Positions 1 to 64,000 of a stretch of DNA of 64,000 bases are shown here, piece by piece; within the stretch, counting starts at the first letter, position 1; every line of letters begins with the position of its first letter. Under the pieces are notes generated by a model. The model was not told where the DNA came from and did not search any database. It was given only the letters and a program-made list of their open reading frames with translations. Origin of the DNA: Gammaproteobacteria bacterium 45_16_T64 (GTDB taxonomy: Bacteria; Pseudomonadota; Gammaproteobacteria; Pseudomonadales; Ketobacteraceae); contig MABD01000057.1 of the NCBI GenBank assembly GCA_002162955.1, positions 62,001 to 126,000 on the forward strand, written 5' to 3'. Made by a program: the position numbers and the translations under genes.

Positions 1-945
1 GCTTTCGACAATGGAGAGATAATTAAACAAACCATTACGCACGAAAACCCCGCTGGCATGCAGGCCTTTGCCATGAATAGTCGCCGGGAACGCTTTCAAG
101 ACAGCAGAGTTCGCCAAGCCCTTGGGTTAGTGTTTGACTTTGAGTGGACCAATAAGAACCTTTTCTACGGTGCCTACACACGTTCAACTAGCTATTTTTC
201 AAACTCTGAACTGGCCTCCGATGGGCTACCTTCAAAAGCAGAATTAGCGTTATTAGAGCCATACCGTGACGACCTTCCTAGCGAGCTATTCACTGAGCCC
301 TATTCCATCCCCAAAACAAAGGGCAATGGTAAGATCCGCCTTAATCTACGTACTGCAACAAAACTGTTGAAACAAGCAGGCTGGACTCTTCACGAAGGCA
401 GCTTAGTTAACAAAGACGGATTACCGTTTGAATTTGAGATATTGCTATATCAGGGAGATTTTAAACGCATAGTCTTACCTTACGTTAAAAATCTGGAGAA
501 GCTGGGCATCACACCAACCATAAAAGTTGTGGATGTTTCCCAATTTATTGAGCGGAGGCGCGAATTTGATTTCGACATGATTATTCAGACATTCGCTCAA
601 TCTTCGTCTCCGGGGAATGAACAACGAGACTACTGGTACTCCGGTTATGCAAACCACCGCGGCAGCCGTAACATTATAGGCATCAAGGACCCTGTCATCG
701 ACCAACTTATTGACAACGTCATTGCCGCTGAATCTCGAGATGATCTTATCACGGCCTGTCATGCACTAGATCGCGTTCTACTGTGGGGGCATTATGTTGT
801 TCCACAATGGCATATTAGTGCGTACCGTGTCGCCTACCGGGATTTTTTCAGACGCCCCGAGACAACACCAAAATACAGCTTGGGGTTTGATACTTGGTGG
901 GTTGATCAACCAGCGGCGTCCTCAAAAATGCAGGCAAAGAAGTAA
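1..945 (+). CDS. yejA: Peptide ABC transporter periplasmic binding protein, C-terminal part (YejA-like, truncated by window edge)
   Basis: The frame is open from base 1, so this is the 3' part of a longer gene. The family is normally about 600 residues and about 314 are present. The visible part fits the C-terminal lobe of SBP family 5 oligopeptide-binding proteins of the YejA type: the VRQALGLVFDFEW region, the RLNLRTATKLLKQAGW region, and a tail describing docking to the transporter (PQWHISAYRVAYRD). Such proteins capture oligopeptides in the periplasm for the YejBEF importer. Assignment rests on these motifs and on the yejB, yejE and yejF genes directly downstream (8 bp gap to yejB). In E. 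coli YejABEF imports peptides including microcin C; the substrate here is not known. Confidence 0.88.
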   Translation, partial: AFDNGEIIKQTITHENPAGMQAFAMNSRRERFQDSRVRQALGLVFDFEWTNKNLFYGAYTRSTSYFSNSELASDGLPSKAELALLEPYRDDLPSELFTEPYSIPKTKGNGKIRLNLRTATKLLKQAGWTLHEGSLVNKDGLPFEFEILLYQGDFKRIVLPYVKNLEKLGITPTIKVVDVSQFIERRREFDFDMIIQTFAQSSSPGNEQRDYWYSGYANHRGSRNIIGIKDPVIDQLIDNVIAAESRDDLITACHALDRVLLWGHYVVPQWHISAYRVAYRDFFRRPETTPKYSLGFDTWWVDQPAASSKMQAKK

Positions 946-953
946 GATAATCC

Positions 954-2039
954 ATGACTGCATATATTATCCGCAGGTTACTGCTCGTTATCCCAACCTT
1001 ACTTGGGATATTAGCCATCAACTTTATTATTATACAGTCTGCTCCTGGCGGACCAGTAGAACAAATGATCGCCAATCTCGAAGGGCTAGAGAGTGGTGCA
1101 TCCAGCCGCTTAGGTAGTCAGTCTGGGTCAGAAGTTCGCGCGTCATCCAATAGCAACTCTTCTTACCAAGGTGCGCAGGGTTTAGACCCGGATCTCATTA
1201 AAAAAATTGAGAAACTCTACGGCTTTGACAAACCTGCCTATCAACGCTTTGGCGAAATGATTGTTAATTATTTCACCTTCGATTTTGGCGACAGTTTTTT
1301 CAGGGATAAGTCAGTCACTGACTTGCTTATCGAGAAGCTACCTGTCTCAATATCACTAGGGTTATGGACAACGCTAATCACCTACTTAGTGTCTATCCCT
1401 TTAGGGATTAAAAAAGCCATCAAACACGGCGAACCCTTCGATGTTTGGAGTAGCTCCATTGTAATTGTCGGTTACGCAATACCTGGATTTTTATTCGCCA
1501 TCTTACTTATCGTGGTACTCGCAGGTGGCAGCTATTTTAATATATTTCCTTTGCGTGGACTTACCTCCACAAACTTTGATTCACTCACCCTGTTCGAACA
1601 AATTAAAGATTATGCTTGGCATATCACGTTACCGGTTATTGCCTCAGTGGTAGGGAGTTTCGCTACCTTAACGATGCTCACCAAAAACGCCTTCCTTGAT
1701 GAAATCGGCAAGCAATACGTTATTACTGCAAAAGCCAAGGGACTCACCGAAAAACAAGCCCTCTATGGCCATGTTTTTCGAAATGCCATGCTCATTATCA
1801 TTGCAGGATTTCCCGCTGCGATCGTCGGGATTTTCTTTACCGGATCACTACTCATCGAAGTGATTTTCTCCCTTGATGGCATTGGCCTGCTCGGTTTTGA
1901 GGCGGTGCTTTCAAGAGACTATCCAGTTATTTTTGGCACACTGTTCATTTTCGCACTTATATCTCTGGTACTTAATATCATTAGTGACATCACTTATACC
2001 TTAATTGATCCTCGGATCGATTTCGAGTCGAGGGGATAA
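954..2039 (+). CDS. yejB: Peptide ABC transporter permease YejB
   Basis: 361 residues, an inner-membrane permease of the DppB/OppB class. The N-terminus is the classic opener of this class ([16 protein letters not shown]), followed by a periplasmic insert of about 60 residues rich in Ser, Gly and Asn that is typical of YejB. A membrane domain with the EAA-type coupling loop follows ([20 protein letters not shown]), which contacts the ATPase. It ends with the usual IDPRIDF motif. It sits 8 bp after yejA and 3 bp before yejE, so it is surely co-transcribed with them. Expected to form a heterodimer with YejE. Confidence 0.95.
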
Positions 2040-2042
2040 GCC

Positions 2043-3080
2043 GTGTCGATAATACCAAAGATCACCTTGCACCCTATTAACCAGCGACGCTGGGGCAACT
2101 TCAAAGCAAATCGACGAGGGTGGTACTCGCTCTGGATCTTTATCGCGATTTTTAGTGTAACGCTGTTTTCCGAGATCATCGCTAACGACAAACCGATCTT
2201 CGTCAGTTACAAAAATCAATTCTACTTCCCTTTTATCAAACAATACTCCGAAGTTGAATTCGGGGGGGAATTTGAGACAGAAGCTGACTATAAAGACGAA
2301 TATGTAGCAGAGCTTATCAATGCAGACGGATTTATCATATTCCCACCCATTCAATTTGATTACAGTACGATAAACTGGGACCTTAAGACGCCGGCCCCCT
2401 CACCTCCTGACAAGGTAAACTGGCTTGGTACCGATGATCAGGGTCGTGATGTGCTTTCAAGGATTCTCTATGGGTTTAGAATTTCGGTATTATTTGGCCT
2501 CACACTAACACTGCTAAGCAGTATTATTGGCGTAGCAGCAGGCGCAGCCCAAGGATACTACGGCGGGAAATTCGACCTCATAATGCAGCGATTTATTGAA
2601 ATATGGCAATCACTACCGATGCTATTTCTATTAATCATTCTAGCAAGTATCGTTAAACCCAACTTTTGGTGGTTACTTGGCATCATGCTCCTATTTAGCT
2701 GGATGGGATTGGTTAGCGTAGTTAGGGCCGAGTTCCTAAGGGGAAGAAACTTAGAGTATGTAAAGGCGGCCAAAGCCCTAGGTTTAGATGATAGAACAAT
2801 TATGACACGCCACATTCTACCAAACGCAATGGTGTCAACATTAACGTTTATGCCTTTTATTCTCACATCCTCGATTACCACGCTTACAGCACTCGATTTT
2901 TTAGGGTTTGGATTACCAGTAGGGTCACCTTCCTTAGGAGAACTTATCGCGCAAGGCAAATCCAATTTACAAGCACCTTGGTTGGGTATATCCGCTTTCG
3001 TCGTGCTTTCCGTTATGTTGAGTTTGCTGGTATTTGTCGGTGAAGCCGTACGAGACGCATTCGACCCCCGAATCAACTAA
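2043..3080 (+). CDS. yejE: Peptide ABC transporter permease YejE
   Basis: 345 residues starting with GTG, 3 bp after yejB. DppC/OppC-class permease: first membrane span near residues 28-46, then a large periplasmic region containing NWLGTDDQGRDVLSRILYG, a signature shared by OppC-type proteins. Several spans follow, then the EAA coupling loop (YVKAAKALGLDDRTIMTRHI) and the C-terminal AFDPRIN motif. It partners with YejB in the inner membrane for peptide import. A run of seven G occurs inside the gene near 2265-2271 but the frame is intact. Confidence 0.95.
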   Translation: MSIIPKITLHPINQRRWGNFKANRRGWYSLWIFIAIFSVTLFSEIIANDKPIFVSYKNQFYFPFIKQYSEVEFGGEFETEADYKDEYVAELINADGFIIFPPIQFDYSTINWDLKTPAPSPPDKVNWLGTDDQGRDVLSRILYGFRISVLFGLTLTLLSSIIGVAAGAAQGYYGGKFDLIMQRFIEIWQSLPMLFLLIILASIVKPNFWWLLGIMLLFSWMGLVSVVRAEFLRGRNLEYVKAAKALGLDDRTIMTRHILPNAMVSTLTFMPFILTSSITTLTALDFLGFGLPVGSPSLGELIAQGKSNLQAPWLGISAFVVLSVMLSLLVFVGEAVRDAFDPRIN

Positions 3081-3099
3081 CATATATAACCAATCAAAT

Positions 3100-4731
3100 A
3101 TGGCCTCAACTTTGTCACAGTCAACTGAGAACAATACACAACGCGAACCTATACTCGAAGCGAGTAATCTAACGGTTACGTTTACGCAGGGGAAGACGGA
3201 AACTCACGCAGTTAAAGGTGTTAGTTTCACGTTACACAAAGGAAAAACACTCGCCCTCGTGGGTGAAAGTGGCTCAGGAAAATCCGTCACTGCACATTCA
3301 ATCTTGCGCTTACTACCTTCCGACGCGGCCTCATTGCAAGGAACAGTAACCTATAAGAATCGGAATATTTTCGATCACACAGAAACTGAAATGCAAGAAC
3401 TACGCGGTAATGGGATAGGTATGATATTCCAAGAGCCTATGACTGCGCTAAACCCTTTGCATACTGTCGAAAAACAAATTAGCGAAACCATCAAATTACA
3501 CAGCACCAGAACACAAAAGCAAACCCGCGAGAGAGTCATAGAACTGCTTGACCTTGTGGGTATCCCAGACCCAGCGAATAGATTAGGATCGTATCCGCAC
3601 GAGCTATCGGGTGGTCAGCGACAGCGGGTCATGATCGCCATGGCCCTTTCAAACGAACCTGATGTACTCATTGCCGATGAACCCACGACGGCTCTCGATG
3701 TAACAATACAAAAACAAGTTCTCAACTTGCTAAAAGAACTCCAGCAAAAAATGGGTATGGCCATTTTGCTTATCACTCATGACCTTGGTGTTGTTAGACA
3801 ATACGCTGACACGGTTGCGGTCATGACAGAAGGGGAATTAGTAGAAGTTGCCAATAGCGACGACCTATTCCACTCACCGCAGCATGAATACACAAGAAAG
3901 CTACTTAATTCTGAGCCCAGCGGCAATCCAAGTTCTTTACGTCCAGGCTTGCCAGATCTACTCCAAGTAAAGGATTTTCACGTCTGGTTCCCCATTAAAA
4001 AAGGGGTGTTTAAACGGACTGTTGGCCACGTTAAGGCCGTTAATAACATCAATTTCACCCTTAGAAAAGGCAAAACCCTAGGTATTGTAGGTGAAAGTGG
4101 CTCAGGGAAAACAACCTTAGTACAAGGCCTGCTTAGACTTTGTGAAAGCAAAGGGAGCATCGTGTTTAATGGTATTGAACTACAACATCTTAGCCAAAAA
4201 AACATTAGACCCCACCGTAAAGCGCTACAAATCGTATTTCAAGATCCTTTTAGCAGCTTAAGTCCACGGATGTCCGTCGCAGACATCATCGCTGAAGGAA
4301 TCCACATCCATCACGCATTACCCTCACAGGAAATAGAAGCCCTTATCGTTCAGACGATGGAAGAAGTAGGCTTAGATCCAAAAACTCGTCACCGATACCC
4401 CCACGAGTTTTCAGGTGGCCAGCGCCAACGAATAGCCATTGCCAGAGCGTTAGTACTAAAACCCGACCTGATAGTGCTAGATGAGCCTACCTCTGCTTTA
4501 GATCGCTCTGTCCAATGCCAAGTTGTTGATTTATTAAGAGAACTACAAGAAAAGCACCAGTTCAGTTATGTGTTTATAAGCCACGACCTAAAGGTTGTGA
4601 AAGCCCTCGCTCATGACATAATCGTACTTAAAGATGGAATAGTCATCGAACAAGGCCCCGCCAGTGCCATTTTTGACAATCCAAGCACTGAATATACCCG
4701 GGAATTAATCAGCGCTGCACTTAATCTGTAA
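3100..4731 (+). CDS. yejF: Peptide ABC transporter duplicated ATPase YejF
   Basis: About 543 residues with two complete ABC domains fused in tandem, as in YejF. The first has Walker A GESGSGKS near residue 60, the signature SGGQRQR and Walker B VLIADEP. The second has GESGSGKT near residue 330, [14 protein letters not shown] and LIVLDEP. It energises YejBE. An earlier in-frame ATG at 3034 lies inside yejE and would add 22 unlikely residues, so I chose 3100, 19 bp after the yejE stop. Continuous with the yej operon. Confidence 0.94.
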
Positions 4732-4822
4732 CAAACGATTAAACTCGCTTCCACCCGACGGCGGTTTGATACACACTTCACCTTTATTGAATAGACCTAC
4801 CTTTTACTCAAGAGTTAATACT

Positions 4823-5611
4823 ATGGGATTTCTAGCAGGAAAGAGAATTTTGATCGTCGGCGTAGCCAGCAACCGCTCTATCGCCTACGGCATCGCAGCA
4901 GCTATGCACCGAGAAGGCGCTGAAATTGCCCTTACTTACCAAAATGAGAAGCTGAAGGGTCGTGTTGAAAAGTTCGGTAAAGAGTGGGATACCGAGCTGT
5001 GTTTCCCATGTGACGTTGCTAAAGATGAAGAAATTGAATCCGCATTTGCTGCTCTAGGAGAGCACTGGGATAGCTTGGACGGTATTGTACACTCCGTAGG
5101 TTATGCACCGGCTCACGAGCTTGATGGCGATTATGTTGATGCAACCACCCGTGAAGGTTTTAAGATTGCTCATGACATCAGTTCATACAGCTTTGTCGCG
5201 TTAGCAAAATATGGGCGTAAAATGCTACAAGGCACCAATGGCTCATTGCTAACCCTTACCTACCTGGGTGCTGAGCGGGTTATGCCAAACTACAACGTGA
5301 TGGGCTTGGCAAAAGCCAGCCTAGAAGCGAACGTACGCTATATGGCATCAAGCTTAGGCCCTGAAGGCATTCGTGTTAATGCAATCTCTGCAGGACCGAT
5401 CCGCACATTGGCGGCATCCGGCATCAAAGATTTCCGAAAAATGCTAAGTTTTAATGAAGCACAAACTCCATTACGCCGAAACGTCACGATCCACGAGGTT
5501 GGCAATGTCGCTGCATTTTTGTGCTCTGATTTAGCCAGTGGCATCAGCGGAGAAATCACCTATGTTGACGGTGGTGTAAACACTGTTAGCATGGGTAGTA
5601 CTGAAGAGTAG
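4823..5611 (+). CDS. fabI: Enoyl-[acyl-carrier-protein] reductase, NADH type (FabI)
   Basis: 262 residues, the usual FabI length. It reduces the trans-2-enoyl-ACP double bond, the last step of each fatty acid elongation cycle, in the cytoplasm. Visible hallmarks: the cofactor-binding start [13 protein letters not shown], the catalytic Tyr-x6-Lys in [10 protein letters not shown], and the [19 protein letters not shown] segment near the substrate loop. This is the triclosan-sensitive reductase class. Start 4823 matches homologues beginning [10 protein letters not shown]; an upstream ATG at 4766 would add 19 residues. Position directly after a yej-type ABC operon is as in Pseudomonas, where fabI adjoins the npp/yej genes. 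Confidence 0.96.
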
Positions 5612-5621
5612 TTCGTCATAT

Positions 5622-5659
5622 TCGATTTGCCCTATACTATAAGGTATTGGGCAAATCGA
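5622..5659. promoter_or_regulatory. Inverted repeat between fabI and the acyl-CoA dehydrogenase-like gene
   Basis: A perfect 11-bp inverted repeat (TCGATTTGCCC at 5622-5632 and GGGCAAATCGA at 5649-5659) with a 16-base spacer. The right arm runs into the start ATG of the next gene, so an RNA hairpin here would hide its ribosome site. It could also be an operator or a fabI terminator without a T-run. Confidence 0.5.
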
Positions 5660-6639
5660 TGACCAGTACAACACCAGCATGGAATGCCGATATGACTACC
5701 GCCTCAGCCCTATTAGATCGTTTCTTTCATATTGCTTCACAATCCATACCTTCCGACATGTCCTTTGTTGAATGGAAGGCCAAATTCGATCTAGAGAAAA
5801 CACCCTGGTGTAATACCGTCGACCGGGCCTTATTAGCTGGCGCAATTTCTGATCGTGTTGCCTATGCATTTTCTGGTGGTTACCAATCTGCACTTAACGC
5901 CCTCTTCCCCAGCAGTTTCGACAATAAACTATCTGCATTCTGTGTCACTGAAGAAGGCGGCAACCACCCAAAAGCAATACAAACGACATTAATACACACT
6001 AGCGGCCAATGGTTTCTTAACGGCTCAAAGAAATTTATCACTGGAGGCTGTGACGCTGACAGGCTGTTTGTGGCGGCGAATCAAAACATAGACACCTCAC
6101 AAAAGCCGTCGATTGTCATGGTTGAAATATACACATCCCAATCAGGGATTGCCATTACTCCCATGCCTACTCTGCCATTCGTGCCTGAAGTTACCCATGG
6201 GACAGCCACCTTTGACAACGTCCATATAAACGAAGGCAGCATTTGCCCTGGAGATGGTTACGATGAGTACATCAAACCTTTTCGAACCATCGAAGACATC
6301 CACATCTCTGCTGCGCTACTTGGCTATATTTGCAGTACCGCTATTCGCTTATCGTGGAACCAAAATTTTATAGAACGCTCTCTAGCTTGCATACTCATGC
6401 ACCGCGAGCTCGCAACAATGGATGCAAAATCTCCAAGTACGCATTTAGTGCTCGCGGGAGTACAACAAACCGCAGTTGAGCTTTTTCAGCAAGCAGAGCC
6501 GATGTGGGCCACAACTGACCCGGGCGCTTACTCTCTATGGAAACGAGACAAGTCCATTCTCGGCATTGCAAGCGCAGCACAACTGAAACGCAAAGAAAAG
6601 GCATGGTCCACCTTACTCAGCGTTAGCCAGGACGCTTAA
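5659..6639 (+). CDS. Acyl-CoA dehydrogenase-like protein
   Basis: About 326 residues. The middle contains an acyl-CoA dehydrogenase-like beta domain: FCVTEEGG near residues 95-102, followed by GQWFLNGSKKFITGG, the strand pattern that binds FAD in this superfamily. The C-terminal helical part is short (family length is usually 370-390), and I could not locate a clear catalytic glutamate. It may therefore be a degenerate or specialised flavoprotein rather than a beta-oxidation enzyme. Start ATG 5659 preferred over a TTG at 5647. Its stop shares a TTAA with the stop of the convergent gene downstream. Confidence 0.75.
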   Translation: MTSTTPAWNADMTTASALLDRFFHIASQSIPSDMSFVEWKAKFDLEKTPWCNTVDRALLAGAISDRVAYAFSGGYQSALNALFPSSFDNKLSAFCVTEEGGNHPKAIQTTLIHTSGQWFLNGSKKFITGGCDADRLFVAANQNIDTSQKPSIVMVEIYTSQSGIAITPMPTLPFVPEVTHGTATFDNVHINEGSICPGDGYDEYIKPFRTIEDIHISAALLGYICSTAIRLSWNQNFIERSLACILMHRELATMDAKSPSTHLVLAGVQQTAVELFQQAEPMWATTDPGAYSLWKRDKSILGIASAAQLKRKEKAWSTLLSVSQDA

Positions 6640-7103
6640 GCCTGAACACTAAATAGATGATCCGAACTTTCCAAACCAAACTTCTCCTGCATACTTTGCA
6701 AAATGGAGTCCTTTGCTTCGTCATCCAATTCATCGCTGCCATATTCTTCTAACAATGATTCTAGTGTTCCTAGCATTTCATCGGTAAAAATAGGCCCACC
6801 AATCGCACTCTGGCCTCCCGGTGGCGGGCCAGGTGGCCGCACTCCAGCAAGATCACCAACTTCCTTGGCATCAAACCCAGCTTCAGCCATTAACTCTGCC
6901 AATTCTTTGCCTGGCTGTATTCCTGCATCTTGGAAGGCTTCTACAATAGATTGCGCATCGTCTTCTGTAAGGTTGTCTGGGTCAAATTCTGCCAATGCAC
7001 TCTCGACGAATTCTTTTTGATCCTCTGTGATCGGCTGTGGTCTAGGCCCTTGGAATGATTGAGCCGATTGGGCATTAAAGCCCGCCGTAGAAATTGAATC
7101 CAT
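6636..7103 (-). CDS. Small acidic protein with two EF-hand-like helical motifs, function unknown
   Basis: 155 residues, strongly acidic, with no signal peptide. It contains two related segments with Asp-rich turns between helices: FDPDNLTEDDAQSI near residues 40-53 and GSDELDDEAKDSIL near residues 122-135. They are separated by a Gly/Pro linker (RPPGPPPGG). The Asp spacing recalls EF-hands but lacks the canonical glutamate at loop position 12, so calcium binding is uncertain. It converges on the acyl-CoA dehydrogenase-like gene and overlaps it by 4 bp. I do not recognise a named family. Confidence 0.7.
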   Translation of the reverse strand: MDSISTAGFNAQSAQSFQGPRPQPITEDQKEFVESALAEFDPDNLTEDDAQSIVEAFQDAGIQPGKELAELMAEAGFDAKEVGDLAGVRPPGPPPGGQSAIGGPIFTDEMLGTLESLLEEYGSDELDDEAKDSILQSMQEKFGLESSDHLFSVQA

Positions 7104-7264
7104 GATGTCCTCGCTACACTGTTCTATGGGTAAATGAATGGTTACTAGAAAAGTTAGCGAAAGAATATGTAAGCAATGTGCAAAAATAGTGAATGTGAGC
7201 CTATCTATTAATCGAATAACATCTAGGTACTCACATTCTTAGAACCAAACTAGCGATCGTCAGC

Positions 7265-7300
7265 AGGACAGCCACTTTCGTCGCCAAGAGTGGCTGTCCT
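7265..7300 (-). terminator. Hairpin terminator after the large lipoprotein gene
   Basis: A perfect 12-bp inverted repeat (AGGACAGCCACT at 7265-7276, AGTGGCTGTCCT at 7289-7300) with a 12-base loop, 33 bp beyond the stop of the minus-strand lipoprotein gene. No long T-run follows. Confidence 0.6.
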
Positions 7301-7323
7301 ATTTACCCGGTCCTATTTACCCG
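7296..7323. repeat. 14-bp perfect tandem duplication
   Basis: GTCCTATTTACCCG occurs twice back to back (7296-7309 and 7310-7323). The first copy overlaps the right arm of the neighbouring terminator hairpin. It looks like a recent slippage duplication. Confidence 0.85.
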
Positions 7324-7332
7324 CAATAAACC

Positions 7333-10300
7333 CTATTTTGACTGTTGCTTTGGTACAGCTCCGGCCACATCTATGGTGGTTTCAATGGATCTAAGTGAAT
7401 TGTTCTCGCTATACAAAATACCCCCACCCTGGGAGAGCAAACCGCTTGCAAGCGCAGAATAATCATTGGTCAAACTACTCTCGTATGCACGGACAGTAAT
7501 CTCTTTTTCTTTGTCTGGATGATTGAACCCCTGCGCCCACTCAGATACAACGTCAGGCAACATAGGCAGCCTAACACTAGCTCTTGTGTCAGGAACAAGA
7601 ATACTCCAGCTCACATCAAGTAATTCATGAGTCGCCAAAATATATGTACTTACATCAATATCGACAGAGTACATATCAATGGATGACACCTGTGTTGCCA
7701 CCCAACTCACGATATTGGTATCAGCATCATACTGACGACTAGAGAATAGGTTTTGCGAAAACTCAAACGTAATGTTGTCTGGGACTTGCTCTGGAGAAGT
7801 AAAATATAACCAACTGTTTTTTTCGGTTACATTCCCATCCTCCTCAGTAGTACCGACAAATATAACATTTGAGAAACCACTTTCTGTCGACACATTAACT
7901 GTCCCGAACGCTGCCTGCCCTAGATTTGAATCATAGCCATAGGTCAAATTATTGCCTTGCCTTGATGCATAGCTAAACATGTCTATATTCGTGCTAGGGG
8001 TCGTGTTCCATCCGATTTGACGTGACGCCTCGCTAAAATCAAATGTAGCAACGCCATCAGTTATTGCAACATCAAAATCGTATACTAACCCAAGCGTTTC
8101 TGTTTGACCCAAACCCACTCTATAGGCCATTGCATGTAAATTGATTTCTCCGGACGTATTTACTAAATGCTGGCAGACCTGGAGGTCTCCACCCGTTACC
8201 GGAAAATGCTCAAATATGCCACCGATGCCTGAATCTACTACGACAAAATCCGATTGCTCTGGAACATTAAAAAATGCCAAGGTCAACGATACCTTCTCAT
8301 TATCTTCGCACTCATTTTCCAGTCCGTTCTCATCCAAATACCACGTATACACGCCAACAGGAATATCGATGACTGTCATTCCAACTCGATCAATACCGTC
8401 TTGCTCTTGCATTGATGCAACGCTAAACGTCACCGTTGGCACACTTAAGCCACCTACAGACACTTGGCCATTTTCATCCGTAACATAAGTTTCACTGACT
8501 CCCATACCCTCATCATGCAACACCACAATGGCGCCCGCGATCGCTCTATTACTTGCGGGAGAATCATAGACCGTCAGCGTGAATGTATCCGCATTTTGCG
8601 TACCTACCCACTGCACTACAATTACTTTCGTCACGGTATTGCCTGCACTATCGGTAACATCAACGGATAGAGAACTACTGCCAGTACCCGATGCTGGTGC
8701 TATCCATGCTATCTGTTTCGCGCCGTTAGCTGACAACTCACCCATGCTTGCGCGCCAAAAATAGGTCAGCGCATCACCTTCTGGATCAGTAGCAACAATA
8801 GATAGAGCTATAGATTCACCTGCATTCACTGTGAATTCGCTAGCGCTAATATCCTGTAACACAGGCTCCGCATTCCCAACACTAAAATTCAATTCAAGTA
8901 TGCCACCTTTTTCTTCGACCTTACCTGACTTCACGTCAACACCGGGGATGTAAATGATAACAGGCTGATTGATCGGCACGGCAAAACGGTAATACCCGTT
9001 TGCATCAGTGAGCACCGTTTGCCCTAAACTCGAGTAAACCAGCTCGCCCACAACAGAGTCACCTCCACTAGCCTGTGTGACCCTTCCCTCAACGACACCA
9101 TACTCAGCTTCTATGTGATTTTCTAACGCCACGCAACCCGCTGGATTAGTTTCTGCATTACCCTGTTCAAACGGGGTATAGACGGTAGCGGCACCCACCT
9201 CTCCCTCTAACGCGGATGTAACAACATAATCAGCGATGTTAGGGGCAGTAATCGCAACCACTTCGCGGCTATCTAGTGTCGATCGCTTCACCGTTAGGCG
9301 TGCAACGCCATTACCATCCGTAATAGCAACAGCTGTATTAGAATAGGTTTCGCCAACCGCATTAACCTCTACACCAGCTAGTGGCTGTCCCGCTTCATCA
9401 GTCACAGTAACGGCAATACAGGCATGCTCTTCGATCGGCTTATCAACATTCCAGAAACTAAAGTGAAGTACTTTGGCCTTAGCAAACAAAATTGTCTTAA
9501 GGTTTTCTTCTCGGGTAAATATGATTGCGTCATCAATTTCAGCGGTTGCCGGTTCTGCATCTTCTCTTACCCATATCCCTTGATCTTCATCATAGGACCA
9601 CCAGGGAATCACATCGCCAGCCGCATAAACACCAAACTGTGATCCGCCCTCTTGGTACATTTCTGGCAATCGCAACTCAACCGTTGCGGGTTCAGACAAA
9701 TCAGTAAGGTCTCTTCCACCTGAATCTGTTAACGTAATCTCTGTAAACGTAATACTCTCCAAAAGAACATCCGCAGCCCCTCCTTGAATTTGAGTAGCGG
9801 CATACTCACCGGGAAAAGCACTACGCCCTGCTTCAGTCGAAGGGTCTCCATATAGCATGCTTACCGTTATCTCTCCGCCGCTTGCACCAGTAACGCTATT
9901 AGCCCCTAACGAAAGGTTCATGACTGTCTTTGAGGGATCTAACGCAGAAGGAACGGATATTTGATTAGCAACTTGAGTATCGACATTATCTTTAACCGCA
10001 CTATAGGCGCTCAATGTCACATCTAGGCGCGTTGATTCTTCATTCGTCAGCGTCACCACTTTCTGTACTAGTGGTAAGCTAGGATAGGCAATAGAAACTA
10101 CAACTCTTGCCACCGCCTTATCAATATCCACATCAAATAGATAGAGACCGTTTGCGGAAGACGTCGCTTGCTGATTCCCAACACTTATCGTTGCGCCTTC
10201 AAGCGCTCCATTAAAATTGATTTGACCGACCAGTTGAGACGAATATTGCGTGTCGGTACTTCCGCGGTCACCATCACCGCCCGACCCTCCTCCGCCTCCA

Positions 10301-10368
10301 CAGGCTGATAGAAGAAATAGAGTTCCTAGTAAAAAAAGATGGGTGATTGACGATTGAATGAATCTCAT
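7333..10368 (-). CDS. Large multi-domain cell-surface lipoprotein with Ig-like / carboxypeptidase-regulatory-like repeats
   Basis: 1011 residues. A lipoprotein signal peptide ends in LLSAC, followed by a Gly-rich tether (CGGGGGSGGDGD), so it is likely anchored in the outer membrane. The body is beta-rich. Several segments look like peptidase-associated or Ig-like modules, for example AVTVTDEAGQPLAGVEV near residue 320, TQASGGDSVVGELVYS near 430, a PKD-like ATDPEGDALTYFW near 530, and ITGAIVVLHDEG-type repeats near 610. No catalytic motif is seen. A role in surface binding or envelope structure is inferred only. The gene is monocistronic, with a hairpin terminator downstream. Confidence 0.8.
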   Translation of the reverse strand: MRFIQSSITHLFLLGTLFLLSACGGGGGSGGDGDRGSTDTQYSSQLVGQINFNGALEGATISVGNQQATSSANGLYLFDVDIDKAVARVVVSIAYPSLPLVQKVVTLTNEESTRLDVTLSAYSAVKDNVDTQVANQISVPSALDPSKTVMNLSLGANSVTGASGGEITVSMLYGDPSTEAGRSAFPGEYAATQIQGGAADVLLESITFTEITLTDSGGRDLTDLSEPATVELRLPEMYQEGGSQFGVYAAGDVIPWWSYDEDQGIWVREDAEPATAEIDDAIIFTREENLKTILFAKAKVLHFSFWNVDKPIEEHACIAVTVTDEAGQPLAGVEVNAVGETYSNTAVAITDGNGVARLTVKRSTLDSREVVAITAPNIADYVVTSALEGEVGAATVYTPFEQGNAETNPAGCVALENHIEAEYGVVEGRVTQASGGDSVVGELVYSSLGQTVLTDANGYYRFAVPINQPVIIYIPGVDVKSGKVEEKGGILELNFSVGNAEPVLQDISASEFTVNAGESIALSIVATDPEGDALTYFWRASMGELSANGAKQIAWIAPASGTGSSSLSVDVTDSAGNTVTKVIVVQWVGTQNADTFTLTVYDSPASNRAIAGAIVVLHDEGMGVSETYVTDENGQVSVGGLSVPTVTFSVASMQEQDGIDRVGMTVIDIPVGVYTWYLDENGLENECEDNEKVSLTLAFFNVPEQSDFVVVDSGIGGIFEHFPVTGGDLQVCQHLVNTSGEINLHAMAYRVGLGQTETLGLVYDFDVAITDGVATFDFSEASRQIGWNTTPSTNIDMFSYASRQGNNLTYGYDSNLGQAAFGTVNVSTESGFSNVIFVGTTEEDGNVTEKNSWLYFTSPEQVPDNITFEFSQNLFSSRQYDADTNIVSWVATQVSSIDMYSVDIDVSTYILATHELLDVSWSILVPDTRASVRLPMLPDVVSEWAQGFNHPDKEKEITVRAYESSLTNDYSALASGLLSQGGGILYSENNSLRSIETTIDVAGAVPKQQSK

Positions 10369-11134
10369 CGAAGCTGCTCCTTAGCGATTTAAAAAAACTT
10401 TCCGAAAAACTACTACTCAGCACGCCCACACTAGGCGCGAAGACATTGTAATTACAGATATTACAAATGCCATTAGTTACTCACAGAATGTGAATATGTC
10501 ACAAAATAGCTACCTGCCGAGAGTCATTACGAGCCATCTACTTGTCCCTAGGGGACACCCACATTGTTTAAGGCAGCAGAGGCCCGAGGCCTGTGTCCAA
10601 AAAAACAAAGATACAAAGACGCAAGTAGGCTGACATAATCTATCACAGTATTTCTATATATACGTCGCCATCTACTCTTCATATTTTAGCAACTAGTCGT
10701 TAGAAACAGTCTCTGTTTTGTAAAAGCTGCGCAATAAAAGAGCCCAACACTATTGATTTTTTTGGGGGGGGGCAATTTCAGTATGTATTTACAACATGCG
10801 GATTCAACTCTGCAGCACATCGAAATTTAGTCAACTACAGCATCGCTATGACTTCCCATTAATAGGCGTGGCGTTCTGTACACAAACTCTTTTCCGTTGT
10901 CAGCAGTAATTGCATATACGGCATCCTTGAATGGCGATTACATAAACCCAAACCTAGAATTTTCACACTTCCTTATGCTGCATGCGCCACCATGATTGGT
11001 TCCCAAAGTCATCCCGCCATGCTAGCTCCTCTCGCCCGCTTGAGGTCAATTACTAAAGCTAATACCTCAATCATACTGGCAACTCCCCTCGCTAACGCCT
11101 ACTATTAAGTCATTGAAATAGCGGGAGAATTGCA
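10369..11134. other. Intergenic region (766 bp) with a T7G9 homopolymer
   Basis: No convincing gene on either strand. It must hold the promoters of the divergent lipoprotein gene (minus) and ABC exporter (plus). A T7G9 run lies at 10757-10772, and a near-perfect short palindrome (GTCCCTAGGGGAC) at 10544-10556. I saw no RNA gene signature. Confidence 0.6.
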
Positions 11135-12937
11135 ATGCGTCACGGAAACATCGCGGCTGACCCTGGTGTCGGCATGAAATGGCATGTTATTCGACTGCTA
11201 TGGCCTTACTTTCTAGAGTTTAAGAATAGAGTCATCCTGGCCCTTAGCTGTTTACTGCTTGCCAAACTCGCCAGTATTAGCATTCCCTTCTTTCTTAAGC
11301 ATATTGTCGATGCCCTGGACAACGCAGACAATATCGCTCAGGCGATAGTGGCTGTACCGTTAGGGTTGGTTCTCGCGTATGGTGCTGTTCGATTTTTTAA
11401 TGTGTTGTTAAATGAGTTTCGAGATACGCTATTTGGTCGCGTCACCGAGCGCACCATACGACGCATTAGCCTACAGACATTCCAACATTTACACCGGCTT
11501 GATCTGGACTTTCACCTGAACCGAAAGACGGGTGGTCTTTCCCGTGACTTAGAACGTGGCACTACCGGTATTAATTTTTTAATGCGCTTTATGGTGTTTA
11601 ACATTGTACCTACCCTGGTTGAGGTGCTGATGGTCGTTGCCCTTCTCTTATACAATTACGGTATTGTTTATGCCCTGATTACCTTTGTGTCAGTTGTTTG
11701 TTACGTGACTTATTCCATTATCGCGACCGAATGGCGAACCAAATATTTACGGGAAGTTAACGAAGCGGATTCCGCAACCAATTCACGCGCGGTTGATAGT
11801 CTTCTTAACTATGAAACCGTTAAGTACTTCACCAATGAAGACTATGAAGCCACTCGCTATGACCACGAACTTGAGACGTGGGAGAAAGCCAAGCGAAAAA
11901 ATCGATTAACCCTGTTTGCATTGAACTCGGGTCAAGCCATGATTGTTGCAGTCGCGATGACAAGCATGCTTGCATTAGCCGCTAACGGTGTTGCCCATGG
12001 CGATATGACGATTGGCGATTTCGTGCTGATTAATGCGTTTATGATGCAGTTATTTATTCCGCTAAATTTTTTGGGGTTTGTTTATCGCGAGATAAAGGGC
12101 TCGCTCGCTAATATTGAGCAGATGTTTGAGCTTCTTAATCGCGCACCTAAAATTAGGGACAAACAAGAGGCCCCTGTGCTTTCCATTGGCAAAGGTAGCA
12201 TAAAATTCGACAACGTTTGTTTTCGATACCACGAACAACGGGAAATCCTTTCCAATGTTAGCTTTAACGTTGAACCCGGTAGCAAAGTCGCTGTTGTTGG
12301 CGAAAGTGGGTCGGGAAAGTCAACGTTGGTCAAATTGCTGTTTCGTTTTTACGACACCGCGTCAGGTACCATTACCATCGACGAACAGGATATTTCTTCA
12401 GTAACCCAGCATTCTCTCCGCGGTAGCATTGGCATTGTGCCCCAAGATACGGTTCTGTTTAATAATACAATCCAAGAAAACGTGCGCTATGGGCGCCCCA
12501 CTGCATCCGATGACGAGGTGGCACAGGCGATTACAATGGCACACCTCGATAGATTTATTGATGAATTGCCAGACGGCGTCAATACCGTTGTAGGCGAACG
12601 GGGATTAAAACTATCAGGTGGAGAAAAGCAGCGTGTAGCGATTGCTCGCGCGATTCTAAAACAACCCCCTATCTTGGTATTTGATGAAGCTACCTCTTCA
12701 CTAGACAGTAAATCTGAAAAGGCGATTCTAGAGGCCATGAAGGAAATCACCGAAGGATATACAAGCTTAGTTATCGCACATCGTCTATCCACTATTGTCG
12801 ATGCAGATAAGATCATTGTATTAAGTCATGGCAAAGTCGCAGAGCAAGGTAGCCACAGTGAATTAATTGAGAAGAAAGGTATTTATGCGAATTTGTGGGA
12901 AATACAACAACAAGAAGCTACGGAGTTTGGGGACTAG
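11135..12937 (+). CDS. ABC transporter, fused permease-ATPase, Atm1/HMT1 (ABCB7) type
   Basis: 600 residues: a six-span membrane domain (about residues 20-320) followed by an ABC domain with Walker [10 protein letters not shown] near residue 390, signature LSGGEKQRVAIARAI and Walker B ILVFDEATSSLD. The motif FHLNRKTGGLSRDLERGT in an early cytoplasmic loop is typical of the mitochondrial Atm1 / bacterial Atm1-like subfamily, which exports glutathione-linked sulfur or metal compounds. A ribosome site GGGAG lies 9 bases before the ATG. Its 3' end overlaps the convergent sodX gene by 20 bp. The neighbouring nickel-SOD genes make a metal-stress link possible, but this is inference. Confidence 0.9.
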   Translation: MRHGNIAADPGVGMKWHVIRLLWPYFLEFKNRVILALSCLLLAKLASISIPFFLKHIVDALDNADNIAQAIVAVPLGLVLAYGAVRFFNVLLNEFRDTLFGRVTERTIRRISLQTFQHLHRLDLDFHLNRKTGGLSRDLERGTTGINFLMRFMVFNIVPTLVEVLMVVALLLYNYGIVYALITFVSVVCYVTYSIIATEWRTKYLREVNEADSATNSRAVDSLLNYETVKYFTNEDYEATRYDHELETWEKAKRKNRLTLFALNSGQAMIVAVAMTSMLALAANGVAHGDMTIGDFVLINAFMMQLFIPLNFLGFVYREIKGSLANIEQMFELLNRAPKIRDKQEAPVLSIGKGSIKFDNVCFRYHEQREILSNVSFNVEPGSKVAVVGESGSGKSTLVKLLFRFYDTASGTITIDEQDISSVTQHSLRGSIGIVPQDTVLFNNTIQENVRYGRPTASDDEVAQAITMAHLDRFIDELPDGVNTVVGERGLKLSGGEKQRVAIARAILKQPPILVFDEATSSLDSKSEKAILEAMKEITEGYTSLVIAHRLSTIVDADKIIVLSHGKVAEQGSHSELIEKKGIYANLWEIQQQEATEFGD

Positions 12938-13214
12938 GCACTCGCATCATGACACTGGCGATTATATTCTCGGGACTAAACCACCCCATTGATTCTGTAG
13001 ACAGGCTATCTTCTTCGTTATCACCAATAAGCGACAGGTAACCAGAATTATCCACCTCAAATATTCGCTTAATCAAAATGCCATAAACGGAATGCTTAGC
13101 AACCACCAGGTTGCCAGGTTTACAATTTTTAAAAACGTTCCTGGTAACAACATAATCACCCTCCCGTAAGGTGGGGACCATGCTATTACCATGAACTTTA
13201 TAGACTGCTAGCAA
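12918..13214 (-). CDS. sodX: Nickel-type superoxide dismutase maturation protease (S24/S26 family)
   Basis: 98 residues. The short signal-peptidase-like fold has the catalytic serine in the NSMVPTLREGD motif (Ser near residue 11) and a candidate catalytic lysine in LIKRIF. Members next to sodN remove the N-terminal propeptide of nickel SOD so that the new N-terminal histidine can bind nickel. The start is a TTG 3 bp after the sodN stop; no ATG is available upstream of the serine motif, so expression is probably coupled to sodN. It lacks a membrane anchor, as usual for these proteases. Confidence 0.88.
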   Translation of the reverse strand: MLAVYKVHGNSMVPTLREGDYVVTRNVFKNCKPGNLVVAKHSVYGILIKRIFEVDNSGYLSLIGDNEEDSLSTESMGWFSPENIIASVMMRVPSPQTP

Positions 13215-13217
13215 ATG

Positions 13218-13721
13218 TTAGTTATCCAGCTTCGGATACACAACCTTTACTTGTGGTGGATATGGGCAAGTTGCCGTAAACGTCGCCACATCTTTGGTCA
13301 TCCAAAACGCTTCTGCAAATTCGTTAACAAGCTCAAGGAGCTTCTCACCGTTGGCTCGTTCCAAATTCTGCTTACATTTTGAAGCTTGCAACATGATGCT
13401 ATGGGTAAGCTCATGGGCATTGGGAATTTTTTCAAATTGTGGCGCTTTAAAGTAGTCGCCCCAAATAATACGAATCTCGTCTTTTACTTTTGCAGCATGC
13501 TCTTCTTTTTGAGCAATCAAGCGACCAAATTGGGCGTGATCCGCAAGGGTCAACTGATCTTTGTCTTCAAGTTCCTTCAAGAGGTCTTGTAACCGAATAA
13601 TGGTTAGCGCACTAATCTGAGCTACAGCAGGATCATAGACCTTACAAGGGATATCACAATGTGCGGATGCCTCAGGAAAACGTAGTGCCTTATCTAGGCC
13701 TTTGAGCAATGAATGTAACAT
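13218..13721 (-). CDS. sodN: Nickel-containing superoxide dismutase precursor
   Basis: 167 residues. After a propeptide of about 20 residues comes the nickel-hook sequence HCDIPCKVYDP. His1, Cys2 and Cys6 of the mature enzyme, the nickel ligands, are all present. The usual hook is HCDLPCGVYDP; here Leu is Ile and Gly7 is Lys. The rest is the four-helix-bundle body of Ni-SOD and the length is normal. It converts superoxide to oxygen and hydrogen peroxide in the cytoplasm and lets the cell avoid Fe or Mn SOD. It is followed directly by its maturation protease and preceded by a small His-rich membrane protein gene. Confidence 0.96.
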   Translation of the reverse strand: MLHSLLKGLDKALRFPEASAHCDIPCKVYDPAVAQISALTIIRLQDLLKELEDKDQLTLADHAQFGRLIAQKEEHAAKVKDEIRIIWGDYFKAPQFEKIPNAHELTHSIMLQASKCKQNLERANGEKLLELVNEFAEAFWMTKDVATFTATCPYPPQVKVVYPKLDN

Positions 13722-13736
13722 GTTTAGATAATCCCT

Positions 13737-13937
13737 CTATTTTTTAATAGTAGCTCGTGAAGTACGGACTTTAGCTTTAAGTGAATAAAAAGCGAGCGCA
13801 GCGACAGATAAACAAGCGCCTGCTAACAAGAAATGAATGGAACCACTCATCCAGTGACTGTGATCATGTCCTGGGTGAGCAAACACTGACGTGGAAAACG
13901 CTAGTAGGAGAAAAGTATAGATAACGTTTTTGATCAT
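13737..13937 (-). CDS. Small His-rich single-span membrane protein of the nickel-SOD operon
   Basis: 66 residues: a signal peptide ending near FAHPGHDHSHW, then one membrane span (about residues 33-53) and a basic cytoplasmic tail. After cleavage the mature N-terminus would begin HPGHDHSH, a metal-binding look shared with the start of HupE/UreJ nickel permeases, though it is far shorter than those. The ribosome site AAGGA lies before the ATG. It is the first gene of the operon with sodN (15 bp gap), so I infer a periplasmic nickel-binding or delivery role. No named family is recognised. Confidence 0.72.
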   Translation of the reverse strand: MIKNVIYTFLLLAFSTSVFAHPGHDHSHWMSGSIHFLLAGACLSVAALAFYSLKAKVRTSRATIKK

Positions 13938-14407
13938 TTAACATATCCTTGATTATTTTGATCTTAGTGGACGAATATAACGGCCGATATTGTATTCTCA
14001 CAAAGTAGGATAAAAATGCTGAAGACTGTTTATAAAAAATTGCTACAGATACTTCTAAGCCACAATTTTCCTGGGGATTAACAACAAGAACTCCACCCTG
14101 CCTTCAGCACTAATGATTATTATTGTGATTGGTAAGAGTGTCAAGCATCGGGCTCTCACACACCTTTTTGTACATCAAATATTCGTGTTAGACCACTTAC
14201 CCACATCATATTTGAACAGTTTTTAGACACTCCAATGGCCCTACCTTAATCTGTACGCTTTTCTACTTTGGCCTAAATTGATTGCAATATTGTCCCATTC
14301 AATAATTACCAACGCCTCTCTCGTTCAATATCATTTGCCTAACGCCTAATAACAACAAAAACAGACCCATAAAATAACAAACGTGAGCACGAGGACGGAA
14401 CACACCC
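13938..14407. other. Intergenic region (470 bp) between the nickel-SOD operon and the TRAP operon
   Basis: A divergent promoter region. It holds one Fur-like 15-mer (14114-14128) and an imperfect palindrome around CGGCCG near 13980. No gene is seen. Confidence 0.55.
14114..14128. promoter_or_regulatory. Candidate Fur-family box
   Basis: TGATTATTATTGTGA matches the Fur 7-1-7 consensus TGATAATNATTATCA at 11 of 14 defined positions. It lies about 180 bp upstream of the nickel-SOD operon and 280 bp upstream of the TRAP operon. Fur or its nickel relative Nur could bind here, but AT-rich DNA gives such matches by chance. Confidence 0.3.
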
Positions 14408-15424
14408 ATGCGGCCATTAAAACCTTCATCTCTATATATACGCCTACTGTTTATAGCGTTGCTATTAACCTTATCAGCATGCAGTACAATTTATGATACT
14501 GCTGGCATGGGTGTCGTGGCCTACGGAAAAGATCGCATCTTGCCCTACTTCCTTTCCACTAAGGACCCTGATGTTGCCTGTGCCATGGGTGAAGGCATGT
14601 CACCGGTCATTGGTTCTTTCGGCTCTATCACGGATGAATTTGGGAGCTTACTTGCACTCGCGACAGGCATGTGTGCCGATCTCAAAGCGAAAGAAGCAGA
14701 GTTGCGCAACATTCGTGCAATGCGGGCTAACCTGCCGAGTGAAGCAAGGGATGCTCGCACACAACAAAAACGCTATTTAGCTCTTGCCGCTAAACGGCTT
14801 TACGGGGGCTATCAATCTATTGTACGTGTTCATGGTGAACCTGGTGACCAATGCCCCGTGTTTGCCTCAGAGGCTTCTGAGCTTTTTTGGATTATGGGAT
14901 TAATCGATGGAATTCAGGCACTTGCCGCCGACATAGCTTCAGAGACTACAGTGGGTGTCCCCCTATCCATCGCCCCAAAAATTAGGCGGAGCATGGGTTG
15001 TCTTGATAACAAAAAGTGGTGGGGATTACCAAAAGGGGTCGATGCGTTAGCCATGATTTTGCTACCCGGTGAATTACCGCCAGGCGTGGACCCAGAACAA
15101 CAATTAGAAGACGCCGTCACGGTGGGCAACAACCAAGGCATTCGAATGGTGCAAATGCTGCAAGCAACGCTCTACGCAGGCAAAGGTGATCAAGCCCGAG
15201 TAAAGCGCATTATTAAAGCACACGTGAAATCGAAAGAAGAAGTTGCGCCCATCCGAGACCTTCAATTCCTTGATGAAATAGCCACCCTACAAATACGACT
15301 TATTTCAGATCGCATGTGGACAAAAGCAACAGGAGAAAGAACACCCTTTGGTCGCTTGGGTAGCTTCTGGGACGACTCGCCACTGGAAAACAGCTCAGCC
15401 TTAGACATTAACGATCTTATTTAA
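14408..15424 (+). CDS. TRAP transporter TatT-component lipoprotein
   Basis: 338 residues. The signal peptide ends with a lipobox (LTLSAC), so it is a lipoprotein. The body is helical, with the family look of TatT proteins (VVAYGKDRILPYFLSTKDPDVACAMGEGMSP). These form TPR-like trimers that associate with a TRAP solute receptor in the periplasm and are thought to handle hydrophobic ligands, as studied for Treponema pallidum Tp0956. The next two genes encode the TRAP solute-binding protein and the fused membrane permease, completing the system. First gene of the operon. Confidence 0.87.
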   Translation: MRPLKPSSLYIRLLFIALLLTLSACSTIYDTAGMGVVAYGKDRILPYFLSTKDPDVACAMGEGMSPVIGSFGSITDEFGSLLALATGMCADLKAKEAELRNIRAMRANLPSEARDARTQQKRYLALAAKRLYGGYQSIVRVHGEPGDQCPVFASEASELFWIMGLIDGIQALAADIASETTVGVPLSIAPKIRRSMGCLDNKKWWGLPKGVDALAMILLPGELPPGVDPEQQLEDAVTVGNNQGIRMVQMLQATLYAGKGDQARVKRIIKAHVKSKEEVAPIRDLQFLDEIATLQIRLISDRMWTKATGERTPFGRLGSFWDDSPLENSSALDINDLI

Positions 15425-15452
15425 TCATCATTCATAAATCAGGTATAAAGTA

Positions 15453-16481
15453 ATGCACTCAATCACTCGAGCATTAATCACGTTGGGTATATCCATTGGT
15501 TTGTGGGCCTCACTAATAGAGCTGGCTACCGCTGAAAAATCCACTACCGCAGTGACAATGTGCGCATTTGATCCTATCGGCGGCAATGGGCCAATCTTCC
15601 AAGCATTTGTCGATTATCAAACAACAGCGTTGGCATGGGGTGCCACAATAAAGTTGATCCCTTATACCGACGAGCGTGTAGCGTCAGAAGATTTTAAAGC
15701 TGGCGTATGCGATTTGGTGAATTTGTCGGGCCTAAGAGCCCGAAGCTATAATCACTTCACAGGCACCCTAGATTCCATCGGTTCCATTCCTACCTATAAG
15801 CACTTAAAAACTACCTTGGCGACATTGGCAAAAAAGAATGCCGCTAAGTTTATGCGCTCGGGGGAATATGAGGTCATCGGTATTTTGCCCATCGGTGCGA
15901 TTTATCCTTTTGTGACCGACAAATCCATTAATAGTCCAGAAGCTCTGGCCGGCAAACGCATCGCTGTGTTAGATAATGCACCTGAAATGCAAATTCTGGT
16001 CGCTCAATCAGGAATGACGCCAGTAGCATCAACCCTTAGCAATGCTTTTGCGAAATTCAATAATCATACCGTCGACATCGCAGGTGGGCCGGCATTAGCA
16101 TTCGAACCCATGGAGTTGCATAAAGGTATGGAGCCCAATGGAGGGATTGTTAACTTCCCCCTTTTACAAGCCACACTACAGATGGTCGCAAGAACCGATG
16201 CGCTACCGGCTGAATTTGGACAATCATCAAGAGAATATATCAGCAGCAACTTCGACACCGCACTTAAACTGATCACAGAAGCCGAGCAACGAATTCCTAA
16301 CAAATATTGGATCGATGTCAAGAATACCAACGGAGAAAATTGGGACGAAGTCTTTAGACAAAACAGGCTCGCCCTGAGGGATGAAGGGATTTACGATGCC
16401 AAAGCGCTTACGGTATTACGAAAAATTCGTTGCAGCCTCGATCCTCGCCGAAGCGAATGTACCGCACCTGACAAAGAATAA
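15453..16481 (+). CDS. TRAP transporter periplasmic solute-binding protein (TatT-associated)
   Basis: 342 residues with a signal peptide (cleaved near ATAEKS). It is a binding protein of the DctP-like superfamily: TMCAFDPIGGNGPIFQ opens the first lobe, a hinge region with LAGKRIAVLDNAPEMQ lies near residues 168-183, and a C-terminal helical part has a Cys pair (RCSLDPRRSEC). In TatT-type TRAP systems this subunit delivers ligand to the membrane permease. It sits 28 bp after the TatT gene and 36 bp before the permease gene. Ligand unknown; a hydrophobic or lipid-derived organic acid is plausible. Confidence 0.82.
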   Translation: MHSITRALITLGISIGLWASLIELATAEKSTTAVTMCAFDPIGGNGPIFQAFVDYQTTALAWGATIKLIPYTDERVASEDFKAGVCDLVNLSGLRARSYNHFTGTLDSIGSIPTYKHLKTTLATLAKKNAAKFMRSGEYEVIGILPIGAIYPFVTDKSINSPEALAGKRIAVLDNAPEMQILVAQSGMTPVASTLSNAFAKFNNHTVDIAGGPALAFEPMELHKGMEPNGGIVNFPLLQATLQMVARTDALPAEFGQSSREYISSNFDTALKLITEAEQRIPNKYWIDVKNTNGENWDEVFRQNRLALRDEGIYDAKALTVLRKIRCSLDPRRSECTAPDKE

Positions 16482-16517
16482 GATTTCACAATCACTTAAG
16501 TATCCGTTGAGCACATC

Positions 16518-18563
16518 ATGAGTCGATCAAGCATCCCTACCTACAACAAAGCCCCTACCCTATTAATACTGGCGCTGCTTTTATTTACGGTTATCTCCCA
16601 TACAGGAGAAAATGTTCAAGCTCGCCTACTTGAGCTGGGGAACTATCTTTGGAGTGATTATGTGATATTGAGGGGTGACCTACCGACACCATCCTGCAAC
16701 CCAAACCTGAATCTTTCACACGAACTTAATCGGTTAGAACACACCTTTCCAGCGCCTAGCCCTGACGATCTCATCCCAGAGATATTTGATCGTAATGCCA
16801 CAATGGATTCGCTTAAAAAACAGCAAGCATTGTGTCAGAAAAAACACGCGATTAGTCAACAGAACCAAGATCGAGTCACACTACCGGTTGTAATTTTTAG
16901 AACCGTAGAAACCTCCATCACCGGACTGGCCCTTTTCTCATTACAGCAGGAACGTGACGTACTTATTCTTTTATTATTTATCGCCGCGGCAATCGCAACG
17001 TCACAACAGCATCATATTGCATTTAGACCCATCAAATCTTTATACGACCAGCGAATCTCGACGACAACGCAACTGACAGGCAATCTCCTGCTGTTTTTCT
17101 CGTCTCTCGTTCATCGAAGCACCGCCATTGACACTGGTATCGCTGAAACTCACCCAGAGATATCTATTATGATGATCTTTGGATTCTTAACACTGGCAAC
17201 AATTAATATATTTCAGCTCATTAAGCCGCCGTCAGATTTACATGCCGAACAAAACATTGGCCATGCTTTACTCACCATTCCCATCTACTCCATCTTCTCT
17301 CTCGTTGCCTCTTATTACTTTATCGTGGCTCAACAACATACCGCCGGAACCGCCATTTTATTTGGCCAAATGTTCGAATTAGCAGGTCTATTTATTAATA
17401 TTGGGCTCTATATTTGGATAGGGATGCTATTAAAACAAACCCGTATTGGAGAGTTGATTTTTAAGACGCTTACGCCCTGGAAGCTTCCACCGGAAATGCT
17501 AGCACTCGCGGCGATTATTATCATGGCACTGCCCACCGCTTATACTGGAGCCTCAGGTATCATCATTATTGCAATGGGAACAGTTGTCTATACTGAGTTG
17601 ACGCGGGTAGGTGCAAGAAAACAATTGGCCCTCGCAGCGACCGCGATGACCGGTAGTTCAGGCGTGGTACTTCAGCCATGCTTGCTTGTTATTGCAATCG
17701 CCATGCTAAACAAAGAGGTGGTTACTGACGACCTTTTTTATTGGGGTGCTCGGGTCTTCCTCATTACTTTCTTAATATTCTTTATCGTGGTTATGATAAC
17801 AAAGAAAGACAAATTTCAAATCACGCCTATTCGTTTGGCTATCGGTCCTACCTTATCCGCATTAACATCACTTGTACCCTATTTGCTTATCTTTGTAGGT
17901 GTATTGTCTGTTTACAGTATTGTTCTACACGCTTACTTGGATCAGTTCTCCGCACCCATTATCTTGCCTATCTTATTGATCAGCATCATCATCTACGAAA
18001 GGAAATTTTCCAACGACCGAACGGATTTGGAAAATGATCCTCAACGAGAGTCGACGACATCAGGTGCACTTTTTGAGTCCGTTAGCAGTGCCGCCTTGCA
18101 TATTGGTGCAATATTGATGGTCATGGCCTGCTCTTTTGCGATTGCAGGTATCATTCAGCGCTCGGGGCTCTTTGACTCGTTGCCTACGGATTTCGACTCA
18201 ACGTGGATCGCCATGGGATTCTTGGTAATTGCGTTAGTATTTATCGGTATGATTATGGACGCTTTTGGCGCGCTGATACTGGTCTCGACATCAGTGGCAA
18301 GCATCGCCTACCAGCAAGGCATACACCCATTACACTTTTGGATGGTGGTACTTGTTGCATTTGAGCTGGGCTACCTCACGCCGCCAGTTGCGCTCAATCA
18401 CCTACTCACCCGCCAAGTCGTTGGGGAGGATGCATTTATTCCAGACCCCACTATCTCAAGTTTTTGGTATAGAAATGAAAGGATTTTGTTACCCCTTACG
18501 GTAATGGCTATCACTTTGCTTCTCGTGGCGTTTGCTCCCCTGGTGTATCAACGATTTATCTAG
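16518..18563 (+). CDS. TRAP transporter fused small/large permease (DctQM-like)
   Basis: 681 residues with many membrane spans. The N-terminal part (to about residue 250) has one span, a periplasmic stretch with several Cys and three further spans, corresponding to a divergent Q subunit. The rest is a DctM-type large permease with Gly/Ala-rich spans such as TAYTGASGIIIIAMG near residue 345 and TGSSGVVLQPCLL near 380, plus a second related half after residue 520. It works as a sodium-driven importer with the two preceding gene products. No ATPase is involved. Confidence 0.86.
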   Translation: MSRSSIPTYNKAPTLLILALLLFTVISHTGENVQARLLELGNYLWSDYVILRGDLPTPSCNPNLNLSHELNRLEHTFPAPSPDDLIPEIFDRNATMDSLKKQQALCQKKHAISQQNQDRVTLPVVIFRTVETSITGLALFSLQQERDVLILLLFIAAAIATSQQHHIAFRPIKSLYDQRISTTTQLTGNLLLFFSSLVHRSTAIDTGIAETHPEISIMMIFGFLTLATINIFQLIKPPSDLHAEQNIGHALLTIPIYSIFSLVASYYFIVAQQHTAGTAILFGQMFELAGLFINIGLYIWIGMLLKQTRIGELIFKTLTPWKLPPEMLALAAIIIMALPTAYTGASGIIIIAMGTVVYTELTRVGARKQLALAATAMTGSSGVVLQPCLLVIAIAMLNKEVVTDDLFYWGARVFLITFLIFFIVVMITKKDKFQITPIRLAIGPTLSALTSLVPYLLIFVGVLSVYSIVLHAYLDQFSAPIILPILLISIIIYERKFSNDRTDLENDPQRESTTSGALFESVSSAALHIGAILMVMACSFAIAGIIQRSGLFDSLPTDFDSTWIAMGFLVIALVFIGMIMDAFGALILVSTSVASIAYQQGIHPLHFWMVVLVAFELGYLTPPVALNHLLTRQVVGEDAFIPDPTISSFWYRNERILLPLTVMAITLLLVAFAPLVYQRFI

Positions 18564-18716
18564 CAATGACCTATCGCATCTCACACCGCAAGGCTCAGTG
18601 ATGCAGGTACCACCTACAAGGCAGTATTGGAGAGATTGCAGGCATAAATAGCAGAAACACACCTAAATCCGTCAAAATCGCTCGTTTACGCTCTTTTGAG
18701 CATTCATCCGTCACAC

Positions 18717-18748
18717 ACCAGTTATTGGTTATATACCCGATAACTGGT
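18717..18748. promoter_or_regulatory. Inverted repeat upstream of the RRM protein gene
   Basis: ACCAGTTAT (18717-18725) and ATAACTGGT (18740-18748) form a perfect 9-bp inverted repeat with a 14-base spacer, about 57 bp before the RRM gene. It may be a 5'-UTR hairpin, an operator, or the terminator of the TRAP operon. Confidence 0.4.
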
Positions 18749-18804
18749 ACTATCGGGCGCATTACTTATCATCTCCCTCAATCAATAGCGACTAAACATA
18801 CCTA

Positions 18805-19059
18805 ATGAAACTTCTAATACGTAATCTCGCCCGTAGCACAACCGAAGCAGAGCTCAAAACCATGTTTGAAGCCCATGGCCATGTACAATCCTGCTCGCTA
18901 GTTATGGACAAAAACACCGGCGAATCCAAAGGTTTTGGTTTTATAGAAATGCCTAATCCAGGTGATGCCAAAAAGGCGATGAAAGTCTTAAATGGTACTG
19001 ATGTTGCTGGCAGCAAAATACGCGTTAAGAAAGCCGAACCAAAGCTGACCGACAAATAA
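18805..19059 (+). CDS. RRM-domain RNA-binding protein
   Basis: 84 residues, one RNA recognition motif filling the whole protein. RNP2 is LLIRNL at the N-terminus and RNP1 is KGFGFIEM near residues 46-53, with the aromatic residues that stack on RNA in place. Bacterial single-RRM proteins of this size are common in marine gammaproteobacteria and cyanobacteria and are often linked to cold response. The target RNA is unknown. The gene stands alone, with an inverted repeat upstream. Confidence 0.92.
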   Translation: MKLLIRNLARSTTEAELKTMFEAHGHVQSCSLVMDKNTGESKGFGFIEMPNPGDAKKAMKVLNGTDVAGSKIRVKKAEPKLTDK

Positions 19060-19269
19060 TTAAGCCTGTTTACATAGTGTGAGTGGTGGCATAGTCCATA
19101 GCTACAATGGGTGCCGACTCGGCGTATGCTCACCATTTCACCCCTTCCACGACCTCTAGATGTCAAATATGCACTCGATAAGAGACGCTATCGACCCAAT
19201 CTCCCACTAAATATTGCAACAGAACGTCAAAGTCTCCATAGTAATATTTTTGCTAACGATACTTGCGGC

Positions 19270-20319
19270 ATGACCCCCGAAAAACTAAAACACCTAAAAT
19301 CTGAAAGTATCTCTTCTGTATTCCCATTGGCTGTCATAAATTACGCTGCGCAGCTTGGTTATCCAGCAGAGAAAATCCTTAGACACACGAATATCACCCT
19401 TACTCAACTACAGCAACCCAGTGCTAGAATCAACGCGGTTGAAATGGGAGCGATCGTGTACAACTTGATGCTCCGGTGCAATGACCCATCCCTAGGCTTT
19501 AAACTAGGATTAGCATCTACCCATACAAAAATTGGTTTGCTAGGTTTTGGCATGATGAGCTGTAACACCTATCGGGAAGCACTTGGGATGAGCCTTAAGT
19601 ATGTGCGTACGATTACACCATTTTATTCACTCACTTTGTCAGAAACTGAACATCACGCCATCGTAGAGGTAAAAGAATCCACTACGTTTGATTTATTTAG
19701 GGATATGGCATTCGATACATTTTTTGCCGAATGCTGGTCTATTGCATCGTCATTGTTGGCACCGGATCAATTAGACAATGCCAAACGTAATACGCAGATA
19801 TGGTTTGACAGGCCCGAGCCTGATTATTTTGAAGAATTTAAGCACCAGCTCCCCGAAGTCCGCTGGAATATGCCCACTAACAAAATTCTCTATAACAAAG
19901 AGATGCTCAATTACAAAATAAAAACTGCAAACCCCATCAGTGCCAGAATTGTCATGGATCAATGTGAACACGAGATGGCTTTGCTAGGATATTGTGAAAA
20001 TATTGTAGACAAAGTGAGGGCTCAACTAGTCAGCAGAGACAGCGATTACCCGGACCTACCTCACGTAGCAAATACGCTGCACATGTCAGACAGAACGCTT
20101 AAAAGAAAATTACACCAAAAAGGCATTACCTTTTTACAACTATTAGATGACGTAAGATATAGGGATAGCCTCAACTTATTGCAATCGACCGCATTAACTA
20201 TTGAAGATATCTCGGTGAGGATAGGTTACAACACCCCGGCCAATTTTTCCCGGGCCTTTAAAAAATGGTCAGGAAAAACGCCGAGTACGTGTAGAAGTAA
20301 TTCTTGGCGGGAGATTTAG
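19270..20319 (+). CDS. AraC-family transcriptional regulator (OruR/ArmR-type N-domain)
   Basis: 349 residues from the chosen ATG; the frame is open upstream to 19111, but family members begin near SISSVFPLAVINYAAQLG. The N-terminal domain of about 200 residues is the Arabinose_bd type seen in OruR-like regulators. The C-terminal 100 residues hold two helix-turn-helix motifs (LPHVANTLHMSDRTLKRKL and IEDISVRIGYNTPANFSRAFKKW). Such regulators often control lipid or amino acid catabolism. It is convergent with two thioesterase genes, its stop abutting the next stop. Confidence 0.9.
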   Translation: MTPEKLKHLKSESISSVFPLAVINYAAQLGYPAEKILRHTNITLTQLQQPSARINAVEMGAIVYNLMLRCNDPSLGFKLGLASTHTKIGLLGFGMMSCNTYREALGMSLKYVRTITPFYSLTLSETEHHAIVEVKESTTFDLFRDMAFDTFFAECWSIASSLLAPDQLDNAKRNTQIWFDRPEPDYFEEFKHQLPEVRWNMPTNKILYNKEMLNYKIKTANPISARIVMDQCEHEMALLGYCENIVDKVRAQLVSRDSDYPDLPHVANTLHMSDRTLKRKLHQKGITFLQLLDDVRYRDSLNLLQSTALTIEDISVRIGYNTPANFSRAFKKWSGKTPSTCRSNSWREI

Positions 20320-20763
20320 TTATTCTATTATCTGCTCCATCAAAAAGTGCGCGCGTGCCACAGCTATAGGTTCTGATTTTTTGGTTTGCCACGCTAGCAT
20401 TGATACGTTTGCTGCCCTTCTCCCCTGCCTTGTAATCTCACAAGAAGCATAGGTTTCTTTATGATGACCTGCGCGAAGATAATCTATCGAAAAATCAATT
20501 GTCTTAGGCAGTCGAGGTGTATCCAGTTTTAACAGCAAGTGAATGATCGCAGCGTTTTCTAAAAAACCGCCCAGCACACCACCGTGAATCGCTGGTAACG
20601 TTGGGTTTCCCAAATTATTTTCATTTTTCGGCAAACGAAAGATGTATTCTTCGCCAAACTGTTCGCATTCCATACCAATGAACGCAGAATATGGGATATG
20701 GTCAATTAGCGCTTTGCATGTCAATGTATCTCTGCAATCTCGAACCAGTGATAACAAGTCCAT
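20320..20763 (-). CDS. PaaI-type hotdog-fold acyl-CoA thioesterase
   Basis: 147 residues, one hotdog domain. The helix-start motif HGGVLGGFLENAA carries the conserved HGG of PaaI/YdiI-like thioesterases, and TIDFSIDYLRAG is the typical following strand. It probably hydrolyses an acyl-CoA or aryl-CoA in the cytoplasm. Its ATG overlaps the stop of the upstream homologue by one base, so the two are translationally coupled and may form a heteromeric enzyme. Confidence 0.88.
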   Translation of the reverse strand: MDLLSLVRDCRDTLTCKALIDHIPYSAFIGMECEQFGEEYIFRLPKNENNLGNPTLPAIHGGVLGGFLENAAIIHLLLKLDTPRLPKTIDFSIDYLRAGHHKETYASCEITRQGRRAANVSMLAWQTKKSEPIAVARAHFLMEQIIE

Positions 20764-21230
20764 TAGGCACCTTCCCTTAACCAGCGTTGATCTTTTACAT
20801 TTTCTAAAAACATGTAACTGCCCACGGCATGCGCCACAGGGTTATCTATATCACCTTCATGTATTACTGCTCGAGTGAACGCAACATTATCTGTGGCTCT
20901 GTAACACTCGGCGAAACACAGCATATCCGTGTCTTTTGTGGATTTTCGCATATGGTCAATACGAAGATCCAAGGTCGGTGCTATTTGCACCTTTGGATAA
21001 CGATGAGAGAACACGGCAAATCCACTGGCTTGGTCTGCGAGTGAAAAGATAACGCCACCGTGCATCGCGCCCGTTTCTATATCCCCAACAATACCCGGCT
21101 GGTAGGGAAGCAATAACGTCACACCCTGTTTACTTGCCGCTACAGCTTTGATGCCTAGCACCTCGGAATGACGTATATCAGCCATACCACGCTGACAGAA
21201 CGCTACTAATTGATCGTCTATGTCTGACAT
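20763..21230 (-). CDS. PaaI-type hotdog-fold acyl-CoA thioesterase
   Basis: 155 residues, one hotdog domain with the motif MHGGVIFSLADQASGFA and the strand TLDLRIDHMRKS. First gene of a two-gene unit with the related thioesterase downstream (one-base overlap). Paired hotdog genes of this kind are common in gammaproteobacteria. The substrate cannot be told from sequence. Confidence 0.88.
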   Translation of the reverse strand: MSDIDDQLVAFCQRGMADIRHSEVLGIKAVAASKQGVTLLLPYQPGIVGDIETGAMHGGVIFSLADQASGFAVFSHRYPKVQIAPTLDLRIDHMRKSTKDTDMLCFAECYRATDNVAFTRAVIHEGDIDNPVAHAVGSYMFLENVKDQRWLREGA

Positions 21231-21366
21231 AGTTGTTCCCTATTCTTGACAAATTCATGATTATATTAGCAAAACCTTAGTGTTTTCTCCTCTTATTACC
21301 TGCCTGATACTTACGAGATATCTGTCTATATAGCTGATTCAATCCGTTAAAGGTGGGGAAACGCCC

Positions 21367-23211
21367 TTGAAAGCTCGTGTATCAGTAGATGGAAGTAGTT
21401 ACGACGTCCTTGAAGCCCTTGGTACCAAGGGGATAGAGCAAGATTCTGTGGTGCAATTGCACAGCCGTTATGATATCGATCATTTCGTTGAAAAAGCACT
21501 GGATTTTGATGTTAACGCCTTAGCTGCACTCTTAGAAAGTACCGGGTTAGTCCGATCATCCAGCGAAGAGGACGCAATCATCGCTGGCGATCGCATTGAA
21601 TCAGGTGAGTTCATTATTGTACGCCCAGAAGGGAAAGCCAATGGTGGATCGAGTGTCGTGGCTTCTGAAACCACCCATTTTATTAATACAGCGCCAGCCC
21701 CGGTCTCGACTCAAGATCACCACAATGACGAGATCTCCCCTATCCTCAGTCCGGATATGCGAAATTTTGTGGCAATGCAGCGCGCTATGCGTCCAAACAC
21801 TACCCCCACTAGCCAGCCAAGCGCCACACAAAATAGCGCTATTAACACTTCTACTACCGGCAGCCAAACATCACCAGACAACCAACTGACCAGAAATAAA
21901 ACCGAAGATTTCAAATACAAAATTATAATTGAGATCGCTGGACGCAATTCCTGCCCAAAGCAGAAAATTGAGCTCAACGATATTTCACAAGGTGGGAGCA
22001 GTGAATATGGAGAAAGAGCGCAACTTGGCTCCACTCAAAATCATCTTCATTCAAACCACCGCAGTATTGCAGAATTTCGCAACCTTCCGAAAACACCTCG
22101 AAATATTACCATTGTTATTCCAACCAAAGGTCCCTGTGCCGACATACGATTGCCTTTACAAGATAATGTTGAAACCGTCGACAGGACCACCGACAAGCCA
22201 GAGTGGGATAACGTACTTGTACCTGTCCGGCCACTTGCGTATATCAACAAGAATAAAAACCAGGAGCAAACAGATATCCTTAAACCTGGTTGGATTTACG
22301 TTTTCTGGCGCGGGAAATTATGGCGTGAACTGGAAGTCTTAAAGAACCAAGCAATGCGTGATGTTAATGTCGAGTACTACCGAAAAAACTGGAATGGGGA
22401 TTTTGGCCAAGAAGAACTCAGGGAAGCGGAAGGGCATTGGGTCAGTGGGATCTGGACAGCTTATAAGCTCGGCGGTGAGTTACAAACCGGTGCCAATACT
22501 ACACGAATAGCCTATTCTGAACAGCAGTGGGACTGGCCATATATTGAAACCCTAGAAAGTGACAACACCAAGCAACAGGAAGTGACGACTGCGCTCGATT
22601 TTTCTGCTTATAGTAATGACCAACATTTTCGAACGCCCATGGGTGATGTGAGCAGTATAGAAACAGCACTGCTTAATCAAAACATCGATATAGATGCCAC
22701 TGGCTACAAAATACTAAGCGAGAAAGGCAAAGCACTTCGAAGTCAACGGGACAGTCTAATCCCCGTCGTGTTCTTAAAAGCCGCCGGAGAGAAATTCATT
22801 TTAAAACTGCAAAACAAAAAAGGCCGCGTATACGCCAATAAAAAAGTATTGCTTAAAACTGACGGTGGCAATATTGAAGGCGAAACCGATCGTAATGGTC
22901 AGTTTGAAACAGTACTTAAACCCGAACAGCTCAAAGGAAAGATTGATGTTTGGCTCGACCCTAAACAAGATGAGCCCATCGCCTATATGGACTTTGATGT
23001 TAAAGAAGAGCAGATCCCCGATGTTTCAACCATCGCCGGGCAGCAAACTCGTCTAAATAATTTGGGTTTTGAGGCTGGCGTGGTTGACGGTATAAACGGC
23101 AAGAACACCAAAAATGCGACCATCGGATTTCAGTCGAACAATAATTTGGATGTAGACGGTATCTGTGGCCCAAAGACTCAACGTAAACTCAAGCAAGTCT
23201 ATCAACAATAA
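21367..23211 (+). CDS. Peptidoglycan-binding protein with a MIX/VasX-like motif, candidate type VI secretion cargo
   Basis: 614 residues, TTG start, no signal peptide. The C-terminal 60 residues form a PG_binding_1 domain (LNNLGFEAGVVDGINGKNT, then VDGICGPKTQRKL). The central part has VLVPVRPLAYI near residue 285 and, about 20 residues on, LKPGWIYVFWRGKLWREL. This matches the hPhR...hRxGhhYhh pattern of MIX and VasX-type effector N-domains, with Lys for Arg. The first 60 residues (YDVLEALGTKGIEQDSVVQL) faintly resemble the VgrG N-terminus. A Ser/Thr/Gln-rich linker spans about 115-180. Residues 460-540 look like a transthyretin-type beta domain. No VgrG or PAAR gene is adjacent, so this would be an orphan cargo. 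Confidence 0.7.
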   Translation: MKARVSVDGSSYDVLEALGTKGIEQDSVVQLHSRYDIDHFVEKALDFDVNALAALLESTGLVRSSSEEDAIIAGDRIESGEFIIVRPEGKANGGSSVVASETTHFINTAPAPVSTQDHHNDEISPILSPDMRNFVAMQRAMRPNTTPTSQPSATQNSAINTSTTGSQTSPDNQLTRNKTEDFKYKIIIEIAGRNSCPKQKIELNDISQGGSSEYGERAQLGSTQNHLHSNHRSIAEFRNLPKTPRNITIVIPTKGPCADIRLPLQDNVETVDRTTDKPEWDNVLVPVRPLAYINKNKNQEQTDILKPGWIYVFWRGKLWRELEVLKNQAMRDVNVEYYRKNWNGDFGQEELREAEGHWVSGIWTAYKLGGELQTGANTTRIAYSEQQWDWPYIETLESDNTKQQEVTTALDFSAYSNDQHFRTPMGDVSSIETALLNQNIDIDATGYKILSEKGKALRSQRDSLIPVVFLKAAGEKFILKLQNKKGRVYANKKVLLKTDGGNIEGETDRNGQFETVLKPEQLKGKIDVWLDPKQDEPIAYMDFDVKEEQIPDVSTIAGQQTRLNNLGFEAGVVDGINGKNTKNATIGFQSNNNLDVDGICGPKTQRKLKQVYQQ

Positions 23212-23231
23212 CTTGCATAAAAACGCAAGTT
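23210..23231 (+). terminator. Weak hairpin after the peptidoglycan-binding protein gene
   Basis: AACTTGC and GCAAGTT (7-bp stem, 8-base A-rich loop) overlap the stop codon. There is no T-run, so termination is uncertain. Confidence 0.35.
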
Positions 23232-23333
23232 CAATAAAACACCATAGACATTTAGTTGAATATGTAGCTGCCATTTAGAGCAAAACAATAACTTTTAGGA
23301 AAGATTGTCTTATAGCTTACAAAATAGTTTTTT

Positions 23334-25832
23334 ATGAACGAGCGTTTCATTTATAATCCAGCGCTCAAATTCTATACATTGACGTTCGCTATGAATCACT
23401 TTCAATGGACTGAGAGCAAGTTGCAACAGCTTGGTCTTATATGTCTACTCGTTGCTGTTCTTGTTGCAATACCCAGTCGACAATCCTATGCCGATAATAT
23501 GCCTTTGTCATTCGACACGAGCCAAGGTTATGTATCGCTATCACAGCACATTGATTATGTTGCTGAATCCAACGGCTCCCTTTCTATCCAGGAGGTTATG
23601 CACCTCGACTCTTCAGCTTGGACAAGATCTACCCAAGAGATCATAAATTTCGGTTACTCCAAACATGTGTATTGGTTCCGTTTCTCACTAAAAAATACGA
23701 GCCTATCTCCCCTTGAACGTCTACTCGTCATCGAAACCCCCTTTCTGGAAAAAATCCAAGTATTCCAAACACAGGCCAATAGTATAATCTCAGATACTAG
23801 CATTGGCTTTAGCTTGCCCTTTTCCAGCCATATCGTGAGTCATCGCAATCCAATTTTCCCACTAACGTTTCAACCTCAAGACAGCAACACTCTATATATA
23901 CGAGTAGTCTCAAGACTACCCATACAATTCCCCATTGGGTTATGGGCTGAGCGAGATTTTTGGGAACAAGATACTAAAATGCTGATGTTCCTATGTATGG
24001 TATTCGGCATTATGCTCATTATGATTGGCTACAATCTTTTTGTGGCTGTCGTAACCAAGGAGAAAATCTACTTTTCCTACATCATTTGCATCTCAAATAT
24101 ACTCATGTTCAGTTTGATCCAAAAAGGATTGGCTGCACAATACTTCTGGCCCGACACACCGGAATTTAACTACCATAGCGTTGTTTTCTTTATAGCCACC
24201 AGTGTATTTTCTTGCTCTTTACTCAGCATACTGTTTCTACGTCTTCGCGAAACTCTTCCCTTTGCCTATCGCGCACTGGCTATCATCATGGGGCTAAGCG
24301 TTATACTCGCACTGTCTAATTTTGTGATTGAATCCAACCTTACTGCAATTCTTGTGACCTTTTTACCTACCATTATGGCCGTCACCATCTTAACAGCTTG
24401 CCTGCTGAATTGGTCTAAAGGTGATATAGACACACGAATATTTACAGTGGCCTGGACCTCGTTACTCACAGGAGCCGTACTGCTTTCGTTAAATAAGTTA
24501 GGATTAATTTCCGTCAACCTGATCACTGAATGTAGCTTACAGGCAGGGTCAGCGATAGAAGCCGTACTGATATCCACTGCGTTAGCCATCAGAATAACTC
24601 GACTCAAGAGGAATGCATATTCATCTCAAAAGAGAGAATTAATCGCAAGAAATCGGGAAATGGAAGCGCTACAAGAATCAATGAAAGCAAAAGATGCCAA
24701 CCGAGCCAAAGCAAACTTTCTAGCGGTTATGAGTCATGAAATAAGAACCCCTATGAACGGCGTGCTTGGGCTCACACAACTATTAAAAGAAACCACCCTC
24801 GACAAAAAACAAACCAAATTAGTTAGTACCATACAACAAAGCGGAAACACTCTGCTTCGACTACTCAATGAAATCTTGGACTTCACGAAATTGGAACGGC
24901 GCAATATTGTGTTGGAAGCCAAGGCCTTTAGCCCGTCAGATATCATTCGAGAAAGCGTTGATATTCTACAATTTGGAAAAACCAACAATGACGTTGAGCT
25001 CACTTATCATATCGACGACAACATAAAGGGGTTTATTCAGGGCGACCCAATACGGCTACAACAAATACTGTTTAACTTAGTCGGTAACGCACTTAAATTC
25101 ACTGACTCTGGGCAGGTTGGTATCAACGTCAAGAAGAGCGTTGAAACCGACGACATGGAAGTCTATGAATTTCATATTATCGATACCGGCATGGGAATGG
25201 CCGAAGATCAGGTTCACGACATCTTTAAACCGTTCCAACAAGCCGACTTCTCAACCTCACGAAATTATGGCGGTTGTGGTTTAGGCCTTGCGATTACCAA
25301 AGAACTCGTTGAGATTATGGGAGGAAAGATTGGTGTCGTCAGCGAATTAAATGTCGGCTCAACCTTCTGGTTTACCCTACAGTTCCAAAAGCTGGATCGC
25401 TCATCTCTAATGACGGTGAACGCCCTCCCCAGCCAGCGAAAGTCTGTGGCCTCGAGCATTAAAGTCTTAATTGCAGAGGACAACGAAATTAATGTAGATG
25501 TCACTACCGGATTCCTCGACAAACTTACTGTGCAGCATCACGTAGTCGAAAATGGTCACGACGCGTTTGAAACCTTTAAGAATCATCACAAGGAATTTGA
25601 CATTATTTTTATGGATTGCGAAATGCCCGTATTAGATGGCTATGACGCGACCAAAAAAATACGTCGCTATGAGAAAGAAAATGGACTCACTCGAAAACCT
25701 GTTGTTGCCCTCACAGCCCATGCAGTTTCTGAATATTTAGAACAGTGCAAAACTTCAGGTATGGATGACATCCTTATTAAGCCTATTTCTCCGGCCATGA
25801 TCTCCAATGTATTGATCAAATTCCTAGGATAA
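23334..25832 (+). CDS. 7TMR-DISM hybrid sensor histidine kinase with C-terminal receiver
   Basis: 832 residues. A hydrophobic leader precedes a periplasmic 7TMR-DISM extracellular domain 2 (about residues 60-200), then seven membrane spans (about 215-420), a short coiled coil, and a HisKA domain with the phosphorylated His in SHEIRTPMNG (near residue 468). The HATPase domain has the N box LVGNALKFTDSG and the G box GGCGLGLAITKELVE. A receiver domain follows with Asp near 761 in FMDCEMPVLDG. There is no HPt domain, so phosphate must pass to a separate protein. An alternative start at 23391 gives a more normal signal peptide length. Carbohydrate-type ligands are usual for the DISM2 domain. Confidence 0.92.
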   Translation: MNERFIYNPALKFYTLTFAMNHFQWTESKLQQLGLICLLVAVLVAIPSRQSYADNMPLSFDTSQGYVSLSQHIDYVAESNGSLSIQEVMHLDSSAWTRSTQEIINFGYSKHVYWFRFSLKNTSLSPLERLLVIETPFLEKIQVFQTQANSIISDTSIGFSLPFSSHIVSHRNPIFPLTFQPQDSNTLYIRVVSRLPIQFPIGLWAERDFWEQDTKMLMFLCMVFGIMLIMIGYNLFVAVVTKEKIYFSYIICISNILMFSLIQKGLAAQYFWPDTPEFNYHSVVFFIATSVFSCSLLSILFLRLRETLPFAYRALAIIMGLSVILALSNFVIESNLTAILVTFLPTIMAVTILTACLLNWSKGDIDTRIFTVAWTSLLTGAVLLSLNKLGLISVNLITECSLQAGSAIEAVLISTALAIRITRLKRNAYSSQKRELIARNREMEALQESMKAKDANRAKANFLAVMSHEIRTPMNGVLGLTQLLKETTLDKKQTKLVSTIQQSGNTLLRLLNEILDFTKLERRNIVLEAKAFSPSDIIRESVDILQFGKTNNDVELTYHIDDNIKGFIQGDPIRLQQILFNLVGNALKFTDSGQVGINVKKSVETDDMEVYEFHIIDTGMGMAEDQVHDIFKPFQQADFSTSRNYGGCGLGLAITKELVEIMGGKIGVVSELNVGSTFWFTLQFQKLDRSSLMTVNALPSQRKSVASSIKVLIAEDNEINVDVTTGFLDKLTVQHHVVENGHDAFETFKNHHKEFDIIFMDCEMPVLDGYDATKKIRRYEKENGLTRKPVVALTAHAVSEYLEQCKTSGMDDILIKPISPAMISNVLIKFLG

Positions 25833-25880
25833 CCAACGACAAATTCCAAACTACCGTTGGTAGCAAACTACGATATCAAA

Positions 25881-28800
25881 CTACGGAATCTCTCTCCAAT
25901 AAATCACTCTGTCATGACCCCGATAAACACCGAAAGTGGCAGTGACTTCAGTATGATCTTCAAAATCACCATCGTCATCCCAGTCATGGCGTAACCAAGG
26001 GTGCAAGGCAAGATCTACACCCACATCTACCTCTCCGGTATTCCCTGCATTTGGCGGGGTAAATGAATAACTGGCAATGCCAAGCGCGACAGGACTCGTT
26101 AACGTGAAATCTGTGGTCCCTCCCCCCACGGCAATGGATGTATAGTTGGTCCCAACAGTTTGCTGATTAATCGACACCCTTGCACTTAGGTCCGTGCAAC
26201 TATCCAATGTATTGGTCAACCAATTCCCACTACCATCCAAATATTCCGTCACCGACACCATGGACAAACTGCTGGTCTCTGGTCCATAGATGTTTTCCAT
26301 CCGCCAACGTCCATATCGAATGGGCGTCGCTGTGGCTGTTGGTGTAACATCAGGAACCGTCAGAGACTGTACTGAATCGCTATCACTAAATTGCGTAGTG
26401 GTAATCGTTAGATCTGGGTTAAAAGGGCCTGTGATCGCGTTGGTTTCTTGGATATAGGTAAACGTATCGCTGGCATTAAACGAGTAGGTCATAATCCCAC
26501 TATTTTGGCTAGTTTCCACTAGTGTACCATCACCCGAACTAGGTGTTAGCGCCATCAGAGCAGAAGATGCGCCTGTGGTCGTACCATCTGTCGTTGGAAA
26601 GGTACGATTACTATTGATATTGCTATGCAATAATTTTAGGTAATCTGGATCCGTGTAGTTACCAGTAGTATTTCCCGCGGCATTCTGGGCCGTGATTGTA
26701 AAAGCGGGAGCGCTATCATAGGTGAAGGGCTGCCCGGTATAGGTAAACGATCCACAGGTACCTAAAAAGCTACCATCAGAAACGGTTACCAAAAATTGAT
26801 TGGGAATGAATCGACCAATATTAATTGCATCAGCATCAATAGTGACACCTAAGCCACCATAATCTATGTCTTTAATATCCAAGTTGATCAAGCCAACTTC
26901 TGAATAGTTTGCTGCGCTATAGCTAGAAACTCCTGCTGTAAAACTCGTTAGCGTGGCATTTTGAAATGTGGAACTCAGTGCACTGGTAATAGTACCTGCT
27001 GCTGAATATTTTAGATCACCTTCTAACCCTGCAACAGTGGTAGGGCCCGTTCTTGCTAAGCTCAGTTGTGATTGGCCCAACACATAGTTAGGCGTGGTAC
27101 CCCCATCAGCATTGACTGCGGTGACGACCAAATCAAACCCCACACCAGCTTTGTGAACCGGCGTGGGGTCACTGGCGCTAGTATTATCAAGTGCAGTACC
27201 ACTGGACTTAGCGGTTATGACAAGTTCCTTTGGCTTTACCCAGAATGCATTGCTACTTCCTGTTAGCGTAAACGCGGGGTCCGGCGAACTAGCAGCAACA
27301 ATTTTTTGAGCATGCAATGTAATCTGACCAGCGTCACTGTACTTAAACGAAAATGGAGCAGCGCCGTTGGCATCGAAAACCATATTGACAGAGGTATAAC
27401 TTAAACTGGAGCCGTTATCATTACTCGCAACTGATTTTGTTCCCCCCCCCGTAAACGACACCAAGTTCCCCGCCGAACATGCTGTAGGGCTCTTACATTC
27501 ATAAGCGATATTTACGGCTGAGGTGCCTTGCAGCGCAGCTTCACAAGCGCCCGTGTCGGTATTGGTTCTTATTGCCCGCAATTCCAATGATTGCCCGGTC
27601 GTCGTGGATGACTCACTCGCGGTTTGCGTAACTATCGGTGTGGTATCCGTATTACTACTGTCGGCGTAGAATCGAAACGCAGTATCAAGAAAACTGAACG
27701 TAGCATCTTCAGAGCCTGCATCATCAGGGTCAGTATTCGTTCCATCAGTCACATCAATATCAATGCCGCTTAATGCACTCGTTTGATTAATATAGAACGT
27801 GGTTGAACTACTTCCGTTAGAAATAGTAGCCGGTGTTGAGACAATGCCAGAAACAGTGGGTGTCGTCGTAATCGTCAGATCAGTATCACTCGAGACACTG
27901 ACAACATTATGAGATGCATCATGAGCCGTCGCTGTTATCTGGCTCGCCTCACAGGTAACACCAATTGAACTATGGCTAATCGCATAGTGATCAACTGAGC
28001 TAGTATCCGTTATTGGTTGAGCTGCACATATTTTAAGATCACCGATTTCATGAATATTTGTCGCCCCGCCAGTAGACCCTGTAAATGATATCTGCCAGTC
28101 TGCTGGAACACTTGCCTGAGATGCATTTACGGTAAAGATATCAAACTCCGTCACGATTACGCTATAGCCAGAACCCGTGTCACGCTCCACAGAAACATTG
28201 GCAACACCACCTCCCATAGTATGATCGATAATGATTTTGTAACGATCCCCAGGGTTCGGCGTACTGCCACTTTGATCAACACCCGGTGAAAGCACACCAG
28301 AATTGGCTAAAAACGGGTACCCACTGGAGCCACTACCCGAACCCCGTAATGCGACACTATCGGCTAAGAAACCTGTTCCACCAGATTTCCCTTCATTGGC
28401 GGCAGAGAAATTACCGTATTCGTCTAAACCAACACCCAGCCAACCTCCCGCAAACCCATCAACACCAGTTCTTTGCGCATAACCCAATGACCCACCGTAT
28501 GCCCCGGTGACGGCTGACACAGTGGCATCTGAAAAGATTACCGCCACACCATCAGCACCTGAGCCGTCGTAGCCATAATAATCAAATTCGATCTCGATCC
28601 TATTTTCTGCGCCTGGAAACTTTTTCAGTAATGTTGCGACTGTGGCAACATTGCCTGACGCATCCGTTAAGCGTAAACGGCCGTTACTCACTATTGTTGG
28701 ATCACCAAATGCACCACTGTTATTACCAACTGACCAAGTGGAATTCAACGATCCCGGGCCTACGAAAGAATCGGTAATACAATTTTGGCTACAAGCTAGC

Positions 28801-31016
28801 GTTACCGTTGCGGTCGAATTACTGGTCATAGCGTTACCCTCCAGATCTTCGACGTTATTAACCGTTAATGTATATTCAGTGAAATCGTTTAGCGTGGTTG
28901 CTGTCGTTAATGTCACAGTATTGTCTGGCGAACGTACCGCTGAATTTATCGTAACACTGCCAGAAGCTGCATTTGCCAAACTGTAGTTACTGGTGTTTTG
29001 TGCCGTAGATGATGATACATCTTCTGAAAAGGCTAATGTAAGCTGATTTAACGCACTACATGATGCGGTCAAGGTACTAATAGTCGGTGCGGTAGGAGAC
29101 CCACATAACCCTGCCACTTCTAAACCACTAACGTCTTCGTAGGTAATATACGATGAGTGCTTTAATTCGAGTTTACCACTGGCAGAGACCGCACCAAAGA
29201 CCTTAGCGGTATTCTGCAATTTGACTTCTTGGCCACCACTGCCATAAATGGCCCCGTGAAATTCAACACTATTCTTAAGGTGAATTTTATCATAACCCAC
29301 CAAACTGAGATCCTTAGCATCACCACTGACATTAACCTGCACGGTATTCTCAATATCAAAATGCTGATTCACAAATATTGTCACGGCCCCATTAACGATA
29401 ATTTGAACTGAGCCTTTAATCTCCAAGAAATCAAACCAATACTCGCCAGCATTTAGCGTTATTACCGATGTACCTGAGAAGTATGCCGTATCAACCACAT
29501 ATTTTGTCGCTGACGCTAAGAAAGTTACATTAGACGATCCACTTATGGTCAGATCATCAATCTCATTAACACTATAAGTACCCCCACTTCCAATTGTAGA
29601 TGTTCCGCTGCTCGTGGACACATCCGTATTGGTAGAGGTCATTTCAAACGACGGTACCGTGAATGCAGGCACCGCTGATGATGTGGTGGAGCAATCCACG
29701 GTATCACAGGTGTTATGAAATGCAGTCCAATCAGAAATACTTGGGAAACTTACGGTATTATCAGGATCACTCACGACGCGTGCAGTGTTTCGAAAACGAA
29801 TAAAACTTGATGCAGTGTTGCCTTGTGCAGTATCAGGGAAGTAAGTAGCGCAAGACGTAGTACAGCCAGAAGAAGAAAATGCAATATCACAACTAGACCC
29901 ACTGCCACCGCTACACACCAACGCTCCTGTTGCCGTCACACTGGGGCTTGCGACAGATAACGTTAAGGTTTCTGCAGTGGTATGGTCGTAGGTAAATGTA
30001 GTGCTTCCCGTAAACGTCGGAGAGCTGATAGTCGAGCCGTCACCTTGAAAAGACAAACTCACACTACTGGATAACGTTGTAGAACACGCCGCGTCGGTAC
30101 ACGCTTTGATGGTAACCGACTCCGACTGACACGTAGAACCAGAGCCGTCATGGATTATTTCATAGTGATCAATGGTAATACTTGACCCACTACATAGATC
30201 AGCTACTTCTGTACCGCTAGCACTTTCATAAGTGACACTTGCGGTATTTTTGATTTCAACTGTACCATTTGCTGAAATAACTCCCGTAAGCTTGGCGTCG
30301 TTTTCTAGCTTCACATCTTGACCCGCACCGTACAGCACCGCGTGTACTTGCACATCGTCCTTTAAATGAATTTGCTCATACCCAACGATTACCAGATCTT
30401 TCGCCGCGCCGCTAACGTTGATAAACGCAGAGTTTTCAATATCAAAATGGGTGTTAACAAATATTGTCACGGGGCCGTTAATAATTATCTGAGTAGAATT
30501 TGTTATCTCTAATTCGTTGAACCAATATTGACCTGAATTAAAGGTGACTACGGCACTATTACTGAATTTACCTTTGGATATTTTGTATTTTGTCGCTGAT
30601 GCAAGAAAGGTAACATTGGCAGAGCTGCTTACGGTCAGGTCTTTTATCTCTGTGACACTATAGGTACCTCCGCTACCGATAGTTGAAGTTCCGCTACTCA
30701 CATCTATATCATTACTGGCACTGGTAGTATTAAACGATGGCAATGTTAGCGCAGACGTTTGTGCCCCTGTAACACTACAGTCCGTGGTATTACAGGTGTT
30801 ATTACCTGAATCAGATTGATCGTCTAACGTGGGGAAGTTTAGCACCGTGTCCGAGTCACTGATTACCTTACCAGTATCTTTGAATTTAATTTTACTCGAT
30901 GCACTATGCCCTTGAATCGTATCGGTGAAATATGCAGAACAGTCCGCAGCATTTACATTGCAGACCCAACAAAAATAGGCAAGTATCGCAAACAATATGC
31001 GAATTGATTTATGCAT
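25881..31016 (-). CDS. Very large MshQ-like (DUF6701) surface protein with lectin-like domain
   Basis: About 1711 residues with a signal peptide (cleaved near CNVNAADC). Order: two tandem copies of a 250-residue Cys-containing beta module (residues about 26-275 and 389-638, each ending VADLC or VAGLC); an SbsA-type Ig domain (about 645-745); an L-type-lectin-like domain (about 750-975, with ADGVAVIFSDA); and a long MshQ/DUF6701 C-terminal region from about 1130. MshQ normally closes the MSHA type IV pilus operon and is thought to sit at the pilus tip or surface; here no pilus genes adjoin. An in-frame G9 run lies near residue 1190. ATG 31016 is preferred; a GTG at 31046 is an alternative. Confidence 0.87.
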   Translation of the reverse strand: MHKSIRILFAILAYFCWVCNVNAADCSAYFTDTIQGHSASSKIKFKDTGKVISDSDTVLNFPTLDDQSDSGNNTCNTTDCSVTGAQTSALTLPSFNTTSASNDIDVSSGTSTIGSGGTYSVTEIKDLTVSSSANVTFLASATKYKISKGKFSNSAVVTFNSGQYWFNELEITNSTQIIINGPVTIFVNTHFDIENSAFINVSGAAKDLVIVGYEQIHLKDDVQVHAVLYGAGQDVKLENDAKLTGVISANGTVEIKNTASVTYESASGTEVADLCSGSSITIDHYEIIHDGSGSTCQSESVTIKACTDAACSTTLSSSVSLSFQGDGSTISSPTFTGSTTFTYDHTTAETLTLSVASPSVTATGALVCSGGSGSSCDIAFSSSGCTTSCATYFPDTAQGNTASSFIRFRNTARVVSDPDNTVSFPSISDWTAFHNTCDTVDCSTTSSAVPAFTVPSFEMTSTNTDVSTSSGTSTIGSGGTYSVNEIDDLTISGSSNVTFLASATKYVVDTAYFSGTSVITLNAGEYWFDFLEIKGSVQIIVNGAVTIFVNQHFDIENTVQVNVSGDAKDLSLVGYDKIHLKNSVEFHGAIYGSGGQEVKLQNTAKVFGAVSASGKLELKHSSYITYEDVSGLEVAGLCGSPTAPTISTLTASCSALNQLTLAFSEDVSSSTAQNTSNYSLANAASGSVTINSAVRSPDNTVTLTTATTLNDFTEYTLTVNNVEDLEGNAMTSNSTATVTLACSQNCITDSFVGPGSLNSTWSVGNNSGAFGDPTIVSNGRLRLTDASGNVATVATLLKKFPGAENRIEIEFDYYGYDGSGADGVAVIFSDATVSAVTGAYGGSLGYAQRTGVDGFAGGWLGVGLDEYGNFSAANEGKSGGTGFLADSVALRGSGSGSSGYPFLANSGVLSPGVDQSGSTPNPGDRYKIIIDHTMGGGVANVSVERDTGSGYSVIVTEFDIFTVNASQASVPADWQISFTGSTGGATNIHEIGDLKICAAQPITDTSSVDHYAISHSSIGVTCEASQITATAHDASHNVVSVSSDTDLTITTTPTVSGIVSTPATISNGSSSTTFYINQTSALSGIDIDVTDGTNTDPDDAGSEDATFSFLDTAFRFYADSSNTDTTPIVTQTASESSTTTGQSLELRAIRTNTDTGACEAALQGTSAVNIAYECKSPTACSAGNLVSFTGGGTKSVASNDNGSSLSYTSVNMVFDANGAAPFSFKYSDAGQITLHAQKIVAASSPDPAFTLTGSSNAFWVKPKELVITAKSSGTALDNTSASDPTPVHKAGVGFDLVVTAVNADGGTTPNYVLGQSQLSLARTGPTTVAGLEGDLKYSAAGTITSALSSTFQNATLTSFTAGVSSYSAANYSEVGLINLDIKDIDYGGLGVTIDADAINIGRFIPNQFLVTVSDGSFLGTCGSFTYTGQPFTYDSAPAFTITAQNAAGNTTGNYTDPDYLKLLHSNINSNRTFPTTDGTTTGASSALMALTPSSGDGTLVETSQNSGIMTYSFNASDTFTYIQETNAITGPFNPDLTITTTQFSDSDSVQSLTVPDVTPTATATPIRYGRWRMENIYGPETSSLSMVSVTEYLDGSGNWLTNTLDSCTDLSARVSINQQTVGTNYTSIAVGGGTTDFTLTSPVALGIASYSFTPPNAGNTGEVDVGVDLALHPWLRHDWDDDGDFEDHTEVTATFGVYRGHDRVIYWREIP
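27442..27450 (-). repeat. Homopolymeric G9 tract inside the MshQ-like gene
   Basis: Nine consecutive C on the plus strand (G on the coding strand), encoding Gly-Gly-Gly in the motif FTGGGTKS. Tracts of this length are prone to slipped-strand changes that would shift the frame and cut off the last 520 or so residues. Confidence 0.85.
29103..29852 (-). repeat. Internal duplication, copy 2 (750 bp)
   Basis: Encodes the second 250-residue module of the MshQ-like protein, starting CATYFPDTAQG and ending EVAGLC. It aligns throughout with copy 1, for example ATKYVVDTAYFSG versus ATKYKISKGKFSN and VTIFVNQHFDIEN versus VTIFVNTHFDIEN. Copy length is identical to copy 1. Confidence 0.85.
30192..30941 (-). 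repeat. Internal duplication, copy 1 (750 bp)
   Basis: Encodes the first 250-residue module of the MshQ-like protein, starting CSAYFTDTIQG and ending EVADLC. It is offset 1089 bp from copy 2; the sequences have diverged clearly, so this is an old duplication. Confidence 0.85.
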
Positions 31017-31169
31017 ATTAGAAATGATTATCCTACGGTTATTCACAGAGCCAAGGCCCTAAGAACTAAGTGTTATAAAAACAAACGCTTCAAGGGCCTA
31101 AGTTGTTGTTAAGTATAGCGTATCTGCCTCACAAATAACGTGAAGTTATCTTACATTGACGCAAATGAT

Positions 31170-31622
31170 CTAAGGGCGAACGAATTCAATGGGTTTGTCC
31201 GTGTCGACGCGGCCTTTTCTAAATTTTTCTAACGCATTAGATAACTCGTAATAGAGTTCGACAATATTGCCATCCGGATCGTATACAAATACGCTTTTTT
31301 GGGAATCATGATCCGTTGCCCGAATGATCTTTACACCCGCATCTAACAGTTCAAAGTATGCATGTGTTAGATCAGATTCCGTCTCGACCCTAAGTGCAAA
31401 GTGGTGTAATCGGCTCTCCCTAATTTCACCAAGGTCAGAACCAACTTCAAGTAAATCAACTGCATGGCCAGATCGCCCCAGGGATAAAAAGGCGGTCTTC
31501 CCATGATTTTCCTCATCGTATTCAACCAATTCAAAGCCAAGTAAATCTCGGTAAAATGAAAGTGAATTCCTGATACTAGCGACCTTTATCAAAAGGTGTC
31601 CTAATTCTGCAATCTTAATCAT
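31170..31622 (-). CDS. VOC-family protein (glyoxalase I / dioxygenase fold)
   Basis: 151 residues from ATG 31622, which has a strong AGGAG ribosome site; a longer frame from 31760 would run across the promoter of the divergent gene. One vicinal-oxygen-chelate module pair: the first half has LGHLLIKVASIRNSLSFYRDLLGF, with the metal His, and the second half has LHHFALRVETESDL and YDPDGNIVELYYE, with the terminal metal Glu. It is a metal-dependent enzyme, perhaps a lyase or ring-cleaving dioxygenase. Divergent from an AraC regulator that probably controls it. Confidence 0.88.
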   Translation of the reverse strand: MIKIAELGHLLIKVASIRNSLSFYRDLLGFELVEYDEENHGKTAFLSLGRSGHAVDLLEVGSDLGEIRESRLHHFALRVETESDLTHAYFELLDAGVKIIRATDHDSQKSVFVYDPDGNIVELYYELSNALEKFRKGRVDTDKPIEFVRP

Positions 31623-31661
31623 GGGTAGCTCCTGTGGTGTGCCCGATTCAACATAAAGCCA

Positions 31662-31678
31662 GTGTAACGGTGTTACAC
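31662..31678. promoter_or_regulatory. Perfect palindrome in the divergent VOC/AraC promoter
   Basis: GTGTAACGGTGTTACAC is a 7-3-7 perfect inverted repeat centred between the two divergent genes. Its right half overlaps a possible -35 element of the AraC gene. It is a good candidate operator. Confidence 0.6.
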
Positions 31679-31693
31679 ATGACGCAATATCGC

Positions 31694-31699
31694 TATAAT
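31694..31699 (+). promoter_or_regulatory. Candidate -10 box of the AraC gene
   Basis: TATAAT ends 8 bp before the AraC ATG, with TTACAC 15 bp upstream as a weak -35. If used, transcription would begin at or beside the start codon, giving a leaderless message. Confidence 0.4.
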
Positions 31700-31707
31700 G
31701 ACAATCT

Positions 31708-32517
31708 ATGACGCATACACGACAGTATTGGCAAAAAGTACCATTGGTTGCATTACCCAAGGGAGTGTTGCCCCGACCTATCTGCTTATTACAAAGGCCA
31801 TTGCCACCTAAATCATCAGTTCCAGCCCATAGCCACCCATGGGGGCAGTTGGTGTATGCCTACAAGGGTGTGCTAGATGTCTCGACTCCCAACGGACGCT
31901 ATTTGCTTCCTCCACAACGTGCAGTTTGGGTTCCTCCTCATGAAAAACATACGGTAGCCAGCATGGCGGGGGCAGAAGTATCGAGTATTTATATCAGCGT
32001 AAAAGAAGCGGCAATTATTCCACAATCCTGCAATGTATTAGAAATATCGCCATTACTAAAGGAACTCATTCTTGAGAGTATGAAGCAACCGCAAGAATAT
32101 GACTGGACGGGCCCTAGCGGTCGTCTCTTTAGACTTATTCGCGATCAGATTGCTATTGCAAATACCGTTCCTTTACACCTCCCCCTTCCTACTGATCCTC
32201 GCTTGCTGAAAGTTTGTGACATGTTACTTGCTGAGCCCGCCAACAAAGACTCTCTACAGTTGCTGGCTAAGCATGCAGGGGCCTCCGAAAGAACTCTGCA
32301 GCGCCTATTCAAAGCACAAACAGGGACGACCTTTCAACATTGGAGACAGCAATTGCGTATCCATATTTCCCTCCAGCGAATAGCAGTAGAGGATATATCA
32401 ATTACACAATTAGCAGGGGAACTAGGCTATGACTCCACGTCGGCTTTTATTGCCATGTTTCAAAAGCAACTAGGATTTACACCAGGGGAATATGCACTTA
32501 ACCTAAACCAACACTAG
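31708..32517 (+). CDS. AraC-family regulator with N-terminal cupin
   Basis: 269 residues. A cupin sensor domain (about residues 35-110, with HSHPWGQLVYAYKGVLDV and VPPHEKHTV) precedes a C-terminal double helix-turn-helix (LAKHAGASERTLQRLFKAQ and LAGELGYDSTSAFIAMFQKQLG). The layout is that of NimR/YidF-like regulators that sense small aromatic or drug-like molecules and control a divergent gene. The natural target is the VOC gene, whose promoter region it shares. Confidence 0.9.
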   Translation: MTHTRQYWQKVPLVALPKGVLPRPICLLQRPLPPKSSVPAHSHPWGQLVYAYKGVLDVSTPNGRYLLPPQRAVWVPPHEKHTVASMAGAEVSSIYISVKEAAIIPQSCNVLEISPLLKELILESMKQPQEYDWTGPSGRLFRLIRDQIAIANTVPLHLPLPTDPRLLKVCDMLLAEPANKDSLQLLAKHAGASERTLQRLFKAQTGTTFQHWRQQLRIHISLQRIAVEDISITQLAGELGYDSTSAFIAMFQKQLGFTPGEYALNLNQH

Positions 32518-32566
32518 CTATCACAAAAATACTCAGGTGCTATTGTCTGAAAAGATAATTGGTAAT

Positions 32567-33949
32567 CTAATCCACTGGAAAGACAACTCGAATTTGAACA
32601 TCTCTCTCTGACGTAAACATATTTGGAAAAGCCCAACTACCAAGATCATCCTGATGGTTTCTGAAATCTACGTAGTGCCATTGGAACGTAACGTCCTTGT
32701 ACTTTCCAATATCCCCCTTATAAATAAGGTCCAATCCTAATGCAGATTCTTTACCGTTTTTCAGGTCTGCCGGGGAATATTCAGCACCCCACCCGTAGGC
32801 ACCAGCCAACCTCAACGACCAACCTTGACGGTCAATCCAATCGTCAATGGATCGAGTTACCGATAGGAAAACGGCTTTTTCATTATGATGATTCCAATCC
32901 GAACGCAAATCCCACCATATCTCAAGTGCCCCTTGTGAATTCCCATAACCTCGCGTTAGTCTTGGCAAATAGTTCCCCATCAAACCTTCGGCACGCACCA
33001 GTGTTGATTCGACGTTAACACGGTAACTACCGGCACTGATTTCAACGGTCACCGCTTGTAGCCAAGCAACGCCCATATACCCATTGTCTTGGTCATCCCA
33101 CATTCCCTCCGTATCAGAAGCATAGTATTGATAGCTAAGCTTAATATCACTCGAACCTTCCGGGTCATTGCTTACCTTAAAAAAAGCGCTTTCCATATAC
33201 CCTTCGGATTCAGCAAAGGAAAGCGTCATATTAAGCCGATAAAATTGCGTCGATGCCGACAATCCATGCAAGTAATCGATTTGGCTTTCGCTATCAAATG
33301 GATCTGACCAAGCATTTTGCGTAGAGAACTTCTGGACATCACGAAACCAAGGTGCCTTATACCGATCAATCCAGACGTAATTGAATACCACCCGACCATT
33401 CTCAAAAGTTACCCCTCCTCCCCTGGAGGTTCCTGGGAGAAATGACCAGTTTGTACCGATCAAACCTGCCACACGAAACTGATTAAAACCAAACACAAGA
33501 TCAACGTATTCAGACAGCTGGTAATCCAACGTCAATTTCGAATAACTCACACCATTTTCTGGCTTATTATTATCGCCCTGCCGGTAATTGTCTCCCCAAC
33601 GCTCACCTGCAAAAGAAAACTCATTTTCTTGATTAACCTTATCGCCCTCGATTATTGAAAAATCATATGCACCATAGAGACCTGCTTTTACGTCTAATCC
33701 CTCTAAAGGAGTATAAAAGTGTATATCAATAGCCCCAAGACCAGTGCCATGATGCAAGTTTTGTTCATAATTTCCTGTCTCTGCATTTTTCCTGTCTCTA
33801 TTTCTCTGAAAAAAATAGACTGTTTTATGAATGGAGACTGACTCCTCAAGAGTTACTGTGTTCGCGTAAGAAGTCCCCATAAAAAGGCACCCAATCAACA
33901 GCAATGAGTAAAATGAGGCATTGTAAAATACGAAACCAGGTATATTCAT
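32567..33949 (-). CDS. OprD-like outer membrane porin
   Basis: 460 residues with a signal peptide (cleaved near SYANT). The body alternates short amphipathic strands, with an N-terminus in the style of OprD-family channels (TVYFFQRNRDRK, then LGAIDIHFYTPLEGLDVKAG), and ends in a beta-signal-like strand (RDVQIRVVFPVD). The last residue is Asp instead of an aromatic, which is unusual. It probably makes an 18-strand barrel for uptake of small acidic molecules. It lies 4 bp downstream of a periplasmic binding protein gene, so the two likely act together. Confidence 0.7.
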   Translation of the reverse strand: MNIPGFVFYNASFYSLLLIGCLFMGTSYANTVTLEESVSIHKTVYFFQRNRDRKNAETGNYEQNLHHGTGLGAIDIHFYTPLEGLDVKAGLYGAYDFSIIEGDKVNQENEFSFAGERWGDNYRQGDNNKPENGVSYSKLTLDYQLSEYVDLVFGFNQFRVAGLIGTNWSFLPGTSRGGGVTFENGRVVFNYVWIDRYKAPWFRDVQKFSTQNAWSDPFDSESQIDYLHGLSASTQFYRLNMTLSFAESEGYMESAFFKVSNDPEGSSDIKLSYQYYASDTEGMWDDQDNGYMGVAWLQAVTVEISAGSYRVNVESTLVRAEGLMGNYLPRLTRGYGNSQGALEIWWDLRSDWNHHNEKAVFLSVTRSIDDWIDRQGWSLRLAGAYGWGAEYSPADLKNGKESALGLDLIYKGDIGKYKDVTFQWHYVDFRNHQDDLGSWAFPNMFTSERDVQIRVVFPVD

Positions 33950-33953
33950 TTAT

Positions 33954-34844
33954 CTACTCCAAGAGTGAGATATTGACCCAACTCGCCACCTTATGATTAA
34001 AGAATCCCGATTGGAGATAAGCTTTCTTAATTGCTCCACGCCCTTCCAATATTGACAAGCCCTTGTTCAGCGCTTCAAATATTTCATTAGCACCAGGATA
34101 TGACTTCGAAACAGCGAAATGCCGACTACCTTTTAATCCGATCTTTATACCCGGAATGGGGACAAGTCTTACACTCTCCACCGTCAGCGAAAGGTCATCG
34201 GTTACTTGAAAAGGCGCAAGCAGAAAGTCGATTCTGCCAGCATTGACCATTCTCACCATCGACAACCATGTTACCGTATTCTCTAGCCGTCTTAGGTTCA
34301 TTGATCTCAATGTCGCCCAATCAATTTTCCATGCTTTACTCGATACCGCGCTGAGCTTTCGAACATCAAGGCGTGTCTTGGCCGACAAAGCCGTCGTATT
34401 GTTAGGTAACGTGTAAAGACCCGCCTCAAACTCTCCATCTTCGATAATTGCATTGGACAGATAGACTTCCCCTTCTATCTCTTGTAAATCTATCAGCCAA
34501 CTAGAGGTGGCGGCCATCACAGCCCTGCCCCCACGCATCTCTACCAATATACGTTTATAGGAGTCAACCTCTGAGAACCTAATACGTTGATCTACACCAC
34601 CTAAGTGTAGTGCTTGCTGAAGTAATGCCACCTCCACAACATCCCGCCTTGAGGACTCACCGTCATATTCCGTCAGGCTCAATACATCTCTAGAGTCGAT
34701 AAATTCCTCATAGTCTGCTAGAACATCATTTGGAACTAAGATTATTAGTGGCGGCTCTTCTGCAAACCCAACCGCTGGGCAGTAGGCAATTACCATTGCA
34801 ACAATGATGAAGACCCTTGGTATAATTGCACTAATATTGGACAT
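33954..34844 (-). CDS. Periplasmic binding protein-like protein (SBP family 3 fold)
   Basis: 296 residues with a signal peptide (cleaved near GFAEEP). It has the size and strand pattern of SBP_bac_3-like proteins, with two lobes and a C-terminal helix pair (EIFEALNKGLSILEGRGAIKKAY). Conservation is weak and no ligand residues can be named. There is no ABC permease or ATPase nearby. It is the first gene of a two-gene unit with the OprD-like porin, 4 bp apart, and is divergent from another protein of the same fold. Confidence 0.7.
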   Translation of the reverse strand: MSNISAIIPRVFIIVAMVIAYCPAVGFAEEPPLIILVPNDVLADYEEFIDSRDVLSLTEYDGESSRRDVVEVALLQQALHLGGVDQRIRFSEVDSYKRILVEMRGGRAVMAATSSWLIDLQEIEGEVYLSNAIIEDGEFEAGLYTLPNNTTALSAKTRLDVRKLSAVSSKAWKIDWATLRSMNLRRLENTVTWLSMVRMVNAGRIDFLLAPFQVTDDLSLTVESVRLVPIPGIKIGLKGSRHFAVSKSYPGANEIFEALNKGLSILEGRGAIKKAYLQSGFFNHKVASWVNISLLE

Positions 34845-34990
34845 TACAGTTAATGCGGGAGTTATGTGTGTGCCCTAATTATAGTGTAGTGTTAGCAAGA
34901 TCGACCGCATTATATACGGCTCTATAACGGAATCAGCAATTTCACCCTGCGTTTTCGTTATCGCGCAGATAATTGAAAGGGAGCAAGCCA

Positions 34991-35908
34991 ATGATTGTTT
35001 ACATTCTATTTCAGTTGTTTAAAGGAACTTTGCTTGCCTATTTCAATGCGACTTCCCTCTTTATGACTATAACTCTAGCCGCTTTCTTTATCTCAAGTGG
35101 TGTAAACGCTCAAGATGATGACCTGATTATCTGGGGTAGTCATGTTGCTGATAAGCCCATCATGGCTAAGGATGCCACGCCTATCAAAGTGGCGTATTTT
35201 CACTACCCCCCACAATCATTTGCACCTCTTAATGCTAAAACAGATTTTAAAGGTAGTGGCGTAGAAATGTTCACGCATATTACCAACACAATCGGCATTA
35301 ATGTTTATTCGGAATACCTTCCCGCTTCAAGGCTTTTCTATAAACTAAAAAAAGGGACTATTGACTGGTATACCGCCAATCATCAACTGACGAAGCTGTT
35401 CGAAGAGGACTTTTATTGTGGCCACAAATTTATAGATTCAGACACAATCATGATCTACCAAAATATCGATGCGGACCCGACGCACATAACGGATCCCGCA
35501 TCCACAATATTCAACTCACCTGTCATGGTGCCAAAAGAAAGCAGGGTGTATTTTGAAAAACTACTGCCATCAAAAAATACTCTCATCGATATCGTAAAGC
35601 CAAAAATGATGGCAAAAATGTTTAGCAAGCGCAGAGAAGCATTCATGATGGATTACGGAACCCGTGCTGAATACGGTTTGCAGAGCAATAGACCTTCTTT
35701 TCCGGTGAAGAAACATCACGTCTTGTACACACTGAGTCGATCATGCATAAACCGCCGCATTCCCAATGCTAAAGTTATTCTAGATGCCTATATCAACGCC
35801 TGGTATGCAATGGAGAATACACCACTAATGAAGGCTATCGAAAAAAAATACAAGAGAGAAATCGACTGGGCCTACCTTAAATCCTCAAACACCAAGAGCT
35901 TTAAGTAG
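34991..35908 (+). CDS. Periplasmic binding protein-like protein (SBP family 3 fold)
   Basis: 305 residues from ATG 34991, with GGGAG 7 bases upstream; a TTG at 34973 and an ATG at 35063 are alternatives. The last would give a standard signal peptide ending near SGVNAQ. The mature part resembles SBP_bac_3 proteins: KVAYFHYPPQSF opens lobe 1, GVEMFTHITNTIGI follows, and RLFYKLKKGTIDWYTAN matches the region that reports weak-affinity amino acid or quorum-type ligands. No transporter genes adjoin. It is divergent from the porin pair. Confidence 0.7.
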   Translation: MIVYILFQLFKGTLLAYFNATSLFMTITLAAFFISSGVNAQDDDLIIWGSHVADKPIMAKDATPIKVAYFHYPPQSFAPLNAKTDFKGSGVEMFTHITNTIGINVYSEYLPASRLFYKLKKGTIDWYTANHQLTKLFEEDFYCGHKFIDSDTIMIYQNIDADPTHITDPASTIFNSPVMVPKESRVYFEKLLPSKNTLIDIVKPKMMAKMFSKRREAFMMDYGTRAEYGLQSNRPSFPVKKHHVLYTLSRSCINRRIPNAKVILDAYINAWYAMENTPLMKAIEKKYKREIDWAYLKSSNTKSFK

Positions 35909-36010
35909 CCCCCCCTTTATTCGCTATGGTAGACGCCCTGTAAAATATAGACAGAACAAGGGTAAAAAGGCACACATTCCTCTTACCCCTATTTTAAAGA
36001 AACCAATGAG

Positions 36011-36988
36011 TTACTGTTGTTGACTCTTCTCTAACTTACGTCGCTTCTCTTCTTTGTGTTTCGCTACCGCATCCACAACATCACTACCGATATGCGCTTC
36101 ACCTCGTTTGGCGGCAATTTGAATCTGACGCTGACGTTCCATGTATCGATTGCGCTGCTCAGGGGTTTGCTCATCATAACAGTGATGGCAGCTTACCCCT
36201 TGCTCGAACTTCTCGTGCTGCTTCTCTTCATCAGTAACGGGCATTCGACAGGCATGGCATTGATCATAAATACCCTTATCAAGGTCATGATTGACCGACA
36301 CTCTATTGTCGAACACAAAACATTCACCCTCCCATAAGGATTCATCTTTAGGTACCTCTTCTAGATACTTGAGAATCCCTCCTTCAAGGTGATAGACCTC
36401 TTCGTAGCCCTGTTCTTTCATGTAGGCTGTCGATTTTTCACAACGAATCCCGCCAGTACAAAACATCGCGACCTTCTTATGTTTAACCGGGTCCATGTTG
36501 TCCTTTACATATTTGGGAAATTCACGGAAAGTTTTAGTATTGGGATTAACTGCATTCTTGAACGTGCCTATTTCGACTTCATAATCATTACGGGTATCAA
36601 CCAATACCACATCGGGATCACTGATAAGGTCGTTCCACTCTGTTGGCTTCACATAAGTACCAACAACTTGTTTAGGATCAATACCTTCCACACCCATGGT
36701 GACAATTTCTTTCTTCAATTTAACCTTGGTACGGTAAAATGGCATTTCTTCGTCATAAGATTCTTTATGGACTATACCCGCCAGGCGATCATCACTACTC
36801 AACCACGCAAGTAAGGCATCAACGCCTTCTTGAGTACTAGCAACCGTGCCATTAATGCCTTCTTTAGCGAGCAATAGTGTGCCACGCACCCCATTATCAA
36901 GCATCACTTTCAACAGCGGAGCCTTCAAATCTTCGAAATTATCGAGTGCTACAAACTTATAGAGAGCTGATACAACTACCTTGGACAT
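36011..36988 (-). CDS. trhO: tRNA uridine(34) hydroxylase, rhodanese-type (TrhO, YceA family)
   Basis: 325 residues. The N-terminal acylphosphatase-like domain (about 1-95, [10 protein letters not shown]) is followed by a rhodanese domain (about 120-215) with the active-site loop [10 protein letters not shown], and then a C-terminal Cys-rich region (CHACRMPV and CHHCYDEQT) suggesting a metal site. TrhO hydroxylates uridine 34 of certain tRNAs, the first step towards cmo5U/mo5U, using oxygen. Length and motifs are typical. Single gene. Confidence 0.95.
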
Positions 36989-37125
36989 ACTGTTTCCTTC
37001 TGGCTAACTGAGACGCAAACCCAGCGCAATGGCCATCGGCCGATTAAAATTGGGGGCATTATACCAGACGGATACAGTTAGGCTACATTATGATCTACCA
37101 ATCAACTAACTATATTAGCTACTCA

Positions 37126-37758
37126 CTATTCACTCGCGGCTGGAGCAGTACAGTTCTGAAGTAAGGCCGCTAACGCATCATTGGCCGTCACTCGTAGCAT
37201 TTGAGACACATCTTTCACAGGAACTCTCATGTCTTTGTCACACCAGTCCTTAACTGTGTGATACATGGCTCCGGAGAAATGGCTCGCCATCAGGCTGAAA
37301 TAATCATGATCGGTGACTTTAATATTATTTATCCTCGCAAAATGCCCTAACGTTCGGCTCAAGAAAGCCCGAGTATATTTATACACCAATTCATCAGCTC
37401 CACTCCTCATTATCGCGTACGTTAGTTCTTTGTTAGCTTTGAAACTGTTCAGTGCAAGCTCTATGAGTACCCCCCACACTTGATTGTCCAATACCGGTGA
37501 GAATTCCTCTATGCCCGCCACCAAACTCTCGACAGAATCCTCTATCAATTCGCTAAGAATTTGTTCTTTGGATGAGTAATAGCGGTAAAAATTTTGGCGA
37601 GTCATTCCCATTGACGACGCTAAATCTTTTACTCTTATTTCAGCATAGGAACTCGAGTTCAGCATACTTACAAACTCTTTCTTAATACGCTGTTCAGTGG
37701 TATCGATCTCGGTAATAGTCTTCTCTCCAGTTAGGTATGATAAAAAGCGGGACATCAT
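37126..37758 (-). CDS. TetR-family transcriptional regulator
   Basis: About 210 residues. The N-terminal helix-turn-helix is IRVKDLASSMGMTRQNFYRYYSSK. I chose ATG 37758 (37755 also possible) because a longer frame from GTG 37836 would overlap a perfect palindrome that looks like its operator. The ligand domain is unassigned. Divergent from an acyl-CoA ligase gene 210 bp away, which it may regulate. Confidence 0.88.
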   Translation of the reverse strand: MMSRFLSYLTGEKTITEIDTTEQRIKKEFVSMLNSSSYAEIRVKDLASSMGMTRQNFYRYYSSKEQILSELIEDSVESLVAGIEEFSPVLDNQVWGVLIELALNSFKANKELTYAIMRSGADELVYKYTRAFLSRTLGHFARINNIKVTDHDYFSLMASHFSGAMYHTVKDWCDKDMRVPVKDVSQMLRVTANDALAALLQNCTAPAASE

Positions 37759-37832
37759 AAAGCCAATCACAACAGTAGTATAGGTGTAGATGCCTGGCTG
37801 TGCATAAACCAATCGACACAAGTCTTTGCTGG

Positions 37833-37848
37833 ACACTCTATAGAGTGT
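37833..37848. promoter_or_regulatory. Perfect 16-bp palindrome, candidate TetR operator
   Basis: ACACTCTATAGAGTGT is fully self-complementary and lies 75 bp before the TetR start, between that gene and the divergent acyl-CoA ligase gene. Size and position suit a TetR dimer. Confidence 0.6.
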
Positions 37849-37968
37849 TTGAACAGATAACCTTTTTGTCTATGCTTTTTCAGTATTAACCCACGCTTAA
37901 CTATGGCACCATCGAAACATAACAAGAACCAAAAATTAGAATCATAAGACTACAAAAAGGCCCTATCA

Positions 37969-39531
37969 GTGAACATCACTCAAAGCTTACGTCGAGCAGT
38001 ACAAATTAACCCGAACGGTATCGCCACTATCGATGGCGACCGACAACAAACCTGGTCGGAATTTGCTCAAAGAGTATCAGCACTTGCGGGTGGACTCACG
38101 CGCAACCTGCAACTGCAACAAGAAGATCGCGTTGCTATATTGTCACTTAACAGTGACTACTATTTAGAAACGAAATACGCGATAGCGTGGGCAGGTCTTA
38201 TCGCCGTACCACTTAATATTCGACTAGCGCCAGAAGAACTTATATTTTTACTCAATGATTCTGAAACGAGGGTGCTTATCGTAGATGAAACTTTTAGCGC
38301 AATGTTACCCGCCTTTGAGGGCAAGCTGACAAGCGTCGAGACGATCATTAACTATTCAGCAACAGATTCCACTAAATCCATTGTTGCTTATCAATCTCTT
38401 ATTGTAGATTCCGAACCTGCCCCCGACGCGAATGCCGGTAATGACGACACCGCAGGAATTTTTTACACGGGAGGTACCACAGGGTTACCTAAGGGGGTAA
38501 TGCTTACTCATGATAACCTCGTTCATAATGCGCTGAACTGTCTCAACGGCCTAGGCTATAACGCAGATACCCGATATCTACACGCGGCCCCCATGTTTCA
38601 TGCCGCCGATGCCACGTCTAACATTGCAGTCACAATGCTCGGCGGGACTCACGTGTTCATCCCTAAATTTGAGCCAGAACAAACATTGCAGCTTATTGAA
38701 AAACAACAAGTCACCAACTGCACTCTCGTTCCCACCATGATCAATATGCTAGTCAACACACCAAACGCGCGTCAGTATGATTTGAGTAGCCTCAAGCGAT
38801 TAGCGTATGGTGCATCCCCAATGCCAGAGGCCGTATTAAAAGGTGCTCAGGAATTGATCCCAAATACAGAATTTTCCCAGGCATACGGGATGACAGAGCT
38901 GTCCCCCATTATCACACTGCTCGCACCTGAATTTCATGATTTTGAAGGGCCTTTTGCCCACAGAGTAAGATCGGCCGGCAACGTCGTACTTACAGGCGAA
39001 ATTAGAGTGGTTGATGAATATGACCAACCACTACCGAACGGTTCAATTGGAGAAGTCATAGCGCGCGGGCCAACGGTAATGAAAGGATATTGGCGAAGAG
39101 AAGCTGAAACGGCAGAAGCAAAGAAGAATGGCTGGATGCATACCGGTGACGCAGGTTATATGGACGATGATGGCTATCTCTACATCGCCGACCGGGTAAA
39201 AGACATGATCGTTTCTGGCGGAGAGAATGTCTACTCTGTAGAAGTTGAAAATGCACTGTACCAGCACCCAGCAGTAGAAAGTTGTGCTGTTATCGGAATT
39301 CCAAGCGAAGCTTGGGGTGAACAAGTGCATGCTATTGTTATTCTTCATGCTGAAAATTCCGCCACAGAGGCCGACATACTCAACTTCTGTAAAGAAAAAA
39401 TCGCGTCTTATAAGGTTCCTCGCTCCCTAGATTTTAGAACTATTCCTTTACCGGTCAGTGGCGCGGGTAAAATCCTCAAAACTGAATTACGAAAGCCGTT
39501 CTGGGAAGGCCGCAGTAAACAAGTCAATTAA
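37969..39531 (+). CDS. Acyl-CoA synthetase (AMP-forming ligase)
   Basis: 520 residues, GTG start. An ANL-superfamily enzyme that activates a carboxylic acid to acyl-CoA through an acyl-adenylate. Motifs: the P-loop YTGGTTGLPKGV near residues 165-177, the A5-like AYGMTELSP near 305, the TGDAGYMDDDGYLYIADR hinge region near 390, SGGENVYSVEVE just after, and the C-terminal catalytic lysine in GAGKILKTELR. The usual PRN/TGK form is changed to SGAGK but the lysine remains. Probably acts on medium or long fatty acids. A strong terminator follows. Confidence 0.93.
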   Translation: MNITQSLRRAVQINPNGIATIDGDRQQTWSEFAQRVSALAGGLTRNLQLQQEDRVAILSLNSDYYLETKYAIAWAGLIAVPLNIRLAPEELIFLLNDSETRVLIVDETFSAMLPAFEGKLTSVETIINYSATDSTKSIVAYQSLIVDSEPAPDANAGNDDTAGIFYTGGTTGLPKGVMLTHDNLVHNALNCLNGLGYNADTRYLHAAPMFHAADATSNIAVTMLGGTHVFIPKFEPEQTLQLIEKQQVTNCTLVPTMINMLVNTPNARQYDLSSLKRLAYGASPMPEAVLKGAQELIPNTEFSQAYGMTELSPIITLLAPEFHDFEGPFAHRVRSAGNVVLTGEIRVVDEYDQPLPNGSIGEVIARGPTVMKGYWRREAETAEAKKNGWMHTGDAGYMDDDGYLYIADRVKDMIVSGGENVYSVEVENALYQHPAVESCAVIGIPSEAWGEQVHAIVILHAENSATEADILNFCKEKIASYKVPRSLDFRTIPLPVSGAGKILKTELRKPFWEGRSKQVN

Positions 39532-39549
39532 AACACGTAGCGTTAAAAT

Positions 39550-39600
39550 CCATAGAGCCAGCAACAAAAAGATACGCTCATTTTGTTGCTGGCTCTATGG
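39550..39600. terminator. Bidirectional hairpin terminator
   Basis: A perfect 20-bp inverted repeat (arms 39550-39569 and 39581-39600, 11-base loop) lies between the convergent acyl-CoA ligase and hydroxyacyl-CoA dehydrogenase genes. A-rich and T-rich ends of the stem make it work in both directions. Confidence 0.9.
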
Positions 39601-39609
39601 CAGTTTTCA

Positions 39610-40467
39610 TTACGTCGCGTAGTTATAGAATCCTCGACCGGACTTCTTACCGTACCACCCTGCTTCCACATACTTAACCAATAGTGGGCACGGGCGATAT
39701 TTCGAGTCTCCCATACCTTCATATAATACTTGCATGATAGACAAACAGGTATCCAATCCAATAAAGTCTGCCAACGTTAATGGACCCATCGGCTGGTTAG
39801 TACCAAGCATCATCGCTGCATCAATATCTTCTACCGTCGCAATACCTTCATGCAAGGTATAAATCGCCTCATTAATCATCGGCAATAAGATCCGATTAAC
39901 CACAAAACCAGGCATGTCTTTTTGAGCAACAACAAACGTCTTTCCCAGGAATTCAGCAAAGGACTTAACTCTTTCAAATGCGTCATCTGACGTTTGAAGA
40001 CCACGAATCCCTTCCACAAGCTTCATCAAGGGAACTGGATTCATGAAATGCATGCCAACAACATTTTCTGGTCTGTTCGTCGCCGCAGCTATTTTCGTTA
40101 TGGAAATCGAGGATGTGTTCGAGGCAAGTAAACATTCCTTGTTACATACCTCATCTAACTGCTGAAATATCTTTAGCTTGAGGTCGATATTCTCAGTCGC
40201 CGCTTCGATAACAAGGTCACAATCACCCAACGCCTTCATATCTGTAGAGACAGAGATATTTGCTAGAAGGCTCGCTTTATCATCATCGCTAATTTTTTGC
40301 TTCTTGATGAGACGATCACATGATTTCGCAATTGTCTCCAGCGCTTTCGCTAGCGCATCTTCATTTACATCTACCAAAATGGTAGAGATTCCTTTTGATG
40401 CAATGACCTGAGCTATACCGTTGCCCATTTGTCCTGCACCGACCACTCCCACTAAACTAAATATCAT
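39610..40467 (-). CDS. 3-hydroxyacyl-CoA (3-hydroxybutyryl-CoA) dehydrogenase
   Basis: 285 residues, the stand-alone Hbd/PaaH length. The N-terminal Rossmann fold starts VGVVGAGQMGNGIA, with Asp in ILVDVNEDAL binding NAD. The catalytic His is in GMHFMNPVPLMKLVE, and the C-terminal helical domain contains GFVVNRILLPMINEA and GPLTLADFIGLD. It oxidises 3-hydroxyacyl-CoA to 3-ketoacyl-CoA in fatty acid or aromatic-ring breakdown or butanoate metabolism. Convergent with the acyl-CoA ligase gene. Confidence 0.94.
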   Translation of the reverse strand: MIFSLVGVVGAGQMGNGIAQVIASKGISTILVDVNEDALAKALETIAKSCDRLIKKQKISDDDKASLLANISVSTDMKALGDCDLVIEAATENIDLKLKIFQQLDEVCNKECLLASNTSSISITKIAAATNRPENVVGMHFMNPVPLMKLVEGIRGLQTSDDAFERVKSFAEFLGKTFVVAQKDMPGFVVNRILLPMINEAIYTLHEGIATVEDIDAAMMLGTNQPMGPLTLADFIGLDTCLSIMQVLYEGMGDSKYRPCPLLVKYVEAGWYGKKSGRGFYNYAT

Positions 40468-40736
40468 TATCTTTCCTCACCTTAAGCCAACTAACTAGGC
40501 GCTATGAGTCATTTCTCATTTGCGCTCTACATAAATGGCGTTGTTATATACTCTTTTCGGCTCAAAATCCATTCGATGAACAAAGAAGACATAACTTAGT
40601 AATGAGGGTTTTGGGATGCATGGCCCATTATGAATGGTTTTATGTCCCATTTACTCATTACTCATCGCTCATAGATGGCATACTATCGAGTAAATCTCTT
40701 CAAAGACCTCAAAAGAACAACAAAAAAGGCTACATT

Positions 40737-42293
40737 ATGTTTACCTATGCAAAGTCCGCCTGCGCTCTACTCGCATTTTCCTTACCACTGACGACCTATG
40801 CACTACCAATAGACAACCCCGTCAACCAGCAACCCTGGGGGCCGTTGATAGAATTTGCCGGTAACGGTAGTGAAGTAGACGCCATTAGTCGATTAAGGGA
40901 AATCGACCATTTGCAAATGACCATGATGAACCACAGTAAATACGACGATGATACCGAAACCTTTATTGCCGAAATATGGACCCTCGTAGAAAAGTTTAAG
41001 CTTAAAAAACTACATCGATTGCTCCCCGTAAATGTTGATGATTGGAACCAAATATCACTACAAGGTGTACTAGAGGGCGACGAATACTCTGTCACCACAA
41101 CACATCGAAAAAATATCGATAATATTCAGATCACCAACTTTAGTGATTCTCACTTCCTTTTTCGTACCCAAGAAGTCCCTATGGACGATGGGCCTAACCA
41201 CTACATTATCAATAATCAAATAAAGTTAGGATTCGGTGCGCAAAGTTGGCAATCAATGCGTAATGCAACGAATGAATCGCTGCGGCTAATTACCTCTTCT
41301 ACCCTGCCGAAAACACAGCAAGTAGGTGGCGATGACATTCATGAAAAAGTAAAAGCACTCAATATCAATCTTGACTCTCAGGATTTAGAGGTGGTTTCGT
41401 CCTTTTGGTCAGCATTCCCCAATATTTGGGGCTTTATCTCATCTGTCGGCGTTGTAAATGACATTATTTTGGAAGAGGAAAGTACAAACGAGTTCAAACA
41501 TCTTAACATCTCATTTTCTTTAGATGACGGTAAAACAGCAGCGTCCTACCCGGCTTTAACATCGTACCTTGAAGACCTTGAAGATCTGCTCGACGCGTCA
41601 CTAGAAATTCACAATAGCAACGGTCAGTTGTTAAAAATATCCATCGATACAACTGCCAAGAGAGGCAACGTCAAATTGGTCATTGGCAGTGAAGGTCTTA
41701 TTCCCACTAACGGAGACGTCCTTTCCACAAAAACACCCCACAAATTTGACGATAATAGCCATCAACTCACAGGGGTAGTCAATGCCAATGTAGAAATTCT
41801 CGGGGTAAAAACAAAAATCAGTGATTTAGTGTCGACTATCGACTACATACCTAGCGCAGACAAAGTTCAGGCCAATATGCAAATAAACAAGGCGCCTACT
41901 GTTGAGGTAAGCGGCGCGGCGTTAGGCATCTTCCCTACTGCTATGCTTGATGTCTTTATGCCCACAAATATAGACGAAATCATCGGTGAGTTTTTTGAGA
42001 TTGCATGTAAGGGCAATGATGGACAGGGCATCATCAACAACCTTGAATTACGTAATATTGATTCGTCAAATCAAAACGGCTTTACACAATTGTCTGTAGA
42101 TACTCGCTTTGAAACGATCAGCAACCTCTTTGTTCGCATAGGCATGAACATAGTGAATGGCAGGCTCATTCCAAGTAAGGACGCATCCAATGATATAGAT
42201 AAATTTATCAATGATGCGCGCATTGCTTTCAATAACGACATCAATCTTTATGAAAATACTATCCGTGCAAAATCGGTTGCTAGTCGACTATAA
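40737..42293 (+). CDS. Secreted protein of unknown function
   Basis: 518 residues from ATG 40737, preceded by AAGG and followed by a clear signal peptide (cleaved near TYALPID). The frame extends upstream to 40602, but the extra residues look non-coding. The mature protein is acidic and mixed alpha/beta with no Cys-rich region and only one Cys late in the chain. No catalytic motif or known domain is recognised. Alternating polar and hydrophobic strands (GNVKLVIGSEGLI, TGVVNANVEILGVKT) suggest a long lipid-binding-like beta sheet. A shared terminator lies after it. Confidence 0.75.
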   Translation: MFTYAKSACALLAFSLPLTTYALPIDNPVNQQPWGPLIEFAGNGSEVDAISRLREIDHLQMTMMNHSKYDDDTETFIAEIWTLVEKFKLKKLHRLLPVNVDDWNQISLQGVLEGDEYSVTTTHRKNIDNIQITNFSDSHFLFRTQEVPMDDGPNHYIINNQIKLGFGAQSWQSMRNATNESLRLITSSTLPKTQQVGGDDIHEKVKALNINLDSQDLEVVSSFWSAFPNIWGFISSVGVVNDIILEEESTNEFKHLNISFSLDDGKTAASYPALTSYLEDLEDLLDASLEIHNSNGQLLKISIDTTAKRGNVKLVIGSEGLIPTNGDVLSTKTPHKFDDNSHQLTGVVNANVEILGVKTKISDLVSTIDYIPSADKVQANMQINKAPTVEVSGAALGIFPTAMLDVFMPTNIDEIIGEFFEIACKGNDGQGIINNLELRNIDSSNQNGFTQLSVDTRFETISNLFVRIGMNIVNGRLIPSKDASNDIDKFINDARIAFNNDINLYENTIRAKSVASRL

Positions 42294-42301
42294 AAGCATA
42301 C

Positions 42302-42337
42302 GTAGCCCCATCGTAAGAGTCTTTACAATGGGGCTAC
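42302..42337. terminator. Hairpin terminator between convergent genes
   Basis: GTAGCCCCAT (42302-42311) and ATGGGGCTAC (42328-42337) form a perfect 10-bp stem with a 16-base loop. The right arm overlaps the stop of the convergent kinase gene. Confidence 0.7.
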
Positions 42338-45150
42338 TCATCACCTAGATAGCCGTTCAGCGTCTCGAAAAGAGTATCCTTATTGATAGGTTTGCTTAAC
42401 ACACCCTGGCAGCCCGCTTCAATTACTTTGCTTATTTCTCCTTCTCCCGTTTCTGCTGTTAGTGCATATATTGGAATATCAACACCTTTCTGCCGCAAGT
42501 ATTCTGTTGCCTCTACACCGCCTCTATTTGGCATATTAATATCCATCAACACAACATCAGGCAAAGTCTCATCACAGTATTCACAGGCTTCAATGCCATC
42601 ATTCGCCACTACCACATCGACGCCAAAACGCCCTAACAATTTCGAAATCAGTTTTTGATTGACAACATTATCCTCAGCGAGCAAAACCGTACCCGATAGT
42701 TGTTGGCGCACGCTGGAACCTCTGTTATCACCCATAGCGACAGAGAGACAAACGTCTTCTTTTATCCAACCTGATGACTCAACCTTAGCAACCTTGATCT
42801 GAAATGCGACAATCGTTCCTTTTTTATCCGCCTCCTCTATTCTCAGCCTCCCTCCCATCAGTTGCAAAAGGCGCTCCGCTATTGGCAAGCCTAAACCCGC
42901 GCCACCGCCCTTTCCCATCAACGTTCTTTTATCACCTCGAGTTTCAAATAGATCCCGCTGATTCATAGTGGGTATTCCTCTACCTGTATCCTTTACTTCA
43001 CATGATAGATTTCCTTGATTCCACGCAACAACAATCGCCACCTTTCCTTTATCAGTGTACCGTAATGCATTATCAACGATATTCCCCATCACCTGATATA
43101 TACGCGTGGGGTCCCCCATAATGAGCTTAGGAAACCTTGCCATGACAGTGAGATTAAAAGTGACGCCTTTTCGTAAAGCAAAGTCTCGATATTCATATCT
43201 AAGCTTCCGAATAATAACCGTCATATCAACTTCAACCGATTCGATACACAATCTGCCCGCATCAATTTTTGAGTAATCCAAAATATTATTGACCACCTTC
43301 AAAAGGTCTTTACTGCTCGCAGACACCCTACGTAGAAATTCATTCTTGTCCTTTTTATCAAGGTCTTCCTTCAATAGCTCTCCAAAACCGATAATCGCCG
43401 TTAGCGGCGTCCGTATCTCATGACTCATACTCGTTAAAAAACGACTTTTCTCTGAGGCTGCATTGATAGCAGCTTCCTTACTGATCCTTTCCTTTATTCC
43501 ACCTTTTATTGCCTTGCCCTTTTTAACTTCATCGGTGACATCTATTACAACGCCTTCTATGTGGGGCTCCTCGCCTACCACGCCTTCAATGAGTCGCATC
43601 TTATGTTCAATAAATCGTATCTCCCCACCCTTACCAATGGTTTTTTCCTCATGATAAAAGCCTTCTTCTAACAGGTTTTCATAAGCACTTGACTTATCCT
43701 TTACTACCGACAAAAGATCTTCCAAACTTTTACTCGATTGAGCCGTAGAGTTCCCAAACATGCGCGTAAAGGATAAGTTAGAATTCAGCACGCTTCCTCG
43801 TAGTGACGTCAAGTACATACCCTCTAAAGCATTGTCGAACAACGACTGATACTTCCGCATATACGACATCGTCGCCGTATTGGATTCTATTTTCCTCGCC
43901 TGTATATCCTTTATCCTTTTTGCAAGTGCAAACGAAAACAACGACGCCTGCATTAATAGACCGACCGGAAGTACATTTATCGTGTAGGCATTGATGGGTA
44001 CCCACCCTACGACAAGGAATCCAAAAATCATCAAACCAACCGCAGAAGATAGCCAGGCAATAAAAAAAACACCTCCCGATTCATTTCCTTTACTCCAGCA
44101 ATACAACCCAAACCCCGATATGATCACGACGTTACCCAAACCGTAGATAATCGACCACTGAACCGCCGCATAACTTGCGTCGAGTGTCACCATAACCAAG
44201 CTCATCAGTGATATCTTGAACATCACCATTAATACATTGTCGATACGGGGGTTGTATTTTTTGATTTCAAAAAACTCTCGAAAGAATAGTGCCCCACCAA
44301 GCGCCGTTAACGAAGTAAAAGTAAGCACATTATTATTCCACACTGATTGATCAAACCACGACAAGTGAATCACGCCATGCCCAAGTTCAAGCAGCATAAA
44401 TCCCGTAGCGCCAATCAAATACACCACATAGAAAATATAACTATTATCCTTTATCGAAAACCACAAGAAGCAATTGAACATAATCAAGACCAACATACAT
44501 CCAAAAAATACGCCGTATACAAACTCCTCTCTTGCTGATTTATCAATAAATTCAATGGGAGACCACGCCATTATCGGCAACTTAAAAAATGATCCCTCAT
44601 TCCTCACTTTCAGATAAAAGGTCATCTCATCGCCCATATAAAGCACGAGTGGAAAAATACTATTTACATGTTTAATGAATCGATTATCGAAAGGAGCTTG
44701 TAGTTCAGAAAACAATACCTCATACACTCCATGTGTTTCTGTAGGAACAAACAGTTCAGCCTCATTTAGCAACGGCCTACCGAGCTCCAAATACCAGCGA
44801 TCTTCCTCTTTGGTATTGGGATAAGCATCAGGGTACGTCAATGTAAATTTGATCCAGAAGGTGCTATGTGATGAACCTAAATTTAGAAGGCCCTGCCTGT
44901 TCTGCCAAAACTGATCATCTAAATCTCCACTGGCAACTTGATCAATCGTAAGACTATGGCTAGCATCCTCAAGGATATAAGCGCCCTCATGCACTGCGTA
45001 ACTTTTCCCAGAGAAGAAGCTCTGCACACCTTGGGCTGCATTTCTTACGCCCACCCCTCTTTCGCCTGCGCTTACTGAAAGCCCCAGCGACATCAAAACC
45101 ATGATACAGCAACACAACAATCTATAGCTTTTCAAACAATCCAATAGCAT
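42334..45150 (-). CDS. 7TMR-DISM hybrid sensor histidine kinase with PAS and receiver domains
   Basis: 938 residues. A signal peptide (near SVSAGERG), then a DISM extracellular domain 2 (about residues 50-200), seven membrane spans (about 210-415), and a PAS domain (about 430-550, SLFDNALEGMYLT). HisKA has its His near residue 577 in SHEIRTPLTA, and the HATPase domain has VDNALRYTDKG and GGAGLGLPIAERLL. A C-terminal receiver has Asp near 870 in LMDINMPNRGG. No HPt domain. Same general layout as the kinase near 24 kb, but with an added PAS and clearly different sequence, so not a recent copy. Confidence 0.92.
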   Translation of the reverse strand: MLLDCLKSYRLLCCCIMVLMSLGLSVSAGERGVGVRNAAQGVQSFFSGKSYAVHEGAYILEDASHSLTIDQVASGDLDDQFWQNRQGLLNLGSSHSTFWIKFTLTYPDAYPNTKEEDRWYLELGRPLLNEAELFVPTETHGVYEVLFSELQAPFDNRFIKHVNSIFPLVLYMGDEMTFYLKVRNEGSFFKLPIMAWSPIEFIDKSAREEFVYGVFFGCMLVLIMFNCFLWFSIKDNSYIFYVVYLIGATGFMLLELGHGVIHLSWFDQSVWNNNVLTFTSLTALGGALFFREFFEIKKYNPRIDNVLMVMFKISLMSLVMVTLDASYAAVQWSIIYGLGNVVIISGFGLYCWSKGNESGGVFFIAWLSSAVGLMIFGFLVVGWVPINAYTINVLPVGLLMQASLFSFALAKRIKDIQARKIESNTATMSYMRKYQSLFDNALEGMYLTSLRGSVLNSNLSFTRMFGNSTAQSSKSLEDLLSVVKDKSSAYENLLEEGFYHEEKTIGKGGEIRFIEHKMRLIEGVVGEEPHIEGVVIDVTDEVKKGKAIKGGIKERISKEAAINAASEKSRFLTSMSHEIRTPLTAIIGFGELLKEDLDKKDKNEFLRRVSASSKDLLKVVNNILDYSKIDAGRLCIESVEVDMTVIIRKLRYEYRDFALRKGVTFNLTVMARFPKLIMGDPTRIYQVMGNIVDNALRYTDKGKVAIVVAWNQGNLSCEVKDTGRGIPTMNQRDLFETRGDKRTLMGKGGGAGLGLPIAERLLQLMGGRLRIEEADKKGTIVAFQIKVAKVESSGWIKEDVCLSVAMGDNRGSSVRQQLSGTVLLAEDNVVNQKLISKLLGRFGVDVVVANDGIEACEYCDETLPDVVLMDINMPNRGGVEATEYLRQKGVDIPIYALTAETGEGEISKVIEAGCQGVLSKPINKDTLFETLNGYLGDE

Positions 45151-45372
45151 CCATTTAGGCCAGGGAACAACAGGTTACATCAAGCGACGTGTTTGTATAC
45201 ATTATAGGCGAACAAATACTGAGCACCAACCAAAAGCCCCCATCTCCTTACACGCTATTCCTTTTTGTTATCCAAATAACCGCAGATATACCCATTTTGG
45301 TAGATACTCAGCCCGAACTATTCGTTTTATTATTTTACGACCGCAATTAGAATAATAATCACAGGACCAACA

Positions 45373-46656
45373 ATGAATCGATCCACTAGAAAATCCATAT
45401 TCCCGCTACTCCTCTGTGCCGCATTGCTCGGATGCGGAGGAGTCTCACTATCTATTTTCGAATGGAAAGTCTCCTACAAGAACCCCGAATGGCAGACATT
45501 CGTTTCTGGGGACGAAATCTACCTTATCACCAGCACCACAGAGGACGTTGATGGTGATACTCGTTGGATTGCCACCTTGGACCAATATAACGGAAAAGAG
45601 AAACTATGGAGTAGCAGCATATTACCGGACGAGCTCACGAGCATAGCCGATGTACAGCTAATAGAGACAAGCCCAACAGACAGACTGATTCATGTCTTTG
45701 GCAATAGCACCACTGGGCTGGAGAGCGTTAGTTTTGATGCTACGGGTTCTCAAATCTATAGAGCGCCTATGGCAGGAACATTCGTTGCTGCAGGCATAAA
45801 TGAACAGACACTCGGTGCTATTACCAACAGAGATGGAGCATATTTCCTGAGCACTTGGAGCAATAATGGGTGGGTGGACATTACTACCTTGACTATCGGT
45901 AGCACTGAACCGAAGCTTGAATCGCTAAATGCCCATTGGATTGTTACGGATACTGATAACAGGCAAATATTAAGTATTGACCAGCAGGGAGCAGCACGCT
46001 GGGAATTTACCTGGGATGAAGGGCAATATCTCACCTCTATCATGGTCGGCACCAACAGCATCGTAGCCGTGAAACGGATTGACGGTAGCAGCGAAAATGA
46101 ATTGCTATACATTGAAGGCGAAACAGGCGACCACAGGTCAATGGTCTATTACAATGCTGATAAAATATTGACGCTGGATGCAACCGATCAAGCCTACCTA
46201 TCAACAGGCACTGCAAACACGCGGCATATCACACACGTGGACCACCTCGGCAATACTCTTTGGCAAAGTAATCAGACTTACGATAGAAGCAACCTGGGTG
46301 CCGCTCAGCTGTCTCCAAACGGTGAACTAGCTGTCACTCATTATACCGAACAGTTTATCGGTACTGATAGCCATGGCAGTATCACTGAATATACCTCGCT
46401 TATTGATATCGTTGGTCAGCAGGGGTTACTAGAGCGGCAATACGCAGCACTTCCCTATCAATTCTCACGCTTTGAAAACTGCGTTGAATACTGCACAGTA
46501 TGGAGCGTAAAAGACGGCTACCACATCTCAAAACTCTTTATTGACGAAGACGAAGAATTCTATGTTCGAGGTGTGATGCCCCGTATTACACTAGGATATT
46601 TTGCTAACCCGACCTATTTCTTCGCAAAAATCGATGCTAAAGACACCGTCAACTAA
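45373..46656 (+). CDS. Lipoprotein with a beta-propeller-like repeat body
   Basis: 427 residues. A lipobox (ALLGC) ends the signal peptide, followed by GGVS. The rest is strand-rich with recurrent W-x-S-x-x or DxxGxxxW turns (TLDQYNGKEKLW, SIDQQGAARWEFTW, HVDHLGNTLWQS) resembling PQQ/WD-type propeller blades, though too diverged to count firmly. A binding or scaffold role in the envelope is likely. No enzyme motif. Alone between the kinase and the nitronate monooxygenase-like gene. Confidence 0.75.
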   Translation: MNRSTRKSIFPLLLCAALLGCGGVSLSIFEWKVSYKNPEWQTFVSGDEIYLITSTTEDVDGDTRWIATLDQYNGKEKLWSSSILPDELTSIADVQLIETSPTDRLIHVFGNSTTGLESVSFDATGSQIYRAPMAGTFVAAGINEQTLGAITNRDGAYFLSTWSNNGWVDITTLTIGSTEPKLESLNAHWIVTDTDNRQILSIDQQGAARWEFTWDEGQYLTSIMVGTNSIVAVKRIDGSSENELLYIEGETGDHRSMVYYNADKILTLDATDQAYLSTGTANTRHITHVDHLGNTLWQSNQTYDRSNLGAAQLSPNGELAVTHYTEQFIGTDSHGSITEYTSLIDIVGQQGLLERQYAALPYQFSRFENCVEYCTVWSVKDGYHISKLFIDEDEEFYVRGVMPRITLGYFANPTYFFAKIDAKDTVN

Positions 46657-46813
46657 GGTCTAGGCTACTTTCATGAGAGGGCATAAACACCATTTTATTG
46701 GCAAAAATAACCGGTGCTATGGAGCAAAAAAGAGGGTATAAATAAAATCGACTTAAACAAAGTGCAACTCAATAAGCACAATATTTGTTCGCTCCAAGCG
46801 CATAGGAAACCCA

Positions 46814-47788
46814 ATGAAGACACGTATTACCGAACTATTTAATATCCAACACCCAATCATACAGGGTGGCATGCACTTTGTAGGTTTCGCAGAACTTGCA
46901 GCCGCCGTTTCTAACGCCGGAGGTCTTGGCATTATCACTGGCCTGACTCAGCGTACACCGGAAGATCTAGCCAACGAAATTGCTAAGTGCAATGCACTCA
47001 CTGACAAACCGTTTGGCGTCAACCTGACTTTTCTCCCAACTGTATCCTCACCGGATTACCCTGGCTATATAAAAGCTATCGTCGAAGGTGGAGTTAGAAT
47101 CGTAGAAACTGCGGGCCGGAGCCCACAGGCATACATGCCAGCCCTAAAAGAAGCTGGCATTAAAGTCATTCACAAATGTACATCTGTTCGCCATGCACTC
47201 AAAGCTGAATCTATTGGCTGTGACGCCGTTTCTGTAGACGGTTTCGAATGTGGGGGCCACCCTGGTGAAGACGACATTCCTAATATGATATTACTTCCTA
47301 GAGCAGCTGAAGAGCTCACCATTCCCTTTGTTGCATCCGGTGGCATGGCGGATGCTCGCTCTCTTGTTGCAGCACTTGCGATGGGAGCTGAAGGAATGAA
47401 TATGGGTACTCGATTTATTGCTACCAAAGAAGCCCCCGTTCACCAGAATGTTAAGGATGCTATCGTTGCAGCATCAGAGCTAGACACTCGCCTGGTGATG
47501 CGACCGCTGCGAAACACCGAACGTGTACTTAATAACCCCCAAGTTGAAAAAATACTAGCCAAAGAAGAAGAGCTAGGTAAAGACATTAAGTTTGAAGATA
47601 TTATTGAAGCAGTCGCTGGCGTCTACCCGAAGATCATGATGGATGGAGAAATGGATGCAGGCGCTTGGTCATGCGGCATGGTAGCGGGTCTTATCCATGA
47701 CATTCCCACTTGTGATGAACTTATCTCTCAAATAATGCAGGAGGCTGATGGCATTATTAAAGATAGACTTGCAACGCTAGCGAGCTAA
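46814..47788 (+). CDS. Nitronate monooxygenase family FMN enzyme
   Basis: 324 residues, a TIM-barrel FMN enzyme of the 2-nitropropane dioxygenase group. Visible: PIIQGGMHFVGFAELAAAVSNAGGLG at the N-terminus, VDGFECGGHPGE near residue 140 with the family's His, and the phosphate-binding strand VASGGMADARSLVAALAMGAEGMNMGTRF. It oxidises propionate-3-nitronate-type compounds. FabK-type enoyl reductases share the fold, but fabI is present here and the GGHPGE pattern favours nitronate monooxygenase. A strong terminator follows. Confidence 0.88.
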   Translation: MKTRITELFNIQHPIIQGGMHFVGFAELAAAVSNAGGLGIITGLTQRTPEDLANEIAKCNALTDKPFGVNLTFLPTVSSPDYPGYIKAIVEGGVRIVETAGRSPQAYMPALKEAGIKVIHKCTSVRHALKAESIGCDAVSVDGFECGGHPGEDDIPNMILLPRAAEELTIPFVASGGMADARSLVAALAMGAEGMNMGTRFIATKEAPVHQNVKDAIVAASELDTRLVMRPLRNTERVLNNPQVEKILAKEEELGKDIKFEDIIEAVAGVYPKIMMDGEMDAGAWSCGMVAGLIHDIPTCDELISQIMQEADGIIKDRLATLAS

Positions 47789-47796
47789 TCAACTGG

Positions 47797-47846
47797 AAAC
47801 TGAATCACCGGATACAACCGCATAGATATATCCGGTGATTCAGTTT
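47797..47846. terminator. Strong bidirectional hairpin terminator
   Basis: A perfect 18-bp inverted repeat (arms 47797-47814 and 47829-47846, 14-base loop) flanked by A and T runs, between the convergent nitronate monooxygenase-like and SRPBCC genes. Confidence 0.92.
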
Positions 47847-47856
47847 TTACTTACGT

Positions 47857-48288
47857 CTAACGCTCAACCTTTGATTTCAATGCTGCATTAAAAACATCAT
47901 ACTGTTCCGACATCTTTTTTATTACTCCCCACAACACCGTTGGTATGACACCATAAAACATCTCACCATGGACAAATTTACATTCATTTTCTGACACTTC
48001 GATTATTTCGAAATAGTGATGCGCACCCAATATAACTTTAACCCAAGACTGATAATCATTCCCCCAACCCAAATAACGATTTTCTTCTGCTCGATGAATC
48101 TTCGCAGCCATGGGGACAGGACGACCTAGTATCGCTATCTTAAAACGAAAACCGCGACCCTCTTGCAGCGTACCGCTAACACCGGTAATAACATTATTCC
48201 AAGCGCCATAATTCCCAATATCGGAAAGCACTGCCCATATTGATTCCTTGGAGGAATTAATCGTTATTTCAGTTTTGATTTGTTTCAT
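47857..48288 (-). CDS. SRPBCC-superfamily small-molecule-binding protein
   Basis: 143 residues, a single START/Bet v1-like fold. The opening IKTEITINSSKESIWAVLSD, with W-x-x-L after the first strand, and the long last helix (KMSEQYDVFNAALKSKVE) are typical. This superfamily binds hydrophobic ligands in a large cavity; many members are of unknown function. It stands alone, 151 bp downstream of the FAD monooxygenase on the same strand, so it might share its transcript. Confidence 0.85.
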   Translation of the reverse strand: MKQIKTEITINSSKESIWAVLSDIGNYGAWNNVITGVSGTLQEGRGFRFKIAILGRPVPMAAKIHRAEENRYLGWGNDYQSWVKVILGAHHYFEIIEVSENECKFVHGEMFYGVIPTVLWGVIKKMSEQYDVFNAALKSKVER

Positions 48289-48439
48289 AACACGCTACTG
48301 CCCATTGAATGTTGTTAATCATAGGCAATGATTATGCGCAATAAGAATTCACAAAAGCAATGGCTGGATTGACTGCAACGGCAAACTAGCAAAATAATTG
48401 GGTGTTGTAGTCAATCCAACCGTCCTCAGTATACAGATA

Positions 48440-49633
48440 CTATTTTAGTTTATACTCATATAGCCACTGAAGTTTCTTGTTCATGAAGTTTGGATACATA
48501 AGACTAACCGTTCTAAGAATACTATCTCTAGCCCAACGTATACCTCTACTCCTTTCATGAAATATCGACATATTCTTTCTCGCTGCTAATTGCACCCTAG
48601 CGGACCTCTTCCCTCTTAAAAACAGCATTTGTTCACCGACCCTTTCTGGAGGAAACCGTTGTAAGCACCATGCTAAGGCTTGCGCATCCTCAATCCCCAT
48701 TGCCGCACCCTGGGCCAAAAACGGTAACATTGGATGAGCCGCATCACCAATAACCAGGCAGCGCCCATTACTTAACGTATCCAACGGATTTCTATCGTAC
48801 AGTGCCCAGCGAAAGCAGTCTTCATCAGACGTTTTCTTCAGTATTGACAATAACGCAGGGTCCCAGCCAAGAAAATCATTCAGTAATTCATCGACACTGC
48901 CCTTTTCAGTCCAAGACTCTCTATCCCAATTATCACGCTCTGTTACTGCGACATAATTAAGTTTCCGTCCTCCCTTCACATAGTAGAAAACAACATGTGC
49001 ACCCGGCCCCATAACGACATGGGTAAATGGTTTTGGCTTACTATCAAGCAATTCCACATCAATCAAGCCACGCCACGCCACATTGCCTGTAAAATTAGGG
49101 GCTTCGTTGATAGACAGTGCTGAAGGCCTCACAATAGAATGAATGCCATCCGCTCCCACCACCCAATCGAAGTCTTGTGGTTCCCGCCCCTTAAACGCTA
49201 TTGTGGCACACTGCTTTTTCTGGGACACGCCCAGTACTTCATGATCAATCTGAACTGAGGTACCATCCAGTGATTGTACCGCTTGATATAAAGTACCATG
49301 AAGGTCAGCGCGATGAATATGAATGTAAGGATCGACCTCAGTACTCACTTGGGAATTTTGTGCAAAGATAGCAATTGTTTCCCCAGATTCCCAGTGTTGC
49401 ATTTTTATTCCCTGTGGCTCAAAACCAACGCCCCTTATCGCTGGAAGCAACCCCCAGGAGGATAATATGCGAGTCGCATTTGCGCTAAGCTGAATACCTG
49501 CGCCCACTTCACCAATATCAGACGACTTTTCGAAAATAGTGACTTGATGTCCTGCTTGTATTAGCGCAAGACCTGCAGACAAACCCGCTATACCTGCACC
49601 GACAATCCCAATACTATATGTAGGTTGTTCCAT
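48440..49633 (-). CDS. FAD-dependent aromatic-ring monooxygenase (salicylate / 3-hydroxybenzoate hydroxylase type)
   Basis: 397 residues, class A flavoprotein monooxygenase. GIVGAGIAGLSAGLALIQAG is the FAD GxGxxG site, VVGADGIHSIVR the DG motif, and CLVIGDAAHPMLPFLAQGAAM the GD motif that contacts FAD ribityl. The closest group hydroxylates salicylate-like or hydroxybenzoate-like substrates with NAD(P)H and oxygen. It starts directly after the TetR stop (TAAATG), so the two are one operon and the TetR protein likely senses the substrate. Confidence 0.9.
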   Translation of the reverse strand: MEQPTYSIGIVGAGIAGLSAGLALIQAGHQVTIFEKSSDIGEVGAGIQLSANATRILSSWGLLPAIRGVGFEPQGIKMQHWESGETIAIFAQNSQVSTEVDPYIHIHRADLHGTLYQAVQSLDGTSVQIDHEVLGVSQKKQCATIAFKGREPQDFDWVVGADGIHSIVRPSALSINEAPNFTGNVAWRGLIDVELLDSKPKPFTHVVMGPGAHVVFYYVKGGRKLNYVAVTERDNWDRESWTEKGSVDELLNDFLGWDPALLSILKKTSDEDCFRWALYDRNPLDTLSNGRCLVIGDAAHPMLPFLAQGAAMGIEDAQALAWCLQRFPPERVGEQMLFLRGKRSARVQLAARKNMSIFHERSRGIRWARDSILRTVSLMYPNFMNKKLQWLYEYKLK

Positions 49634-50290
49634 TTACCCAACGGCCCCTCGAATAACAAGATTAATTGATTGTCTCAAAGCGACTTTATAGTCCAATTTA
49701 AATGGCGCCAACTCCGGCTTCTGTAATACCTTTTCAACCAGCGGGCCAGGATTACATAAGGGCCAAAGACCTCCGATCAATGCGAATATTGACTGTATTG
49801 CGGGCATTACATTATCGGCCTTTACCGCAGGTAACGCGGCCGTAATTATCGTAACCAACCTTACACTTAATTCAATAGATTCTAGTTTAAAGCTGTAAAG
49901 GTTTTCTTCACTGAGATTCTTCTCCAACACGGAGGCCAACACGCTGATTAGCTGACACATTCGACTAGCCTCAAAAATTGAATTCACTAGCGCATCAGTA
50001 ACCGCATCAATATCATTCGACCCTTCCAAGGGTTCAAGCTGAGTTTCAAGAGCACTAATCCAGAAGATCCAATCTTGTTTTAGCAGCTGTAAATAAATAT
50101 CCTCTCTGCTCTCAAAATATCGATACACATTGGATTTGGCAATTTTGGCTTTCCTAGCGATAGCATTCAGGCTCACCCCCTCAATAGTACCGCCATCCAA
50201 AAGCTCAGATGCTGCTGCAAAGATTTGCGCTTTGCGCTCTTCTTTCTGTTCAGGCTGCCTTGCCCGAGTAAATGTGGAATCGCCATTCAT
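49634..50290 (-). CDS. TetR-family regulator of the FAD monooxygenase
   Basis: 218 residues. The helix-turn-helix GVSLNAIARKAKIAKSNVYRYFES is near residues 38-61, followed by an all-helical ligand domain. It lies immediately upstream of and co-directed with the FAD monooxygenase gene, and divergent from an SDR gene 173 bp away. It probably represses this operon and perhaps the SDR gene. Confidence 0.9.
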   Translation of the reverse strand: MNGDSTFTRARQPEQKEERKAQIFAAASELLDGGTIEGVSLNAIARKAKIAKSNVYRYFESREDIYLQLLKQDWIFWISALETQLEPLEGSNDIDAVTDALVNSIFEASRMCQLISVLASVLEKNLSEENLYSFKLESIELSVRLVTIITAALPAVKADNVMPAIQSIFALIGGLWPLCNPGPLVEKVLQKPELAPFKLDYKVALRQSINLVIRGAVG

Positions 50291-50463
50291 TATCTTTTAC
50301 CTAATACCAAATAGGGGCATTATAAAACAAACACTTATAAATTACCCAACCTCTATTGTTGACAAGAGACCACCGTTCTTTTAAATTAAAAACCACTGGT
50401 CTTCTATTCAATCTAGCACTGGCGACGATGCCATGCAAAAACTCTTTCTCTAGGGGCTCCCCA

Positions 50464-51360
50464 ATGAACTGGAACATCGATCAAATATCAAACCTCGACG
50501 CTAAAACAGTACTAATCACTGGTGCAAACAGTGGAATTGGGCTTGAAGCTGCCAAGATACTTGCTTCAAAAGGGGCTGAAGTAATCTTAGCGTGTAGAAA
50601 CCCTACAAAAGGAAAGGCAGCACTGGAGACTGTACAAGCACTATCGAGCAGCGACTCCGCAAGCTTAATGGAACTTGACCTTGCCAGCCTGGAATCAATA
50701 CGTGCATTTACTGCCAAGTTTTCTAAAAAATATTCCAAATTGGATATCCTGATCAATAACGCAGGCATTATGGCTCCGCCTTTTGCAACCACCAATGACG
50801 GTTTTGAAAGCCAATTCGGGACAAACCACCTGGGACACTTCGCGTTAACCGGACAGTTATTACCGTTACTCGAGGCCGCCGACTTTAGTCGAGTTGTTGT
50901 CCTTAGTAGCGTTATGCACCGAATGGGGAAGATTAATTTAGAAAACCTCAACGCAGAGAAATATTATCAAAAATGGATAGCTTACGGGCAAAGTAAACTT
51001 GCAAACCTGATGTTTGCAAAAGAACTCCAGCGAAGGCTAGAGCAAGCTGGCTCTAATGTAATGGCAGTCGCTGCCCACCCTGGTTACTCAGCAACAAATT
51101 TAACACAGCATACGGTGATCGGAACAATGATGAAAAAAGTCGCCCAACCGCAGGATAAAGGCTGTTTACCCACCCTGTTCGCAGCAACGTCTAATAGCAT
51201 CGCTGGCGGTGACTACATTGGACCTGATGGGTGGATGGAAATAAAAGGAAATCCCCAAATAGCCTACGTAGCGCCTAAAGCCAACAACCTACACGTCGCA
51301 TCACGCCTGTGGGATGTATCACAGGAAATGACTGGCATTCGTTACCTCACTCAGTCCTAA
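50464..51360 (+). CDS. Short-chain dehydrogenase/reductase (retinol dehydrogenase / WWOX-like)
   Basis: 298 residues from ATG 50464; an earlier ATG at 50356 would add a stretch unlike the family. Cofactor site TGANSGIGLEAA, NNAG motif (LINNAGIMAPPF), and catalytic YxxxK in AYGQSKLAN. C-terminal AAHPGYSATNL is common in the retinol-dehydrogenase-like SDR group. Acts on an alcohol or ketone with NADP(H); substrate unknown. A good intrinsic terminator follows. Confidence 0.93.
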   Translation: MNWNIDQISNLDAKTVLITGANSGIGLEAAKILASKGAEVILACRNPTKGKAALETVQALSSSDSASLMELDLASLESIRAFTAKFSKKYSKLDILINNAGIMAPPFATTNDGFESQFGTNHLGHFALTGQLLPLLEAADFSRVVVLSSVMHRMGKINLENLNAEKYYQKWIAYGQSKLANLMFAKELQRRLEQAGSNVMAVAAHPGYSATNLTQHTVIGTMMKKVAQPQDKGCLPTLFAATSNSIAGGDYIGPDGWMEIKGNPQIAYVAPKANNLHVASRLWDVSQEMTGIRYLTQS

Positions 51361-51377
51361 CCTGAAACTGATATTCT

Positions 51378-51412
51378 AAAAAGCCTTTGCTCTAGCATTG
51401 CAAAGGCTTTTT
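51378..51412 (+). terminator. Intrinsic terminator after the SDR gene
   Basis: A perfect 13-bp inverted repeat (AAAAAGCCTTTGC at 51378-51390, GCAAAGGCTTTTT at 51400-51412) with a 9-base loop and a T-run, 18 bp after the stop. Confidence 0.93.
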
Positions 51413-51456
51413 ATACGGAAAAAATCATTCATCAACAAAACCATTGTCGTTAAAAA

Positions 51457-52674
51457 CTATTGCTTATCTAACGCTTTTTCCACATTAACTCCGACAGTAA
51501 TAGCACCAATGGGTGTTTCACCGCCTGCGTCAAAAATGGTCAAACTAATCTGCGATTGAAAAGATTGACTGGATTCGTCGTACTCAATGGCATCAACAAA
51601 AGGCTGCTTGGTATTGGCCCCAAAGCTCTTTTGAAACTTGCCTTCATCACCTTGCCAATAATCGGACGTAACATCGCTCTGGCCCACATTCAAACCATGC
51701 TGATCCATAATAAATATTTCCGAATATAGTCCACCATGTTCCTTTTTCACTTGTTTAAGATACACCGACAGCTCATTACCTAGCGTCTCCTCAATTAAGG
51801 GGCGGGCATTTGTTTTAGCTTCTGCTCGCCACTGCTTGTCCAATGAGATTATTTCTTGATTCGTTATGGACAAGTGTTTTTTATTAGCTCGCTCCACCGA
51901 GTCACCCACCAAAGAAACACGCAGCCACGTTTGTATATTCGATGCCACATCAGCGAGCACTGCTCTTGTTGTCTCATCTAATGTTATCCCTACGGGTTTA
52001 CAATCAAGTATGCTCTTATTAAAGCTTTTCAAAAAAACCGGATTGGCCTTTAGATAGTCTCGGGAAATATAAGCGCCCAACGTTGAAAAACGAGAAAAAT
52101 TTGCTTTAAGAGATCCAATATCTTTGCCCATTCGCTTTGCAGATTGCGCTGCCAACCGTTGATCTGTTAGCAACACCTTAGCCCTGCCTGTAGAGAGCAT
52201 TTTCATCGCGTTCTCAATTGAAGACACAGACTTAATGTTCACATAACCTTGGGTCTGTAGCCAACCTTCTTGATTACTTCCAAGTACAACTACGACTGAA
52301 ACTGACTTATCTTTATGGTCAGCGCCAGATTCACTATACCAATACCATTTTTCTAGTACTAAAGGCGTTGAAAACTGAGCTGCCTTATCAAGCTCCGCAT
52401 TCTCGGTAAAGCTAAATATAATATCTAGCTTTCTACTGACCAATGAATTCGTTGCCCTCTTCCATGGCACAACACTCAACGTGTAATCTGTTCCCTTCGA
52501 ATCCAGCGCGCAGCGTATTAGATCAACCACTGATCCTGATATATTCGCCCCCGTTTTTGTCTGGTAAGGCGGCGCCAAACTAGTCCCAACTCTGAGCTCC
52601 TGAGCCATCGAACTTCCAATATAAGAGAGCAGAACACAAAAAATTGGGAAATATAGGTTTTTCATAGGATTCAT
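51457..52674 (-). CDS. Periplasmic binding protein (SBP family 3) fused to a Cache/PDC-like domain
   Basis: 405 residues from ATG 52674, chosen because AAAGGA lies just before it; an upstream ATG at 52710 is less likely. Signal peptide cleaved near SSMAQE. Residues about 24-235 form an SBP_bac_3 domain (LRVGTSLAPPYQTKTG, VVDLIRCALDSKG). Residues about 250-405 look like a single PDC/Cache sensor (SEIFIMDQHGLNVGQSD, then FDAGGETPIGAITVGVN). No membrane anchor, kinase or transporter part is seen, so this is a soluble two-sensor periplasmic protein, an uncommon pairing. Confidence 0.78.
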   Translation of the reverse strand: MNPMKNLYFPIFCVLLSYIGSSMAQELRVGTSLAPPYQTKTGANISGSVVDLIRCALDSKGTDYTLSVVPWKRATNSLVSRKLDIIFSFTENAELDKAAQFSTPLVLEKWYWYSESGADHKDKSVSVVVVLGSNQEGWLQTQGYVNIKSVSSIENAMKMLSTGRAKVLLTDQRLAAQSAKRMGKDIGSLKANFSRFSTLGAYISRDYLKANPVFLKSFNKSILDCKPVGITLDETTRAVLADVASNIQTWLRVSLVGDSVERANKKHLSITNQEIISLDKQWRAEAKTNARPLIEETLGNELSVYLKQVKKEHGGLYSEIFIMDQHGLNVGQSDVTSDYWQGDEGKFQKSFGANTKQPFVDAIEYDESSQSFQSQISLTIFDAGGETPIGAITVGVNVEKALDKQ

Positions 52675-52943
52675 TTGTCCTTTAAAGAGACTCTTCGTTG
52701 GCTGTGCCAATGGTAAACCAGGATACAGTACTATCTAAAAGTGTAGTCAAATAGAAACCGTTTGCCTTTATTCTGCCCAATTAGGCCAAATAAGTAGCCA
52801 CTATTGCCAATTACGATTAGGCGTATGATTCATGTAATTATAGCGACATCAAAGAACGATTTGACGCATCAGAAGAAGTTACTCTTGAACCGCATTACGA
52901 TGCTTTAGTAGACTTAACGCTGGCCAAATAAACGAGAGAAACT

Positions 52944-53693
52944 ATGGACGCAAACATGTCGGCAACTAACCCCGATGCATTACCTGAAATCGATTCAAGA
53001 GAATTCGACAAGGTCGTCGAGACTCGGCGCTCCATCCGACGATTCACAGACGAGCCAGTCCCCGACTCAGTCATTAATCACTGCTTAGATCAAGCAATGC
53101 TCGCACCCAATTCATGCAACCTTCAACCATGGGAGTTCTACGTCATTAAGAACCCTGAGGTGAAGAAAAAGCTGATTTATGCCTGCCTAAATCAGAATGC
53201 TGCCAAGACCAGCCAAGCATTGATCGCCGTAGTCGCCAGAACAGACACCTGGTACAAGCACTGCGATGAAAATATCTCAGCATGGCCCGACCCAGAACTT
53301 CCTAAATTGGTCGAGAATTTTTACAGCAAGGTAGCCAAATTCCAGTATGCTCTTGGACCTTTGGGTATCCTTGGACTATTCAAGAAAGGGTTCTACAGTA
53401 TTGCGGGCCTAACCAGACCTGTGCCGAGAGGCCCTTACACTCGTTCAGAAATGAAAGAATGGGCAACAAAAAGCACTGCCCTCGCGGCTCAAACTCTGAT
53501 GCTCTCATTGCGCGCACAAGGTTACGACTCCTGCCCAATGGAAGGTTTCGATGATAAACGCGTACGAAAAATCCTAGACCTCCCACCAAAGGCATCGGTG
53601 ATCATGTTTGTTGCTGCGGGGAAACGAGCAGATAACGGAATCTACAATTCACGATACCGATTTGACCGCTCCAAATTTATCCGAGAGGTGTAA
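52944..53693 (+). CDS. Nitroreductase-family FMN oxidoreductase
   Basis: 249 residues. The opening VVETRRSIRRFTDEPV holds the FMN-phosphate Arg-Arg-Ser-x-Arg, LAPNSCNLQPWEFYV is the second FMN motif, and QGYDSCPMEGFDDKRV and KRADNGIYNSRYRFDRS follow near the C-terminus. Reduces nitro- or quinone-type substrates with NAD(P)H. Length is slightly above the family norm owing to an insert around residues 105-160. Overlapped at its 3' end by a hairpin. Confidence 0.92.
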   Translation: MDANMSATNPDALPEIDSREFDKVVETRRSIRRFTDEPVPDSVINHCLDQAMLAPNSCNLQPWEFYVIKNPEVKKKLIYACLNQNAAKTSQALIAVVARTDTWYKHCDENISAWPDPELPKLVENFYSKVAKFQYALGPLGILGLFKKGFYSIAGLTRPVPRGPYTRSEMKEWATKSTALAAQTLMLSLRAQGYDSCPMEGFDDKRVRKILDLPPKASVIMFVAAGKRADNGIYNSRYRFDRSKFIREV

Positions 53694-53708
53694 TCCCCTC
53701 GGATAAAT
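53675..53708. terminator. Hairpin overlapping the nitroreductase stop
   Basis: ATTTATCCGAG (53675-53685) pairs perfectly with CTCGGATAAAT (53698-53708), with further G-C pairs inside after a mismatch. It lies between convergent genes. No T-run, so Rho-independent action is only likely. Confidence 0.6.
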
Positions 53709-53719
53709 CTTACCAAGCT

Positions 53720-54130
53720 TTATGCAACTGACGTATTCTTGGTTTCTTCTGCATCGTCTTCTCCAATATACCGAGTACTCTTCCATATACAAATTAACAA
53801 CATCACTTGTACAACAAGTCGAATACTCAACGCTTCAGGAGGCACTTCAGGAAACAACTCTGGATTCAACCACATATGTATGTTGACCGGAGTAACCGCT
53901 ATCGTTAATAAGAATAAACCGTTACCCGCAGCTTGACGCCACGGTGTCAGCAAAATCCCAAGTGCCCCAAGTATCTCAAACACGCCACTAATATAGACCG
54001 CCGCGTAATGGTACGGTAAGTACGTCGGCATAATGGACACAAAAAACTCAGGCGTTATAAAATGTCCAACACCGCCGCCAAAAAACCAAACAAACACTAT
54101 CCCTAATCCAATTTTTCTATATATCGACAT
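53720..54130 (-). CDS. DoxX-like small membrane protein
   Basis: 136 residues with four membrane spans. The pattern of the DoxX family is visible: GVGHFITPEFFVSIMP near residue 20, a central YISGVFEILGALGILL, and NPELFPEVPPEAL before the last span. DoxX-type proteins are often linked to redox or thiosulfate chemistry, but most have no proven role. Convergent with the nitroreductase gene and divergent from an AraC gene. Confidence 0.85.
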   Translation of the reverse strand: MSIYRKIGLGIVFVWFFGGGVGHFITPEFFVSIMPTYLPYHYAAVYISGVFEILGALGILLTPWRQAAGNGLFLLTIAVTPVNIHMWLNPELFPEVPPEALSIRLVVQVMLLICIWKSTRYIGEDDAEETKNTSVA

Positions 54131-54261
54131 ATTACGACCCTTATCACTACACTTTTGGCTAAACTTAGCGTGATTATATTTCCATTTTTGGCCCTAAACC
54201 TCCATAATCGGATCAACCTTATACACTATTGGCTACCTTCTTGATTAGAGTTGGATAACTC

Positions 54262-55098
54262 ATGATATTTGCGATTCCCTGCACCCTCGATGACGACTGC
54301 CCTGAGCATCATCATAATTTACACGAACTTGTCGTATGCTTGGAACCAGGTGCAACGCTAATGACAGGAGGCAAACAATTTACTTTTAACGCGGGGGAAA
54401 CGTTTCTCATACAGGCCAACGCTCCACATGAATTTCGTTACAACGGTCCCAACAGTGCTACGGCGCTTATTTTTTGCTTTGACAATCTTGAACTTTCCGA
54501 CAATCTACCCCCTCGAATATTGCCGCTAATTCACAATTATTTTGCTTCGAAAATTCAAGATCCTTGTGAGGAAAAATCAATAGTTCACAATACCAGTGAC
54601 GCACAAAATAACGAGAACATTGTGAATGCCCGCAAGTTACAACAAATACTCGATTCAAAATGCGACCTTCACGAAGAATTAGCATCCAGCTTACTCAGCC
54701 TTCTTTTACTCAATCACCTCGTTGACAAACAGCCTGCAAGAATTGATCGAAATCCAATTCAACATACGAAAATACAATACGCAATACAATGGATTGACAG
54801 CAACCTTTCGGAGAATGCCAGTATATCTGATGCCGCCAAGGAGGCCGGCATGTCAAGAGCAGCTTTCACCAAGCATTTTAGAAAATACACTGGAAAGAGT
54901 TTTACCCAGTATATTACGCACTCTAGAGTCAATTTCGCAGCCGGTTTATTGGCGCAGCAGAGTACCAGCATCACCGATATTGCCTATCAAAGCGGGTACA
55001 ACAATCTAGGGCATTTTTTTAAGCAGTTCCAACGACACTATGACATGACCCCTAGTCAATATAGAAATGTCATGTCTACCCAAGGCCATCACACTTAA
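54262..55098 (+). CDS. AraC-family regulator with N-terminal cupin
   Basis: 278 residues. The N-terminal cupin has HHHNLHELVVCLEPGATLM and FNAGETFLIQANAPHEF. The C-terminal AraC DNA-binding domain has SISDAAKEAGMSRAAFTKHF and SITDIAYQSGYNNLGHFFKQF. Divergent from the DoxX-like gene with a 131-bp gap, so that gene is the likeliest target. Confidence 0.91.
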   Translation: MIFAIPCTLDDDCPEHHHNLHELVVCLEPGATLMTGGKQFTFNAGETFLIQANAPHEFRYNGPNSATALIFCFDNLELSDNLPPRILPLIHNYFASKIQDPCEEKSIVHNTSDAQNNENIVNARKLQQILDSKCDLHEELASSLLSLLLLNHLVDKQPARIDRNPIQHTKIQYAIQWIDSNLSENASISDAAKEAGMSRAAFTKHFRKYTGKSFTQYITHSRVNFAAGLLAQQSTSITDIAYQSGYNNLGHFFKQFQRHYDMTPSQYRNVMSTQGHHT

Positions 55099-55367
55099 TA
55101 TCAAATAATCACGATATACCAGGACTTTGGTTTACTTCTAGCCTAGCTCGTAATATGTACAATATTTGAATCCGCGTATTGCGTGACTTCGTACCTTGCT
55201 TTCAATATTCGGTTCACCTAGTATCGATTGAACAATAACAATCGACTTCAAGCCCAAGAATAAAAATAATAAAGGGATAGTCATTCGCCTTACATTTAAT
55301 GAAAGGCGCGTCTCAACAACGTTACTGCTTGAAGTGATTTGGATCATCTCTATGAGACCAACATCAC

Positions 55368-57584
55368 ATGCAACAATTAAAAGACAGTCAAGACACTAAT
55401 CGCAATCCAGCTCTTAATCACCAAACGTACGGTGAACCTGCACTAACAGACCTATCAGCCCCAGCGACAAAGAAGTTCCTACGTACAGGGTCTGTTTTTG
55501 ATCTGTCAGATCGCAGTAACAGACTATCATCTAGCTGGTACGAATTGAGAAGGCACATAGCTAGCTTGCGCCATCAACAACCACAACAGATGACCTGCTC
55601 ACCGCCAACTACTGATCGAAAAACGCCTTCGCCTCTAACAAAAGAGTCAGATTTACTCTCGTCGATTGATAACATCCTTAAACGCGCAAAAACAAAATTG
55701 CTAAATCGAGCAAATGAAAATGGTAGCTGGAACGCCTCTTACTTAGGCGGCGCAACTCACACCAGCCTTAGAACCATTTCGCTATTCTATTTAGAGGCTG
55801 AAGAATCGACGCAACAAAATACGCTCATTATTCGAAATATTCTTTCAATGCAAAAAGAGTGTGGTGGTTACGGTATCTATCCGGCAGGCCCTAGCTCAAA
55901 AGCAGTCTCTCGAATGGCCTATTTAGCCCTTATTTGTTCAATGAATAGCAACGACGGTAAATTACTGGAGGATTCCAATGTCAGAAAAGACGTAGAAAAA
56001 TCTTTAGCCCGAACACGACACTTTGTGGATACCGCGAACGACACCAAAGAATGGCTACTCTACACGTTACTTGCCGACTTCTGTTGGAAACTCACGGCAC
56101 CCAACATTCCGAATACCCTCCCGCACTTTCCTTTTATATCCAATATAATTTATCTTTTTCAAAAGCAAGGAGGATTGGGTCGATTTCAAAGTGTCCTACA
56201 CCAAATCTTACCCGCTATACTTATTCTCCTCCAACCCCAGAAAAAAAAAGCCTCTAAAAATCCAAAATTGAAGGAGCGCTTTCCCTTCACTCTAACTTGG
56301 ATCAAAAATCAATACTTTCGAGCTGAAGGCCTTTTTTCAGAAAAAATGGAACAACAGATTATAGCCTCACAAGATGGGGATGGCGCCTGGGTTGAGACTA
56401 TCGTCGCCACAAGCTTAAACGCGATGGCCCTTAAAAAACGAGGCTTTTCAAAGCACAACAGAACCCTTGCAAACGCGATAAAATATCTACAAGACTCTGC
56501 CGTATACACCGCTAACGACGTACACATTAATTGGGCTACCGGTGACATGTGGGACACCGCCATTCACGCAGACATTTTACATTTTATTGGAAACACCCCT
56601 TCAAAAGATATTATTGATAACATATTCCCTCACTTTATGATGGGAATAAGAGAAGACGATCGCTGGTCCTTTAGTATTCTAGGGCGAATCACTGATAACG
56701 ACTCCTCATCCATGACGTTAGCAACCTTTGCCCATTTGTACCCCTTTATGGATGATTTTCAACAAACCAATGCCAAGACAATCATCACAAGGGTTTGCCA
56801 TGCGCTTTTAGCCCACCAACAAAATGATGGGGGCTGGGCCACTTTCGACGAGCAAGGCATTCAACGCATGGGATACAAAATGCCGACTCCAGAAAAAGGC
56901 GCCTTCTTTGATTTTTCTTCTCCTGACGTAACCGGCCGAGTGACTTTTGGACTGTTAGCAGCCAAATCTTCAGGGGCTTTGCCACATGATCTCGAAGAGA
57001 ACATTCTACGTGCCGTCAAAAAATCGCAAGGATACTTTGCTGCTGTTCAATGTAAGCAAGGCCATGCTGAAGGAAGCTATTGGAGTCGCTGGTTACTTGG
57101 TCCTATTGCAGGAACCTCTTTTACTACCGTTGCATTGCGATGCTCCGGCATCGCTACCGAAAGTCCACTGCTAAAACGCGCCAGAGCATTTGCCCTTCGA
57201 ACTCAACATGCTATTAGTGGGGGCTGGGGGGAGTCTCGTCAAGCAGACTGTCACACCGAAGATGCAGGGCAAGGCCCGACAACCCCACTACAGACGGCAC
57301 TGGCAATCATCACATTAATTGCCAGTAGTAATGATAACGACTCAATGACCGATAATGCCATAGAGCGGGGAATTACGTTTTTATTGGAAACGCAAAATAA
57401 TGGTCACTGGGAAGACAAATGGCCTTTAGGCACAATTCTGACTGGGCTCGACTATTTCATTACCCCTGAAAACAGCGAAGTTGCGATATTGGCATCACTC
57501 ACGCTTTATCGATACTACAAATTTTACGGTGCACAGGCGGCAATATCACATTGGGTCGAAAGGGGGCGCAATGCCAAAATCTAA
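55368..57584 (+). CDS. Divergent squalene-hopene-cyclase-like terpene cyclase
   Basis: 738 residues, about 100 longer at the N-terminus than typical SHC. Alpha-alpha barrel repeats with QW-type motifs: QKECGGYGIY near 165, SQDGDGAW near 335, QQNDGGWATFDEQ near 484, HAISGGWGE near 615 and QNNGHWEDKW near 675. GDMWDTA near 392-398 matches the WDT segment that in SHC lies shortly before the catalytic motif. At that motif SHC has DxDDTA; here it reads DNDSSS (443-448), so the central Asp acid is kept but the next Asp and the Thr-Ala are replaced. It probably cyclises a polyprenoid chain, with product unclear. The ATG of the RND exporter gene lies inside its end (14-bp overlap), implying joint function. 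Confidence 0.82.
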   Translation: MQQLKDSQDTNRNPALNHQTYGEPALTDLSAPATKKFLRTGSVFDLSDRSNRLSSSWYELRRHIASLRHQQPQQMTCSPPTTDRKTPSPLTKESDLLSSIDNILKRAKTKLLNRANENGSWNASYLGGATHTSLRTISLFYLEAEESTQQNTLIIRNILSMQKECGGYGIYPAGPSSKAVSRMAYLALICSMNSNDGKLLEDSNVRKDVEKSLARTRHFVDTANDTKEWLLYTLLADFCWKLTAPNIPNTLPHFPFISNIIYLFQKQGGLGRFQSVLHQILPAILILLQPQKKKASKNPKLKERFPFTLTWIKNQYFRAEGLFSEKMEQQIIASQDGDGAWVETIVATSLNAMALKKRGFSKHNRTLANAIKYLQDSAVYTANDVHINWATGDMWDTAIHADILHFIGNTPSKDIIDNIFPHFMMGIREDDRWSFSILGRITDNDSSSMTLATFAHLYPFMDDFQQTNAKTIITRVCHALLAHQQNDGGWATFDEQGIQRMGYKMPTPEKGAFFDFSSPDVTGRVTFGLLAAKSSGALPHDLEENILRAVKKSQGYFAAVQCKQGHAEGSYWSRWLLGPIAGTSFTTVALRCSGIATESPLLKRARAFALRTQHAISGGWGESRQADCHTEDAGQGPTTPLQTALAIITLIASSNDNDSMTDNAIERGITFLLETQNNGHWEDKWPLGTILTGLDYFITPENSEVAILASLTLYRYYKFYGAQAAISHWVERGRNAKI

Positions 57585-59988
57585 ATACCTCGCCAAGGTA
57601 ACTCCATTTATTGCAGCACAATTGATAGCAAAGCGTCGTAGTTTTCTATTTTGTAGTCTTATCGCCGTCATTATCGCCGTAATAGGAATTCCAAGATTGG
57701 GATTTAACGGTGATTTTCAACAAATGTTCGCCCCATCCAATAGCGACCTACAACAGTTCTCCATCATTCAATCCACCTACGAAAACTCCGAAAAAACCAT
57801 TTTCATGGTCAAACCAATTGCCGGCACATTTCTGAAAAGAAGCAACCTGCAGGCTCTCCATACATTTACAGAACGGCTCTGGCAATTCCCCTATTCTCTT
57901 AGCGTCACATCACTCACTAATTTTCAGCATCTAACATCAACAAACGATACCCTCCTCCTCTCCCCGCTATTACCCAATATTAACGATATTAGCCAACAAC
58001 AACTTGATACCATACACCAATTACTTCAACAAAATTCAGCTCCCCTCGCCTCGCTGCTATCGAGAGACAAGAGCGTTGCCACTATTATTGTAGACCTAGC
58101 CTTGCCTTCAGAGCCTCTCGAACGATTGCCCGCAATTAAGCAACAAGAGCAATTCACAGAAGATTTATCTCAGTTTATTGAAACCGAGCTGCCAGGCACA
58201 ACGTTTCATCATATAGGCGGGCCAGCGTTAGAATGGGCACTACTTGACGTAGTGAGCAAAGATGCTCTCATTCTCCTTCCTATTTGCATCGCTCTGTGCC
58301 TAGGGATACTCGGATTATTGCTGGGCTCAGTGATATCAGTCGTTGGCACAATGCTTACAATCATTGTATCTGTATTAACCACTATGGGATTAGCTGGGTG
58401 GATGGGGTACGAATTATCCCCTTTGTCCCTCTCCGCCCCTACGATGGTAATGCTACTCGCGATGGCAGACAGCATTCATTTACTGACGCAATACACCCTA
58501 GAGCGTAAACCTGGATTAGCAGACACCATTGCGATGGAGAAAAGTATCTCCGCAAACCTCAAACCCATTTTTCTCACCAGTGTCGCAACCGCCGTAGGCT
58601 TTATGTCGGTTAATTTTAGTGACTCACCCGGGTTTCATGACTTCGCAAACATTACCTCCATCGGCGTACTCATCGCCTTACTGGTAACGCTATTTATCCT
58701 GCCAAGTATTTCTCTGTATCTAACGTCGGCCTTTTTGCCTACCGACTCACAGCGCAACGTCAGAAGTTCGCCTTTACCCGCCAAAGTTTGGATGAGGCAG
58801 ATTGGAGAATGGGTAGTGTCGAAACATCGCTGGCTATTTTGGTCAATATTGATCACCACACCCATCGTCATTCTGCAAATCAAACACCTTGAGATAGACG
58901 ACGACATTACCGGATATCTATCCGATGACCTTCCCTTTAAACAAAGTGTCAATTTTTCAAACGATCATTTTTTCGGATTCCATCATATTATCTATTCGTT
59001 AGATACAGGGGTCGAACAAGGCATTAACAATCTCGACTTTCTCAACAACGTGGATAATTTTCAGGTTTGGCTCAAAAAACAAGCTGGCGTCAACCAAGTA
59101 CACAGCTATACCGACATTCTCAAACAAATTAATCACATTATGCTTCCGCAACCTAGCGGAGAGGATAGATTACCGCAATCTCGCGAGCTAGCTTCTCAAT
59201 ACCTCTTACTGTACGAACTTGCGTTACCCGATAGCAATAGCTTACATAGTATGATCAACCTTGACCGCTCGGCCATTCGTATAGTTGTTACGTTAAATGC
59301 CATACCCAACAAACAACTACTGAATATTCAGCAACAATCACTGGTTTGGCTAGAGCAAAACGTGCAGTCAGTAGATATTCATAGTGGCAGTCGATCGTTG
59401 ATGTTTGCCAATATCGGAAACGTAATATTCGAAAGCATGATTATTGGCACTGTCTTTGCCTTACTTTGTATAAGTTTCCTTATTGTTATGGGTATTCGTT
59501 CGCTGCGTTTTGGCATCATCAGTCTATTACCCAATATAACCCCACCAGCTATTGTGTTTGGAGCCTGGGCAATCGCGGTAGGACATGTTAATCAAACTGC
59601 AGCCATCATTTTCAGCGTTAGCTTAGGGCTTGTGGTGGACGATACCATTCATTTCTTATGCAAATATCTTGAAGGTAGAAAACTTGGCTACAGCGCAGAG
59701 AAAAGCATCATAGATACATTCGAAAATGTTGGGGTCGCATTATTTATTACCAGCACAGCGCTCTGTGTCGGATTATGCACCCTGGTATTTTCCTCATTCA
59801 TCCCTAATGTGACAACCGCTATAATGCTAGCTTCGATCATAGCAACAGCACTCGCGTTTGATTTTTTCTTCCTACCGCCTTTGTTGATATTGTTCGAAAA
59901 ACTCTATCCCTATACTAGCACCGCCATACAACCCGCAGCGCCTGAAGAGCAGATCCCTCAGGCAGAACGGCCGATCGCGATGCTTTGA
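57571..59988 (+). CDS. RND/MMPL-family lipid exporter (HpnN-like)
   Basis: 805 residues from ATG 57571, which has AAGGGGG before it; an upstream frame to 57481 lies wholly in the cyclase gene. Two duplicated halves, each with one span, a large periplasmic loop and five spans. The charged spans are MLLAMADSIHLL in the first half and GLVVDDTIHFLCKY in the second, the typical proton-relay positions. This MMPL type includes HpnN, which moves hopanoids to the outer membrane. The overlap with a cyclase gene makes the cyclase product the expected cargo. Its 3' end overlaps the convergent TetR gene by 31 bp. Confidence 0.87.
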   Translation: MPKSKYLAKVTPFIAAQLIAKRRSFLFCSLIAVIIAVIGIPRLGFNGDFQQMFAPSNSDLQQFSIIQSTYENSEKTIFMVKPIAGTFLKRSNLQALHTFTERLWQFPYSLSVTSLTNFQHLTSTNDTLLLSPLLPNINDISQQQLDTIHQLLQQNSAPLASLLSRDKSVATIIVDLALPSEPLERLPAIKQQEQFTEDLSQFIETELPGTTFHHIGGPALEWALLDVVSKDALILLPICIALCLGILGLLLGSVISVVGTMLTIIVSVLTTMGLAGWMGYELSPLSLSAPTMVMLLAMADSIHLLTQYTLERKPGLADTIAMEKSISANLKPIFLTSVATAVGFMSVNFSDSPGFHDFANITSIGVLIALLVTLFILPSISLYLTSAFLPTDSQRNVRSSPLPAKVWMRQIGEWVVSKHRWLFWSILITTPIVILQIKHLEIDDDITGYLSDDLPFKQSVNFSNDHFFGFHHIIYSLDTGVEQGINNLDFLNNVDNFQVWLKKQAGVNQVHSYTDILKQINHIMLPQPSGEDRLPQSRELASQYLLLYELALPDSNSLHSMINLDRSAIRIVVTLNAIPNKQLLNIQQQSLVWLEQNVQSVDIHSGSRSLMFANIGNVIFESMIIGTVFALLCISFLIVMGIRSLRFGIISLLPNITPPAIVFGAWAIAVGHVNQTAAIIFSVSLGLVVDDTIHFLCKYLEGRKLGYSAEKSIIDTFENVGVALFITSTALCVGLCTLVFSSFIPNVTTAIMLASIIATALAFDFFFLPPLLILFEKLYPYTSTAIQPAAPEEQIPQAERPIAML

Positions 59989-60584
59989 ATAACCTGGCGC
60001 AGCGATTCGTCAAAGCCTTCGCCCAACATAATATTATGCGCTTCAACTCTGTAAGATGAACCCCCTAATGAGGTCTCATCTTCACTGGATATAGACGCGG
60101 CGGCATTATTCCTCAGCATCGCCGCACCCAATGTAAAGCTAAGCACCTTATGAAAACTACGATTTGCCTCTGAAGAGGTAAAACCAATCTCAACAAGACG
60201 CTTAACTGCATCTTCAAATACACTCACGGAAGATGCACCAATATTGGTAGAGTTAATCATTAACAATAGATATTCAGGTTCCGCAACGGTCGCTTGATAA
60301 ATATCACTAAAGGTTAAGAACAGCCACTCGTCACACACGGATGTGTCGTGCAACGTATCATGTGCACGCTTTACAAAATCAGCAACCAACGCAGAGACAA
60401 TATCCTGCTTAGTAGCATAATGACTATAGATAGACATAGTCCCTGCATTTAGCGCATTGGCAATTTTTCGAATACTCAGCGCCTCAATGCCCTGTTCTCT
60501 CAACAAGCCTTGCGCTGCTGATAAAATAAGATCCTTACTCAATGATCCTCTAGGTTTTCGTTTTTTAACTTCAGGGACTGACAT
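59958..60584 (-). CDS. TetR-family regulator of the isoprenoid cluster
   Basis: 208 residues. The helix-turn-helix is ALSIRKIANALNAGTMSIYSHYATK near residues 37-61, with a C-terminal ligand domain. Third gene of the operon after the desaturase and TIM-barrel genes (19 bp after the latter). Convergent, with a 31-bp overlap, to the RND exporter gene, so the transcripts oppose each other. The palindromic array at 63073-63105 upstream of the operon is its likely operator. Confidence 0.9.
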   Translation of the reverse strand: MSVPEVKKRKPRGSLSKDLILSAAQGLLREQGIEALSIRKIANALNAGTMSIYSHYATKQDIVSALVADFVKRAHDTLHDTSVCDEWLFLTFSDIYQATVAEPEYLLLMINSTNIGASSVSVFEDAVKRLVEIGFTSSEANRSFHKVLSFTLGAAMLRNNAAASISSEDETSLGGSSYRVEAHNIMLGEGFDESLRQVIQSIAIGRSA

Positions 60585-60603
60585 CGTAATTTGCTCACTA
60601 CGT

Positions 60604-62055
60604 TCAACGTACAGTTAATCTGGGTGCTTGTATATTGTTCCACAGTTTAACGTAAAATCGCGTATATATCCGCTCCATGAGGACTGATAGCGAAAACAGC
60701 GCTCTTCGTCTGTACGCCAACTGACCATCATACTGATGCTCACCGGTTGCAAACACAGGGTTTATCAACCGTATGTTCTTCAGCCTATCGGTTGAATCTC
60801 TCAATGCCTTCAATTGGCCCACCGTAACTTCTTTTCCAAGCACCCATTCTCCGACATTCAAGCTCAGCTGAATATCTGGATAGCATCGTTGTAAAGCCAC
60901 CGTACGTTTATCATCATGAGTTAACGTGTTTCTCTTGGTCTCTAGGCATAAACGTCTATCCTTTGATTGCTCCATTAAATACGATGAAATCAATTCTTCA
61001 TATCGATGAAAAGACGAACTGCTATCACCCAAAAATACACGAATAGTCTTGGCATTTTTTAAGTGTGGATCTTTCAATACAGACCAATCATCAGGGGTTT
61101 TAACTATGACGCAGGGGGAATCTGCATCTTCTTTCAGCGCGTTAACCGATTGACGATTACTCGTTGTAAACGCACTCGATGACGGCCCTTCAAAGCAAGA
61201 CTCAGCAAACTGCTTTAACTCTACACTCTGTTCATAGCGATTAACCTGATCATGATGACCACTGCTTGTTCGCTCTATATCTGAATAACCCGTAATTGTG
61301 GGTAAAAGTTCAGGCGCAACAATCAATACATCCCCATGAGATGCATTTTTTTGGAATAGAGAAAATGTGGTACGTAATAGATGTTGCAGCAAGCGCATTT
61401 CCGACAGCTCTGGCTTTGATATTTGTATATGCTCACTATTCGCGGGTCGCAAGTGAATATAACAAACGCGCTCTAATATTGGCGTAATATAGCGAAGTGT
61501 GTCCTCTGTAAATGTTTCGCACCACCGATACGTTGTAATATAGTGAGAAAAATCCGCATTAAAACGTATACCAGGGTATGTCTTTATCATCTCCTGAACG
61601 ATATCAATATCCTGCGTTACAGTGCCTCTATGCAATTCAAGGTATATCGGTAGCTCACAGGACTCGCTAACATCCAACACAAGCTCAGCTATTGCTAATG
61701 CTTCCGTTAACGTTTCGGCTCCTGAGCCAATCATTATCGTGGCACATTGATACCCTTGGCGTTTCCACTTTTTCGCTCTCGCAAAAAGATTGGAACAGCT
61801 AACAATTCCCGCCGCACTTAGCTTCAGTCCGCTTTGTTTTGACTTCTTTAAGGATGGGTTAAGTAATAAGTGGCTCTGCAACCCTTCGAAGCCATCATCT
61901 TTGATACGACAATAATCTTCGGCGGACATGCCAAAAAGTTTCATTCTCGGCGCTGTGAACTTCGATGGCAACCCAGTAATCGAAAACAGATTAATGTGAT
62001 GCTCTAACGTTGGTTCTTGAACACTTCCATTATTAACATAGGGTGTCAAATACAT
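60604..62055 (-). CDS. Protein of two TIM-barrel-like halves (sugar phosphate isomerase / AP endonuclease 2-like), function unknown
   Basis: 483 residues. The two halves carry the same pattern: near residues 145-175 LELHRGTVTQDIDIV, then YPGIRFNADFSHY; near residues 390-425 LETKRNTLTHDDKRTVALQ, then YPDIQLSLNVGEW. This suggests an internal duplication of a xylose-isomerase-type barrel half. The Glu in LELHR and the Asp-His in NADFSHY are plausible metal ligands in the first half; the second keeps Glu but has NVGEW, so it may be inactive. ATG overlaps the desaturase stop by one base, so they are coupled. Substrate is unknown; a lipid head-group sugar is one possibility. Confidence 0.75.
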   Translation of the reverse strand: MYLTPYVNNGSVQEPTLEHHINLFSITGLPSKFTAPRMKLFGMSAEDYCRIKDDGFEGLQSHLLLNPSLKKSKQSGLKLSAAGIVSCSNLFARAKKWKRQGYQCATIMIGSGAETLTEALAIAELVLDVSESCELPIYLELHRGTVTQDIDIVQEMIKTYPGIRFNADFSHYITTYRWCETFTEDTLRYITPILERVCYIHLRPANSEHIQISKPELSEMRLLQHLLRTTFSLFQKNASHGDVLIVAPELLPTITGYSDIERTSSGHHDQVNRYEQSVELKQFAESCFEGPSSSAFTTSNRQSVNALKEDADSPCVIVKTPDDWSVLKDPHLKNAKTIRVFLGDSSSSFHRYEELISSYLMEQSKDRRLCLETKRNTLTHDDKRTVALQRCYPDIQLSLNVGEWVLGKEVTVGQLKALRDSTDRLKNIRLINPVFATGEHQYDGQLAYRRRALFSLSVLMERIYTRFYVKLWNNIQAPRLTVR

Positions 62056-63038
62056 CAGTCACTCTCCTTTAGTCGAAAAGGAAGCAAGAATTGATTTGCG
62101 ACTCCCCCGCCATCCACTCCACTCACACCAATTTCCGTCGGTTCCAAATCTTGCTTTGGCAGCATCCAAGTACCAAATACAAGGTCCCAAATTATCAAAT
62201 TGCTACCGTAATTATGGTTTGCCATCGAGGTATCTTTTACATGGTGCCAGCGATGTAATTCTGGAGAGGATACTATGTAGTTCAACCAGCCAAATCGAAC
62301 ATCAGCATTTCCATGCTGCCAGAAACCATGCATCACACTAAAAGTCGTCGCTAGGTAGATGACAGTGACGTCGGCACCCAAAGCAATTGCAGGTACATTC
62401 GCAACAACGGGCAAGGCGATGATATCGAAATAATGAAAGCGCGTCGCATTCAGCCAATACAGTTTATCAGGATTATGATGTACACAGTGCACCCGCCATA
62501 GTAACCACTTTTCATGTTCCAAACGGTGCAACCAGTACGTCATAAATTCTGCTAACACCAAGAATAAAACCACTTGTAACACCAAAGGCCAGTCGTTCGG
62601 CCACAAGGAAACGCCAAACCAGGTTGATACAACACCAGCCGCACCAGCCATTGCAATAGCAACAAAAAACTCCGCTCTTAATAGGACGTTGTTTAGGATA
62701 AACAGGCCCACATCACTGAAGATATTCGCTTTCCATTCCGGCCTCCATGCTGCACTAAAACTCTGAAAGCGCTCCATAAGGTAAACCCAGATACCCGATA
62801 TAAATACTGGTAGCACGTACATTAAATATTTGTGGAGGTCAGCATCGTGTAAAGCAAGCACGTTGCCAAAAATGCTCAGCTCGAAAACAATGTTATTACT
62901 CGCTAAAGGCAGCTTATTAGCCATCCAAAAAGCAAAGCCCATCCCAATAATCATGACTGCGGGATAGCTTCCCCACGCGAACAACCGCCGAATGAGCCCC
63001 ATCGAATTGTTTGTTGGTTGGTCTATTAATCTATCCAC
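62055..63038 (-). CDS. Sterol desaturase / fatty acid hydroxylase family membrane di-iron enzyme
   Basis: 327 residues with about five membrane spans. The histidine clusters that bind two irons are present: YWLHRLEHEKWLLWRVHCVHHN near residue 165, HGFWQHGNAD near 235, and ELHRWHHVKDTSMANHNYG near 260. The family hydroxylates or desaturates sterols, carotenoids or lipid chains using oxygen. First gene of a three-gene operon and convergent to the cyclase-exporter pair, so it may oxidise the cyclised isoprenoid. An operator-like palindrome array lies 35 bp upstream. Confidence 0.93.
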   Translation of the reverse strand: MDRLIDQPTNNSMGLIRRLFAWGSYPAVMIIGMGFAFWMANKLPLASNNIVFELSIFGNVLALHDADLHKYLMYVLPVFISGIWVYLMERFQSFSAAWRPEWKANIFSDVGLFILNNVLLRAEFFVAIAMAGAAGVVSTWFGVSLWPNDWPLVLQVVLFLVLAEFMTYWLHRLEHEKWLLWRVHCVHHNPDKLYWLNATRFHYFDIIALPVVANVPAIALGADVTVIYLATTFSVMHGFWQHGNADVRFGWLNYIVSSPELHRWHHVKDTSMANHNYGSNLIIWDLVFGTWMLPKQDLEPTEIGVSGVDGGGVANQFLLPFRLKESD

Positions 63039-63072
63039 ACTACCCCCTAAGATAAAGATAAGCGCACGTTAG

Positions 63073-63105
63073 CGTACACCGTACTTTTAAAAGGTACAGT
63101 GTACG
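63073..63105. promoter_or_regulatory. Palindromic array, candidate TetR operator
   Basis: CGTACAC at 63073-63079 mirrors GTGTACG at 63099-63105 around a TTTTAAAA centre. Within it are two 11-mers of the form GTACA-N-NGTAC (63074-63084, one mismatch; 63094-63104, perfect palindrome) spaced 20 bp apart, two helical turns. Located 35 bp before the desaturase start. Confidence 0.6.
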
Positions 63106-63148
63106 TCAGCGAATGTCAATCAGCTAAGACTTAGGGACTACGTCCTAT

Positions 63149-63715
63149 TTAGGCCTTGTCGGGAGAAGTAAGACAAGCTAGCTCGTAGTATTGGTTGCTG
63201 TTGAACTCAAACTCCTGAATAACCTCCAAGTTCGCCTTTCTAACATGCGCCTCGTAAGAGCGGGGATTCACCTTATTGATAAAGGTAACTAGAACAGGGT
63301 AACGCGTGGACATCTTCTGTAATGAAAACTTGAATATATGCTCAAAGACCCCTTCACCACGCACACTCTTGTCTACACACACAGGGCCATACTGATAGGA
63401 ATTTTCAACACTCAGTCTATGTCCTGCATATTCCAATAGAGGAAGCCCCTCTATCATATGAGCGAACATAGGCCATTGTGACCAGTATTGCCAAGATGCC
63501 GCCATTACGTAAGCAACAATGGTGTTATCACGCTTAGCGACAAATAGTCCACTCTCATTGATGATCAGGTCACGCATGTGGGTTTCTGTAAAGGCGGTGG
63601 TAATAAAGCCATCGGCTTTGTCTTGCTCACTGATAGAATCTATTTGATAACGATAATGTAACGCTAACACCTCTGGTATATCATCAACCTGTGCTACCTG
63701 TAGTTCTAGACTCAT
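63149..63715 (-). CDS. GNAT-like acetyltransferase family protein
   Basis: 188 residues from ATG 63715, which has GAGGAG 8-10 bases upstream; a longer form from 63733 would overlap the upstream gene. The strand order fits a GNAT fold: LQVAQVDDIPEVLALHYRYQ at the start, LFVAKRDNTIVAYVMAAS, then PVCVDKSVRGEGVFEHIF, where R-G-E-G stands in the acetyl-CoA loop position, and INKVNPRSYEAHVRKANLEVI. Substrate unknown. 14 bp after the partial gene upstream. Confidence 0.82.
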   Translation of the reverse strand: MSLELQVAQVDDIPEVLALHYRYQIDSISEQDKADGFITTAFTETHMRDLIINESGLFVAKRDNTIVAYVMAASWQYWSQWPMFAHMIEGLPLLEYAGHRLSVENSYQYGPVCVDKSVRGEGVFEHIFKFSLQKMSTRYPVLVTFINKVNPRSYEAHVRKANLEVIQEFEFNSNQYYELACLTSPDKA

Positions 63716-63729
63716 GAATTGTACTCTCC

Positions 63730-64000
63730 TCAATAATTTTTTATTTCTACGCTTTTTGTGACCAAGCCCATCTTACTTATTTGGCTGAGACGCCCTTTCG
63801 CTTCCATGAAGGATCGAAACTTTGGAATGACACGGATTAACACACTCATCACTACACGAAAAGGTACAAAGATAACGGGGTACCACGGCGTCACGCCGGA
63901 GGGTAAGCCTAAATTTTTTAATTGACGTCGACTAAGGAAATAGGAAGTGAAGCTAAGGGACTTATGATAATCAAACATGATCCGTGCGCTGTGTAACGAA
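63730..64000 (-). CDS. C-terminal part of an unrecognised protein (truncated by window edge)
   Basis: The frame stays open past the internal ATG at 63978 to the window edge, so this is likely the 3' part of a longer gene. About 90 residues are visible, including a basic stretch and a proline-bounded hydrophobic segment (TPWYPVIFVPFRVVMSVLIR). It could be the tail of an MpaB/DUF2236-type oxygenase, but that is a guess. It is 14 bp before the GNAT gene and likely in the same transcript. Confidence 0.55.
   Translation of the reverse strand, partial: SLHSARIMFDYHKSLSFTSYFLSRRQLKNLGLPSGVTPWYPVIFVPFRVVMSVLIRVIPKFRSFMEAKGRLSQISKMGLVTKSVEIKNY

Follow-up and report, generated by a model that had tools for sequence, protein, structure and literature searches.

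The genome of Gammaproteobacteria bacterium 45_16_T64 contains a gene for a strongly diverged relative of squalene-hopene cyclases (SHCs), which overlaps a transporter gene and is followed by three genes on the opposite strand. We asked what this protein might make and whether the five genes act together, as the initial annotation had proposed when it read them as one locus that makes, oxidizes, perhaps decorates, and exports a cyclized isoprenoid. Our analysis of the window, by which we mean the whole 64,000-nucleotide stretch examined, leads us to favor, tentatively and as the best explanation rather than a probable one, a reading in which the cyclase and exporter make and export a short-cascade (mono- or bicyclic) prenyl lipid, starting from something other than squalene of the cell's own making, with the hydroxylase operon being separate.

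The open reading frame (ORF) listing agrees with the initial annotation on five tightly packed genes (Table 1) and on their overlaps: 14 bp between the cyclase and RND transporter genes, with the transporter ATG at 57571 lying within the 3' end of the cyclase gene; 1 bp between the hydroxylase and TIM-barrel genes; and 31 bp between the converging RND and TetR genes (59958-59988). Position 63105 is the end of a palindrome, with no coding end there. Pfam domains were found in the cyclase (SQHop_cyclase_C and SQHop_cyclase_N), the RND protein (MMPL), the regulator (TetR_N), and the hydroxylase (FA_hydroxylase). The codon-usage score of the cyclase gene, 0.040 versus -0.012 to 0.037 for 26 window genes, resembles that of the window; codon usage neither demonstrates nor rules out a recent transfer. 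The GNAT-like gene upstream of the hydroxylase is probably a separate unit from the hydroxylase operon.

Table 1. Positions of genes and sequence elements at the cyclase locus, numbered from the first base of the window
Feature	Position	Strand	Remarks
Divergent class II terpene cyclase, squalene/hopene cyclase superfamily	55368-57584	+	738 aa; DxDS replaces DxDD; ~95-aa N-terminal extension
HAE3/MMPL-type RND transporter	57571-59988	+	805 aa from ATG 57571; alternative TTG start 57481
TetR regulator	59958-60584	-	Third gene of hydroxylase operon
TIM-barrel-type protein, partial C-terminal repeat	60604-62055	-	483 aa
FA_hydroxylase (sterol desaturase) superfamily, membrane di-iron-type	62055-63038	-	GTG start
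33-bp palindrome, candidate TetR operator	63073-63105		After TTGACA
11-bp-arm inverted repeat (91%), weak candidate operator	55286-55308		~60 bp 5' of cyclase start; chance possible
Weak GNAT-like protein, upstream gene	63149-63733	-	PF00583 14.6 bits, under cut-off; overlaps next gene by 4 bp
3' end of 444-aa MpaB/rubber-oxygenase-type gene	63730-64000	-	Continues beyond window (L046:15731-17065)

The cyclase belongs to the class II terpene cyclase superfamily, since it carries SQHop_cyclase domains that pass the Pfam gathering scores (PF13243, 113 bits against 26.1; PF13249, 60.6 bits against 26.2) and its D445 aligns with the invariant Asp. It is also the sole SQHop_cyclase_C match in the genome at E ≤ 0.001. 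An SHC is its nearest solved chain (E 1.8e-22), and it shares with SHCs the two SQHop domains, QxxxGxW-like repeats, the Asp pair of the DXDD motif, and W312-, F365-, and W489-type residues. However, it scores far below the cut-off of the SHC equivalog model (TIGR01507, 117.9 bits against 431.1) and also below those of TIGR01787 (116.9 against 322.7) and TIGR04277 (39.1 against 500). It further differs from SHCs in having Ser as the fourth DXDD residue and a ~95-aa N-terminal extension, in lacking FYLxYxxY, GDW, and most of GRWGxNYxYGT, and in coming from a genome in which we found no squalene synthase. Oxidosqualene cyclases (OSCs) are members of the same superfamily in which a single acidic residue is taken as the reaction starter, a likeness to this cyclase; but the DCxAE motif, present in 5 of 5 OSC-like loci (1 of which passes the TIGR03463 cut-off), is replaced by DNDSSS in the query, which scores 66.2 bits against a TIGR03463 cut-off of 851 and lies outside the five OSC-like rows in the tree. 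With the DxDTT cyclases (HAD-type drimenol synthases), the protein has in common a class II motif without the fourth Asp, but its domain architecture is different, with no HAD domain among its family matches at E ≤ 0.1.

We aligned the cyclase with 124 relatives, from 126 that had been gathered by pattern or similarity and are biased towards ordinary SHCs (3 from the order, 29 of 50 non-self matched places in the class, 14 of 30 in the phylum, and 80 from an alignment-based scan of genome_contigs; the short L133 and L140 were left out). The cyclase retains 52 of the 95 near-invariant columns (≥93% conserved in the 124 relatives), with 43 lost, and the next lowest row retains 87. Among the residues kept are D443, D445, W395, F435, and W575, whose columns are invariant in 124/124 relatives. 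R574 is kept too, as are the Q, G, and W residues at many places in the QxxxGxW-like repeats. We take D443 and D445 to be SHC D374 and D376, W395 to be W312, F435 to be F365, and W575 to be W489; SHC numbering up to 606 follows the 2sqc alignment where displayed, and D374, D376, D377, F365, Y609, and Y612 are what we presume to be the customary SHC numbers. D377 and Y609 are also used in PMC6127371 and PMC4191879.

The DXDD motif itself is incomplete, reading DNDS, with Ser at position 446, where 123 of the 124 relatives have Asp. Ser at this D377 place also occurs in L023, an otherwise ordinary relative, so that this substitution alone need not signal a new product. Other positions are changed as well: columns 690, 691, and 695, corresponding to G600, F601, and F605, are I, L, and D versus G, F, and F in 124/124 relatives, the GDW motif is deleted, GRWGxNYxYGT has lost its two G residues, its N, and its final Y, and the C-terminal FYLxYxxY segment is replaced. 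The mapping of Y609 and Y612 depends on the alignment, as a gap-free alignment places them at T699 and N702 and two others open a gap. R524 (SHC H451 column) and F493 (SHC Y420 column), which we had considered as oddities, proved usual: in a count that includes five misread rows, 99 of the 126 relatives have R in the former column and 120 have F in the latter, so we give these two residues no weight.

Laboratory mutants of SHCs offer a comparison for these substitutions. In the available text of PMC6127371, AaSHC carrying D377C makes mainly monocyclic 3-deoxyachilleol in place of pentacyclic hopene, and its activity is far below that of the unmutated enzyme; D373C, the counterpart in BmeTC, also gives 3-deoxyachilleol, while the bicyclic product of BmeTC persists. 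The aborted product A-P1 is described as the major one of Y609C, Y609L, and Y609S, at 42.9 to 72.3% (available text of PMC4191879), and the middle Asp is indispensable to a DxDTT cyclase, even with a residue other than Asp in fourth place (available text of PMC9128629). Effects seen in single-SHC mutants need not hold for a protein that is ~25% identical. By analogy, we infer that the cyclase is a class II enzyme that still protonates an alkene and stops early: D445 would protonate a terminal isoprene, and, given Ser in the fourth DXDD position and the loss of the C-terminal aromatic segment, the reaction would most likely halt once one or two rings have formed.

We also examined how widely the protein is distributed. 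It was absent from all 4 other members of the genus (protein search of the whole genus, E ≤ 0.01), and the cyclase and RND genes on the plus strand, which may form one unit, are a pair that no other genome of the genus was found to carry. In samples of broader groups, matches were found in 3 of 292 other genomes of the order (E ≤ 1e-8; 28 to 30% identity), 49 of 368 of the class (E ≤ 1e-10; 24 to 36% over partial lengths), and 30 of 397 of the phylum (E ≤ 1e-15), the best E value there being for 36% identity over residues 457 to 683. The best 80 of at least 526 relatives (among at least 587 pattern matches) in the alignment-based search of genome_contigs are 22 to 33% identical to the cyclase. 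Single-protein scans of genome_contigs and viral_contigs with six exact 8-residue peptides, which detect close relatives only, returned no relative of the cyclase, and the 47 matching plasmid records are all below 60% identity, with no single matching place that spans 80% of the query. In the sampled groups and the best 80 of genome_contigs, all that came up were SHC-like proteins at 22 to 36% identity. The rarity of the cyclase thus holds for the material examined and not for all genomes. In the literature on class II, divergent, or squalene-independent relatives, no title or abstract opening describes this protein, which does not prove absence from the full texts.

In a tree of the cyclase (from residue 96) with 45 SHC-type rows (7 picked and 38 random, out of the 124) and 5 OSC-type rows, the protein lies outside both groups (SH-aLRT 93, no bootstrap), on an end branch of 7.12 versus a median of 0.42. 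The program warns of possible misplacement owing to long branch and composition, which makes the placement unsafe, and we use the tree solely as an indication that the cyclase does not appear to nest inside the sampled rows. The earlier description of the cyclase as unusual holds. The very long end branch, the 43 lost columns, and the lack of a closer relative in the order, class, phylum, genus, genome_contigs (best 80 of at least 526), or viral_contigs searches would also fit an unlikely but sizeable alternative, that the toroid protein has lost or changed its catalytic function, either because its gene is decaying or because it serves the RND protein as a lipid-binding partner. However, the 738-aa frame is intact, has window-like codon usage, and overlaps an intact transporter frame, while the Asp pair, W395, F435, and W575 are kept and several QxxxGxW-like repeats retain their Q and W/G residues. 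Purifying selection on the cyclase is not demonstrable because no orthologue was found.

We next turn to the substrate of an active, early-stopping cyclase. HpnC and HpnD belong to the squalene/phytoene synthase family (PF00494, SQS_PSY), for which the genome gave no match at E ≤ 1, while the same search matched 9 of 14 control genomes, 7 of them above the cut-off. The squalene supply that an SHC would use, be it from squalene synthase or from HpnC/D, was thus not found in this 96.98% complete genome; the result is not final, as the portion still missing might encode a squalene synthase. No hpn model scored above its cut-off among ten proteins, HpnN matching the RND protein below it; at least nine further nearby ORFs were searched with Pfam only, and the rest of the genome was searched for hpn genes with PF13243 and PF00494 only. 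The view that this is no standard hopanoid cluster therefore holds, given the lack of an SQS_PSY match in the genome and a cyclase outside the hopene-cyclase rows; nor did we see the combination of a cyclase nested among ordinary hopene cyclases and a hop operon at another site, the tree placing the cyclase outside.

The genome does contain two polyprenyl synthases (E ≤ 0.01), presumably one IspB-like and one IspA-like, with the latter adjoining what we take to be a dxs-like gene, and farnesyl and octaprenyl chains are therefore the obvious home-made substrates. Since no squalene synthase was found, the substrate is probably such a cell-made prenyl chain, either farnesyl or an octaprenyl chain and its quinone derivatives, and the main alternative is scavenged squalene. 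An unusual but functional squalene cyclase, supplied by scavenging or by an undetected squalene synthase and yielding a hopanoid-like or partly cyclized triterpene, is in our view rather improbable: SHCs provide the best NCBIfam model and best solved relative, much of the fold framework aligns, and the genome is 96.98% complete, but there is no SQS_PSY match at E ≤ 1, TIGR01507 gives 117.9 bits against 431.1, and the G600-, F601-, and F605-type residues and FYLxYxxY are lost.

A more specific form of the prenyl-lipid reading is possible, though we consider it less likely than not: a new class II branch, in which a natural DxDS enzyme in a cell without squalene synthase takes a housekeeping prenyl chain, either farnesyl or ubiquinone's octaprenyl tail, closes one or two rings on it, and works with a dedicated RND exporter, giving an undescribed cyclized membrane or secreted lipid. 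If active, the protein would be a natural squalene-cyclase-family enzyme apparently cut off from squalene and altered at the site whose laboratory mutation (D377C) yielded a monocyclic terpene, and its product would suggest a bacterial lipid not yet described. The interest of the locus now lies in a strongly altered, apparently intact cyclase that is overlapped with an exporter in a cell in which no squalene synthase was detected.

The hydroxylase is a member of the FA_hydroxylase superfamily (PF04116, 95.2 bits against a gathering score of 31) with the His-box motifs HRLEH, HCVHH, and HRWHH. Its nearest NCBIfam model is OlsE (NF052566, 178.4 bits against a cut-off of 475), and it resembles OlsE-type hydroxylases in its His motifs but pairs with TetR, with no ols genes in the stretches seen. 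In three of the four congeners (G254, G274, and G1008), the hydroxylase gene (68 to 70% identity) is followed directly by the TetR gene (53 to 59%), with no TIM-barrel gene between them and none of the TIM-barrel, cyclase, or exporter genes within the 12 to 14 kb seen around each pair; the fourth, G1007, has no hydroxylase match. Five ORFs upstream of the congener pair are 86 to 93% alike among the three genomes. Downstream in G254, the next two ORFs, one of which looks from its sequence like an MFS-type transporter while the other is 197 aa long, are unmatched in the other two congeners, and two further ORFs are 73 to 83% alike in G274, the G1008 stretch ending there. None of these flanking ORFs matches the 19.9-kb stretch around the locus studied here.

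A TIM-barrel gene between hydroxylase and TetR was found only at this locus. G274 carries a homologue elsewhere in its genome (52% across 482 aligned columns), full-length homologues occur in 2 of 193 other order genomes and 0 of 368 other class genomes (with 4 more partial matches in each set), and that of G088 overlaps a P450 gene. The protein has no Pfam match at E ≤ 10. The proposed double TIM barrel is borne out in part: eight single-barrel-size proteins match stretches within residues 48 to 300, and the C-terminal 178 residues resemble a repeat that is partial and degenerate (hhalign E 7.5e-5, probability 62%). E140, D168, H201, and E249 are invariant in 4/4 sequences and form what we take to be a ligand set typical of metal-dependent TIM-barrel isomerases.

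In the set of 80 loci around relatives of the cyclase (flanks up to 10 kb, many shorter), none carries the hydroxylase, TIM-barrel, or TetR gene at E ≤ 1e-6, and one holds a 22% MMPL match; the neighborhoods are therefore not conserved together, an outcome that the initial annotation had named as refuting its proposal. The FA_hydroxylase superfamily includes sterol-acting enzymes, which together with the tight packing and the convergent overlap would suit a single pathway making, oxidizing, decorating, and exporting a cyclized isoprenoid. We consider this very unlikely and gave it up as the main reading, because the hydroxylase-TetR pair stands apart from the cyclase, exporter, and TIM-barrel genes in 3/4 congeners and with the cyclase in none, no common neighborhood exists in the 80 loci, and the palindrome is found before the hydroxylase and not before the cyclase. 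The locus appears instead to consist of two adjacent units that look independently controlled. The minus-strand unit would be a self-regulated hydroxylase operon of the genus that gained a TIM-barrel gene, and it need not act on the cyclase product.

The 33-bp palindrome has a single occurrence in the genome at up to 3 mismatches and no full copy elsewhere. Similar half-sites follow TTGACA at the matching place in all four genomes (this one, G254, G274, and G1008), as direct repeats in G254 and G274 and as one clear copy in G1008; in G254, they precede the hydroxylase only if translation starts at the ATG at ~6421 of L166 rather than at 6298, where the frame has its first ATG. Half-sites with at most 1 mismatch occur in the window in the palindrome, at 55427 (within the cyclase gene), and at 62480 (within the hydroxylase gene), with 2.07 matches expected by chance. 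When L166, L168, and L167 were each shuffled 200 times, at least 2 half-sites appeared in 21, 22, and 10 shuffles, respectively; for the window, at least 5 appeared in 5 of 100. Half-site counts by themselves are thus not significant, and the argument is the position after TTGACA, 5' of the hydroxylase, in four genomes. We take the palindrome as a putative operator through which TetR would repress the hydroxylase unit only.

The RND protein is a member of the MMPL/RND family (PF03176, 84.3 bits against a gathering score of 20.5). Its best NCBIfam match is HAE3 (152.9 bits, cut-off 351.9), and the HpnN models score far below their cut-offs (TIGR03480, 107.9 against 751.85; NF052374, 20.8 against 1100). 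We therefore dropped the designation of the exporter as HpnN-type; its best full-length relatives in the family search are ole-linked RND proteins. A DNA search of the family gave short RND matches in four genomes, that in G1009 spanning 37 bases. The homologues in G066, G214, and G151 are 33 to 34% identical over ~740 aa, and all three sit in ole-like gene sets that are alike in size and order, whereas the gene partner here is the cyclase. These likenesses fit a lipid-type transporter whose kin accompany ole-like genes and which might export a hydrophobic cyclase product, moving the cyclized lipid out of the inner membrane; both the direction of export and the substrate are guesses from the family and its ole-linked homologues. 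Considering that class II cyclases act on methyl-branched alkenes, we find it barely credible, despite the three family-level RND homologues in ole-like gene sets, that the substrate of the cyclase is a polyene of non-isoprenoid origin, for instance a long-chain polyunsaturated hydrocarbon of the ole type, and that an ole-related RND protein exports it. There is a precedent for such a compound in some marine gamma-proteobacteria, which produce a 31:9 polyene via Pfa and Ole (available text of PMC6463001). In the one ole-like row that was scanned of the three (L169), the genes encode an unmatched protein of 444 aa, a KAS III-like protein, a second KAS-like protein, and a reductase that OleD-type models match best (348.1 bits; cut-off, 580).

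Homologues of the RND exporter lie within similar gene rows in stretches fetched from three family genomes (L169, L170, and L171). In the compact L169 row, the RND homologue is accompanied by a pair of KAS-like genes, a gene for a reductase resembling OleD, and one that encodes a protein of 444 aa. Judged by gene content from the scan, this row is an ole-like set with its own RND, and the rows in L170 and L171, which were assigned by ORF size and first residues, appear to be alike.

We also found that an MpaB/rubber-oxygenase-type gene directly adjoins the locus; some enzymes of this family cleave isoprenoid chains. The inverted repeat upstream of the cyclase differs in sequence from the hydroxylase palindrome. 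Elsewhere in the window, neither the 563-aa ORF nor the 427-aa ORF listed below had a Pfam match at an E value of ≤1e-4.

Features in and beside the locus and in the fetched stretches
Feature	Position	Remarks
Inverted repeat	window 55286-55308	11-bp arms, 91%
MpaB/rubber-oxygenase-type gene	L046 (stretch around the locus):15731-17065 (window 63730 onwards)	4-bp overlap with GNAT-like gene
Small ORF, 138 aa	L046:17258-17674, just beyond window	YYGGWNGQW-like motif, twice
ORF, 563 aa	window 40602-42293	
ORF, 427 aa	window 45373-46656	
Row with RND homologue	L169:3358-9945	
P450 gene and TIM homologue	L043:34-2144	
SHC	L023:1375-3342	

In genome G088, a homologue of the TIM protein, itself without a Pfam match, overlaps a cytochrome P450 gene, and the same stretch (L043) carries an FA_hydroxylase gene and one 3-beta-HSD-like gene. 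The L023 relative of the cyclase is an SHC that is ordinary apart from a natural DLDS where DXDD is expected, making it a useful control for what the Ser change means.
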